Positions 1-37,531 of a stretch of 37,531 nucleotides of DNA are shown piece by piece (position 1 is the first letter of the stretch; every line of letters starts with the position of its first letter). This DNA comes from Anaerolineae bacterium (GTDB lineage: Bacteria > Chloroflexota > Anaerolineae > Anaerolineales > Villigracilaceae), in assembly GCA_003130845.1 (NCBI GenBank), contig QEXW01000107.1, positions 1 to 37,531 on the forward strand, read 5' to 3'. The notes beneath the pieces are model-generated. The model saw nothing but the letters and a program-made list of their open reading frames with translations, was not told the origin of the DNA and did not search any database. The translations under genes were made by a program, and so were the position numbers.

Positions 1-41
1 AAGAGCAAAGGACGGAATCGGGTAGAGTGGTTCTGATGCGG

Positions 42-47
42 TATAAT
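42..47 (+). promoter_or_regulatory. -10 element of gatC promoter, near-leaderless start
   Basis: A perfect TATAAT lies seven bases before the gatC ATG at 55. Initiation 6-7 bases downstream of the hexamer would place the transcript start at about 54-55, giving a leaderless or almost leaderless mRNA. No Shine-Dalgarno sequence precedes the ATG, which fits. No good -35 is visible 16-18 bases upstream. Confidence 0.5.
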
Positions 48-54
48 CGCGCCC

Positions 55-342
55 ATGCCACTTACTATTCAAGAAGTCGAACACATCGCTCGTTTAGCCC
101 GCTTGGAATTGACCGAGGCGGAAAAAACGCGTTATCGCCAGCAACTCTCAGCCATTTTGGATTATGTGGCCCAATTACAGAAACTCGATACCGCCAGTAT
201 TCCGCCTACGGCCAGTGTGTTCAGTGGTGATAGCCATTTGCGGCCGGATGTACCTTGTCCAGGCTTATCACGTGAAGAATTACTCAAGAACGCTCCTGAA
301 CAGGAACAGGGGCAGTTTAAGATTCCACCGGTGTTTGAATAA
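55..342 (+). CDS. gatC: Asp-tRNA(Asn)/Glu-tRNA(Gln) amidotransferase subunit C
   Basis: This 95-residue protein has the GatC family length and its N-terminal signature (LTIQEVEHIARLARLELTEAE), followed by a helical stretch and a C-terminal extended part ending in FKIPPVFE. GatC wraps around the GatA-GatB interface and stabilises the heterotrimer that amidates misacylated Glu-tRNA(Gln) and Asp-tRNA(Asn) in the cytoplasm. gatA follows after 55 bases; gatB is not in the window. The ATG at 55 is the only start that fits the family N-terminus. It has no ribosome-binding site but sits just after a TATAAT, so it is probably translated from a leaderless message. Confidence 0.95.
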   Translation: MPLTIQEVEHIARLARLELTEAEKTRYRQQLSAILDYVAQLQKLDTASIPPTASVFSGDSHLRPDVPCPGLSREELLKNAPEQEQGQFKIPPVFE

Positions 343-397
343 GAAGTCCGGCTTGCGCGCCTAACATATCTTCCCCTGCACTTGTCACTCTATCCCC

Positions 398-1879
398 ATG
401 TTTTCTCTGACCAAAGCCCAGAAACTACTCCAACGCGGAGAAATTTCCAGCCGTGAATTGGTTTTGACCTGCCTCAAGCGTATTTCTGTGCTGGAAGAGA
501 CCATCCATGCCTTTTTATATCTCGATGCCGAGGGCGCGCTCAGACAAGCAGATTTGGCCGATGCCAAACTGGCTGAATGGCGCCAGGCTGGTTTGCCTGC
601 TGACCAGTCTATTGGTTTATTGGGCATCCCAATTGCCGTCAAAGACGTCTTAACCGTGCAGGGTATGCCTTGTACGTGTGGCTCCAAGATTCTAGAAGGC
701 TACATTCCACCTTTTACCGCTACGGTGGTGGAGAAGTTGCAAGCAGCCGGGGCTATTGTGCTGGGCAAGACCAATACGGACGAGTTTGCGATGGGCTCTA
801 GCACAGAGAATTCGGCCTATGGGGTGACACGTAACCCGTGGGATACGACCCGTGTGCCGGGTGGCTCTTCGGGCGGTTCGGCAGCGGCTGTGGCGGCGGG
901 GTTTGCTCTGGCAGCGCTGGGGACAGATACCGGCGGGTCGGTGCGTCAGCCGGCTTCTTTTTGTGGAGTAACAGGTCTCAAACCAACCTATGGGCGGGCC
1001 TCGCGTTATGGCTTGGTGGCGTATGGCTCATCGTTGGATGTGGTTGGCGTGTTTGCTCGCAGTGCAGCAGATGCAGCCGTGGTGTTCTCTGCTTACAATG
1101 GACGCGACCCACGGGATGCAACCACACAAGACCTGCCAGATGCAAAGATTGTTCTGGAAGCGGAAGCCAGCCCATGCCTGGAAGGAATCCGGATTGGTGT
1201 GCCAAAAGAGTATTTCATCGCCGGTATTCAGCCGGAGGTGGAAGAAAAAGTCCGCGCGGCAATTCAAACAATGGCCGACCTGGGTGCTGAAATCCGTGAA
1301 GTCAGTTTGCCGCACACCGAATATGCCTTACCCGTCTATTATCTGATTGCCCCGGCCGAGGCCTCGGCCAACCTGGCGCGCTTTGACGGGGTGCGCTATG
1401 GCCCGCGTGTGAGTGGGGAAAGCATGTGGGATGTCTTTTATAAGACACGCGGTGCGAAGTTCGGTGATGAAGTGCGACGACGGATTATGCTAGGCACGTA
1501 TGCGCTCTCGGCGGGCTATTATGATGCTTTTTATGGCCAAGCGCAAAAGGTGCGCACGCTGATTAAACGCGATTTCGAGCAGGTTTTCCGTCAGGTGGAT
1601 GCAGTGGCTTGCCCGGTCGCGCCGACTACGGCCTTTCCCATCGGCGCGCACGGCGGCGACCCCTTGGCGATGTATCTGGAGGATATTTTTACCCTGCCTG
1701 CCAATTTGGCCGGTGTGCCAGGGCTGGCGTTTCCGGTCGGGTTTGATGCAGCTGGTCTGCCGGTAGGGATGCAGCTGATGGGACGGCATTTTGACGAAGC
1801 CACGCTGTTTCGACTAGCGTATGCCTATCAGCAGGTCACCAATTGGCATGTACAATATCCCCCACTGCTTCAGTCATAA
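398..1879 (+). CDS. gatA: Asp-tRNA(Asn)/Glu-tRNA(Gln) amidotransferase subunit A
   Basis: This is a full-length amidase-signature protein of 493 residues. GatA hydrolyses glutamine and passes the ammonia to GatB for transamidation of mischarged tRNA. The Ser-cisSer-Lys catalytic set is visible: Lys82 in [10 protein letters not shown], the GGSSGGS loop at residues 155-161, and Ser181 in [10 protein letters not shown]. The C-terminal part carries [15 protein letters not shown], typical of the family. It follows gatC closely and probably shares its transcript. The start at 398 has no clear Shine-Dalgarno sequence; the upstream bases are pyrimidine-rich. GatA function depends on a gatB located elsewhere in the genome. 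Confidence 0.97.
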
Positions 1880-1935
1880 GTCATGCTACGACTTTCAAGC
1901 AAAGCATGTATTCATTACTTCTTTAGGAGATGTTC

Positions 1936-2910
1936 ATGAACATTTTTGTTACCGGAGGGGCGGGGTATATTGGTTCTGCTACCGCGGAGGCATTGCTCAA
2001 AGCAGGCCATTCCGTGACGGTGTACGATTCGCTGGTTACTGGGCATCGTCAGGCTGTGCCAGAAGGTGCAAAATTTATCCATGCAGAACTTTCAGATACT
2101 CTCGCACTGGCGTTGGCGCTAAAGGAAGAACAGTATGACGCGGTGATGCATTTTGCCGCTTTCATCGAGGCCGGCGAGAGCATGAAAGACCCCGCCAAAT
2201 TCTTCCGCAACAATTTGATTAATTCACTCACGCTGATTGAAGCAACGGTCAAAGCCGGCGTATCGCGTTTTTTGCTCTCTTCGACAGCGGCAGTGTATCA
2301 ATCCAGTGACGAGCCCCTCACCGAAGATTCGCCCTTGGGGCCAACGAATACCTATGGTTACACTAAACTTGCCATTGAGCAGTCGCTGGATTGGTATCGC
2401 CAAATTCACAAGCTGCACTATGCTGCTTTGCGTTATTTTAATGCCAGCGGGGCGCTGCCCGGACGCGGCGAGGCACATCAACCTGAAAGCCATCTCATCC
2501 CGCGCGTCCTTCAGGTCGCGTTAGGACAAGCCGAATATGCTTACATTTTCGGAACCGATTACCCCACCCCGGATGGAACCTGCATTCGCGATTATATTCA
2601 CATTGCGGACCTGGTTTCGGCACATATTTTGGCGGTGGAAGCCTTGGCTGAACGGGATAAACTTATCTACAACGTGGGTTCGGGGCATGGCTATTCGGTG
2701 CGCGAGGTGATTGATACCGCGAGCGAGGTGGTTGGCCGGCGGATTCCTGTGAAGGAAATGCCGCGCCGTCCGGGTGATTCGGCTCGTTTGGTGGCTTCTT
2801 CGGAAAAAATTCGGCGCGAATTAGGCTGGCAGCCGCAGCATGATAACCTGCGTGACATTATCGGCAGTGCGTGGGAATGGCATCGCAGTCACCCGCATGG
2901 ATATGAATAA
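1936..2910 (+). CDS. galE: UDP-glucose 4-epimerase
   Basis: This is an extended short-chain dehydrogenase/reductase that interconverts UDP-glucose and UDP-galactose using tightly bound NAD. The N-terminus has the glycine-rich NAD motif TGGAGYIGS. The catalytic region shows LLSSTAAVY and the YxxxK motif YGYTK, and the substrate region shows LRYFNASGA and DGTCIRDYIH, characteristic of GalE. The ATG at 1936 is preferred over the in-frame ATG at 1930 because AGGAG (1925-1929) is then 6 bases upstream; the 1930 ATG would overlap the ribosome-binding site. It could supply UDP-Gal to the polysaccharide locus at 21-37 kb. A strong hairpin terminator follows directly. Confidence 0.92.
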   Translation: MNIFVTGGAGYIGSATAEALLKAGHSVTVYDSLVTGHRQAVPEGAKFIHAELSDTLALALALKEEQYDAVMHFAAFIEAGESMKDPAKFFRNNLINSLTLIEATVKAGVSRFLLSSTAAVYQSSDEPLTEDSPLGPTNTYGYTKLAIEQSLDWYRQIHKLHYAALRYFNASGALPGRGEAHQPESHLIPRVLQVALGQAEYAYIFGTDYPTPDGTCIRDYIHIADLVSAHILAVEALAERDKLIYNVGSGHGYSVREVIDTASEVVGRRIPVKEMPRRPGDSARLVASSEKIRRELGWQPQHDNLRDIIGSAWEWHRSHPHGYE

Positions 2911-2914
2911 CAAT

Positions 2915-2945
2915 AACGGGGCAAGCCGCAGACTTGCCCCGTTTT
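2915..2945. terminator. Bidirectional intrinsic terminator between galE and the kinase gene
   Basis: An 11-bp perfect stem (AACGGGGCAAG at 2915-2925 with CTTGCCCCGTT at 2933-2943) and a 7-base loop are followed by a T run. The facing kinase gene on the - strand ends at 2947, so the hairpin probably serves both convergent genes. Confidence 0.9.
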
Positions 2946-2946
2946 A

Positions 2947-4935
2947 CTATCCAAGAGCCAGCACGAATTCGGAGGCGGTAGCGTAGCGCTCTGCTGGTTT
3001 TTTGGCCATGGCGCGTTGAAGCGCAAGGGCCGTCTGCCGTGGCAAACTGGGCAGAGCTTCGCGCGCATCGGGAGGCGGGGCTGTGAGATGCGCCAGCAAA
3101 AGTGCGCCTGCGCTGGGGCGCTTGAAAGGCAGTGAACCGGTCAGCAGTTGATAGGTCATGATTCCCAAGGCGTAAATGTCTGCGCGTCCGTCAACTTCTT
3201 CTGCACCCTGGATTTGTTCCGGGGCGATGTAGTCAAAGGTTCCTAAAACCGCTGCGGAGGCGGTGATGTTGGTGTGTGCGTTGGTGATTTTAGAGATACC
3301 AAAATCGGTCAACACTGCCCGGGTGTTCGCATCGTGTGTATCGAGCATAACATTTGAGGGCTTCACATCGCGGTGCACCAAACCGGCAGTATGAGCATAG
3401 TCGAGCGCCTCGGCCACTTCGCGTAAGATGGGCAGGGCTGTTGCCAGGGGCATCCGTCCGTTTTGTTTGAGATACGTCGAGAGATTGATGCCATTGAGAT
3501 ATTCCATCACCATGTAATACAGGCCATTTTCCTCGCCAAAATCAAATAGGCGCACAATGTGAGGATGTTCTAATCCGGAGAGAATTTGTGCCTCGCGTAG
3601 GAAGCGCCGCCGAAAGACATCGTCCTGTGCCAGACTTGAGAGTAGGACTTTGATGGCGACCGTGCGTTGTTGCGTCGGATGCTCGGCGCGGTAGACTTCG
3701 GCCATACCACCTTTGCCAATCAGTTCCAAGTTCTGGTAATGGGAAAACAACAACGGCACCAGGGTTTGTGTGTCGGGCGAGGCCAGGTACTTTCGTTCGG
3801 GAGGGGTTTTCAAATAATCAATTTTGATGCTGTAAAATGTCCGATCCACAAACCGCTGCAGTGCTTTGCGCGCTGGTTGGAAGAGCCCTCCAGCGATGAG
3901 CGCCGAGATGACCAATCCGAGGGTCGCTTGTGTGCCAGGTGCAGTGATAGCAAAGATGGCATTTATCACCAGCAGTACCAGGCCGAAAATCGAAGCGATG
4001 AGTGCGGTCAATGCACCGTACACCAAAGCGCGGTTAATCAGGAAATCAATATCAAATAGTTTATAGCGGGCGATTGCAATGGTGAGTGCCGTCGGGAAGG
4101 CCAAAAACAGCGGGATGCTCACAACGCGCATGACCATGATGAAAATATTGAAGGCGGTAGAAGTCTGATTTTGTAAGGCAGGAACGAAAATCGGTGGCAG
4201 GCTAAAGGCCAAAAACCAAGCCAGCGGCGCCACCATACCTGAAACAGCCCAGCGGATTTGCTCTCTTTGGTTGGGGTTCGTAGTTTGTCGGTAGCGATAT
4301 ACCATCGCAAAGATGCCGGTGGCATACCAACCAAGCAGGTTAAAAATAGCACCGGCGCTCAAATTCTCACCGGCAAAGAAAGGCGAGGTGGGCAAATAGA
4401 GGAGCACAATATTTACGACCATTAGGGGCAGCAAAAAACGGAATACGCGCGGCAAGATTCGCCCATCGGGATACAACCAACCTAGCACAATGATGCCGAT
4501 TTCTCCCATCATCATAATGGGGCTGAAGAAGAGTTGTAATTCTGATTGATACATCAATTCATGGCCAATGTTGGTCACGCGCATTCCAAAGGTCATCATC
4601 ATGACCGAAAGAAAGATGGCGAACCAGTCATCGGAACGGCGCAGAAACAAGAGCATGGCCAGGCTGAAGAAGCCCAGCAGAATATATACATCGGCCAGTA
4701 GTTGGACGGTGGAATACGTAAACAGGGTGAGACTGATACGCGCTACCTGGCTGAGCAGATATAACAGGTTTGTATTGCTCGTCCATGTGGTAAAAAAGTA
4801 ACCGGAAAGCAGCCAGGCAATCCAGGTAACGACCAGCATCCAGCCACCTTGCAAGACCAGGCGCAAGACCGGTCGCTTTTGGAGAGAAGTGTGTGTGGTT
4901 GTGCCTGGAGTGGGTGTAGCGGGCGTATTGGTCAT
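2947..4935 (-). CDS. Membrane Ser/Thr protein kinase with N-terminal multi-TM sensor-type module
   Basis: This 662-residue protein has two halves. Residues 25-350 contain about eight to ten hydrophobic segments and end with ARYKLFDIDFLINRALVYG (289-307) and QRFVDRTFYS (360-369), a module I associate mainly with histidine kinases and LuxR-type proteins of Chloroflexota. Residues 400-662 form a complete Hanks-type kinase: glycine loop GKGGMAEV (407-414), ATP-binding Lys429, catalytic HRDVKPSN (521-528), DFG (544-546) and APEQ (571-574). The active-site residues are intact, so it should phosphorylate Ser/Thr targets at the membrane. There is no PASTA domain and no PP2C phosphatase nearby. It is monocistronic, and its ATG lies only 12 bases after a TATACT, without a Shine-Dalgarno sequence. 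The signal and substrates are unknown. Confidence 0.9.
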   Translation of the reverse strand: MTNTPATPTPGTTTHTSLQKRPVLRLVLQGGWMLVVTWIAWLLSGYFFTTWTSNTNLLYLLSQVARISLTLFTYSTVQLLADVYILLGFFSLAMLLFLRRSDDWFAIFLSVMMMTFGMRVTNIGHELMYQSELQLFFSPIMMMGEIGIIVLGWLYPDGRILPRVFRFLLPLMVVNIVLLYLPTSPFFAGENLSAGAIFNLLGWYATGIFAMVYRYRQTTNPNQREQIRWAVSGMVAPLAWFLAFSLPPIFVPALQNQTSTAFNIFIMVMRVVSIPLFLAFPTALTIAIARYKLFDIDFLINRALVYGALTALIASIFGLVLLVINAIFAITAPGTQATLGLVISALIAGGLFQPARKALQRFVDRTFYSIKIDYLKTPPERKYLASPDTQTLVPLLFSHYQNLELIGKGGMAEVYRAEHPTQQRTVAIKVLLSSLAQDDVFRRRFLREAQILSGLEHPHIVRLFDFGEENGLYYMVMEYLNGINLSTYLKQNGRMPLATALPILREVAEALDYAHTAGLVHRDVKPSNVMLDTHDANTRAVLTDFGISKITNAHTNITASAAVLGTFDYIAPEQIQGAEEVDGRADIYALGIMTYQLLTGSLPFKRPSAGALLLAHLTAPPPDAREALPSLPRQTALALQRAMAKKPAERYATASEFVLALG

Positions 4936-4947
4936 AACGTATGGGTA

Positions 4948-4953
4948 AGTATA
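4948..4953 (-). promoter_or_regulatory. Candidate -10 for the Ser/Thr kinase gene
   Basis: TATACT on the - strand ends 12 bases before the kinase ATG, which would give a leader of only about 5-6 bases. No Shine-Dalgarno sequence and no clear -35 are seen. Confidence 0.35.
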
Positions 4954-4999
4954 TAACCACTGATGGTTTTGGAGATTACGTTTGATGTACGGTTTTCCA

Positions 5000-5028
5000 T
5001 TGTGAAAGGTTGCGCAACAGATTTTAAT
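5000..5028 (+). promoter_or_regulatory. Candidate sigma-70 promoter for the class V aminotransferase gene
   Basis: TTGTGA (5000-5005) and TTTAAT (5023-5028) are separated by 17 bases in the divergent intergenic region. The spacer holds the perfect 10-bp palindrome GTTGCGCAAC (5009-5018), a possible operator. Confidence 0.45.
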
Positions 5029-5108
5029 CGCTCAGTCTGTGATTTGGCTGAAAATGTGATAGGCTTACTTGTTGTAAACCATAAAAAATGGATTTCGCTT
5101 CTCGATGA

Positions 5109-6278
5109 GTGTTGAAAATGAATGCGCTTAAATCTCTCTTTTTGCTCGACCCAGAAGTGCACTTTTTGAATCATGGCTCGTTTGGTGCTTGTCCCATTCC
5201 CGTTTTTAACGCTTATCAAAACTGGCAAAGACGGCTTGAGCGTCAGCCTGTGTTGTTTTTGGGGCGTGAATACGATTCTTTACTGCACGAAGCACGCCTT
5301 GCATTAGGGGCGTACCTGAATGCCCAGGTTGATGATTTGGTTTATATCCCGAATGCAACGCACGGTGTCAACATTGTCGCGCGTTCCCTCAACCTTGCGC
5401 CAGGCGACGAAGTGTTGACCACTGACCATGAATACGGCGCGTGTGACCTAGCCTGGGAATTTATGTGCAGCAAAAGTGGGGCCAAGTACATTCACCAGCC
5501 TATTCGGTTGCCCGTCCAGACGGAAGAAGAGGTGGTCGCTCAGTTTTGGGCGGGTGTGACAGAACGGACACGGGTGATTTACCTGAGCCACATCACCTCC
5601 CCCACTGCTTTGCGCCTGCCGGTGCAACGAATTTGTGCCTTGGCGCGCCGGGCCGGGATTCTTACGGTGATTGATGCGGCGCATTCTCCCGGTCAAATTC
5701 CGGTAGATTTGCAAGCCCTGGGGGCAGATATTGTGTTTGGCAATTTGCACAAGTGGATGCTGGCCCCAAAAGGTGCCGCCTTTTTGTATGCGCGGCCTGA
5801 AATTCAATCGAGATTGGAGCCGCTGGTGGTGAGTTGGGGATACGGAAAAAGCAGGACGGGGGAGAGCGGCTCGCGTTTTGTGGATTACTTTCAGTGGACG
5901 GGGACGCACGACCCCTCTGCCGCGCTATCTGTTCCGGCGGCGATTCGCTTCATGCAAGAACAGGATTGGGAAACGGTGCGCCGCACGTGTCATAACTTGT
6001 TGATACAGGCTGTCACACAAGTTTGTAACCTGACGCAAATGCCACCCCTCTACCCTCTGAATGAGACGTTTTGCAGTCAGATGGCGATTGCGCCGCTGCC
6101 GTTACAAACAGATTTGGCTATGCTGAAAGCCCGACTCTACGATGAATACAAAGTAGAAGTGCCGCTCATTGCCTGGAATGACCATAAGTTTGTGCGCATT
6201 TCGGTGCAAGGATACAACTCGTACGAAGATATAGAGGCACTCATCAGGGGATTACAACAGCTGCTAGCGATTCACTAG
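5109..6278 (+). CDS. PLP-dependent class V aminotransferase, isopenicillin-N-epimerase-like
   Basis: This 389-residue protein is a fold-type I PLP enzyme of the class V (NifS/Csd/CefD-like) group. It begins with the typical HFLNHGSFGACP, has NATHGVNIVARSL for phosphate binding, VIDAAHSPGQ with the cofactor-contacting Asp, and the Schiff-base lysine in GNLHKWMLAPKG. No conserved cysteine-desulfurase active-site Cys is evident, so an epimerase- or lyase-like amino acid reaction is more likely than sulfur transfer; the substrate cannot be assigned. The start is uncertain: GTG at 5109, TTG at 5112 and ATG at 5118 are all in frame and none has a good Shine-Dalgarno sequence. It stands alone, ahead of the tRNA gene. 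Confidence 0.85.
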   Translation: MLKMNALKSLFLLDPEVHFLNHGSFGACPIPVFNAYQNWQRRLERQPVLFLGREYDSLLHEARLALGAYLNAQVDDLVYIPNATHGVNIVARSLNLAPGDEVLTTDHEYGACDLAWEFMCSKSGAKYIHQPIRLPVQTEEEVVAQFWAGVTERTRVIYLSHITSPTALRLPVQRICALARRAGILTVIDAAHSPGQIPVDLQALGADIVFGNLHKWMLAPKGAAFLYARPEIQSRLEPLVVSWGYGKSRTGESGSRFVDYFQWTGTHDPSAALSVPAAIRFMQEQDWETVRRTCHNLLIQAVTQVCNLTQMPPLYPLNETFCSQMAIAPLPLQTDLAMLKARLYDEYKVEVPLIAWNDHKFVRISVQGYNSYEDIEALIRGLQQLLAIH

Positions 6279-6310
6279 TCTATTTCGCGCCAAAACAGGG
6301 CGGCTTTGCA

Positions 6311-6340
6311 TTGACGATGAAGACCGGTTTAAGTTATACT
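6311..6340 (+). promoter_or_regulatory. Promoter of tRNA-Pro
   Basis: TTGACG (6311-6316) and TATACT (6335-6340) with an 18-base spacer lie 13 bases before the mature tRNA 5' end, as expected for a stable RNA promoter. Confidence 0.75.
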
Positions 6341-6353
6341 GCGGCTTACACAA

Positions 6354-6430
6354 CGGGGTGTGGCGCAGCTGGCTAGCGCGCTTGCTTTGGGAGCAAGAGG
6401 TCGTCGGTTCGAATCCGTCCACCCCGACCA
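6354..6430 (+). tRNA. tRNA-Pro (anticodon TGG)
   Basis: A complete 77-base cloverleaf. The acceptor stem CGGGGTG pairs with CACCCCG, the D stem is GCGC/GCGC, and the anticodon arm CTTGC-TTTGGGA-GCAAG carries anticodon TGG with G37. The T loop is TTCGAAT, the discriminator is A and the CCA end is encoded. The T stem GTCGG/CCGTC has one T-T mismatch at the second pair. It has its own promoter and a downstream hairpin. Confidence 0.96.
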
Positions 6431-6446
6431 ATTCTTTTATCCGGTC

Positions 6447-6487
6447 AAACCGCCGTTCCGACTTTGGTTGCGGCGGTTTCTGTTTGG
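6447..6487 (+). terminator. Terminator after tRNA-Pro
   Basis: A 9-bp perfect stem (AAACCGCCG 6447-6455 with CGGCGGTTT 6471-6479) with a 15-base loop, followed by a weak T-rich stretch (CTGTTTG), 17 bases after the tRNA. Confidence 0.6.
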
Positions 6488-6553
6488 GTAGGTGGCGCTT
6501 GAATGTTTTGCCTTCTCGCTCCGTGCCTGACGATTAGAGCCAGCCACACTTAA

Positions 6554-6571
6554 AAGTGCAGAATTGCACAA
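6554..6571 (+). promoter_or_regulatory. Candidate Rex operator (autoregulation)
   Basis: The symmetric core GTGCA-GAAT-TGCAC (6556-6569), flanked by AA on both sides, matches 10 of 14 defined positions of the Rex consensus TTGTGAA-N4-TTCACAA. It overlaps the -35 hexamer of the rex promoter, so bound Rex would block RNA polymerase. Confidence 0.5.
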
Positions 6572-6592
6572 AATTTATTTTTATGGTAGATT
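6564..6592 (+). promoter_or_regulatory. Candidate rex promoter
   Basis: TTGCAC (6564-6569) and TAGATT (6587-6592) with a 17-base spacer, about 35 bases before the rex start codon. Confidence 0.5.
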
Positions 6593-6626
6593 ATCAGAAA
6601 ATTTGTCCAATTTTATGGAGGCTGCA

Positions 6627-7268
6627 ATGAATGCTGCCAAGGTGCCAGATATTGTCGTGAGTCGTTTGCCTGTTTACTTGCGGGCTTTGCAACGATTGGC
6701 AGATGCCGGAATGACGACCACCTCCTCAAAAGAATTGGGGGAAAAGGTTGGAATTTCTGCTGCGCAAATTCGCAAAGACCTCTCGCAGTTTGGTGAGTTT
6801 GGCAAGCAAGGTACGGGATACTACATCCCTTATCTCATTGAACGCCTAAGTAAAATCTTGAAAGTAGAACATGTTTGGGATGTCGCCGTTGTAGGCATGG
6901 GTGAAATTGGTCATGCGGTCGTGCGTTATCAGGGCTTTGGCAATCGAGGCTTTCGGGTGGCGATGTGTTTTGACAATGACCCGGAAAAGGTGGGCAAGCA
7001 AGTTTGTGCCGATGTTGCCAATTGCTCTTTTGTTATTCGTGATGCACGCAACATGGTGCGCGATATTCGAGAAGCAAATATTAAATTGGCGATGCTCTGC
7101 ACCCCGGCTTCGGCGGCGCAAGAAGTGGCCAACCAATTGGTGGAAGCCGGCGTGCGGGGGATTTTGAACTATGCCCCCTTACGCTTAATTGTTCCGCCGA
7201 GCGTTAAAGTGCAACATATTGACCCGGCTATTTATTTGCAGCGCATGACCTATTACATTGAGCCCTAA
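6627..7268 (+). CDS. rex: Redox-sensing transcriptional repressor Rex
   Basis: Rex senses the NADH/NAD+ ratio and represses fermentation and respiration genes when NADH is low. From the ATG at 6627 the protein is 213 residues. It has an N-terminal winged helix with the family recognition segment ISAAQIRKDLSQFGEFGKQG, then a Rossmann domain with VVGMGEIGHAVV and FDNDPEKVG, and a C-terminal swapped helix ending IYLQRMTYYIEP. The start at 6627 is chosen because GGAGG (6617-6621) is 5 bases upstream; the frame is also open from an earlier ATG at 6564, but that segment contains the promoter. A likely Rex box sits in its own promoter. coaE follows from a separate promoter. Confidence 0.95.
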   Translation: MNAAKVPDIVVSRLPVYLRALQRLADAGMTTTSSKELGEKVGISAAQIRKDLSQFGEFGKQGTGYYIPYLIERLSKILKVEHVWDVAVVGMGEIGHAVVRYQGFGNRGFRVAMCFDNDPEKVGKQVCADVANCSFVIRDARNMVRDIREANIKLAMLCTPASAAQEVANQLVEAGVRGILNYAPLRLIVPPSVKVQHIDPAIYLQRMTYYIEP

Positions 7269-7276
7269 TCTTCCTT

Positions 7277-7305
7277 TTGACATTCTGAAGCCGTACGGCT
7301 AAAAT
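7277..7305 (+). promoter_or_regulatory. coaE promoter with palindrome in the spacer
   Basis: TTGACA (7277-7282) and TAAAAT (7300-7305) are spaced by 17 bases, close to consensus. The perfect 12-bp palindrome AGCCGTACGGCT (7289-7300) fills the spacer up to the -10, where a bound regulator would directly affect polymerase. Confidence 0.7.
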
Positions 7306-7356
7306 GAGAGAGAAAATTCATGTATCCATCTGGCGTGTTGCTTCAAGGAGTGGCCT

Positions 7357-8490
7357 GTGAGCACCAAATGGCCTGAAAAATACATCATCGGACTGACCGG
7401 CAATATTGCGACAGGCAAAAGTGTGGTGCGCAAAATGCTGGAGCACTTGGGCGCATACGGCATAGATGCCGATGCGCTTTCACATCGTGCCATTGCTAAG
7501 GGCGCGCCTGGTTACCAGGCCGCTGTAGACGCTTTTGGGAAGTGGATTCTTTCACCGGATGGAGAGATTGACCGCCTGAAATTGGGACGGCTGGTATTTA
7601 GTGACACGGAAGCTATGGCGCGGTTGGAAGATATTATCCACCCCCTGGTTTCGCAGGCAATTGATGTGATGGTTAAGCGTGCTTCGCAGAAGGTGATTGT
7701 GATTGAAGCCATCAAATTACTCGAAAGCGAACTACGCAACGTATGTGATACCATCTGGGTTGTTAACGCCCCCGAAGAACTGCAAGTGCAACGCCTGATT
7801 GAAAAACGGGGTATGACCCGCGATGAGGCGCTGCAACGCATTCATTTCCAGAGCGCGCAACACCAAAAACTCGCTGCGGCGCATGTCGTCATTCACAACA
7901 CAGGCAGCTTTGAGCAAACCTGGCAAAATGTAGCCGCAGCCTGGAAAAAAATCAGTTCACACAGCGACACGCTGCAAGTTGCGGTTAAACCAGCCGATAG
8001 CGAATTTTCCGTTGTTCGTGGCCGCCCGCGTGATTCTGCTAGCATTGCCGATTTGGTAACGCGCCTGAGCGGTGGAACAAAAGCTATCTCTGCGGATGAT
8101 GTCATGGCTGCCTTCGGTGAAAAAGCTTTTCTGCTTTTGCAGTTAAACGGACAAAATGTCGGTGTGGCTGGCTGGCAGGTGGAAAATCTGGTAGCGCGCA
8201 CAACAGAATTCTTTATTGACCCATCTGTTCCATTAGAAGCAGGTCTCAAGACGCTGATTACTGAAGTGGAGCGCGCTTCGGGCGAGTTACAATGCGAGGC
8301 CTCGCTGCTGTTCCTGCCTCCGAATTTGGCTGCTTTACAGGGAACCTGGAAACAACTGGGCTATGAGCCGCGCACACCCCAATCGCTGGGTGTACAGGCC
8401 TGGAGTGATGCCGCGATTGAATCGGCACAACCCAATACTACGCTCTTCTTCAAACAGTTGCGACAAGACCGCGTCCTGCGTCCGATCTAA
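7357..8490 (+). CDS. coaE: Dephospho-CoA kinase with C-terminal acetyltransferase-like domain
   Basis: Residues 1-199 form a complete dephospho-CoA kinase, the last step of CoA synthesis: P-loop GLTGNIATGKS (12-22), IDADALSHR (36-44), and the RGMTRDEALQRI lid region. CoaE alone is about 200 residues; here the chain continues to 377. Residues 215-369 (VVRGRPRDSASIADLV..., then LLQLNGQNVGVAGWQV and LFLPPNLAALQGTWKQLGYEP) follow a GNAT-like order, but no clear acetyl-CoA pyrophosphate loop is seen, so this half may bind CoA rather than transfer acetyl groups. The GTG start at 7357 has AAGGAG (7345-7350) 6 bases upstream. The function of the extension is unknown. Confidence 0.9.
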   Translation: MSTKWPEKYIIGLTGNIATGKSVVRKMLEHLGAYGIDADALSHRAIAKGAPGYQAAVDAFGKWILSPDGEIDRLKLGRLVFSDTEAMARLEDIIHPLVSQAIDVMVKRASQKVIVIEAIKLLESELRNVCDTIWVVNAPEELQVQRLIEKRGMTRDEALQRIHFQSAQHQKLAAAHVVIHNTGSFEQTWQNVAAAWKKISSHSDTLQVAVKPADSEFSVVRGRPRDSASIADLVTRLSGGTKAISADDVMAAFGEKAFLLLQLNGQNVGVAGWQVENLVARTTEFFIDPSVPLEAGLKTLITEVERASGELQCEASLLFLPPNLAALQGTWKQLGYEPRTPQSLGVQAWSDAAIESAQPNTTLFFKQLRQDRVLRPI

Positions 8491-8507
8491 TGCAGGCCGC
8501 CTAAAGA

Positions 8508-8567
8508 GGTAACCAGGGACCCGGTAAGCAGGTGCGCCCCCTGTTTACCTGCTATTGACTGGTTATC
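8508..8567 (+). promoter_or_regulatory. Nested hairpin in the cdaA leader
   Basis: An inner 10-bp stem (8523-8532 with 8540-8549, one G-T pair, 7-base loop) is enclosed by an outer 9-bp stem (GGTAACCAG 8508-8516 with CTGGTTATC 8559-8567, one G-T pair). The outer stem ends exactly where the GTG start codon begins. The only purine-rich SD-like stretch (AAAGAGGT, 8503-8510) lies at the foot of the outer stem and is brought near the start by folding. No T run follows, so it is not a terminator. Confidence 0.45.
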
Positions 8568-9428
8568 GTGACAGATTTTCTCAACGATCTCTTCTTTATT
8601 TTTCAACGCCTGAATTGGCTGAGCGTCATTGACATTCTGTTGGTGGCGCTGGTCTTTTTTTTCCTGCTATACCTGGTGCGAGATACCCAGGCAATGGTCT
8701 TGTTGCGTGGGGCGCTTTTTTTGGTGGTGTTGCTGGCCTTGCTGACCGGCTTGATAGAACTACCAGCTTTTTCCTGGTTGGTGCGCACCACCCTGCCAGC
8801 GTTGTTGCTGGCCATTCCTGTCATTTTTGCCCCGGAGATTCGGCGCGGCCTAGAGCGCATCGGGCGCGCCGGCACCTACATCCCCGGCCAATCCGAACGA
8901 GAAGGTCGTGAAATACAAGCAGCCATTCAGGCCATCGTCAGTGCTTGTGCGCGGCTTTCTGCCCGGCAACACGGGGCCTTGATTGTCTTACAGCGGCTAG
9001 ATACCTTAGAAGAATACGCTGATACCGGCGTGCAATTGCATGCTCGTCTCACGCCAGAACTGCTGTTACAGATATTCTATCCGAACACCCCTCTCCATGA
9101 TGGGGCTGTAATTGTGCAGCGTGCCAAAATCGTTGCCGCAGCCTGCGTTATGCCCCTCTCGGCCAGCGGCATTCTGGCGCGTTCACCAGAACGGCAGATG
9201 GGGTTACGCCATCGAGCAGCCCTGGGTATTTCTGAAGTTTCGGATGCCATAGCGGTGGTGGTTTCTGAAGAAACTGGCTCGATTTCGATTGCACATGCCG
9301 GACGCATGATTCGACGTCTTGACCCGGAACGCTTGGAGAATATCCTGACCGCTTTTTATCGCCCTGAGCAAAAACGCCGAGGCTTCTTCCAACGGCACTT
9401 CCCCTACTTGTTCCGCACGGAAGAATGA
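8568..9428 (+). CDS. cdaA: Diadenylate cyclase CdaA
   Basis: CdaA makes cyclic di-AMP from two ATP at the membrane; c-di-AMP controls potassium and osmotic balance and cell-wall homeostasis. Three transmembrane segments lie at about residues 18-37, 42-62 and 68-88, followed by the DAC (DisA_N) domain. The catalytic motifs are intact: PLHDGA (175-180) and MGLRHRAALGISE (211-223), followed by VVSEETGSIS (231-240). The length of 286 residues is normal for the CdaA class. cdaR follows 12 bases later, the usual arrangement; the glmM often found third is replaced by der. The GTG start has no adjacent Shine-Dalgarno sequence but directly abuts a predicted nested hairpin. Confidence 0.95.
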   Translation: MTDFLNDLFFIFQRLNWLSVIDILLVALVFFFLLYLVRDTQAMVLLRGALFLVVLLALLTGLIELPAFSWLVRTTLPALLLAIPVIFAPEIRRGLERIGRAGTYIPGQSEREGREIQAAIQAIVSACARLSARQHGALIVLQRLDTLEEYADTGVQLHARLTPELLLQIFYPNTPLHDGAVIVQRAKIVAAACVMPLSASGILARSPERQMGLRHRAALGISEVSDAIAVVVSEETGSISIAHAGRMIRRLDPERLENILTAFYRPEQKRRGFFQRHFPYLFRTEE

Positions 9429-9440
9429 GCCTGAGCGTCA

Positions 9441-10703
9441 ATGAAAGTCGAGCGTATGCTTAATTGGTTTATCAATAACCTGAAAACCTTTTTGCTGGCC
9501 TGCATTATGGCGCTGACCGTTTGGGTTTCGGCGGTTACGACGGCTGACCCCGATGAAGTGCGGGCTTACCCACGCGCTATTCCACTCGAAGTGCTAGGAC
9601 AAGACCCGCGCCTGGTGATTGTCGGCAACATTCCAGAACGTGTCAATCTAACGTTACGCGCTCCTCGGTCGGTTTGGGAGCGAATAACTGCGACCGAAGG
9701 ACAAGTCCGCGCCTTGCTTGACCTTTCCGGATTAGAAGCTGGCCAGCATCGCCTACAAGTGCAAATACAGGTGGCGGTGCAGCCTGTGCGTGTGGTCTCG
9801 GTGACCCCTCAAGTGCTGGATGTCAGCTTAGAGTTGCTCGCGACAAAAACTCTGCCGATTCAACTCTCGCTGCGCGGTGAACCGGCGATTGGCTACGAAG
9901 CAGGGGCAGCGCGTATTGTGCCAACGGAAGTAACGCTGGTTGGACCGCAATCTCGCGTACAACAAGTGACCAGCGTCCGCTCTGATTTGAGCATTGCCGG
10001 TGTCCGTCAGGATGTACAAACCACTTTGGTTTTGCGTTTGCTCGATGCCAATGGACTCGTAGTGAATGGCGTTACTGTTAAACCAGAAACGGTTCAGGTC
10101 TTTATCCCGATTACGCAACAAGGTGGATATCGCGATATTGCCGTTAAGGTGAATGTGCGCGGTCAGGTCGCGCCTGGTTACCGTTTGACTACCATTTCGG
10201 TCTTCCCGCCTGTGCTGACGGTCTACTCTTCTAACCCCGAATTGGTTAAAAACTTGCCTGGCTACATCGAAACGGAACCACTCAACCTGAACGGCGCTTC
10301 ACAAGATATTGATACGCGTGTGGCACTGGTTTTACCTGATGGCGTTAGTATTGTGGGTGAACAGACCGTGCAAGTGCTGATTGGCGTAGATGCCATTGAA
10401 GGCAGCTTAAGCTTGAATGACGTGGTCATCAACATCGTCGGCTTACCGCCGGACCTAGAGGCCGTTATCTCCCCGGAACGGCTAGATGTGATTTTGACTG
10501 GCCCTCTGCCGCTGCTGGATAAATTGACCACCAACGATGTGCGTTTTTTTGTAGATTTGACCGGCCTGACGATTGGTACCCACCAAGTCGTGCCACAGGC
10601 ACAAATCTTCATCGCCGATATTCAAGTACAATCGTTTAACCCCGGCACCGTCGAGGTGGTGATCCGTCCTGCCAATACCCCCACGCCTGCTCCCTCACCC
10701 TAA
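9441..10703 (+). CDS. cdaR: YbbR-domain protein, CdaA regulator
   Basis: This 420-residue protein has one N-terminal membrane anchor (residues 8-33, FINNLKTFLLACIMALTVWVSA) and then four extracytoplasmic YbbR-type beta domains at about 45-130, 135-220, 230-305 and 310-405, each beginning with a strand and a proline/glycine-rich turn such as LPIQLSLRGEPAIGYEAG. The tail is Pro/Thr-rich. Known CdaR proteins bind and modulate the diadenylate cyclase at the membrane. The gene starts 12 bases after cdaA and is probably translationally coupled, as it has no Shine-Dalgarno sequence of its own. The symbol is assigned from the operon and domain pattern. Confidence 0.88.
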   Translation: MKVERMLNWFINNLKTFLLACIMALTVWVSAVTTADPDEVRAYPRAIPLEVLGQDPRLVIVGNIPERVNLTLRAPRSVWERITATEGQVRALLDLSGLEAGQHRLQVQIQVAVQPVRVVSVTPQVLDVSLELLATKTLPIQLSLRGEPAIGYEAGAARIVPTEVTLVGPQSRVQQVTSVRSDLSIAGVRQDVQTTLVLRLLDANGLVVNGVTVKPETVQVFIPITQQGGYRDIAVKVNVRGQVAPGYRLTTISVFPPVLTVYSSNPELVKNLPGYIETEPLNLNGASQDIDTRVALVLPDGVSIVGEQTVQVLIGVDAIEGSLSLNDVVINIVGLPPDLEAVISPERLDVILTGPLPLLDKLTTNDVRFFVDLTGLTIGTHQVVPQAQIFIADIQVQSFNPGTVEVVIRPANTPTPAPSP

Positions 10704-10722
10704 ATATAAACCAAGTTTCGGC

Positions 10723-10744
10723 CAACCCACCGCTGGGTTGCTTT
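10723..10744 (+). terminator. Hairpin between cdaR and der
   Basis: CAACCCA (10723-10729) pairs with TGGGTTG (10734-10740) across a 4-base loop and is followed by CTTT. The short T run suggests a partial terminator or attenuator before der. Confidence 0.5.
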
Positions 10745-10779
10745 AGCCAGATGAAAATTGTTCAAAGAGACGAGAACTC

Positions 10780-12147
10780 ATGTCAAAACCTGTTGTTGCC
10801 TTGGTTGGACGCCCGAATGTGGGTAAAAGCACACTGTTTAATCGCCTGGCCGGCGAGCGCCTGGCGATTGTAGATGATACCCCCGGCACCACGCGTGACC
10901 GGATTTTTGCCGATTCCGAATGGAACGGCATACCGTTTACGATTGTAGATACGGGTGGTATTGACCCTACGCACGGAGGACGCACACCGCTTTCGGTTGG
11001 CTCGGCGGAATTTATCGAACAGATTCGTGCCCAAGCGCAGGTCGCTATTCGCGATGCGGATGTGGTTTTAATGTTGGTAGATGGCGAGACCGGCCCAACC
11101 CCTGCCGACCAAGAAGTGGCCAATATTTTGCGGCGTCATCAAAAACTGTTGGATGGCAAACCCATCCCACCGGTTTTTTTGGTCGTCAATAAATGTGAAA
11201 GTGCCCGTACACGTCAAAACGCGACAGCCTTCTACGAGCTAGGGTTGGGCGACCCTTACCCTGTCTCGGCCATTCATGGCACCGATGTCGGTGACCTGCT
11301 CGATGAGGTCGTCAAAGCCTTTCCTGCCCCTGGTGACCAAGCGGAGGATGAATCGGTCAAAATTGCGATTGTAGGAAAACCAAACGCGGGGAAATCTAGC
11401 CTGCTCAACCGTTTGGTAGGCGAAGAGCGTGCCATCGTCAGCCCGATTGCCGGTACAACCCGTGATGCAATTGACACCAAAATCGAATTTCAGGGCATCC
11501 CGATTACGCTCATTGACACCGCCGGCATTCGGCGGCGCGGAAAAATTGAACCAGGCGTGGAGCGATACAGCGTTTTACGTTCTTTCAAAGCCATTGAACG
11601 CGCCGATGTCGTTTTGTTGATGATTGACGCCCTGGAAGGAATCACCGCGCAAGATGCGCACATCGCAGGGTATATCTTGGAAGAATGGAAAAGTTGTGTG
11701 GTGCTGGTGAATAAGTGGGATGCGCTCAAAAAAGATACGTACACTATGGAAGCATACACGCAGATTGTGCGCCGTGAACTTAATTTTATGGATTACGTCC
11801 CCCTCTTGTTTATTTCTGCCAAAACCGGCCAGCGTGTAGACCAGGTTTTGCCGCTTGCCTTGCGCGTGCAGGAAGAGCGTTTGGCACGCTTGAGCACCTC
11901 CAAAATTAACGATATTCTGCAAAGTGCTGTGGATTATCAGCCCCCGCCCTCACATGCCGGGCGGCAACTCAAGATTTACTACGGTACCCAAGTGCGTTCC
12001 GACCCGCCGACCTTCGTCTTGTTCGTCAACGACCCGGCGCTGCTACATTTCTCATACATGCGTTATCTTGAAAATCGCATCCGTGCTGAATATGGCTTCT
12101 TAGGCACTCCCATCAAATTGGCGGCCAAAGGACACCGTGAAAAATAA
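10780..12147 (+). CDS. der: Ribosome biogenesis GTPase Der (EngA)
   Basis: Der is an essential double GTPase that acts in 50S subunit assembly. Both G domains are complete: the first has GRPNVGKST, DTPGTTRD, DTGG and NKCE, and the second has GKPNAGKSS, GTTRDAID, DTAG and NKWD. A C-terminal KH-like domain (about residues 350-440) ends with GTPIKLAAKGHREK, and 455 residues is the usual length. It starts 76 bases after cdaR, beyond a weak hairpin. Its end overlaps the next gene by 11 bases. No truncation or missing motif is seen. Confidence 0.97.
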   Translation: MSKPVVALVGRPNVGKSTLFNRLAGERLAIVDDTPGTTRDRIFADSEWNGIPFTIVDTGGIDPTHGGRTPLSVGSAEFIEQIRAQAQVAIRDADVVLMLVDGETGPTPADQEVANILRRHQKLLDGKPIPPVFLVVNKCESARTRQNATAFYELGLGDPYPVSAIHGTDVGDLLDEVVKAFPAPGDQAEDESVKIAIVGKPNAGKSSLLNRLVGEERAIVSPIAGTTRDAIDTKIEFQGIPITLIDTAGIRRRGKIEPGVERYSVLRSFKAIERADVVLLMIDALEGITAQDAHIAGYILEEWKSCVVLVNKWDALKKDTYTMEAYTQIVRRELNFMDYVPLLFISAKTGQRVDQVLPLALRVQEERLARLSTSKINDILQSAVDYQPPPSHAGRQLKIYYGTQVRSDPPTFVLFVNDPALLHFSYMRYLENRIRAEYGFLGTPIKLAAKGHREK

Positions 12148-12745
12148 CCGATACGTTGAAACCAAGCCGGAGCCACGTTATCACATGCTAGACCTGCGCC
12201 GCCTGATGTTTTTCTTTGCTTATCTACACCGTCCACCTTGGGATAGCGGCCTGACACCGCCGGAGTTGTTGGCTTTTCTGCAGGAGCGTGCGCCCGGCCG
12301 CGCCCTGGACTTGGGCTGTGGCACCGGCACAAATGCTATCACCCTGGCTTTGCGGGGCTGGCAAGTGACGGGGGTGGATTTTATTCCATCGGCCATTTGG
12401 CAAGCGCGCCGCAAAGCACGCCAGGCAGGCGTAAATGTTCAGTTTTTGATAGAAGATGTGGTGCGCCTGGAGCGTTTGCGCGACCCTTACGATTTGATTC
12501 TCGATATAGGTTGTTTTCATAGCCTGTCTGAAGATGGAAAACAGCGGTATCTTGAGCAAGCCAACCGCCTGCTCGTGCCGGGCGGAACCTGGTTTTTATA
12601 TGCGTTTCTGAGCGAAGGGACATCCCCTGGTATTTCCCCCACCGATATAGAGAGAATGCAGCGTGCGTTTCATTTGATTTCGCGCATAGAGGGTGTGGAC
12701 CATCATAAGCGTCTCTCGGCTTATTTCATTTTGCAAAAAAACTGA
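12137..12745 (+). CDS. Class I SAM-dependent methyltransferase
   Basis: This 202-residue protein has the Rossmann methyltransferase core. Motif I is ALDLGCGTGTNAI, motif II ends in VTGVDFIPSAI, motif III is VQFLIEDVVRLE, and the motif IV region is YDLILDIGCFHSL, followed by ANRLLVPGGTWFLYAF. The GCFHSL segment resembles the thiopurine/tellurite-resistance-like branch, but the substrate cannot be told. The GTG start at 12137 overlaps the end of der by 11 bases, so the two are translationally coupled. The next gene starts 3 bases after its stop. A role in modifying ribosome or tRNA is possible from the context only. Confidence 0.85.
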   Translation: MKNNRYVETKPEPRYHMLDLRRLMFFFAYLHRPPWDSGLTPPELLAFLQERAPGRALDLGCGTGTNAITLALRGWQVTGVDFIPSAIWQARRKARQAGVNVQFLIEDVVRLERLRDPYDLILDIGCFHSLSEDGKQRYLEQANRLLVPGGTWFLYAFLSEGTSPGISPTDIERMQRAFHLISRIEGVDHHKRLSAYFILQKN

Positions 12746-12748
12746 ACT

Positions 12749-13660
12749 ATGCGGGTCCTGTTTTTGTTTTTAGATGGAATTGGGCTGGGGGTAGATGACC
12801 CCCAGCGGAATCCTTTCGTACGCGCGGATTTGCCCCATCTCACCGCCTTGCTCGATGGGCGGCGCTTGATTGCCAAAGCCGCGCCTTTTTCGAATGACCG
12901 CGCGACCCTTTTGGCTTTAGATGCCTGCTTGGGTGTTGGTGGTCTCCCACAATCGGCCACCGGGCAAGCGGTTTTGCTCACCGGGCGCAATGTTCCGGCG
13001 GAAATTGGGTATCACTATGGCCCCAAACCCGATGCGGCGACCGCGGCTACCTTGGCCGAGGGTGGGATTTTCGGAGTATTAACACAGGCGGGAAAGCGCG
13101 CGGCATTTCTCAACGCCTATCCGGCTGGTTACTTTCACAGCGTTCGCTCTGGCAAGCGCTTATATTCCTCGATCCCGCTCGCAGTGACCAGAGCAGGTTT
13201 GTCTTTGCGCAGTCGAGAGGACTTGCTGAACGGTCGGGCTATCAGTGCCGATTTGACCGGTCACGGTTGGCATGAGCGCTTGGGACATCCTGAAATTGCC
13301 TTGCTCTCGCCGGAAGAGGCTGGTCGTCGCCTGGCGGATTTAGCCGCGCAAGTAGATTTTTCCTTCTTTGAGTATTGGCTGACCGATTACGCCGGTCATC
13401 GCCAGGAAATGGAAGCAGCCGTGCGCTTGTTGGAGCAATTCGATGCCACGTTGGGAGGACTGCTGGCGGCCTGGGATGCTGAAAATGATTTGCTTCTTCT
13501 GACATCGGACCACGGCAATTTGGAAGACCTTTCTACCCGTCGCCACACGACCAATCCTGTCCCTTTGCTGTTGGTGGGAAATGTGCGCGCACGCCAAGCC
13601 TTTGAAAGGGTGACGGATTTAACAGGCGTGGCACCGCACCTGTTGGCCTTACTCTCTTAG
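12749..13660 (+). CDS. Alkaline-phosphatase-superfamily metalloenzyme, phosphomutase-like
   Basis: This 303-residue protein has the metal-binding layout of the iPGM/phosphopentomutase/alkaline phosphatase superfamily: DGIGLGVDDP at the N-terminus, the putative nucleophile region QSATGQAVLLTGRN, DYAGH at about residue 213, LLLTSDHGN and the final RRHTTNPVP. The length is short for a true phosphoglycerate mutase (about 500), and there is no room for the inserted transferase domain. It is therefore better called a metalloenzyme-domain phosphatase or mutase of unknown substrate. It is the third gene of the der operon, 3 bases after the methyltransferase. Confidence 0.8.
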   Translation: MRVLFLFLDGIGLGVDDPQRNPFVRADLPHLTALLDGRRLIAKAAPFSNDRATLLALDACLGVGGLPQSATGQAVLLTGRNVPAEIGYHYGPKPDAATAATLAEGGIFGVLTQAGKRAAFLNAYPAGYFHSVRSGKRLYSSIPLAVTRAGLSLRSREDLLNGRAISADLTGHGWHERLGHPEIALLSPEEAGRRLADLAAQVDFSFFEYWLTDYAGHRQEMEAAVRLLEQFDATLGGLLAAWDAENDLLLLTSDHGNLEDLSTRRHTTNPVPLLLVGNVRARQAFERVTDLTGVAPHLLALLS

Positions 13661-13689
13661 ACGGCATAGTGATAGCCGTGTGCAAACTC

Positions 13690-13744
13690 TTTTACCGAAA
13701 GTTAACCCTTTTGTAAGCGGACGTTAACTTTGATGCATTAACGT
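13690..13744 (+). promoter_or_regulatory. Candidate PHO box: 11-nt periodic repeats upstream of CHAD-ppk1
   Basis: Five successive 11-base units start at 13690, 13701, 13712, 13723 and 13734. Units 2 and 4 begin with GTTAAC; units 1 (TTTTACC) and 3 (TGTAAGC) match GTTAACC at 5 and 4 of 7 positions; the last contains a shifted ATTAAC. Direct repeats of 7 conserved plus 4 loose bases are the hallmark of PhoB/PhoP binding sites. The downstream genes act on polyphosphate, which supports phosphate control. Confidence 0.45.
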
Positions 13745-13762
13745 ACCATTGCTGCCGGCTTA

Positions 13763-13790
13763 TTGTTTTTGGGTAATTTTCATGTAAACT
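13763..13790 (+). promoter_or_regulatory. Candidate promoter of the CHAD gene
   Basis: TTGTTT (13763-13768) and TAAACT (13785-13790) with a 16-base spacer, 19 bases before the start codon, with AAAAGGA as ribosome-binding site between. Confidence 0.5.
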
Positions 13791-13808
13791 AAATAAAAGG
13801 ATGGCTGT

Positions 13809-14648
13809 ATGGATGCGCGAGAATTGCTTCTGAGAGCGATTCAAACTCGCTGGGAAAACTACCGCGAGCAAATTAAACTCTGCCGCCGCGAGTTTTCCGA
13901 AGAAGCAGTTCACGACTTGCGGGTTGCTGCGCGTCGTTTGCTTGCGCTGGTAGATTTAATTCGCTTAATTCAACCGCATCCGCGCTTACAGAAAATCCGC
14001 AAATCACTCAAAGGACAACTAGACGAGTTTGATGACCTGCGCGACACACAAGTGATGCTGGCCGAAATTTCCGAAACAATCCAAACCTTGCCCGAACTCA
14101 AACCTTTTCAGCAAACTTTGCAAAGGCGCGAGCGCCGTTTGTTGCGCGAGGCCGAAGAAATCATTGAAGACATCAAACCAGCCGGCATCGCCCGCCGTCT
14201 CGAAAAAACACGCGCCGATTTGGAGCGGATTTCTACGGATAGCTCATTTGACGAGCTCGTGTTGCACGCCGTAGATGAAACGTATGCCATTGTCCTGCAA
14301 CGCTATGGATGGATTGACCCAGCACAACCGGCTACCATTCATCGCACACGCATTGCCTTCAAGCGCTTTCGCTACATGCTCGAAATCATCCACCCACTTG
14401 TTCCTGACTTTCCGCAGGAAAACTTCAAACGAATGCACGATTATCAGACCGCCATGGGCGAAATTCAGGATGCCGAAGTTTTTCTGTTTATGCTCGAAGA
14501 AGTCGAATGGGAAACATCTCCCGCCATACGCCTTCATTACGAACAACGTCACGCAGATTTAATCAAAACGTTCATGGAGAGAAAAAATCAAATCGAAACG
14601 TTTTGGCGCGCCTCGCCCGAACAGCCGTTTCCCTGGAAAACAGACTAA
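13809..14648 (+). CDS. CHAD domain protein, predicted polyphosphate-binding
   Basis: This 279-residue protein is almost entirely a CHAD domain, a bundle of helices rich in conserved His, Arg and Lys that binds inorganic polyphosphate. The two repeat signatures are AVHDLRVAARRLLALVDLI near the N-terminus and IHRTRIAFKRFRYMLEII in the second half. No CYTH phosphatase domain is attached. It lies directly upstream of ppk1, and the pairing supports a shared role in polyphosphate storage or granule organisation. The ATG at 13809 has AAAAGGA upstream. PHO-box-like repeats precede the gene. Confidence 0.9.
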   Translation: MDARELLLRAIQTRWENYREQIKLCRREFSEEAVHDLRVAARRLLALVDLIRLIQPHPRLQKIRKSLKGQLDEFDDLRDTQVMLAEISETIQTLPELKPFQQTLQRRERRLLREAEEIIEDIKPAGIARRLEKTRADLERISTDSSFDELVLHAVDETYAIVLQRYGWIDPAQPATIHRTRIAFKRFRYMLEIIHPLVPDFPQENFKRMHDYQTAMGEIQDAEVFLFMLEEVEWETSPAIRLHYEQRHADLIKTFMERKNQIETFWRASPEQPFPWKTD

Positions 14649-14830
14649 AAACTCAGTTCACTCTGACGCGCGCAAAAGCCCGCCACACCATACACACCGA
14701 ACGCTTTCTCCCTGTCCAGAGATTGGGGCGCGGCTAGCCGGCGGGCAGAGCGATGTCAGTCACATCGGCATACCAGGATTTCACCTAAACAGGAAAAACC
14801 TACTTCATCCCAACTCACATCCTCACTCTT
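14649..14830 (+). other. Spacer between the CHAD gene and ppk1
   Basis: No gene is seen in these 182 bases. The spacer holds the short palindrome CGGCTAGCCG (14731-14740) and a 6-bp hairpin, CGATGT/ACATCG (14751-14756 with 14762-14767). No convincing promoter or Shine-Dalgarno sequence for ppk1 was found; the bases before its ATG are C/T-rich. Confidence 0.4.
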
Positions 14831-16948
14831 ATGACCATTCCCCCCAATGACCCCATCTTAACCCTTTCGGACCCCAAACTGTACCTTAACCGTGAACTGG
14901 GGATGCTTGAATTTCAGCGCCGGGTGCTGGAAGAAGCGCATGACGAGACCAATCCACTCTTAGAGCGAGTGAAATTTCTGGCGATTTTTGGCTCAAACAT
15001 GGATGAGTTCTTCATGGTGCGCGTCTCCGGCATCCGCAAACAGGTTGAAGCGCACATTCCAGATATTTCGATAGATGGGCGTACACCGCGCGATGTGTTA
15101 GCAGCCATTCGTAAGGTCTCTAATGCTTTGTATGAAGAAGCGCAACAGTGTTGGAGCAAGAAACTGTTGCCTAAGTTGGAGAAAGCCGGTGTGCATGTGC
15201 TCGATTATGCCAAGTTGAATGCTGCCCAAAAAGAGCGTGCCGATACCTACTTTCGCGACGTAGTGTTTCCAGTGTTGACGCCGTTAGCGCTTGACCCGGG
15301 GCATCCTTTTCCACATATCTCCAATCTTAGCTTGAACTTAGCGGTTGTCATCCGTGATTCAAGAGGAAACGAAAAGTTTGCTAGGTTGAAAGTACCAGAT
15401 ACCTTGCCGCGGCTGGTACCGGTCAAGCGCTCTTCTGGTGGTGAACGCAAGGATGGCACCATCCCTCGCCAGCACTATTTTGTCTGGCTAGAGCAAGTAA
15501 TTGCTGCCAACTTACGCATGTTGTTTCCGGGGATGGAGGTTGTCTCGGCGCATCCATTTCGTATCGTGCGTGACGCTGATGTAGAAATTCAAGAATTGGA
15601 AGCCGATGATTTGTTGGAAACCATGCAAGCCAGCATTCGGCGGCGTAAGTTTGGTTCCGTTGTACAGGTTGCTATCTATGAAACCATGCCGCAAAGTGTG
15701 CGCGAGTTGTTGCTTGAAAACCTAGAAGTACGTACAACCGATATTTACGTGCAAAGTGCACCGCTTGGTTTGGTGAGTTTGTGGCAGCTCTATAACACCC
15801 TCGAGTTGCATGAGTTGAAATATCCCCCCTATAAGCCGTTTGTGATTCCGGCTTTTCGACAAGTCGCGGAACCTGCCGATATTTTTGATGCCATTCGGCA
15901 AGAAAACTTGCTTCTTCATCATCCGTATGATTCTTTTACGCCGGTTGTGGATTTTTTGAACGCCGCTGCGCGTGACCCGCAGGTTCTTGCCATCAAACAG
16001 ACTCTCTATCGGGTAGGACAGAACTCCCCGGTTGTCGAAGCCCTGTTAGAAGCCTCGGAGCGTGGTAAGCAGGTGGCCGTGTTGGTGGAGTTGAAGGCCC
16101 GTTTTGATGAGGAGAGTAACATCGGTTGGGCCAGGCGGCTGGAGCAGGTGGGAGTGCATGTTGTGTATGGCTTGGTGGGGCTGAAGACGCATAGCAAAAT
16201 TGCCATGGTCGTGCGCCGTGAGGGGGACGGCATTCGACGCTATTTGCATTTGGCGACCGGTAACTATAACCCTTCGACGGCGCGCATCTACGAAGACTTG
16301 GGACTGTTTACCTGCGATGAGGATATGGGTGCAGATGCCACTGACTTATTCAACTACCTGACCGGTTATTCGACCAAGCAAGACTATAAAAAACTCCTGG
16401 TGGCGCCGGTCAACTTGCGCCGACGGCTTGAAGCGCTGATTGCGCGTGAAATTGGCCACGCCCGGGCAGGCAAAAAAGCACATCTGATTTTCAAAGTGAA
16501 TGCGATTGTAGACCAGCCCATCATTCAATTGCTCTATGAAGCCTCGCAAAGCGGTGTGCAAATTGACCTATTGGTGCGTGGAATCTGTTGCTTGCGACCG
16601 GGCATGAAAGGGATTAGCGAAAACATCCGTGTCACCAGCATTGTTGGTCGTTATCTGGAACATAGTCGCATCTATTATTTTTACAATGATGGAGCGGAAG
16701 AAATCTATTTGGGCAGCGCAGACCTGATGCCGCGCAACTTAGATCACCGCGTGGAAGTGGTCTTTCCGCTAGAAAAACCAGGCCATGTGCATTACATGAA
16801 AACCCAAGTTCTCGATGTGTATCTCAAGGATAACTTACGTGCGCGCATCATGAAACCGGATGGTACGTATGTTCGAATCAAACCGGACGATTCGCCCCTA
16901 GATATACAACAATGGCTGATGAGTCATAGGGTGGAGAAAAAAATGTAA
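14831..16948 (+). CDS. ppk1: Polyphosphate kinase 1
   Basis: PPK1 polymerises the gamma-phosphate of ATP into polyphosphate. The protein is full length (705 residues; E. coli PPK has 688), with the N-terminal YLNRELGMLEFQRRVLEEA, the head domain, and two PLD-like catalytic domains. His454 in LKTHSKIAMV and His611 in YLEHSRIYYF align with the catalytic histidines 435 and 592 of the E. coli enzyme, both with an offset of 19. Other conserved stretches are LKARFDEESNI and HLATGNYNPSTARIYEDLG. It lies 182 bases after the CHAD gene and is followed by a terminator. No Shine-Dalgarno sequence precedes the ATG at 14831. Confidence 0.97.
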   Translation: MTIPPNDPILTLSDPKLYLNRELGMLEFQRRVLEEAHDETNPLLERVKFLAIFGSNMDEFFMVRVSGIRKQVEAHIPDISIDGRTPRDVLAAIRKVSNALYEEAQQCWSKKLLPKLEKAGVHVLDYAKLNAAQKERADTYFRDVVFPVLTPLALDPGHPFPHISNLSLNLAVVIRDSRGNEKFARLKVPDTLPRLVPVKRSSGGERKDGTIPRQHYFVWLEQVIAANLRMLFPGMEVVSAHPFRIVRDADVEIQELEADDLLETMQASIRRRKFGSVVQVAIYETMPQSVRELLLENLEVRTTDIYVQSAPLGLVSLWQLYNTLELHELKYPPYKPFVIPAFRQVAEPADIFDAIRQENLLLHHPYDSFTPVVDFLNAAARDPQVLAIKQTLYRVGQNSPVVEALLEASERGKQVAVLVELKARFDEESNIGWARRLEQVGVHVVYGLVGLKTHSKIAMVVRREGDGIRRYLHLATGNYNPSTARIYEDLGLFTCDEDMGADATDLFNYLTGYSTKQDYKKLLVAPVNLRRRLEALIAREIGHARAGKKAHLIFKVNAIVDQPIIQLLYEASQSGVQIDLLVRGICCLRPGMKGISENIRVTSIVGRYLEHSRIYYFYNDGAEEIYLGSADLMPRNLDHRVEVVFPLEKPGHVHYMKTQVLDVYLKDNLRARIMKPDGTYVRIKPDDSPLDIQQWLMSHRVEKKM

Positions 16949-16949
16949 T

Positions 16950-16980
16950 CAACCAAGCGGGCACCCCGTTGGTTGCTTTG
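16950..16980. terminator. Terminator after ppk1
   Basis: CAACCAA-(G)-CGGG (16950-16961) pairs with CCCGTTGGTTG (16964-16974) with one bulged G, followed by CTTTGG. It lies between convergent genes and may serve both. Confidence 0.7.
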
Positions 16981-17002
16981 GCTTGTATGTCTTTTGCGTT
17001 GA

Positions 17003-17263
17003 TTATGCCTTTGAGCGGTTCACCAGGTAAAAAATTGCACGCACGCCGGTGATGAGCAATAAACTCGCCGAGAGAACACCGCCTAAAATCATTAAGTAGC
17101 GCCGTACTTGGGGCGATTTTTGTTGTAACCGGATGCTGGGCGTAACTTGAATGCGTTTGCGCACGGTTTGCACAAAAGTCTGCGAAGGGCGCACCGGGCG
17201 GAGGAGTTCTTGCAGTTTCAATTCGATAGGGTCAGGTGAACTCGGTGAGTTTTGCATTACCAT
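17003..17263 (-). CDS. Small single-pass membrane protein, possible anti-sigma-like partner
   Basis: From the ATG at 17263 this is an 86-residue protein with a hydrophilic N-terminal half (PIELKLQELLRPVRPSQTFV, then a basic helix) and one transmembrane segment near the C-terminus (YLMILGGVLSASLLLITGVRAIFYL). A longer frame from 17311 exists, but GGAG sits 7 bases before 17263 and overlaps the degV stop, which indicates translational coupling. The LLRPVRPSQTFVQTVRKRI stretch resembles the juxtamembrane part of some anti-sigma factors, but no zinc-finger motif is present. It is the last gene of the sigma-degV operon; an anti-sigma role is inference from position and topology. Confidence 0.7.
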   Translation of the reverse strand: MVMQNSPSSPDPIELKLQELLRPVRPSQTFVQTVRKRIQVTPSIRLQQKSPQVRRYLMILGGVLSASLLLITGVRAIFYLVNRSKA

Positions 17264-17267
17264 ACGA

Positions 17268-18110
17268 TTACTCCAAGGGGAAAAAGACAATCCCGACGGT
17301 GCCAGGGCCAAGGTTGGCAGCGACTGAAATGGAAAGGTCGGTCAGAAATAAGTCTCGGGTCTTGAACATGCGCCGGGCGCGCTCCATCAAATCGGTGCCG
17401 GCTTGCGGGTCGCGGGCATGGACGACGGACATCATTACCTCGCGCTCACCCACATATTCCTTGACCATTTCTAGCAACCGGTCGAGCGAGGCTTTGCGGG
17501 TTCGCACCTTTTCGGCCATATTCAATACTCCATCTTTGAGGACCGCGATTGGCTTGACATTAAGCATGGAAGCCAACGCGGCCTGAAGCGTTCCCACGCG
17601 TCCGCTCAGCCGTGCGTATTCGAGCGTATCAAGCGCTAGAATCACGCCGCAACGTGAGCGCAGGTCTTGCAGGTGCTTGAGAATTTCTTCCACGCTCTTG
17701 CCGGCGCGTTCTAAAATCCGCGCTTCACGGCACAGGATGCCAATCGCCGCTGAACCGCTCATCGAATCAAAGGGGATAATTTTGAATTGTTCGGCCAATT
17801 CTTGGGCAGCCGCTACGGCTGAAGCATAGGTGCCGGAAAGTTTACTTGTAACGTGAATGGAGAGAATTGTGTCACCCGCTTGGGCGATTTTTTTGTAGAA
17901 CTCGGTAAATTGATGGGGCGAGGGCTGGGAGGTCTTGGGAATGCGCTTGCTTTCATCTACAAGCCGATAGAAACCCTCTCGGTCTAGGTCTATCTCAGAC
18001 AGGTAGGTTGTTTCGCCAAAATGAATATTGATGGGGACAACTTGAACATCGTATTTCTCCTTCCATTCACTTGGCATATCTGCCGCGCCATCGGTGACAA
18101 TGCGTAACAT
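17268..18110 (-). CDS. DegV family fatty-acid-binding protein
   Basis: This 280-residue DegV-fold protein has the N-terminal IVTDGAADMPSEW, the TSQPSPHQFTEFY loop, SIHVTSKLSGTYASA for head-group binding, and DTLEYARLSGRVG. DegV/FakB proteins bind a fatty acid and present it to the kinase FakA for phosphorylation. No fakA is in the window, so the ligand is open. It has a strong ribosome-binding site (AGGAGGT, 6 bases before the ATG) and lies 30 bases after the ECF sigma gene, so it is probably in the same operon. It could link membrane lipid state to that regulator, though this is only positional evidence. Confidence 0.9.
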   Translation of the reverse strand: MLRIVTDGAADMPSEWKEKYDVQVVPINIHFGETTYLSEIDLDREGFYRLVDESKRIPKTSQPSPHQFTEFYKKIAQAGDTILSIHVTSKLSGTYASAVAAAQELAEQFKIIPFDSMSGSAAIGILCREARILERAGKSVEEILKHLQDLRSRCGVILALDTLEYARLSGRVGTLQAALASMLNVKPIAVLKDGVLNMAEKVRTRKASLDRLLEMVKEYVGEREVMMSVVHARDPQAGTDLMERARRMFKTRDLFLTDLSISVAANLGPGTVGIVFFPLE

Positions 18111-18140
18111 GTTGACCTCCTAACTTTGCCGGAATAAAAA

Positions 18141-18701
18141 TTATTCGTTGTATTCTTCCGCGCTGCCAATTTGGTCTCGCAACGAAAGCAGGGTCCGATG
18201 ATATAGGCTTTTCACTGCGCCTTCGCTGCGTCCCATGATTTGGCCGATTTCAGCGTTGGAAAGGTGTTCGACGAATTTCAAAATCAGCAACGTTTGACGC
18301 TCGGCAGGCAGAGAGCGGATGAGTCGCAGTAGGGCTTCTTGTTGTTCGTTGTGAACCAAGTTGGTTTCCGGATGTTCACCTTTTGCCACCAGCGGCGCAT
18401 CGGAGAGGGGAATTTCCTGCTTGCGGCTGCGGTCGCGGTGCCAATTGGCCAGCAGGTTATGGGCAATGCGGTATAACCAGGCCGAAAACGGCACCCCACG
18501 GTTAGTGTAGTTGACGATATGATTCATTGCCCGTTGAAAAACACGCGCTGTTAAGTCCTCGGCATCGTCTTGGTTGCCGGTGCGATAGTATACGTAGTTG
18601 AAAATCCGGTCCACATACCGCTCGTAGAGCATGCCAAACGCTTCGCGGTCACCGCGTGCGGCCAGTGCCAGAATTTCTTCTTCTTGCATTGGTTCATCCA
18701 A
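18141..18701 (-). CDS. ECF-type RNA polymerase sigma factor
   Basis: This 186-residue sigma-70 family protein has region 2 at about residues 15-85 (FGMLYERYVDRIFNYVYYRTGNQ followed by DAEDLTARVFQRA and FSAWLYRIAHNLLANWHRD) and region 4 at about 120-172 (LPAERQTLLILKFVEHLSNAEIGQIMGRSEGAVKSLYHRTLLSL). Regions 1.1 and 3 are absent, as in ECF factors. The start is either TTG at 18701 or ATG at 18689; an AGGA about 8-10 bases before the TTG slightly favours the longer form. No classical zinc-binding anti-sigma gene follows; degV and a small membrane protein do. It may read its own promoter or those of surface genes nearby, but the targets cannot be told. Confidence 0.9.
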   Translation of the reverse strand: MDEPMQEEEILALAARGDREAFGMLYERYVDRIFNYVYYRTGNQDDAEDLTARVFQRAMNHIVNYTNRGVPFSAWLYRIAHNLLANWHRDRSRKQEIPLSDAPLVAKGEHPETNLVHNEQQEALLRLIRSLPAERQTLLILKFVEHLSNAEIGQIMGRSEGAVKSLYHRTLLSLRDQIGSAEEYNE

Positions 18702-18714
18702 GGCGGTTGTCCTA

Positions 18715-18744
18715 CCGGCGGTTTGTAAAGATTAACCCCGCCGG
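18715..18744 (-). promoter_or_regulatory. Hairpin in the leader of the ECF sigma gene
   Basis: CCGGCGG and CCGCCGG form a 7-bp GC-rich stem (18738-18744 with 18715-18721) immediately upstream of the TAGGA ribosome-binding site. It could influence translation of the sigma factor. Confidence 0.3.
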
Positions 18745-18770
18745 ATTTAAGAAGTTTCTGAAGAGTAATG

Positions 18771-18779
18771 AGTATAACA
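18771..18779 (-). promoter_or_regulatory. Extended -10 promoter of the sigma-degV operon
   Basis: On the - strand the sequence TGT-TATACT is an extended -10 element. It lies about 70 bases before the start codon. No good -35 is seen, as is common for extended -10 promoters. Confidence 0.45.
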
Positions 18780-18883
18780 TGTGCTGGCGCAGGAGAAAAC
18801 AAACTTCTGTGATTGTTAGCCGCCCGACACTTTTGAGCCGACTCGTGTAGCAAGGGTGGTTGGTTTGGAATGTGGGGGAAAAG

Positions 18884-18917
18884 AAACGTCTTTGCCGAGA
18901 TTGCGACAAAGACGTTT
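18884..18917 (-). terminator. Terminator of the dockerin protein gene
   Basis: An 11-bp perfect stem (AAACGTCTTTG 18884-18894 with CAAAGACGTTT 18907-18917), followed on the - strand by CTTTTCC, 24 bases after the stop codon at 18942. Confidence 0.85.
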
Positions 18918-18941
18918 GCTAATGGTTGTGGCGATGAGTTG

Positions 18942-20840
18942 TTATGGCCAAGGGATGGGGCCGATTTGGCGATAGTTGCGGGCTATCGGTTGTAAATCAA
19001 AGAAATTGATAGCACCATCGGCATTCAGGTCAGCCGCAGCGGGTAAAGTTCCGTTGTAGTTCATGCCGATGGTCATCGCGTCGAATTGGTCAATCACGTT
19101 GTTGGCGTCTATATCTCCAAATAAGAGTGTGACAGCTGTGAGCGAAAGACTCTGTCCGGCTGCAATGCTTATTCGACCTGTTGCCTGTAGGGAACCTTCG
19201 GCCTGTGCAAACAACAAGTAATTTCCGGGAAAGACTTCAGGGAACTGAAATGTTCCGTTGGCTTGGGTCGTTTGTGTCAGAACAAGGGATGAGTCTTCAC
19301 TCTTTAAGGTGATTAGGGCTGGCTTGCTAGAAACTACCTGTCCCAAGAGAATGCCATGCGTGGCAACCTCTGCGGTTGGCGAGGGGGTAGGTAGGTTGGA
19401 AGCGACGGTTAGAATGGCGCTGCGGGAGGCTAATTCGGTAAGTTCTTGCTCGTTGCGTGCAACACGGGCCGCGCAGGCGATGGTGGTTTGACCTTCACGC
19501 AGGCCCTGTATATCGAAGGTGAAAGCAACACCGTTGCTGGTGGCTTTGTATCCTTGGCTGCCAACGATGGCAATGATGAAAGCGCCAGCCGTTGGATTGT
19601 TAATGGCTACGACCGGGTCGTTGCCAAACAGATTCGAGGCCGCTAGATTGCTGATGCTTATCACCTCGGCCTGGTAGGTACAGGTAAATTCCGCGCCGGA
19701 GAGCCCCTCTTGGGGAACATTAACGAGCTGTACACCGGCTTGGGTGGTCTTGCCAATTTGAATTTCCGGCGTTTGGATTTGAACTTCGGCGTATGGTTCT
19801 ACCGGCGGTGGCTCGGAAGATTGCTGCCAACAATTTTGAGAGATGTATGGTATGGCGGGGTGCAAATCTGGCCAATCAACCAGGTTTTCGGAGTACCAGG
19901 CGTCCCAGGTATAAAAACCAAAGCCTTCTAGCCCAACGTTGATGGCTTGGCAGGAAACGGTTTGTAGTTCTTGCAATGTAAATTTGCGTGCGTATTTGCT
20001 GCCGGTGATGGTAAAGGTTTGTACAATCCAGACCAGCTCGGCTTTGGCTTGCGCCTTATTTAACCGAGCGCGGTCTTGCCGTAAGTAATTTAACGCTTTT
20101 TCGCAACTCCCTTCAGCGCCGCCGGCGCAGTGTTGCCAGGTGATGAAAACATCGGCGATTTGGTCAATTTCCTTGTCTTCCAGGCTTTCGTGACCATCTA
20201 TGTTGTCAATGTAATTCCAAACCTTGATGTCACTGCGTCCGAGCTGGGTGGTATATTCTTTGATTTGCCGCTTTAATCCCGCCATTTCTTGTTCGGTCAT
20301 TTTGCACGACCAATAGGGTTCGTGTGCGTTAATCATGCCTATCCAGTTCTTGTATTCTGCTAAGACGTTCATCATGGGTTTGAGCAAGTCAATGTTTCCA
20401 TCGGGGTATCCTGCCGGATAGGGCATGGAGCAGTTTTCACGGAGTTGGGCTTTGGCCGGGTAAATCACCACGTTAATTCCGGCATCTTTGGCGGCTTGCA
20501 TGAAGGACCGCCAAGAGGCTGGCCGGGCATCTACGCTCATTTGCTGGATGACGGTGTTGATGCCCATCGCGCGCAGGCGAGGCAAATCAGCCAGATTGCG
20601 CACTTGGTCAACCAAATAATACTGTTGGGTGTTCGATGCCAAGGGTGGTGTTTGGCTTTGGGATGGCGGGATGGTTGCGTCTTGCTGAGCGGGTGTTTCT
20701 GGTTTGCTTAAAGGCGGTTCTGTGTTTGTAGGCAACAATGAGAATGGACTTGTCGTCTCCGCATTTGCCCCGTTGAATGCAATCAGCACCAATAAAACGA
20801 TAAGGAACCCCCAGGGAATGCGAATCAGTTTCGACACCAT
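18942..20840 (-). CDS. Secreted barrel-like protein with cohesin-like and dockerin domains
   Basis: This is a 632-residue exported protein. Residues 1-28 form a signal peptide (IPWGFLIVLLVLIAFNGANA), followed by a Pro/Ser/Gln-rich linker. Residues 72-345 look like a TIM-barrel, glycoside-hydrolase-type domain (LRAMGINTVIQQMS, INVVIYPAKAQL, WIGMINAHEPYW, VWNYIDNIDG, GFGFYTWDAWY). Residues 355-490 resemble a cohesin-type beta domain (VQIQTPEIQIGKTTQAGVQL, LSGAEFTCTY). Residues 500-570 are CnaB/carboxypeptidase-regulatory-like. Residues 575-632 are a type I dockerin with two Ca2+ loops, GDIDANNVIDQFD and DLNADGAINFFDL. Substrate and catalytic acids are not identified. The ATG has AAAGGAAAGG upstream. 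It may act on or anchor to the surface polymer made by the neighbouring locus. Confidence 0.82.
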   Translation of the reverse strand: MVSKLIRIPWGFLIVLLVLIAFNGANAETTSPFSLLPTNTEPPLSKPETPAQQDATIPPSQSQTPPLASNTQQYYLVDQVRNLADLPRLRAMGINTVIQQMSVDARPASWRSFMQAAKDAGINVVIYPAKAQLRENCSMPYPAGYPDGNIDLLKPMMNVLAEYKNWIGMINAHEPYWSCKMTEQEMAGLKRQIKEYTTQLGRSDIKVWNYIDNIDGHESLEDKEIDQIADVFITWQHCAGGAEGSCEKALNYLRQDRARLNKAQAKAELVWIVQTFTITGSKYARKFTLQELQTVSCQAINVGLEGFGFYTWDAWYSENLVDWPDLHPAIPYISQNCWQQSSEPPPVEPYAEVQIQTPEIQIGKTTQAGVQLVNVPQEGLSGAEFTCTYQAEVISISNLAASNLFGNDPVVAINNPTAGAFIIAIVGSQGYKATSNGVAFTFDIQGLREGQTTIACAARVARNEQELTELASRSAILTVASNLPTPSPTAEVATHGILLGQVVSSKPALITLKSEDSSLVLTQTTQANGTFQFPEVFPGNYLLFAQAEGSLQATGRISIAAGQSLSLTAVTLLFGDIDANNVIDQFDAMTIGMNYNGTLPAAADLNADGAINFFDLQPIARNYRQIGPIPWP

Positions 20841-20889
20841 ATACCTTTCCTTTCAGTTGTTATCTCCTGTATTTCACAGGATAGACACG

Positions 20890-20920
20890 AGTACAGAAAC
20901 CGACCGGTATTGTGCGTCAA
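20890..20920 (-). promoter_or_regulatory. Candidate promoter of the dockerin protein gene
   Basis: TTGACG (20920-20915) and TGTACT (20895-20890) on the - strand, with a long 19-base spacer. A small hairpin CCTGT/ACAGG (20866-20880) lies in the leader. The rest of the 293-base gap (20841-21133) holds only the two hairpins listed separately. Confidence 0.3.
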
Positions 20921-21030
20921 CGAGAAACGGTTATCTGTACGCCACATCTGGCCGCAAGCGTATCTTGCCCAAACAGAGGTGGAGACAAATCAACGTTTCG
21001 GCGTTTGGAAAGGCTTTTGGTTCGGTGAGA

Positions 21031-21084
21031 AACAATAAGGGGGAGATTCGCAACAGCGAATCTCCGTTTCTGGGGCTTATTGTT
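21031..21084 (-). terminator. Nested inverted repeat, distal terminator of the polysaccharide operon
   Basis: An inner 10-bp stem, GGAGATTCGC/GCGAATCTCC (21042-21051 with 21056-21065), has a 4-base loop. It is enclosed by a second 9-bp pair, AACAATAAG/CTTATTGTT (21031-21039 with 21076-21084). On the - strand the inner stem is followed by CCCTTATTGTTTC. Confidence 0.7.
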
Positions 21085-21100
21085 CATAATACATAAGAAC

Positions 21101-21135
21101 AGGGGTTGAATCATGATAAATTCATTTCAACCCTT
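21101..21135 (-). terminator. Proximal hairpin at the aminotransferase stop codon
   Basis: AGGGGTTGAA (21101-21110) pairs with TTCAACCCTT (21126-21135) over a 15-base loop, with one G-T pair, starting inside the stop codon of the aminotransferase gene. The T run is weak, so it may protect the 3' end or act together with the next hairpin. Confidence 0.5.
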
Positions 21136-22285
21136 AAGGTGGCATGGGTGTAGTGCTGAGAATCGTCTGTATTTCTTGGACCACGCTCATTACGTCTTCT
21201 TTTTTCATCATTGGGTAGAGTGGCAGGGTGATTTCGCGCCGGGCAATCTCTTCTGTGAACGGCAGGGCTGCCCCATTCACCAGGCTGCGATAGGCAGTGA
21301 AGCGATGGGTAGGGGGGTAGTGAATGCTGGTCTGGATGCCTTGGGCTTTAAGGTGTTCCATCACCTGTGTGCGCTCGATGTGGGCAGGCAGCAGGGCTGG
21401 TAGAATGTGGTACGAGGACTGACCGGCGTGAGAGGCAAAGGGGATGGTGACTTCCGGTGTGAGTTTTTGCATGGTCTCTCGATAAAGTTGGGTAAGTTCT
21501 GCGCGGCGGGCGTTATTGCGAGGGAGTTTTTTCAATTGTTCTCGCCCTAGCGCTGCCCGGATTTCGTCAATGCGGTAGTTGTACCCCAATTCGACCACGT
21601 CGTAACTGAAGGCGTGGCCTTTGTGCCGGTCCCAGGTGAGGGTGGTCATACCATGAGAGCGGAAGATGCGCAGTTTTTCGTACAAGTCTTCGCGGTTGGT
21701 GGTCAACATGCCGCCTTCGCCGGTGGTCATGTTTTTGTTCGAAAAGAAGCTGAAGCAGCCTATAGCGCCCCACGTGCCAAGTGGACGCCCTGCCAACATG
21801 GCACCAACCCCATGGGCATTATCTTCGATGACTTCTAACCCGTGTTCAGCAGCGATTTGCATGATGCGCAGCATGTCACACGGATAGCCAGCGTAATGAA
21901 CCACGAGAATGGCGCGCGTTTTGGGGGTGATGTGTTTTTGAATTTCTGCCGGAGAGATGTTGAAATCTGTGTAACCATTCACATCGGCAAAGACGGGGGT
22001 GGCCCCCACGTAGCGGACGGCATTTGCAGTAGCGACGAAGGTCAAAGATGGCACAATCACTTCGTCACCTGGCCCGAGGCCGAGCGCCAAGCAGGCCATG
22101 TGTAAAGCTGCCGTTGCGTTGGAGACGCTTAGGGCATATTTGGCACCGGTAAAGGCAGCAAATTCTTGCTCAAATTGCTGGGTAACACCACCCATCGTGA
22201 GCCATTTACTCTCTAGTACTGCCAACACCGCCGCCGATTCTTCAGGGCCAAAGTCAATATCAGCCAGGGGAATGCGCCAATTCAT
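21134..22285 (-). CDS. DegT/DnrJ/EryC1/StrS family sugar aminotransferase
   Basis: This PLP-dependent enzyme transfers an amino group to a keto nucleotide-sugar. Motifs include VLESKWLTMGGVTQQFE, VSNATAALHMACLALGLGPGDEVIVPSLTFVA, VIEDNAHGVGA and the Schiff-base lysine in FFSNKNMTTGEGGML. From the ATG at 22285 it has 383 residues, the family size. An in-frame start at 22315 also exists, but 22285 has GGAGGAG 8 bases upstream and forms an ATGA overlap with the stop of the nucleotidyltransferase gene. With the LegB-like dehydratase two genes upstream it probably makes an NDP-4-amino-4,6-dideoxyhexose, as LegC-type enzymes do. It is the last gene of the operon. Confidence 0.92.
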   Translation of the reverse strand: MNWRIPLADIDFGPEESAAVLAVLESKWLTMGGVTQQFEQEFAAFTGAKYALSVSNATAALHMACLALGLGPGDEVIVPSLTFVATANAVRYVGATPVFADVNGYTDFNISPAEIQKHITPKTRAILVVHYAGYPCDMLRIMQIAAEHGLEVIEDNAHGVGAMLAGRPLGTWGAIGCFSFFSNKNMTTGEGGMLTTNREDLYEKLRIFRSHGMTTLTWDRHKGHAFSYDVVELGYNYRIDEIRAALGREQLKKLPRNNARRAELTQLYRETMQKLTPEVTIPFASHAGQSSYHILPALLPAHIERTQVMEHLKAQGIQTSIHYPPTHRFTAYRSLVNGAALPFTEEIARREITLPLYPMMKKEDVMSVVQEIQTILSTTPMPP

Positions 22286-23001
22286 ATCTTTATCTCCTCC
22301 GGTAAAAATTGGCAACGCATGGTTTCAAAATCGCGCGTGGCTTGTTCATAGTCATCGGGGCGACCGAGGTCTTGCCAGTAGCCGCTAAACTCATATCCCA
22401 CCACTTTTTCACCGGCGGCAAGCAGGATTTTGACCAGGTCAGGAAAATCTAGGTATTGGCCTTTGGGGATATATTGCAGGACGCGCGGTTCGAAGACGTA
22501 AATGCCCATGCTGACGCAGTAATCGTAGGTTGGTTTTTCGATGTAGCCGTTGATTTCGGGTTTGCCGTTCCACTGGATGACGCCCAGGTCAATTTTGACT
22601 TTGCGCTGATGAACGGCAATGGTGGCGGTGGCGCGGTGTTGGCGGTGGAAATCAATCACATCGGCAAAGCGCAGGGTGGTCAGCACATCTCCATTGGTCA
22701 CCAGGAAGGTATCGTTTAAGCCCGTGATGAGTGCAATTGGCCCGGCTGTGCCGAGGGGCGTTTCTTCGTAGCTGTATTCGATTTTTAAGCCCCATTGCTG
22801 TCCATCTTGAAAAAAGGTGCGTAAAAGGGAAGAGAGATGTCCTACCGTCAGGGTTACATGGTCAATTCCGGCCATTTTCATTTGCCGCAGAATCACTTCC
22901 AAGATGGGAAATTCCCCAATTGGCATAAGGGGTTTGGGTAGGATTTTGGTGTAGGGAGCCAGGCGCGCTCCTTTGCCGCCGGCTAATACGACTGCTCGCA
23001 T
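22282..23001 (-). CDS. Sugar-1-phosphate nucleotidyltransferase
   Basis: This 239-residue protein has the nucleotidyltransferase fold: the N-terminal MRAVVLAGGKGARLAPYTKILPKPLMPIG carries the GGxGxRLxP-type nucleotide loop and the PKP signature, then TPLGTAGPI, FLVTNGDVLT with the metal-binding Asp, and GYIEKPTYDYCVSMGIYVF. It lacks the C-terminal left-handed helix of bifunctional GlmU. It activates a sugar-1-phosphate with an NTP; the base (dTTP, UTP, CTP or GTP) cannot be read from the sequence. It lies 9 bases after the dehydratase gene and overlaps the aminotransferase start by 4 bases. Confidence 0.9.
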   Translation of the reverse strand: MRAVVLAGGKGARLAPYTKILPKPLMPIGEFPILEVILRQMKMAGIDHVTLTVGHLSSLLRTFFQDGQQWGLKIEYSYEETPLGTAGPIALITGLNDTFLVTNGDVLTTLRFADVIDFHRQHRATATIAVHQRKVKIDLGVIQWNGKPEINGYIEKPTYDYCVSMGIYVFEPRVLQYIPKGQYLDFPDLVKILLAAGEKVVGYEFSGYWQDLGRPDDYEQATRDFETMRCQFLPEEIKI

Positions 23002-23010
23002 AATTTCCTC

Positions 23011-24006
23011 CTAAAATTCGTATACGCCCACACGGTATAAGTCTAGATGCTGGCGTATCCATGTGATGGTCTGGTCGAGACCATCATCTAAATTGACTTG
23101 AGGGAACCAGCCCAGCACCTGCTTGGCCTGGGAGTTATCCGATAAAAGGCGATAGACTTCAGATGCTTCTGGACGCAGGCGTTGTTCTTCGACTTGGATT
23201 TGGACCGGGCGGTTGACTTTGGCGATGATTTTTTCTACCAAATCAGCAATGCGAATTTCTGAGCCAGTGCCGAGGTTGATGGTTTTGCCTTCAATCCCCG
23301 CTGTTTGCGCCGCCAGTAGAAAGCCGTTGACCGTATCTTGTACAAAGGTAAAGTCACGTGTGGTTTGGACGTTTCCTAATTTGATGACGGGGAGAGTGAG
23401 CGCTTGAGTAATCACCGCCGGAATGACGGCGCGCGCTGATTGACGCGGCCCGTAGGTGTTGAATGGACGTAGAATAACGACGGGCAAGCCGAATGCACAG
23501 TGAAAGCTTTCAGCGAGTTTATCGGCCCCAATTTTGCTGGCCGAATACGGGGATTGTCCTTGCAGCGGGTGCGTTTCACTGATGGGAACTTGCCGGGCGG
23601 TTCCATAGACTTCACTGGTCGAGGTGTGTACCAGTCGTTCTACCCCTGCTTCTCGGCAAGCATTTAGGACGTTGAGTGTTCCAATCAGGTTGGTTTGCGC
23701 GACTTCGACCGGATGGTAATACGAGTAGGGAATGGAAATCAGCGCGCCCAGGTGCAAGACGACCTGACAACCCTCGATTGCTTTGCGCACGGCATGTTCA
23801 TCACGCAAATCGCCGCCGATGATTTCCAACTGGCTGCGGATTTCCGGTGGTGTCAGTTTGAGCAGGCCGAGGTCGGCGCGAGAGTTGTAACGCACAAACG
23901 CGCGCACGCGTGCCCCTTGAGCAACGAGCTGTTCCACCAGGTGACTGCCGATAAAACCGCCTGCACCGGTTACTAGGACTTTTTTTTCATGCCAAAATGG
24001 GTTCAT
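23011..24006 (-). CDS. NAD-dependent sugar 4,6-dehydratase/epimerase, LegB-like
   Basis: This 331-residue extended SDR has VTGAGGFIGSHL for NAD binding, HTSTSEVYGTARQVPI, and YSASKIGADKLAESF with the YxxxK pair. The run RPFNTYGPRQSARAVIP also matches my memory of the LegB (nucleotide-GlcNAc 4,6-dehydratase) group. It is therefore likely to form a 4-keto-6-deoxy sugar for the aminotransferase in the same operon. The true substrate could instead be another NDP-hexose. Its ATG lies 20 bases inside the 3' end of the sugar transferase fusion gene, so translation is coupled. Confidence 0.87.
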   Translation of the reverse strand: MNPFWHEKKVLVTGAGGFIGSHLVEQLVAQGARVRAFVRYNSRADLGLLKLTPPEIRSQLEIIGGDLRDEHAVRKAIEGCQVVLHLGALISIPYSYYHPVEVAQTNLIGTLNVLNACREAGVERLVHTSTSEVYGTARQVPISETHPLQGQSPYSASKIGADKLAESFHCAFGLPVVILRPFNTYGPRQSARAVIPAVITQALTLPVIKLGNVQTTRDFTFVQDTVNGFLLAAQTAGIEGKTINLGTGSEIRIADLVEKIIAKVNRPVQIQVEEQRLRPEASEVYRLLSDNSQAKQVLGWFPQVNLDDGLDQTITWIRQHLDLYRVGVYEF

Positions 24007-26044
24007 GTTGTTTCACTTCGAGTAAGGTTCGTTTGCTGTAACAGGTGGCAATATCGGGGTTGCTTCTCTCTGCGCAGTCTTGGTCGGTGCAAACCCCCAG
24101 AACGGGTTGGAGATTGAAGCGGTGACCGTTAATTTGGTAAGGTTTCGAAAGAGAATTGAAAATCCGTTTGCCGACAATTTCTACTTCTTCAAGACGGGCT
24201 AGGTTTTCTACAATGAGAGCAAATTGGTGTTCTCCAAAGCGGGCGAGTGTGTCACTATCACGTTTGCAGTGTGTTAGCCGTTTGGCAGCCTGTACTAGCA
24301 CCTCATCGCCGTACTTGCGTCCGAGGGTGCGGTTGATGTCGCACAGGCCTTCTAGGTCTATGAATAGGATGGCAACATGCGTATTGTAACGGCGGGAATA
24401 CGCCAAAGAGTGCCGTAGGCGGTCTTGCAGCAAGTAGCGGTTCGGGAGTTGGGTGGTGAGGTCGTGAACGGCTTTGTATTCCAGATGGTCGCTGCGCCAG
24501 ATGGCATCATGGTTTTCGTGGACGGGCTGGGTGATTTGTTTATCTACCATGCGTAACAAGTCATCGAGAAAAATCAGGCGGATGCCATAGGCACGACAAA
24601 AGTCGAAGATGTATTCATCAAGTTTGGGATTAGCAGCCGGAATGGTCGAGACGATGACGCCAATGTCATGCTTTTCCACCAAAGTGGGCAGGTCGGTAAT
24701 GCCGCCCATCATCCAATAGCCACCTACTCGTAAACCATGCAAGGTGGGATTGGAGTCATCTATCACCCCGACAATCGAAAATGCCGAGCGAAACATGCGT
24801 CGTTTCAGCAGCCATCCAGCAATCTGACTGCCTTCCCCGCCACCCAAGAGCAGCACACGTTCGCCGAGGGTCATTTGATTTTGGCGCCAATTTAACCAAC
24901 GGTTGGCAATGCCGGAGAATAGGCGCAACCGATAGCGAACGGCAATGAAGCCCACTTGTGCTAGCATACACGTCAAAATCACCATGCCCCAATGGGCGGT
25001 TGGCAAGCCAAGCAGGTGCATCACAGGAGGAAAGGTTTCAAGCGCCAGCAATACCAGCAGGGTGAAAAAGCCGGAAGCCAGCAACCCCAACCCGTCTTCT
25101 GAAGTTGAGCGCGACCACAAGACTCTATTTTGGCCAGAGAGAACATTCAGCGCGCTGAATAGGAAGGTCAGCAAAAAGGATAGGAATAAAATCGCGCGCC
25201 ATGTCCAGAAGGGAGCATCAAGCGGTTTGAAGATGAGACTGGAAATTTCAATGGCGGTGAGGGCAACCATGAAATCGGCAATGAACCAATTGATGTGCAA
25301 GTTTGCCAGCCGCGAAAAAGGCCCAGCAAATAAGTATCCTTCAGGAATTTTTGCGCCGGTGATGCGCGGAATCAGGATGGCGATTGTCCAGAAGATGATG
25401 TCCAGGTCGGTGAAAAACGAATGATAGCGAACATATAACTGGTCTAGGCGCATTTTGTTGGGCAAAATGCTTTGGAAATAATCCTCCATCAAATTGCTAG
25501 AGGAGAGCAGTTTTTCTTCGTCATGATAAAGAACGCTGGCTGGGCTGGTGATGCCTGGACGCACGGAGAGAATTTCTCTTCGAGCGTCTTCAGGCCAGGC
25601 TTTGGCAATTTCGACATCTTCTGGACGTGGACCGACCAGGCTCATCTCGCCCTTAAGAACGTTCCAGAGCTGGGGAAATTCGTTGATTTTGGTATATCGC
25701 AGCCAGGCACCCAGCGGGGTGATGCGGGTATCACCCTGGGCGGTAACGCGCGGACCGGCATAACTTTCTGGGCGCTCATACATGGTGCGAAACTTGAGAA
25801 TTTTGAATGGCTTGCCATCTTTTCCTGCGCGTAGACCGCGATAGAATACGGGACCCGGAGAATCTCGCTTGATAAGAATAGCGATGATTACCCCGATGGG
25901 CGCCAGTAAAATAATGCCAATCAGCGACATGATGATGTCGAACAAGCGTTTGACAGCCCGGCGAGTGAGCATTCCTAGTTCGGGTCTTTCTACAATTTGT
26001 GCCTGCGGGGTTGCTTTCGGTTTGAGCGATTGCGCGCGTACCAT
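23987..26044 (-). CDS. Priming sugar transferase fused to membrane/Rossmann module and degenerate GGDEF domain
   Basis: This 685-residue protein has an unusual order. Residues 26-228 form a bacterial sugar transferase (phosphoglycosyl transferase): re-entrant hydrophobic helix (33-57), KILKFRTMYE, PQLWNVLKGEMSLVGPRPE (124-142), RPGITSPASV. Such enzymes load the first sugar-1-phosphate onto undecaprenyl phosphate. Residues 250-370 hold about four TM segments and 394-500 a CoA_binding_3-type Rossmann fold (RVLLLGGGEGSQIAGWLL, VGVIDD). In known large priming transferases this membrane/Rossmann part precedes the catalytic part. Residues 525-660 are GGDEF-like, with HDLTTQLPNR and FIDLEGLCDINR, but the signature reads GEHQF (604-608). 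The catalytic dyad position reads Asn121-Glu122. The gene has its own promoter and a GGGAGGAT ribosome-binding site. Confidence 0.88.
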   Translation of the reverse strand: MVRAQSLKPKATPQAQIVERPELGMLTRRAVKRLFDIIMSLIGIILLAPIGVIIAILIKRDSPGPVFYRGLRAGKDGKPFKILKFRTMYERPESYAGPRVTAQGDTRITPLGAWLRYTKINEFPQLWNVLKGEMSLVGPRPEDVEIAKAWPEDARREILSVRPGITSPASVLYHDEEKLLSSSNLMEDYFQSILPNKMRLDQLYVRYHSFFTDLDIIFWTIAILIPRITGAKIPEGYLFAGPFSRLANLHINWFIADFMVALTAIEISSLIFKPLDAPFWTWRAILFLSFLLTFLFSALNVLSGQNRVLWSRSTSEDGLGLLASGFFTLLVLLALETFPPVMHLLGLPTAHWGMVILTCMLAQVGFIAVRYRLRLFSGIANRWLNWRQNQMTLGERVLLLGGGEGSQIAGWLLKRRMFRSAFSIVGVIDDSNPTLHGLRVGGYWMMGGITDLPTLVEKHDIGVIVSTIPAANPKLDEYIFDFCRAYGIRLIFLDDLLRMVDKQITQPVHENHDAIWRSDHLEYKAVHDLTTQLPNRYLLQDRLRHSLAYSRRYNTHVAILFIDLEGLCDINRTLGRKYGDEVLVQAAKRLTHCKRDSDTLARFGEHQFALIVENLARLEEVEIVGKRIFNSLSKPYQINGHRFNLQPVLGVCTDQDCAERSNPDIATCYSKRTLLEVKQHEPILA

Positions 26045-26179
26045 ATATCCTCCCTAAAAATGTTGAACGGACAAATGACGAGAAAAGTTAAAGGCGTGTT
26101 CTCTTTGTGTTCCTAAGAAAACCGGTATCAATCTTTGCGATGGTTGTCAACTTGGAAAAACTTTTCAGCAATGCCGCCC

Positions 26180-26195
26180 TTGTAAGGCCTTACAA
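26180..26195. promoter_or_regulatory. 16-bp perfect palindrome downstream of the internal promoter
   Basis: TTGTAAGGCCTTACAA is a perfect palindrome at about +11 to +26 of the promoter at 26213-26240 on the - strand. This is a position where a repressor would block elongation. It has no T run, so it is more likely an operator than a terminator. Confidence 0.5.
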
Positions 26196-26212
26196 AAATG
26201 CAAACTATGACT

Positions 26213-26240
26213 ATTATATTCTTTTATACGAAAAAATCAA
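26213..26240 (-). promoter_or_regulatory. Internal sigma-70 promoter of the polysaccharide locus
   Basis: On the - strand TTGATT (26240-26235) and a perfect TATAAT (26218-26213) are separated by 16 bases. It lies in the 252-base gap before the sugar transferase fusion gene, giving a leader of about 160 bases. The gap 26045-26296 has no other gene. Confidence 0.75.
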
Positions 26241-26296
26241 GAGGCGTTGTGGCCTAAACGTAGGCTGGTCATGTTTTGTATGTGCTTTTTTGTTGC

Positions 26297-27538
26297 TTAG
26301 ATATGGCCTTTTGATTTAAGTGCAATGGCATGCAAGAGGAGCGTTTCTATCTCTCGTGCGCCGGCTTCGGGTGAGTGCCGCTTTTCGGCCCATAAACGGC
26401 CTTTTTCGCCAAAGGCTTGGCAGAGGTGGGGTGTGTTTTTCAAGTATAGGATGGCTGCAGCCAAGGCAGCGGGGTTTTCGGGCGGCACACACAACCCGGC
26501 TTGGGCTTGTTCGAGCAGTTTCCAGGGATCGCTCTTTTCATCCACGCACAGAATCATTGGCCTAGCGCTAGCAAAAATGGAGTACATTTTGGAAGGCAGA
26601 GAGCCAGACCCCAGCCCGCGCTGTAGGCTGACCAGGGATATATCGGCGCTGGCCAGCACTTCGGGTAGGCGGTTGCGTGGTTGGAACGGAAGGAACATGA
26701 CATTTTGCAAGCCGCGCCGCTCTGTTTCTTCTACGAGCATCTGCCGGCTGGCGCCATCGCCCACGAACACGAACCGAATCTCTTTCTGTTCTTTGAGTAA
26801 GTCGGCGGCGGCCAGAACATGCTCTAATCCTTGCGATAGGCCGAGGTTGCCTGCATACATCACTACGAAGTGCTCATCTAGACCATGTTGACGAGAAAAG
26901 TCGTTATGTCGTGGTAACGGATGTACCAACGCTGTATCTACCCAGTCGTAGCCCCGCACCATTTTTTCATCGGGGACGCCCATCGCCTGCAGTTCGGGGC
27001 GAAATGAGTCTGAGATAATGCGCACCAATGCGGCGTTATCGAGACAAGATTTTTCCAGGGCGGTTAACAATCTAATCACCATTTTATGGCGGAAGATGCC
27101 GAGTTTGATGCCCACGCTGGGGTACACATCGTATACCCCGTACACGGCGGGCTTATTGCGCAGCGTGACCAATACTTGGAAGGGTAGCCACGAGTTGAGG
27201 GAGGAACTCCCCGCAAAAACGGCATCATATTGTTTGTTCCAACCGGCTAGTGTTGCCCCAATCTGATACACCAAGTATTGAAACATGCGCTGAGAGAGAC
27301 TGGTACGGTCTACGGAGGGCAAGTTGACTCGAATGACCTCCACCCCTTGGTCATTTTCTTTCCAAAACCATTTCCCTCGGTATTGTGGTGGTACACGCCC
27401 TGATGGATAGTGCGGTACCATAGTTAGTATGGTCACTTGGTGTCCCAATTTGACCAGGTTACGGCATAGCATGGTGAAAATAGGAGCGCTGGGGCCAAGG
27501 TCTGGTTCATAATGTCCGCCAAAAATCAAAATATGCAT
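26297..27538 (-). CDS. Glycosyltransferase family 4, WbuB-like
   Basis: This 413-residue GT-B enzyme has the N-terminal MHILIFGGHYEPDLGPSAPI with HQVTILTMVPHYPSGRVPP, and a C-terminal nucleotide-sugar domain with VVMYAGNLGLSQGLEHVLAA, RFVFVGDGASRQML and LPSKMYSIFASARPMI. These are typical of the WbuB-like GT4 group that adds sugars to lipid-linked repeat units on the cytoplasmic face. The donor cannot be assigned. It has a strong ribosome-binding site (GGGGAGG). It resembles the GT4 at 28363-29598 in layout and motifs and may be a paralogue. It is followed by the internal promoter. Confidence 0.9.
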   Translation of the reverse strand: MHILIFGGHYEPDLGPSAPIFTMLCRNLVKLGHQVTILTMVPHYPSGRVPPQYRGKWFWKENDQGVEVIRVNLPSVDRTSLSQRMFQYLVYQIGATLAGWNKQYDAVFAGSSSLNSWLPFQVLVTLRNKPAVYGVYDVYPSVGIKLGIFRHKMVIRLLTALEKSCLDNAALVRIISDSFRPELQAMGVPDEKMVRGYDWVDTALVHPLPRHNDFSRQHGLDEHFVVMYAGNLGLSQGLEHVLAAADLLKEQKEIRFVFVGDGASRQMLVEETERRGLQNVMFLPFQPRNRLPEVLASADISLVSLQRGLGSGSLPSKMYSIFASARPMILCVDEKSDPWKLLEQAQAGLCVPPENPAALAAAILYLKNTPHLCQAFGEKGRLWAEKRHSPEAGAREIETLLLHAIALKSKGHI

Positions 27539-27659
27539 AATTGCCTCCCCATAATAAAAATTGATGCTGGCGAAAGGTTATCTGAGTATTGCAAGCGGTA
27601 AGCACGCGCTGGTTGATTTTTCTCACAATGCAGAGTATGTGACCGACACAGGCAAAGCC

Positions 27660-28304
27660 TCATTGGTGAATGTAATATCGAAACAATTTGCCTGTCGTCG
27701 CGTAAGGTGTGCCAATGTGCAGTTGCACTTCCTTTTCTAGCAAGAAACCAAACCGTGTATAAAATCGAATGGCTGGCAAGTTATCGTGCTCGGTGAGCAA
27801 AAAAATCTGGTTGAAACCTCGTTCTTTCGCATCTTGTATCAAGCGTTCTACCAGCGCTTCAGCAATGCCTGTGCCGCGGAATTCGGGCAAAACCACAATC
27901 GGACGTAGTTCATAGGAATGATTGACTGCTGTGAACGAAGAGCGGTTGGGCTTTTTTCTCCGGAAAATTAACTCATGCACCTCAATCAAACGTCGGAAGA
28001 CTTGTATTACGATGTGTGGGTTTTCTAAAATATATTTTGCGACGTAAAACATCAGAGCAGGCGCGTGGAACAACAGTTGACGGCGAAAGAGGGTTGGCTC
28101 CCACACTCCGCAAATATAACCGGCAAACTGTCCATTCATTTTTGCAACGTAACCCGCCGCTCCTTTCTGTGTAATCATAGATTTGTAGTGGTATTCTAAA
28201 ATTTGTATACCGGTTTGACCTTTGAGTGAAGAGTTCAGATAGGTAATATGTGCATTGGCGGCCAATTTACAATCATCGTAGTCCAGCGGCTGAATACTTA
28301 TCAT
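27660..28304 (-). CDS. GNAT family N-acetyltransferase
   Basis: This 214-residue protein carries the GNAT acetyl-CoA loop LRPIVVLPEFRGTGIAEALVERLIQDA and the following NQIFLLTEHDNLPAIRFYTRFGF, both diagnostic. The N-terminal half (MISIQPLDYDDCKLAANAHI, AGYICGVWEP) fits the fold, with a long helical insert around residues 80-130. Placed between two GT4 genes, it probably acetylates an amino sugar or its nucleotide precursor, for example the product of the DegT-type aminotransferase in the same locus; this is inferred from position. Confidence 0.82.
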   Translation of the reverse strand: MISIQPLDYDDCKLAANAHITYLNSSLKGQTGIQILEYHYKSMITQKGAAGYVAKMNGQFAGYICGVWEPTLFRRQLLFHAPALMFYVAKYILENPHIVIQVFRRLIEVHELIFRRKKPNRSSFTAVNHSYELRPIVVLPEFRGTGIAEALVERLIQDAKERGFNQIFLLTEHDNLPAIRFYTRFGFLLEKEVQLHIGTPYATTGKLFRYYIHQ

Positions 28305-28362
28305 AGTTACCTGTAATCGTGTGGTTTTACGCCGAAAAATAGTGTAGAGACGAGCCGGGTTG

Positions 28363-29598
28363 CTAGTTAGAGGAACTTCTAGCGACTCGCTGGAATAAAT
28401 CGTCGAACGTTTTTGTACACAGAGAACGTGAGAAATGTTTTAACAAAACGTTTCGACCATTCCCCCCCATTGTTTTAAGCACTTCGGGTTGGGTTATCAA
28501 AGTGGAAATGGTGTTGGCTAATGTTTGAGGGTGATTGGGTGGCACAACAACCCCGCAGGCATGTTGTGTAATCAGTGTTGCCAGGTCACTTTGGGGTGGT
28601 GCAATGGCTAAAATAGCGCGTTCGCTTGCCATAATGTTGAAAATTTTGTGCGGCAGGGCAAATTCGGCCAGTGCTTGGTTTAGGGTGACGAGGTTAAGGT
28701 CAGCGGCGGCCATCATTTCAGGAAATTCGGCGCGCGGTTGAAAGGGCAAAAGTGTCACATTTTTTACCCCATTCGCTTGGATAAATTCTTGAATCCATTG
28801 TTTTTTGACACCTTCGCCTACAATCACAAATTGAATATGCTTTGCTTCTTCGAGTAATTTGGCGGCTTCTATCACGTCTTCCAGCGAAGAAGTTAATCCC
28901 AACACACCGGCGTACATCACAATTGCTTTTCCGTCGAACCCATGCCGTTCTCGAAACCGATTGTGTTTGGGCTGTGGCCTGACGAAATCCGGGTCGGCCC
29001 AAACAGGGGTGACAGACATTTTTTGCTCTGGCACGCCTTTGCGCAGCAAGATGCGCCGAAAGCCGTCGGTTATCAAGGAAATGTGCGTTGCGCGCTGGTA
29101 GAGAAAGTGAGCCATACGGTCGAAAAAGCGAATCACGTGTTGATTTTTTAGCACGCCGGCTGCTACAGCGGCTTCTGGATACAGGTCTTCGACCCGCAGA
29201 ATCCAGGGAATGCGAAAGAACCAACTTACCAGCCAACCCGAAACGCCAAGGGGTAAGGGGGGCGAATAGGCCATCAGGATGTCTGGCTTGCCAGCCAGTA
29301 GCGCACCGAAGATTGCAAACAGGCTATATGTGCCGAAGCTTAAGATGCGGTGCCAGAACTCTTTGTGGGGTGTGATGTAGCTCCATACCCGAATGACGCG
29401 CACGTGATTGACAAATTCGCTTTGAAAGAGGCTGTTTCGATAGCCCGGAAATACCTTGCCTTGTGGGTAATTTGGTGCGCGGGTGACAACCGTCACTTGA
29501 TGTCCCTGAGTTGCCAAATCTTCTGCTAGTTCTTGTGATAATACTGCGCTGCTTATTTCTTCGGGGGCATATTCTTGGGTGAGAATGGTGATTTTCAT
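28363..29598 (-). CDS. Glycosyltransferase family 4, WbuB-like
   Basis: This 411-residue GT-B enzyme begins MKITILTQEYAPEEISSAVL with GHQVTVVTRAPNYPQGKVFPGY. It contains RVEDLYPEAAVAAGVL, IVMYAGVLGLTSSLEDVIEA, QFVIVGEGVKKQW and LPHKIFNIMASERAILA. It shares the arrangement of the GT4 at 26297-27538; the two flank the GNAT gene. It probably adds one sugar of the repeat unit at the inner membrane. Acceptor and donor are not assignable. The gaps on both sides are 57-58 bases. Confidence 0.9.
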   Translation of the reverse strand: MKITILTQEYAPEEISSAVLSQELAEDLATQGHQVTVVTRAPNYPQGKVFPGYRNSLFQSEFVNHVRVIRVWSYITPHKEFWHRILSFGTYSLFAIFGALLAGKPDILMAYSPPLPLGVSGWLVSWFFRIPWILRVEDLYPEAAVAAGVLKNQHVIRFFDRMAHFLYQRATHISLITDGFRRILLRKGVPEQKMSVTPVWADPDFVRPQPKHNRFRERHGFDGKAIVMYAGVLGLTSSLEDVIEAAKLLEEAKHIQFVIVGEGVKKQWIQEFIQANGVKNVTLLPFQPRAEFPEMMAAADLNLVTLNQALAEFALPHKIFNIMASERAILAIAPPQSDLATLITQHACGVVVPPNHPQTLANTISTLITQPEVLKTMGGNGRNVLLKHFSRSLCTKTFDDLFQRVARSSSN

Positions 29599-29655
29599 AA
29601 CAGCAAAGACCGTGGGGTGCTCGTGAGAGAAGATTTGGGATTTAGGGGTGGGGAT

Positions 29656-30603
29656 TTAGGCCGTTTTTTGCAGATATTTTTCTCGCTGTTCTGAGACGCA
29701 TTTTGGCCAGTCTTGTTCGCAGATAGGCAGTTTGCCATTCGCATAAAACCAGAGCATTCCATCTGCTTTGGAGAGTGTGCTGTTGGCAGGAAAACGCTCC
29801 TTCAGCCAGTGAATGGTGTGTCGGAATGCTGGTTGCGCTGCTAGGCCTCGAAATATAGGATGAAAAACAACCCGTTGCCGCACCAGTTTGGCCTGCAAGC
29901 CCATCCGAAACTTGAATTCATTGATGCTTTCGGGGGCGTCCAGTGAGTGCAGTGAGAAAAAAATGCTCTTGATGCCTGGCATCGCCAAGAGATTGCAACT
30001 GACCTGATAAAAAAGAGCATTGTTAACATGTGCATTGAGGAATTTCTGGCGCGAAGCGGCGTATGGAACGTAAAACGTCTCATCTATCTGGCAGGTAATC
30101 AATGCTGCTGCTAATTCACCGTTCACTAAGGCGCCCCAAGCAATGAAGCCCGGCAACCCCTTTGCAGATAAGCAAAGCCGTTCCCAAGTGGCTTTGCTCA
30201 TGCTACTCAGGCGGTTTTGCCGGCTGAGTGTATCTTGCTGCAAAGCCCACCCTTCATCGGCCAGCCGCTCAAAGGGAATTTCTTCCACTGTTGCGTTGCT
30301 TAAGCCACGCCGAACGCCATTGCGTGCTTGTGGCTTTAACAAATCGAGGTGATAGGGAGGTTCTAAGATGACGTGATAACTTACCATTCCCTCTGGGGCA
30401 GTGATAGGGGTGGAATAGCGTAAGGCCAGCGCGTTGTCTTTTGTTTGCAGTTCTCTCAACTCTTCTTCGCAAGGCTCAATCAGCCAACCGTAAGGAAAGG
30501 CTTGCAAGATGTGCGGAGCAACATCGTACCAGTAGCTACTTGGAGTGCGGTAGACATGATGCCCCTGGCGGCGGAGCCACTCTGAATACGTATCTGGATT
30601 CAT
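29656..30603 (-). CDS. FemAB-like GNAT-fold transferase
   Basis: This 315-residue protein resembles the FemAB/Acetyltransf_6 group, which carries GNAT folds acting on lipid-linked or cell-wall sugars. Visible features are YHVILEPPYHLDLLKPQARNGVRRGLS, the acceptor-side motif FIAWGALVNGELAAALITCQ, YVPYAASRQKFLNAHVNNALFYQV, and FSLHSLDAPESINEFKFRMGLQ, which closely fit the family's C-terminal half. Its ATG overlaps the stop of the Wzz/BY-kinase gene by 4 bases (ATGA), so translation is coupled. The donor could be an aminoacyl-tRNA or acyl-CoA; this cannot be decided from sequence. Confidence 0.78.
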   Translation of the reverse strand: MNPDTYSEWLRRQGHHVYRTPSSYWYDVAPHILQAFPYGWLIEPCEEELRELQTKDNALALRYSTPITAPEGMVSYHVILEPPYHLDLLKPQARNGVRRGLSNATVEEIPFERLADEGWALQQDTLSRQNRLSSMSKATWERLCLSAKGLPGFIAWGALVNGELAAALITCQIDETFYVPYAASRQKFLNAHVNNALFYQVSCNLLAMPGIKSIFFSLHSLDAPESINEFKFRMGLQAKLVRQRVVFHPIFRGLAAQPAFRHTIHWLKERFPANSTLSKADGMLWFYANGKLPICEQDWPKCVSEQREKYLQKTA

Positions 30604-32375
30604 ACACCCTCCTTTTGTGGGATGGTTTGTATTGGGCTGGCGAATTGTACGTAATCATATTCAGGAATGTTCCGATTGATGATAGCGCCTAAAATGTGCG
30701 TTTGGCAGCGTTTGAGCTGTTGGCTTGCCTCTACGAACGCGCTGACGTTGATTTTCCCGGGCTGAACAATCAGCAAAACGCCGTCCATGTGCGAGGCTAA
30801 CCAGAGTGAATCGGCATGCGAGATGGCGTCGCCATCAAAAACGATTAAATCGGCTTGTGATTTCAGAACCTCTAGTACGGTTGGGAGATGGGATGTTTGG
30901 TAAAGGATTTCCTTGTTTTCGGTTTTGCCGGCAGGCAGCACCAGCAAATCACCATTGACACCGTTTGGATAGCGGCGCAGTGGAATTTCTTCTACTTTTC
31001 CCTCCAAAACTTCGGCGAAGCCTACTTCGTTGTCTAATCCGAGTAGGGTGTGCAGACGTGGATGCCTAAAGTTCGCATCAATCAGAATGACTCGCTTTCC
31101 CTGTTGTGAATAAGAGAGCGCCAGATTGGCGGCAACGGTGGTTTTTCCTTCGCGTTGGCTTGTGCTGGTAAATAATAAGGTGTGTAGCGTCTTTTTGTTA
31201 CCGACCGATTCAAGCAGGGCGGTTAGTTTATGAAAAATTTGCGCCTGTGTAGAAGAAGGTGCCTTTTCTAAGAGCAGACCTTTTTTGGGGTGCCGTTGAT
31301 GGGGGATTTTGATAAGCGTGGGTTGCCCAAGTAATCGTTCGATTTCGCTGGCTGCTTTAACGGTGTTATCAAGGTAATGAATAGCCAAAACGCCACCAGA
31401 TGCCAACATTAAACCTACCAGGCCAGCAACAGCCATATAAAACAACAATTGCGGGCGCACAGGTTCTTCAGGTGGTGTAGCCGGTTCAACCAGAATGAGA
31501 ATGGGGGTATTTTGCAGGCGCGTTAATTGAATGCTCTGCAGGTTATTCATTAAGTTGAGATACAGTTGCTGATAGAGATTGAGTGTGAGTTGTAGGCTGG
31601 CAATCCGCACGTCCTCTGAGGTCGTTGCTCCGTAGGGCGTTGGTCGGCCCACGAAAATCAGGTTGGTTTGAATTTCTGTGTATTGGCTGAGCAAGGCCCT
31701 GGCTTGTGCCAGTTGCGCTTCTTTTTCGGCAATCACTTCGCGCTGGGCGGAGTTAGGGTTGGGAGGATATTGTGCAATTTCTCGTTCGAGTTGTGAGACT
31801 TCTGCCTGAAGTTGGGAAATCTGCTGATTGACGAAATTCAATTGTTTGTTGATGCTCTCCTCGTTGATGCCTTTGATTTGGCTTTGTAACTCTTTAATTT
31901 GCGCCAACGCGTCCTCGATGCGCACATTGAGCGCATTCTCATACGTGGAATAGCGTCCTTTTTGCGATTCAGTGTCTTTTTGAATCAACACATCAATCAA
32001 TGTGTTGGCAATCTCTGCAGCATGTTGAGGATTGTTTGCCTCCACCGTGACTTTGACAACTTGCGTATTGCCCACTTGTGTCACCGTCACGTTTTGGGAG
32101 TCAATTTCGATGCCCAATATGCGTTCGGCCTCTTCGATAATTGGTTTGGTTTTGATGAGTTCAATGTATGTGCCAATCATCTGCTGGTCGCTCAGATACA
32201 CCGGTTCAGCATTGCTGGCGTTGCGCGAGCGAGTGATTAAGATTTTTGCAGTGGCTTCATACACAGGCGTTTGCACTTTTGCGCCAGCGTAGCCAACCAG
32301 CACACTTAAGACAAACCCTGTGATTAGAATGAATAGCCACTTTTTTACCAGGTAAATCAATTCTTGCAGGCTCAT
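30600..32375 (-). CDS. Chain-length determinant fused to tyrosine-kinase-like ATPase (Wzz/BY-kinase)
   Basis: This 591-residue polysaccharide co-polymerase has TM1 at 13-31, a periplasmic domain with coiled coils at about 150-235, TM2 at 311-333, and a cytoplasmic P-loop domain from about 395. It should set chain length and regulate export with the Wzy protein. Walker A is TSQREGKTTVA (Lys411). Walker A' reads IDANFRHPR (432-440), with Asn where the DxD motif has its second Asp, and Walker B reads IVFDGDA (511-517) without the usual proline. The C-terminal tail has only two tyrosines (Tyr573 and Tyr575), not a full cluster. ATP binding is likely; strong autokinase activity is doubtful. The next gene overlaps by 4 bases. 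Confidence 0.9.
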   Translation of the reverse strand: MSLQELIYLVKKWLFILITGFVLSVLVGYAGAKVQTPVYEATAKILITRSRNASNAEPVYLSDQQMIGTYIELIKTKPIIEEAERILGIEIDSQNVTVTQVGNTQVVKVTVEANNPQHAAEIANTLIDVLIQKDTESQKGRYSTYENALNVRIEDALAQIKELQSQIKGINEESINKQLNFVNQQISQLQAEVSQLEREIAQYPPNPNSAQREVIAEKEAQLAQARALLSQYTEIQTNLIFVGRPTPYGATTSEDVRIASLQLTLNLYQQLYLNLMNNLQSIQLTRLQNTPILILVEPATPPEEPVRPQLLFYMAVAGLVGLMLASGGVLAIHYLDNTVKAASEIERLLGQPTLIKIPHQRHPKKGLLLEKAPSSTQAQIFHKLTALLESVGNKKTLHTLLFTSTSQREGKTTVAANLALSYSQQGKRVILIDANFRHPRLHTLLGLDNEVGFAEVLEGKVEEIPLRRYPNGVNGDLLVLPAGKTENKEILYQTSHLPTVLEVLKSQADLIVFDGDAISHADSLWLASHMDGVLLIVQPGKINVSAFVEASQQLKRCQTHILGAIINRNIPEYDYVQFASPIQTIPQKEGV

Positions 32376-32389
32376 GTTTCTGTCCTTTT

Positions 32390-33493
32390 CTATGCGGTCA
32401 ATCGTCCATTTACGTGTAAGGTGCGGTACACTGCCATCAGTCGTTCTACATACGGCGTAACGTCTAGTGTTTCTACAATTTCACGGCTGCGCGTGCCCAT
32501 CAAACGGCATAAGTGCGGGTTGGTTGCCAGAAAAATTAATTTTTCTGCAAGTGCCCGAACATCCCCTGGGGGAACCAAAAAGCCGTTATATCCGTCGTGT
32601 ACAACTTCAGGGATGCCTCCAACGGGGGTAGATACAATTGCCATGCCGGCGGCCATGCCTTCCAGGATGGCCATAGGCAACCCTTCGTTGTAAGAAGGCA
32701 GGATGAACAGATGAGATTGTGCGAACAGCTCTTTTTTTTCCTGCCCTTGCACTGTGCCGGGTAAACGGCACATTTCGTTTAGTCCTAGTTCTTGCACACG
32801 TGCTCGCGCCTTTTCAAGCAATCCTTCACTTTCTTCATAGCCTGCAATACAAGTTGGAAGGACATGCCCAGCCAATTTCAAGCGACCTAATGCTTCTATC
32901 AAATCAAACGCGCCCTTTCTCAGACCGATACTTCCGATGAACATTGCCTGCACCTGATGAATTTCTTCGGTAGCGTAGTCCGGAAATGCTTTGACGTTAA
33001 TGCAGTTCGGAAGCGCGCAAATCTTGTCGCCGGGAATAATCCCTTGCAAGCGCTGTTTCCAGGTCTCGGAAACAGAAATGACCATGTCGCTTAAGCCCAT
33101 GACCCAGCGCGTGTATTGCTGAAGTGCACGGTTTTTCTGGTCGTATAGGTCATTAAAATCAGCAGCATGAATATGTAAAACAACTTTTGCCCCCAAAAGT
33201 TTGCTCAGCAGGATATAAAACGTGTCTTTCAACCAAGCCAGGCCTTGCGAGGTATGGATGTGAACAATGTGAGGGCGCGTTTTTAAGAACATCAAGAGAA
33301 AGCGCGTATATTGAGAAATTGCCAATAACAAATTTTGCACCGATAGCCGCCCCGATTTTTTGAGATGGCGATTTTTCACGGTGTAACAGTACGATAGACT
33401 TACTTTTTTCTCCAATGCAGGCACCAAGACATCTACAAGCGCGTTGATGCCTCCCACCACGCCAATGCCTGGACCAACCATCAGGATTCTCAT
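32390..33493 (-). CDS. Glycosyltransferase family 4
   Basis: This 367-residue GT-B enzyme begins MRILMVGPGIGVVGGINALV, contains PHIVHIHTSQGLAWLKDTFY and VVLHIHAADFNDLY in the acceptor domain, and has IGSIGLRKGAFDLIEALG plus the EX7E-type segment YNEGLPMAILEGMAAGMAIV in the donor domain. It lies between the Wzy-like polymerase and the Wzz/BY-kinase genes with gaps of 14-22 bases. It adds a sugar to the repeat unit; the specificity is unknown. Confidence 0.9.
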   Translation of the reverse strand: MRILMVGPGIGVVGGINALVDVLVPALEKKVSLSYCYTVKNRHLKKSGRLSVQNLLLAISQYTRFLLMFLKTRPHIVHIHTSQGLAWLKDTFYILLSKLLGAKVVLHIHAADFNDLYDQKNRALQQYTRWVMGLSDMVISVSETWKQRLQGIIPGDKICALPNCINVKAFPDYATEEIHQVQAMFIGSIGLRKGAFDLIEALGRLKLAGHVLPTCIAGYEESEGLLEKARARVQELGLNEMCRLPGTVQGQEKKELFAQSHLFILPSYNEGLPMAILEGMAAGMAIVSTPVGGIPEVVHDGYNGFLVPPGDVRALAEKLIFLATNPHLCRLMGTRSREIVETLDVTPYVERLMAVYRTLHVNGRLTA

Positions 33494-33515
33494 TTTGCCT
33501 CCAATTTGTTCATCC

Positions 33516-34736
33516 CTATCCGGCTGTAGAGTTGGTCAAAGAACCAATCTGTGTACCTACCGGCGCGAACTTGCCATGCTCGTAGAGCCAAAGAAAGGCG
33601 GATGCCAGCGCTAGCATGATATGGATTTGGGTGTGTTGGTACGTCACTGCGCCTAATTCGAAAAACAGCAGAATCAGCAAATAGGCCAAGAAGAAATTTC
33701 GAATTCCGGTGCGTTCGTTACCGATTTTGAACAATTTGATAATCAGATATACATAAAACACGTAATACAAGATTAAGCCTACCAGACCTAAATTCACCAT
33801 CATCTCGATAAAGTTGTTGTGTGCATACACATCATCGAGCACATTCGAGAACAAATAAGCGAAATTGTTCAACCCATGTCCCAAAATGGGTTTGAACTGA
33901 AACCACTTCCAGCCGTTTTCTATCATCATGTAGCGAATTAACGTAGAAGCATCTGCCTCTTCTGGGCCGCCGCGGAAAAAGTCGAACAGCCCCTCGAAGC
34001 GTACACCGATGGTATTGTACAAAGTGGGGATGCTCAAGACACTCCAAACGCCAGCGATGAGCAGCACGAAGAACAAGAGCAGATACAGCACAATCCCCCC
34101 ACGATTGGTTTCCCAGTTTTTAAAAATCATGATTAACAAGAAGAATACGACCGGTACGAGAATATATTTTCTTCCCCCAGTCAGAGCAGTGATGTAGAGC
34201 AGAACCAAAAACATCATTAAATTGAACGGCAGAATTTTTCGGTTGCCATAAAACAAAAGCCACACCACACAGCACAGAGATAGCATGAGGAATGTGGCAA
34301 TAATGTTGGCATTCCCAAATAGCTCTCGGCCAAATCGCCCTTCCGAGTCGAAGGAGATGCCGTAAATCAGTAGATAGAAAACCAGAAAAAGCGGAAAATA
34401 AGAAAAGAAACTAAAAATGCGCTGGAAATCGGTCTTCGTTTGCACATATTGCGCAAAGGCAAACGTTACCAGCCATGTTACAAAGAGCAAATACAGAGCC
34501 GAAAAAACATGCTTTGTGCTGGCAGCATACAAACTTGAAAAGACTCCCATCAGAAAGAGGACGAAATACCAAACCATATAAGCCGTGATTTTTAATGGCA
34601 GTTGCCTCAAGAGGGTTTTCAAGACTGATAGTCCTAAAAACGAATACAGTGGCACCTGTGTGACAATGCGGGGGAAGGTGTCCAGTGGTACAAAAAAGAA
34701 TAAGATGTACATTCCTGCAAAGAAAGATAAGAGCAT
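33516..34736 (-). CDS. O-antigen polymerase/ligase-like membrane protein (Wzy-type)
   Basis: This 406-residue integral membrane protein has about ten to twelve hydrophobic segments and a large periplasmic loop in the second half. That loop contains GHGLNNFAYLFSNVLDDVYAHNNFIEMMVNLGLVG, the characteristic H-N-x-(F/Y) region of the Wzy/WaaL family, preceded by the arginine-containing TLIRYMMIENGWKWF. The protein probably joins lipid-linked repeat units in the periplasm, with chain length set by the Wzz-type protein two genes downstream. Sequence alone does not separate polymerase from ligase; the context favours polymerase. Spacing to its neighbours is 9 and 22 bases. Confidence 0.82.
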   Translation of the reverse strand: MLLSFFAGMYILFFFVPLDTFPRIVTQVPLYSFLGLSVLKTLLRQLPLKITAYMVWYFVLFLMGVFSSLYAASTKHVFSALYLLFVTWLVTFAFAQYVQTKTDFQRIFSFFSYFPLFLVFYLLIYGISFDSEGRFGRELFGNANIIATFLMLSLCCVVWLLFYGNRKILPFNLMMFLVLLYITALTGGRKYILVPVVFFLLIMIFKNWETNRGGIVLYLLLFFVLLIAGVWSVLSIPTLYNTIGVRFEGLFDFFRGGPEEADASTLIRYMMIENGWKWFQFKPILGHGLNNFAYLFSNVLDDVYAHNNFIEMMVNLGLVGLILYYVFYVYLIIKLFKIGNERTGIRNFFLAYLLILLFFELGAVTYQHTQIHIMLALASAFLWLYEHGKFAPVGTQIGSLTNSTAG

Positions 34737-34745
34737 GATTCCCTC

Positions 34746-35834
34746 CTAAATTCTAAAAACGAACCTGTGGATGGCGTTTTCCCAGGCATCGAGAATATAG
34801 GTTGGGTTGAACCTGTCCAAAATTTTGGTGGCATTTTGTCCCATCTGCTCAGCCTGTTGTGGATGGTCGAGCATGAATCGGATGGCCTGTGCCAAGGCGC
34901 GGCTATCGCCTGTTTTGACCAAAATGCCGTTGTGCATGTTTTCTATCAGTTCTGCGGCGCCGCCGGGCGAACAATCGGTAGAAATACACGGTAACCCCAC
35001 AGACATGGCTTCAATCAAAGCATTCGGAATCCCCTCATAATCGGACGATAGAACGAAAAGTCGCGCGCTCTGAATGGCAGCGTAAACATTTTTTGTAACA
35101 CCCGCCAACAGAATGCGGCCTTCTAGTTGATGCTCTGCAATCAGACTGCGGATTCGCATTTCATCTTCCCCATCACCATAGACCACGAGCCGAATTTCTG
35201 GATATTCGGTGGCAATTTGCGCAAAGGCCTGAATGAGAACGTCTTGCCGTTTTTGTTTCAGTTCTAAGCGGCCTACGGTGACAATCGTTTCCTGTATTTC
35301 TGCTCTGTTTGGAGCCGGTGGTTTTTCACCAATATAGGCTGGGTTGGGGATGACAATTGCTTTGGATGGGTTGATGTTGGAATAATATTCTTTGGCTCGA
35401 TGCGTTTGAAAAATATAGCCGTTGGCAAACCGATATACCCCGTCTCGTAATCGGGTAAACCATCCTTGCCAGGCATACGGGTCCCCACGTTCTGCAATGA
35501 TGACAGGGATTCCTGTACCTTGTGCTGCCAAAATCGAGATGAGATTGGGATAGGTCAAAAAAGAGATGATTACCTCCGGTTTGAGCTGACGAATGACATG
35601 GCGTACTTGCCAGACTTGTACGATGCGGCGCAACCCAGGCAGAGCAGGCGGCTGAGGGGGTGCTTGCGCAATGTGTATGCGCGCATCTAAAGCCGGGATA
35701 ATGTTGGGATTTTCATAAGAAAGAAGGTGCACCTCATGGCCTCTCGCGGTTAGACCATTTGCGACGAACGCCATGATTTTGGCAGCCCCGCCGTAAGTCA
35801 TTTTATTGATGACGAACAGAATCTTATGTCTCAT
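34746..35834 (-). CDS. Glycosyltransferase family 4
   Basis: This 362-residue GT-B enzyme begins with ILFVINKMTYGGAAKIMAFV and GHEVHLLSYENPNIIP. Its donor half contains ETIVTVGRLELKQKRQDVLI, RLVVYGDGEDEMRI and the EX7E-type stretch SSDYEGIPNALIEAMSVGLP, followed by CSPGGAAELIENMHNGILV. It is closest in character to GalNAc/Gal-transferring GT4 enzymes, but the donor cannot be assigned. It lies 8-9 bases from both neighbours. Confidence 0.92.
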   Translation of the reverse strand: MRHKILFVINKMTYGGAAKIMAFVANGLTARGHEVHLLSYENPNIIPALDARIHIAQAPPQPPALPGLRRIVQVWQVRHVIRQLKPEVIISFLTYPNLISILAAQGTGIPVIIAERGDPYAWQGWFTRLRDGVYRFANGYIFQTHRAKEYYSNINPSKAIVIPNPAYIGEKPPAPNRAEIQETIVTVGRLELKQKRQDVLIQAFAQIATEYPEIRLVVYGDGEDEMRIRSLIAEHQLEGRILLAGVTKNVYAAIQSARLFVLSSDYEGIPNALIEAMSVGLPCISTDCSPGGAAELIENMHNGILVKTGDSRALAQAIRFMLDHPQQAEQMGQNATKILDRFNPTYILDAWENAIHRFVFRI

Positions 35835-35842
35835 TGGACCTT

Positions 35843-36757
35843 CTAAAAGACGTTTACCAACCCGAATTCACTGAGCAAACGCAGAAATTGCTTGAGGGAT
35901 ACCGTTTCAGGTGCCAGATTTTTGTTGATATTTGATAACTTCTCGAATGCTTCTGAGACTCCCTTTCGTCCTAGGTATTTCCAGATGCGCAAGACAAACA
36001 TCCCATATACAATCGGGTGCGTGATGCCAGGATAAAAAGTCAATTTGACATGAACCGCGCCGCTGTAGTGATAGAGAATTTGCATTCTCTGGCTGAAAAA
36101 TGCGTTCGGGCTAGGGTCATGAATGACGCGCACCGAGGGCATTTCCACAACATATCTGCCATGAAAATACCCTTTCAGCGTGGGGTATAGCTCAGCCATG
36201 CCTCGAAACTGGTAATCGAAGAAAAGCCGGTTGGGGTCCAACCATTTCTCTTTGTCTATCATGCTAGAGCCGCCGTGAAACATCAACACCCGGTAGAATT
36301 CTCCGCTGTGATGGAAGCGAGAGGGAGCAAAGGGCCGTGCATGGTTGAGTTTGGTATCGAAAAGTGAAGTCGTGATGCAAAAAATGTCATCATGCTGACG
36401 CATCACCCGTATCATGTCTTGAAAAAAACTCTCTTTCGGACCTTCAATATAGGCATCATCATCCAAGAAAAAGACAAATCGCCCCCGTGATATTCTCAAC
36501 CCAACGTTGCGTCCAGCAGCACAGCCTATATTTTCCGGCAAATAGTGATATTGCCAGGTACAGGAATGAGACAATAGGAATCTCTCAACATCTTGCTGTG
36601 TTCCATCCTCTGAAGCGTTATCCACAATAACGAACTCTGTCTTTTCGGGTAGGCAGCATTCCACACACGATTGGATTGCTCTTAGGACCTCGTTTTTGCG
36701 GTTTCGAGTCAATATCATGATGGACAATTCGAATGGGTTTTCCTGTGCTCTTTTCAT
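35843..36757 (-). CDS. Glycosyltransferase family 2
   Basis: This 304-residue GT-A enzyme opens with LSIMILTRNRKNEVLRAIQS. It has VIVDNASEDGTQQDV, the donor-orienting NIGCAAGRNVGLRISRGRFVFFLDDDAYI with the DxD metal motif, and a C-terminal region with HDPSPNAFFSQRMQILYHYSG, similar to rhamnosyl-type GT2 enzymes. It probably adds a sugar to the lipid-linked repeat unit in the cytoplasm. The gene is 16 bases after the unidentified gene at the edge and 8 bases before the next GT4. Confidence 0.92.
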   Translation of the reverse strand: MKRAQENPFELSIMILTRNRKNEVLRAIQSCVECCLPEKTEFVIVDNASEDGTQQDVERFLLSHSCTWQYHYLPENIGCAAGRNVGLRISRGRFVFFLDDDAYIEGPKESFFQDMIRVMRQHDDIFCITTSLFDTKLNHARPFAPSRFHHSGEFYRVLMFHGGSSMIDKEKWLDPNRLFFDYQFRGMAELYPTLKGYFHGRYVVEMPSVRVIHDPSPNAFFSQRMQILYHYSGAVHVKLTFYPGITHPIVYGMFVLRIWKYLGRKGVSEAFEKLSNINKNLAPETVSLKQFLRLLSEFGLVNVF

Positions 36758-36773
36758 GGCGAGTTCTCCGATG

Positions 36774-37493
36774 TTAGGCTGAATTTTCTAAAAATTCCAA
36801 AACGTAACCAACAGTCACCGCAGCCCGCTTGAGCCAATAGGGATAGTTTGGATTCCCCAGAATTTCATCAAAATTTCCAGTGAAATAATCGGTAAAGTTT
36901 TTTGCATCAAACGCAACACGCTCAAACGAAAAACGGATATGATGCCCAGGCGGTGAAAGTTTTTGTGGATTCAGGCGGACGAACAAGGCGTGGGGGCTGC
37001 TCAGGAAAAACAGATAACCGTATAAATATTCCCGCCGGATTACTTCAACCAGGCTTGGTGTTTGTGTATTGTGTGGTTCATAGCCATTGTCATATTTAAC
37101 CGTTACCTCGGGCAGTAATTTCGCGTTCAATTTGCGCAGCCGGCCATGAACGTAGTTTTCCCACTCGTCACTAGAAAGCCCCAGTTTTACAGCCTCCAGG
37201 TCAGACAAGAGATGTACTGGTTGTGCAAAGTAACTTAGGTCGGCAAAATTGGCAGGACACCATCGTAAAGAATCATTGATGAATTCGAACCAATTGGCAT
37301 AGTCTTTTTTCGTATGGAACGAGCCGTAAGCAACCCCCTCTTCCAATTGAACCGCTAAATATTGCTTGATGTGTGTCAGGTCACATTCTCTTAGTCCTCG
37401 CGTGATGGCTACTTTGTTATAAATAAATAGCTCGTCAATACATTTGTGGTACAGATGGGAAAACGAAGTGAAGTTATATTTGTTCGCTCCCAT
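36774..37493 (-). CDS. Protein of unknown function, possibly 5'-partial
   Basis: I do not recognise this protein. From the ATG at 37493 it has 239 residues. The same frame stays open with no other start codon to the right window edge (37531), and the ATG lacks a Shine-Dalgarno sequence, so the true N-terminus may lie outside. It is soluble, with no signal peptide or TM segment, and rich in Tyr, Phe, Leu and Asn. Notable stretches are FSHLYHKCIDELFIYNKVAI, SLVEVIRREYLYGYLFFLSS and GHHIRFSFERVAFDAKNF. It is the most upstream gene of the polysaccharide operon seen here and is 16 bases from the GT2 gene, so a role in surface polymer synthesis or decoration is plausible but unproven. Confidence 0.6.
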   Translation of the reverse strand: MGANKYNFTSFSHLYHKCIDELFIYNKVAITRGLRECDLTHIKQYLAVQLEEGVAYGSFHTKKDYANWFEFINDSLRWCPANFADLSYFAQPVHLLSDLEAVKLGLSSDEWENYVHGRLRKLNAKLLPEVTVKYDNGYEPHNTQTPSLVEVIRREYLYGYLFFLSSPHALFVRLNPQKLSPPGHHIRFSFERVAFDAKNFTDYFTGNFDEILGNPNYPYWLKRAAVTVGYVLEFLENSA

Positions 37494-37531
37494 ATCAGGA
37501 TTCTTTAGCGTTGGGCTAGAAAAATGTCCTG

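Follow-up and report, generated by a model that had tools for sequence, protein, structure and literature searches.

A monotopic phosphoglycosyl transferase of Anaerolineae with a C-terminal membrane module, a degenerate GGDEF domain and asparagine at the nucleophile position

Can an enzyme that would load the first sugar of an exopolysaccharide carry its own nucleotide-responsive control domain? This question is raised by an open reading frame in a 37,531-nucleotide contig of an Anaerolineae bacterium (QEXW01000107.1, analysed whole and called the window here). A first-pass annotation had described its product as a phosphoglycosyl transferase (PGT) domain followed by four transmembrane (TM) segments, a Rossmann domain and a GGDEF relative, and had named no strand; the frame lies on the minus strand (Table 1). 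This domain order was borne out by Pfam matches to Bac_transf and GGDEF and by long helices at residues 247-271, 279-302, 313-336 and 349-388 of an AF2 model, and the Pfam match likewise confirmed that a GGDEF relative shares one chain with a PGT. The structure prediction also displays a Rossmann-like alternation of strands and helices at residues 396-504, with a mean pLDDT of 60.8 over the full length and good confidence in the PGT part only. The domain search did not support the annotation throughout, as PF13727 (CoA_binding_3) failed to recognise the middle Rossmann domain, even when the module alone was searched at E<=1.

Table 1. Features of the PGT gene and its neighbourhood, in window coordinates
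Feature	Position	Strand	Evidence
Whole gene, PGT - 4 TM - Rossmann - degenerate GGDEF, 685 aa	23987..26044	minus	Open from ATG; same full-length order in 3 other genomes
PGT domain of Bac_transf type, residues 32-224, including the re-entrant helix motif D36-X12-P49	25373..25951	minus	Pfam E 1.2e-55; phmmer to PglC and WbaP chains; conservation
N121-E122, at the site of the PGT Asp-Glu catalytic dyad	25679..25684	minus	Alignment with PglC 8e37_B; N in 51/51 family members
Four predicted TM helices, residues 247-388	24881..25306	minus	Helices of the AF2 model, of low confidence in this part; profile similarity to the CapD-type module
Rossmann domain, residues 396-505, most similar to the N-terminal module of CapD/PglF	24530..24859	minus	HMM and hhalign comparison
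Degenerate GGDEF domain, residues 525-654	24083..24472	minus	Pfam 4.9e-27; phmmer to PDB GGDEF chains, best 3.5e-21
I-site-type motif RDSD, residues 595-598	24251..24262	minus	RxxD in 4/4 fused proteins
Degenerate active-site motif GEHQF replacing GGDEF, residues 604-608	24221..24235	minus	Variants across four fused proteins
LegB-like NAD-dependent 4,6-dehydratase gene, 20-base overlap with PGT gene	23011..24006	minus	TIGR04180 425 bits, below cut-off 475
Sugar-1-phosphate nucleotidyltransferase gene	22282..23001	minus	Pfam NTP_transferase 2e-41; in 5/7 wider neighbourhoods
DegT/PseC-like sugar aminotransferase gene	21134..22315	minus	Pfam DegT_DnrJ_EryC1 4.8e-124; in 5/7 wider neighbourhoods
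GNAT acetyltransferase gene	27660..28304	minus	Pfam Acetyltransf_1 5.7e-18
Wzz/Wzc-like chain-length and P-loop protein	30600..32375	minus	Pfam Wzz, GNVR, CbiA
Wzy_C polymerase/ligase-like protein	33516..34736	minus	Pfam Wzy_C 1.8e-13

The large monotopic PGTs WbaP, WcaJ and EpsZ, which initiate polysaccharides, are described as sharing with the window protein a monotopic PGT, a four-TM bundle and a Rossmann-like DUF (PMC10942596, PMC12802240). The first-pass annotation had rightly drawn the contrast that WbaP and WcaJ carry the four TM segments and the DUF ahead of the PGT (PMC10942596). In the window protein the order is reversed, with the module C-terminal to the PGT; the module is also nearer to that of CapD, the nucleophile site holds Asn, and a GGDEF tail follows. 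A profile of the family module scored 54.9-112.2 bits (median 83.1) against CapD-type modules (8/8) and a median of 6.8 bits against WcaJ modules of other phyla plus one own (13 of 15 reported), but this first contrast overstated the difference because its WcaJ modules came mostly from other phyla, its CapD modules from this phylum, and some of these CapD modules had been picked as query hits. Twelve WcaJ-type modules of the same phylum, all matched at 40.3-59.4 bits, narrowed the gap to medians of 47.3 versus 83.1 bits and kept its direction. A CapD-type module was aligned by hhalign with a probability of 99.9 and an E value of 3.8e-33, compared with 9.7e-20 for a same-phylum WcaJ-type module. 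By these comparisons the window, CapD and WcaJ modules are all homologous, with CapD the closer. A permuted WcaJ is not the best reading, given the nearness of the module to the CapD/PglF type and the existence in the same class of a natural PGT-CapD fusion (L126), whose module matches PF13727 at 2.5e-9 and which possesses a Polysacc_synt_2 dehydratase domain. What stands of the "permuted" claim is the reversed order; derivation from a WcaJ module is the less favoured reading, as CapD-type modules score higher.

PGT genes directly upstream of, or fused to, CapD-type genes were found in the phylum. Membrane dehydratases of the PglF/CapD/FlaA1 type share the 4TM-Rossmann module with the window protein; they differ from it in that the window protein gave no Pfam match to Polysacc_synt_2 and is adjoined by a separate LegB-like dehydratase gene. 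The N-terminal module common to large PGTs and PglF-like dehydratases is called puzzling in PMC10942596. PGT-CapD fusions, together with a module placed behind a PGT without a dehydratase, suggest a route connecting the two groups.

How widespread is this arrangement? The architecture search proposed by the first-pass annotation gave a divided answer: the PGT-TM-Rossmann order without GGDEF is common, with a strong match in 47 of 152 family genomes, whereas the version fused to GGDEF is rare, accounting for 4 of the 53 places in family genomes and confined to one genus. Identical cores were merged (L013 with L016 and L038 with L009, for example), which reduced 125 frames to 106. We examined 51 members of the PGT-4TM-Rossmann family, with or without a GGDEF tail. 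Four end in GGDEF, 26 have no tail of at least 35 residues and no CxxC tail, and the remaining 21 carry short tails, several of them with recurring helical or CxxC patterns. A quick tree of 50 of the 51 family rows, one short row being excluded, places the PGT domain among small PGTs. Its likeness to small and bifunctional monotopic PGTs (PglC, and Bi-PGTs with domains fused at either end, as described in PMC10942596) lies in the small-type PGT and the C-terminal extra domains. It differs from them in being fused to a membrane module of dehydratase type plus a GGDEF relative, and in its N-E dyad. Titles and abstract openings of the literature searched described no PGT-GGDEF protein, no such PGT family and no N-E dyad, and an earlier description is possible.

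The neighbouring genes suggest what the sugar may be. A LegB-like gene comes next after the PGT at 47 of 51 family loci, compared with 0 of 16 WcaJ-type and 0 of 34 small D-E PGT loci having enough sequence. The GNAT acetyltransferase, which might N-acylate the amino sugar, had no homologue in the 7 wider neighbourhoods. We propose that the window protein is a monotopic PGT that initiates synthesis for an exopolysaccharide operon, and that this operon probably belongs to the Wzx/Wzy type. The LegB-like dehydratase, nucleotidyltransferase and aminotransferase would together yield an NDP-4-amino-4,6-dideoxyhexose close to the PGT, and the PGT would pass the sugar-1-phosphate on to undecaprenyl phosphate on the cytoplasmic side of the membrane. 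The GGDEF domain, no longer making c-di-GMP, would bind this dinucleotide through RxxD in the manner of PelD; once bound, the domain may switch the PGT on or off through dimerisation or through movement of the Rossmann/4TM module. To this whole reading, in which a PGT that initiates with a 4-amino-4,6-dideoxy sugar is joined to a c-di-GMP-receptor GGDEF, we assign a probability of roughly 0.38; its anatomy is seen in the chain itself, and its ligand, catalysis and sugar we infer. As 47 of the 51 members have no GGDEF, the domain is not needed for core function, which counts against the reading. According to PMC12802240, control by c-di-GMP is well documented in synthase-dependent polysaccharide systems and post-translational control of Wzx/Wzy systems is incompletely understood. 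No precedent for control of lipid-linked polysaccharide initiation by c-di-GMP and a GGDEF domain was found in the literature searched, and a PGT with its own degenerate GGDEF would link c-di-GMP directly to Wzx/Wzy initiation.

Next, we consider what the GGDEF domain could do. Its cyclase motif is lost in all four fused proteins (GEHQF in the window, GENQF, SDHQF and NDERF), so the domain would be a nucleotide receptor at most. The RxxD I-site is kept in all four, including the most degenerate copy. This retention is weak evidence for a receptor, because 40 of 135 GGDEF columns are invariant among the four and because 5m3c, a PDB cyclase relative, has RxxD too, which is thus probably ancestral. 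Close parallels are PelD and other c-di-GMP receptors with a degenerate GGDEF; PelD to our knowledge contains no PGT domain. According to PMC8461298, PelD spans the membrane with four TM helices, carries a degenerate GGDEF that has RxxD without the cyclase motif, and binds dimeric c-di-GMP through that RxxD. Unlike PelD, which has a GAF domain between its TM helices and GGDEF, the window protein gave no Pfam match to GAF; binding of c-di-GMP by the window protein is proposed by analogy. GGDEF proteins with intact motifs (L007 and L008) and three PilZ proteins above cut-off are encoded in the same genome. The earlier suggestion of direct nucleotide control of exopolysaccharide initiation appears plausible from the sequence, in view of the kept RxxD, the PilZ proteins and the PelD precedent. 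At gathering thresholds, Rfam reported one tRNA and no c-di-GMP riboswitch in the window. Promoter-like sites between 20800 and 27700 were not in excess (3 found versus 6.0 expected from shuffles).

It is possible, although we lean against it, that the PGT works while the GGDEF binds no nucleotide and, like the other C-terminal attachments in the family, is an appendage whose role is structural or lies in protein-protein contact (dimerisation). The variable C-termini counted above agree with such a role, as does the copy in G008, in which none of the metal, base-contact and GD positions keeps its usual residue; yet RxxD survives even there. Purifying selection also seems to act on the GGDEF, within the limits set by saturation at silent sites (dN 0.125 and saturated dS against G009; dN/dS about 0.18 at dS 1.8 against G002), which argues against a mere appendage. 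The Pfam match spans positions 1-132 of the 161 in the profile, leaving the last part of the GGDEF fold unmatched, and this weighs against a c-di-GMP receptor. A structure model of the GGDEF alone had a pLDDT of 38.8.

We then ask whether the PGT could catalyse the usual reaction. Asn occupies the nucleophile position in all 51 family members examined and in 3 of 90 other PGTs; further family places, such as second copies in G042, G049, G050 and G058, lie outside the 51. The Asp-Glu dyad, which PMC10519829 describes as present in all members of the monotopic PGT superfamily, reads N121-E122 in the window protein. The other active-site residues are kept: K84, R116, E122, P124-Q125 and P139-R140-P141 each in 51 of 51, with K84 and R116 aligning with PglC K59 and R88. 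The DX12P motif of the re-entrant helix, as given in PMC12802240, is also preserved, D36 and P49 each being found in 50 of 51 rows with a gap in the other. Eight PGTs were missed by the motif pattern (L002, L003, L049, L058, L103, L107, L137 and L147); a looser pattern identified seven of them as D-E and did not match L049. The Asp-to-Asn change had escaped the first-pass annotation and bears on whether sugar loading proceeds in the usual way.

A PGT that is a pseudoenzyme, binding nucleotide sugar or Und-P without transfer and instead scaffolding or regulating a different PGT or the adjacent dehydratase, seems unlikely to us. The invariant Asn favours it, and four D-E PGTs in the same genome (L002, L003, L004 and L005) could do the chemistry. 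Against it, every other active-site residue that was counted is retained, no other domain is as well conserved as the PGT, and N-E within otherwise normal motifs recurs in a second group of small PGTs (L136, L153 and L156) that stands apart from the family. If the PGT is an initiating enzyme, as we prefer, the Asn in every member examined implies that another residue (E122, for example) or direct non-covalent transfer takes over, unless the domain is non-catalytic, and this point is uncertain. It is rather doubtful, but worth stating, that an Anaerolineae PGT clade works in this way, through a substitute residue or by direct transfer, on a cassette-supplied 4-amino-4,6-dideoxy sugar (possibly GDP-linked), and that in one genus it is switched by c-di-GMP on a retired GGDEF of the same chain. 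A whole clade with Asn challenges the universal Asp-Glu dyad of PMC10519829, implying either pseudoenzymes or more varied chemistry.

The EpsW-EpsZ pair resembles our proposal in the direct post-translational control of an initiating PGT; in the account of PMC12802240, control there is exerted by a separate phosphorylated receiver protein, whereas here it would come from a domain of the same chain. This little-noticed PGT family raises testable questions on the initiation and control of polysaccharide synthesis.

An active diguanylate cyclase, one chain both making c-di-GMP and loading sugar, is very improbable: despite significant GGDEF homology (Pfam, phmmer) and the persistence, in three of the four fused proteins, of residues that we take to be the base-contact Asn and the first Asp that binds metal, positions three and four of the motif read H-Q, N-Q, H-Q and E-R, where active cyclases have D/E and E, and the loss of GG[DE]EF in the four proteins led us to reject it. 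An assembly or frame error joining separate genes, raised in the first-pass annotation, has a negligible chance and is contradicted by the same order in four genomes, since full-length matches without internal stops occur in three other genomes of the genus at 85% (G009), 64% (G002) and 52% (G008) identity. Of the domains in these fused proteins, the PGT varies least (72-95% identity). Among plasmids, 26 records matched the window protein, none covering 80% of it, and the five matches listed covered the PGT domain only. In a peptide-pattern search of viral contigs, the GGDEF query gave one weak match over 37 residues and the module query gave none.

Finally, there is at most a hint that the fused GGDEF was derived from a neighbouring cyclase gene. 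At one of 51 family loci (L012/L144, in G011), a GAF-GGDEF gene lies directly upstream of the PGT, whereas the fused domain is C-terminal. That upstream gene is no nearer to the fused domain than is the protein L006 of the window's own genome (67.0 versus 68.6 bits).

The sugar transferase gene encodes an uninterrupted protein in which a phosphoglycosyl transferase (PGT) domain is followed, after a middle part, by a GGDEF domain. For this middle part, structure prediction, at low confidence there, suggests four long helices (4TM) and then strands and helices alternating in a Rossmann-like manner. The first-pass annotation had labelled the latter CoA_binding_3; because the profile misses the middle part of the window protein even at E<=1, this label holds by way of relatives only. 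The complete PGT-4TM-Rossmann-GGDEF arrangement was found in four of 11 genomes of the genus, the other three proteins being 52-85% identical to the window protein (85% across the full length for L038). This recurrence argues against the misassembly for which a check had been advised, and the arrangement is real. A 20-base overlap joins the PGT gene to the next one, within an operon-like run encoding glycosyltransferases, a GNAT protein, and Wzz/Wzc-like and Wzy-like proteins. The individual parts are of known kinds. In the literature covered, seen in part and without the O'Toole 2021 superfamily survey, we found neither the PGT-GGDEF combination nor a dehydratase-type module behind a PGT, nor the family-wide Asn discussed below.

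Features in the window and in two comparison loci
Feature	Position	Strand	Remark
PGT gene	23987-26044	-	685 residues
Bac_transf (Pfam)	residues 32-224		PGT domain of the window protein
GGDEF (Pfam)	residues 525-654		same protein
PGT dyad	25679-25684		includes N121
315-aa protein	29656-30603	-	no Pfam hit (E<=0.01); 45-63% identical homologues close to the PGT in L139, L141, L143
632-aa protein	18942-20840	-	end of polysaccharide gene run; weak cohesin, dockerin and carboxypeptidase-regulatory-like matches
tRNA gene	6354-6427	+	sole Rfam match in window at gathering threshold
PGT-CapD fusion	L126:1962-4688		909 residues; Bac_transf + 4TM-CoA_binding_3 + Polysacc_synt_2 dehydratase
GAF-GGDEF protein	L144:2521-3789	-	genome G011; GGDEL motif

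The same annotation had taken the protein for a permuted WcaJ-type enzyme. We built profiles from the 4TM-Rossmann modules of 51 relatives sharing the PGT-4TM-Rossmann order (the family), 15 WcaJ-type PGTs, in which the module precedes the PGT, and eight CapD-type proteins (PglF-like membrane dehydratases with an N-terminal module), and scored each against the others. The family profile gave 54.9-112.2 bits (median 83.1) with CapD-type modules and at most 45.4 bits (median 6.8) with the 13 of 15 WcaJ-type modules reported, which came mostly from other phyla. Median scores of family modules were 84.2 under the CapD profile versus 26.2 under this WcaJ profile of mostly other phyla. Because of that bias, the test was redone with 12 WcaJ-type modules, all from the phylum of the window. 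These scored 40.3-59.4 bits (median 47.3) under the family profile, and their own profile gave a median of 48.9 with family modules; hhalign of the family module returned E 9.7e-20 against the same-phylum WcaJ type and E 3.8e-33 against CapD. These scores indicate that all three kinds of module are homologous and that CapD is nearest, by a smaller margin than in the first test. Rather than a permuted WcaJ, the domain order represents a fusion with a CapD-like module, according to profile and hhalign scores.

A natural PGT-CapD fusion occurs in L126, from a genome of the same class (G252), and links PGTs with PglF-like enzymes. A second (L098/L129) reaches into the dehydratase domain, where its contig stops; the family profile gave 166 and 175 bits with the two. 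A CapD-like gene directly follows a small PGT gene in L109, L110 (by reading) and L127. A quick tree, drawn with 50 family rows, placed these in a single group (SH-aLRT 98) that lies among small PGTs of the phylum. The two fusions were near this group, but other rows stood closer to it, so the family need not stem from a single fusion. Probably PGT and CapD were first joined, the dehydratase domain was then lost, and GGDEF was gained afterwards in one genus. As GGDEF-bearing rows group (94) with two GGDEF-less rows (L012, L068), a GGDEF loss or a second gain is a possible alternative. Matches to the window protein at E<=1e-60 were obtained in 47 of 152 genomes of the taxonomic family, in 53 places (row count), only four of which reach through GGDEF, the remaining 49 stopping at residues 466-516. 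Such a match was present in 31 of 396 genomes sampled from the class, one being G252. The arrangement was not seen in samples of three other phyla (200, 198 and 199 genomes; thresholds 1e-38, 1e-40 and 1e-40), where the matches listed cover the PGT domain only. Other tails recur at the family C-termini, one of them short with FQCxxC and one helical with the pattern WL..xD/xE (L033, L034, L035, L037, L067, L087; L070-L074).

In 47 of the 51 family loci, the PGT gene is followed by a LegB-like dehydratase gene in the same orientation, which starts within 400 bases of the stop codon; identity is 59-100% in 46 of these loci and 30% in L081, and the exceptions are L016, L019, L020 and L027. Among control loci for which 600 bases or more of downstream sequence are available, such a gene follows 0/16 WcaJ-type, 0/34 small D-E and 0/1 small N-E PGTs (letters denote dyad residues); the two PGT-CapD fusions have no downstream sequence. 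A nucleotidyltransferase and an aminotransferase are present in five of seven wider neighbourhoods (L139, L140, L141, L143, L145); L144 stops within the dehydratase gene, and L142 has neither. Together, the dehydratase and the aminotransferase would be expected to yield a 4-amino-4,6-dideoxy sugar nucleotide. Its nucleotide is uncertain: in NCBIfam the nucleotidyltransferase comes closest to a mannose-1-phosphate guanylyltransferase, but its score of 153.7 bits is far below the cut-off of 440.

N121 aligns with the Asp residue of the catalytic dyad, Asp-Glu, in PglC (8e37_B). Asn occupies this nucleophile position in all 51 distinct family members examined, and Asp in 54 of 55 other PGTs of the same alignment. 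Of the 71 tree rows outside the family, three read N-E (L136, L153, L156); these are small PGTs of other phyla. Because these group apart from the family (support 100), the D-to-N change arose at least twice as judged from the quick tree. All 19 further PGTs, missed by the first pattern or fetched later, have D-E, including 12 same-phylum WcaJ-type proteins and L002 and L003 from the window's genome, giving N-E in 3/90 non-family PGTs with L049 unread. The available part of PMC10519829 describes an Asp-Glu dyad in all superfamily members. Apart from this position, the active site is intact across the family. Among the domains of the fused proteins, the PGT is conserved best, at 72.1-95.1% identity to the window protein (TM 40.6-84.2, Rossmann 50.4-90.0, GGDEF 42.4-81.5). 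Both observations favour a working enzyme whose chemistry is altered, but a binding-only role is conceivable; further D-E PGTs, at least four (L002-L005), are encoded in the window's genome. PglC loses its activity when this Asp is mutated to Asn. We nevertheless regard a catalytic PGT as quite probable.

The GGDEF position, its register confirmed by PDB alignments, reads GEHQF, GENQF, SDHQF and NDERF in the four fused proteins. The I-site RxxD (R595, D598) is retained in all four, which is only mildly informative since 40 of 135 columns are invariant anyway. Substitution patterns indicate selection against amino-acid change in this domain, with the reservation that silent sites are saturated or nearly so. 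The window's genome also encodes GGDEF proteins whose motifs are intact (L007, L008) and three PilZ proteins over cut-off. By analogy, the closest working precedent is PelD, a protein of four TM helices whose degenerate GGDEF domain binds dimeric c-di-GMP at RxxD (PMC8461298, in part). Control of PGTs has been proposed for EpsW-EpsZ, through a partner protein promoting PGT dimers (PMC12802240, in part), and a response to uridine nucleotides has been suggested for the DUF of WbaP (PMC10942596, in part). Given these proteins and precedents, we take gating of the PGT by c-di-GMP as the most likely single mechanism. We regard binding of c-di-GMP by the fused domain as slightly more likely than not, and would put binding together with a catalytic PGT at roughly 0.4. 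Separately, the GAF-GGDEF protein of L144 is encoded directly upstream of a GGDEF-less family PGT.
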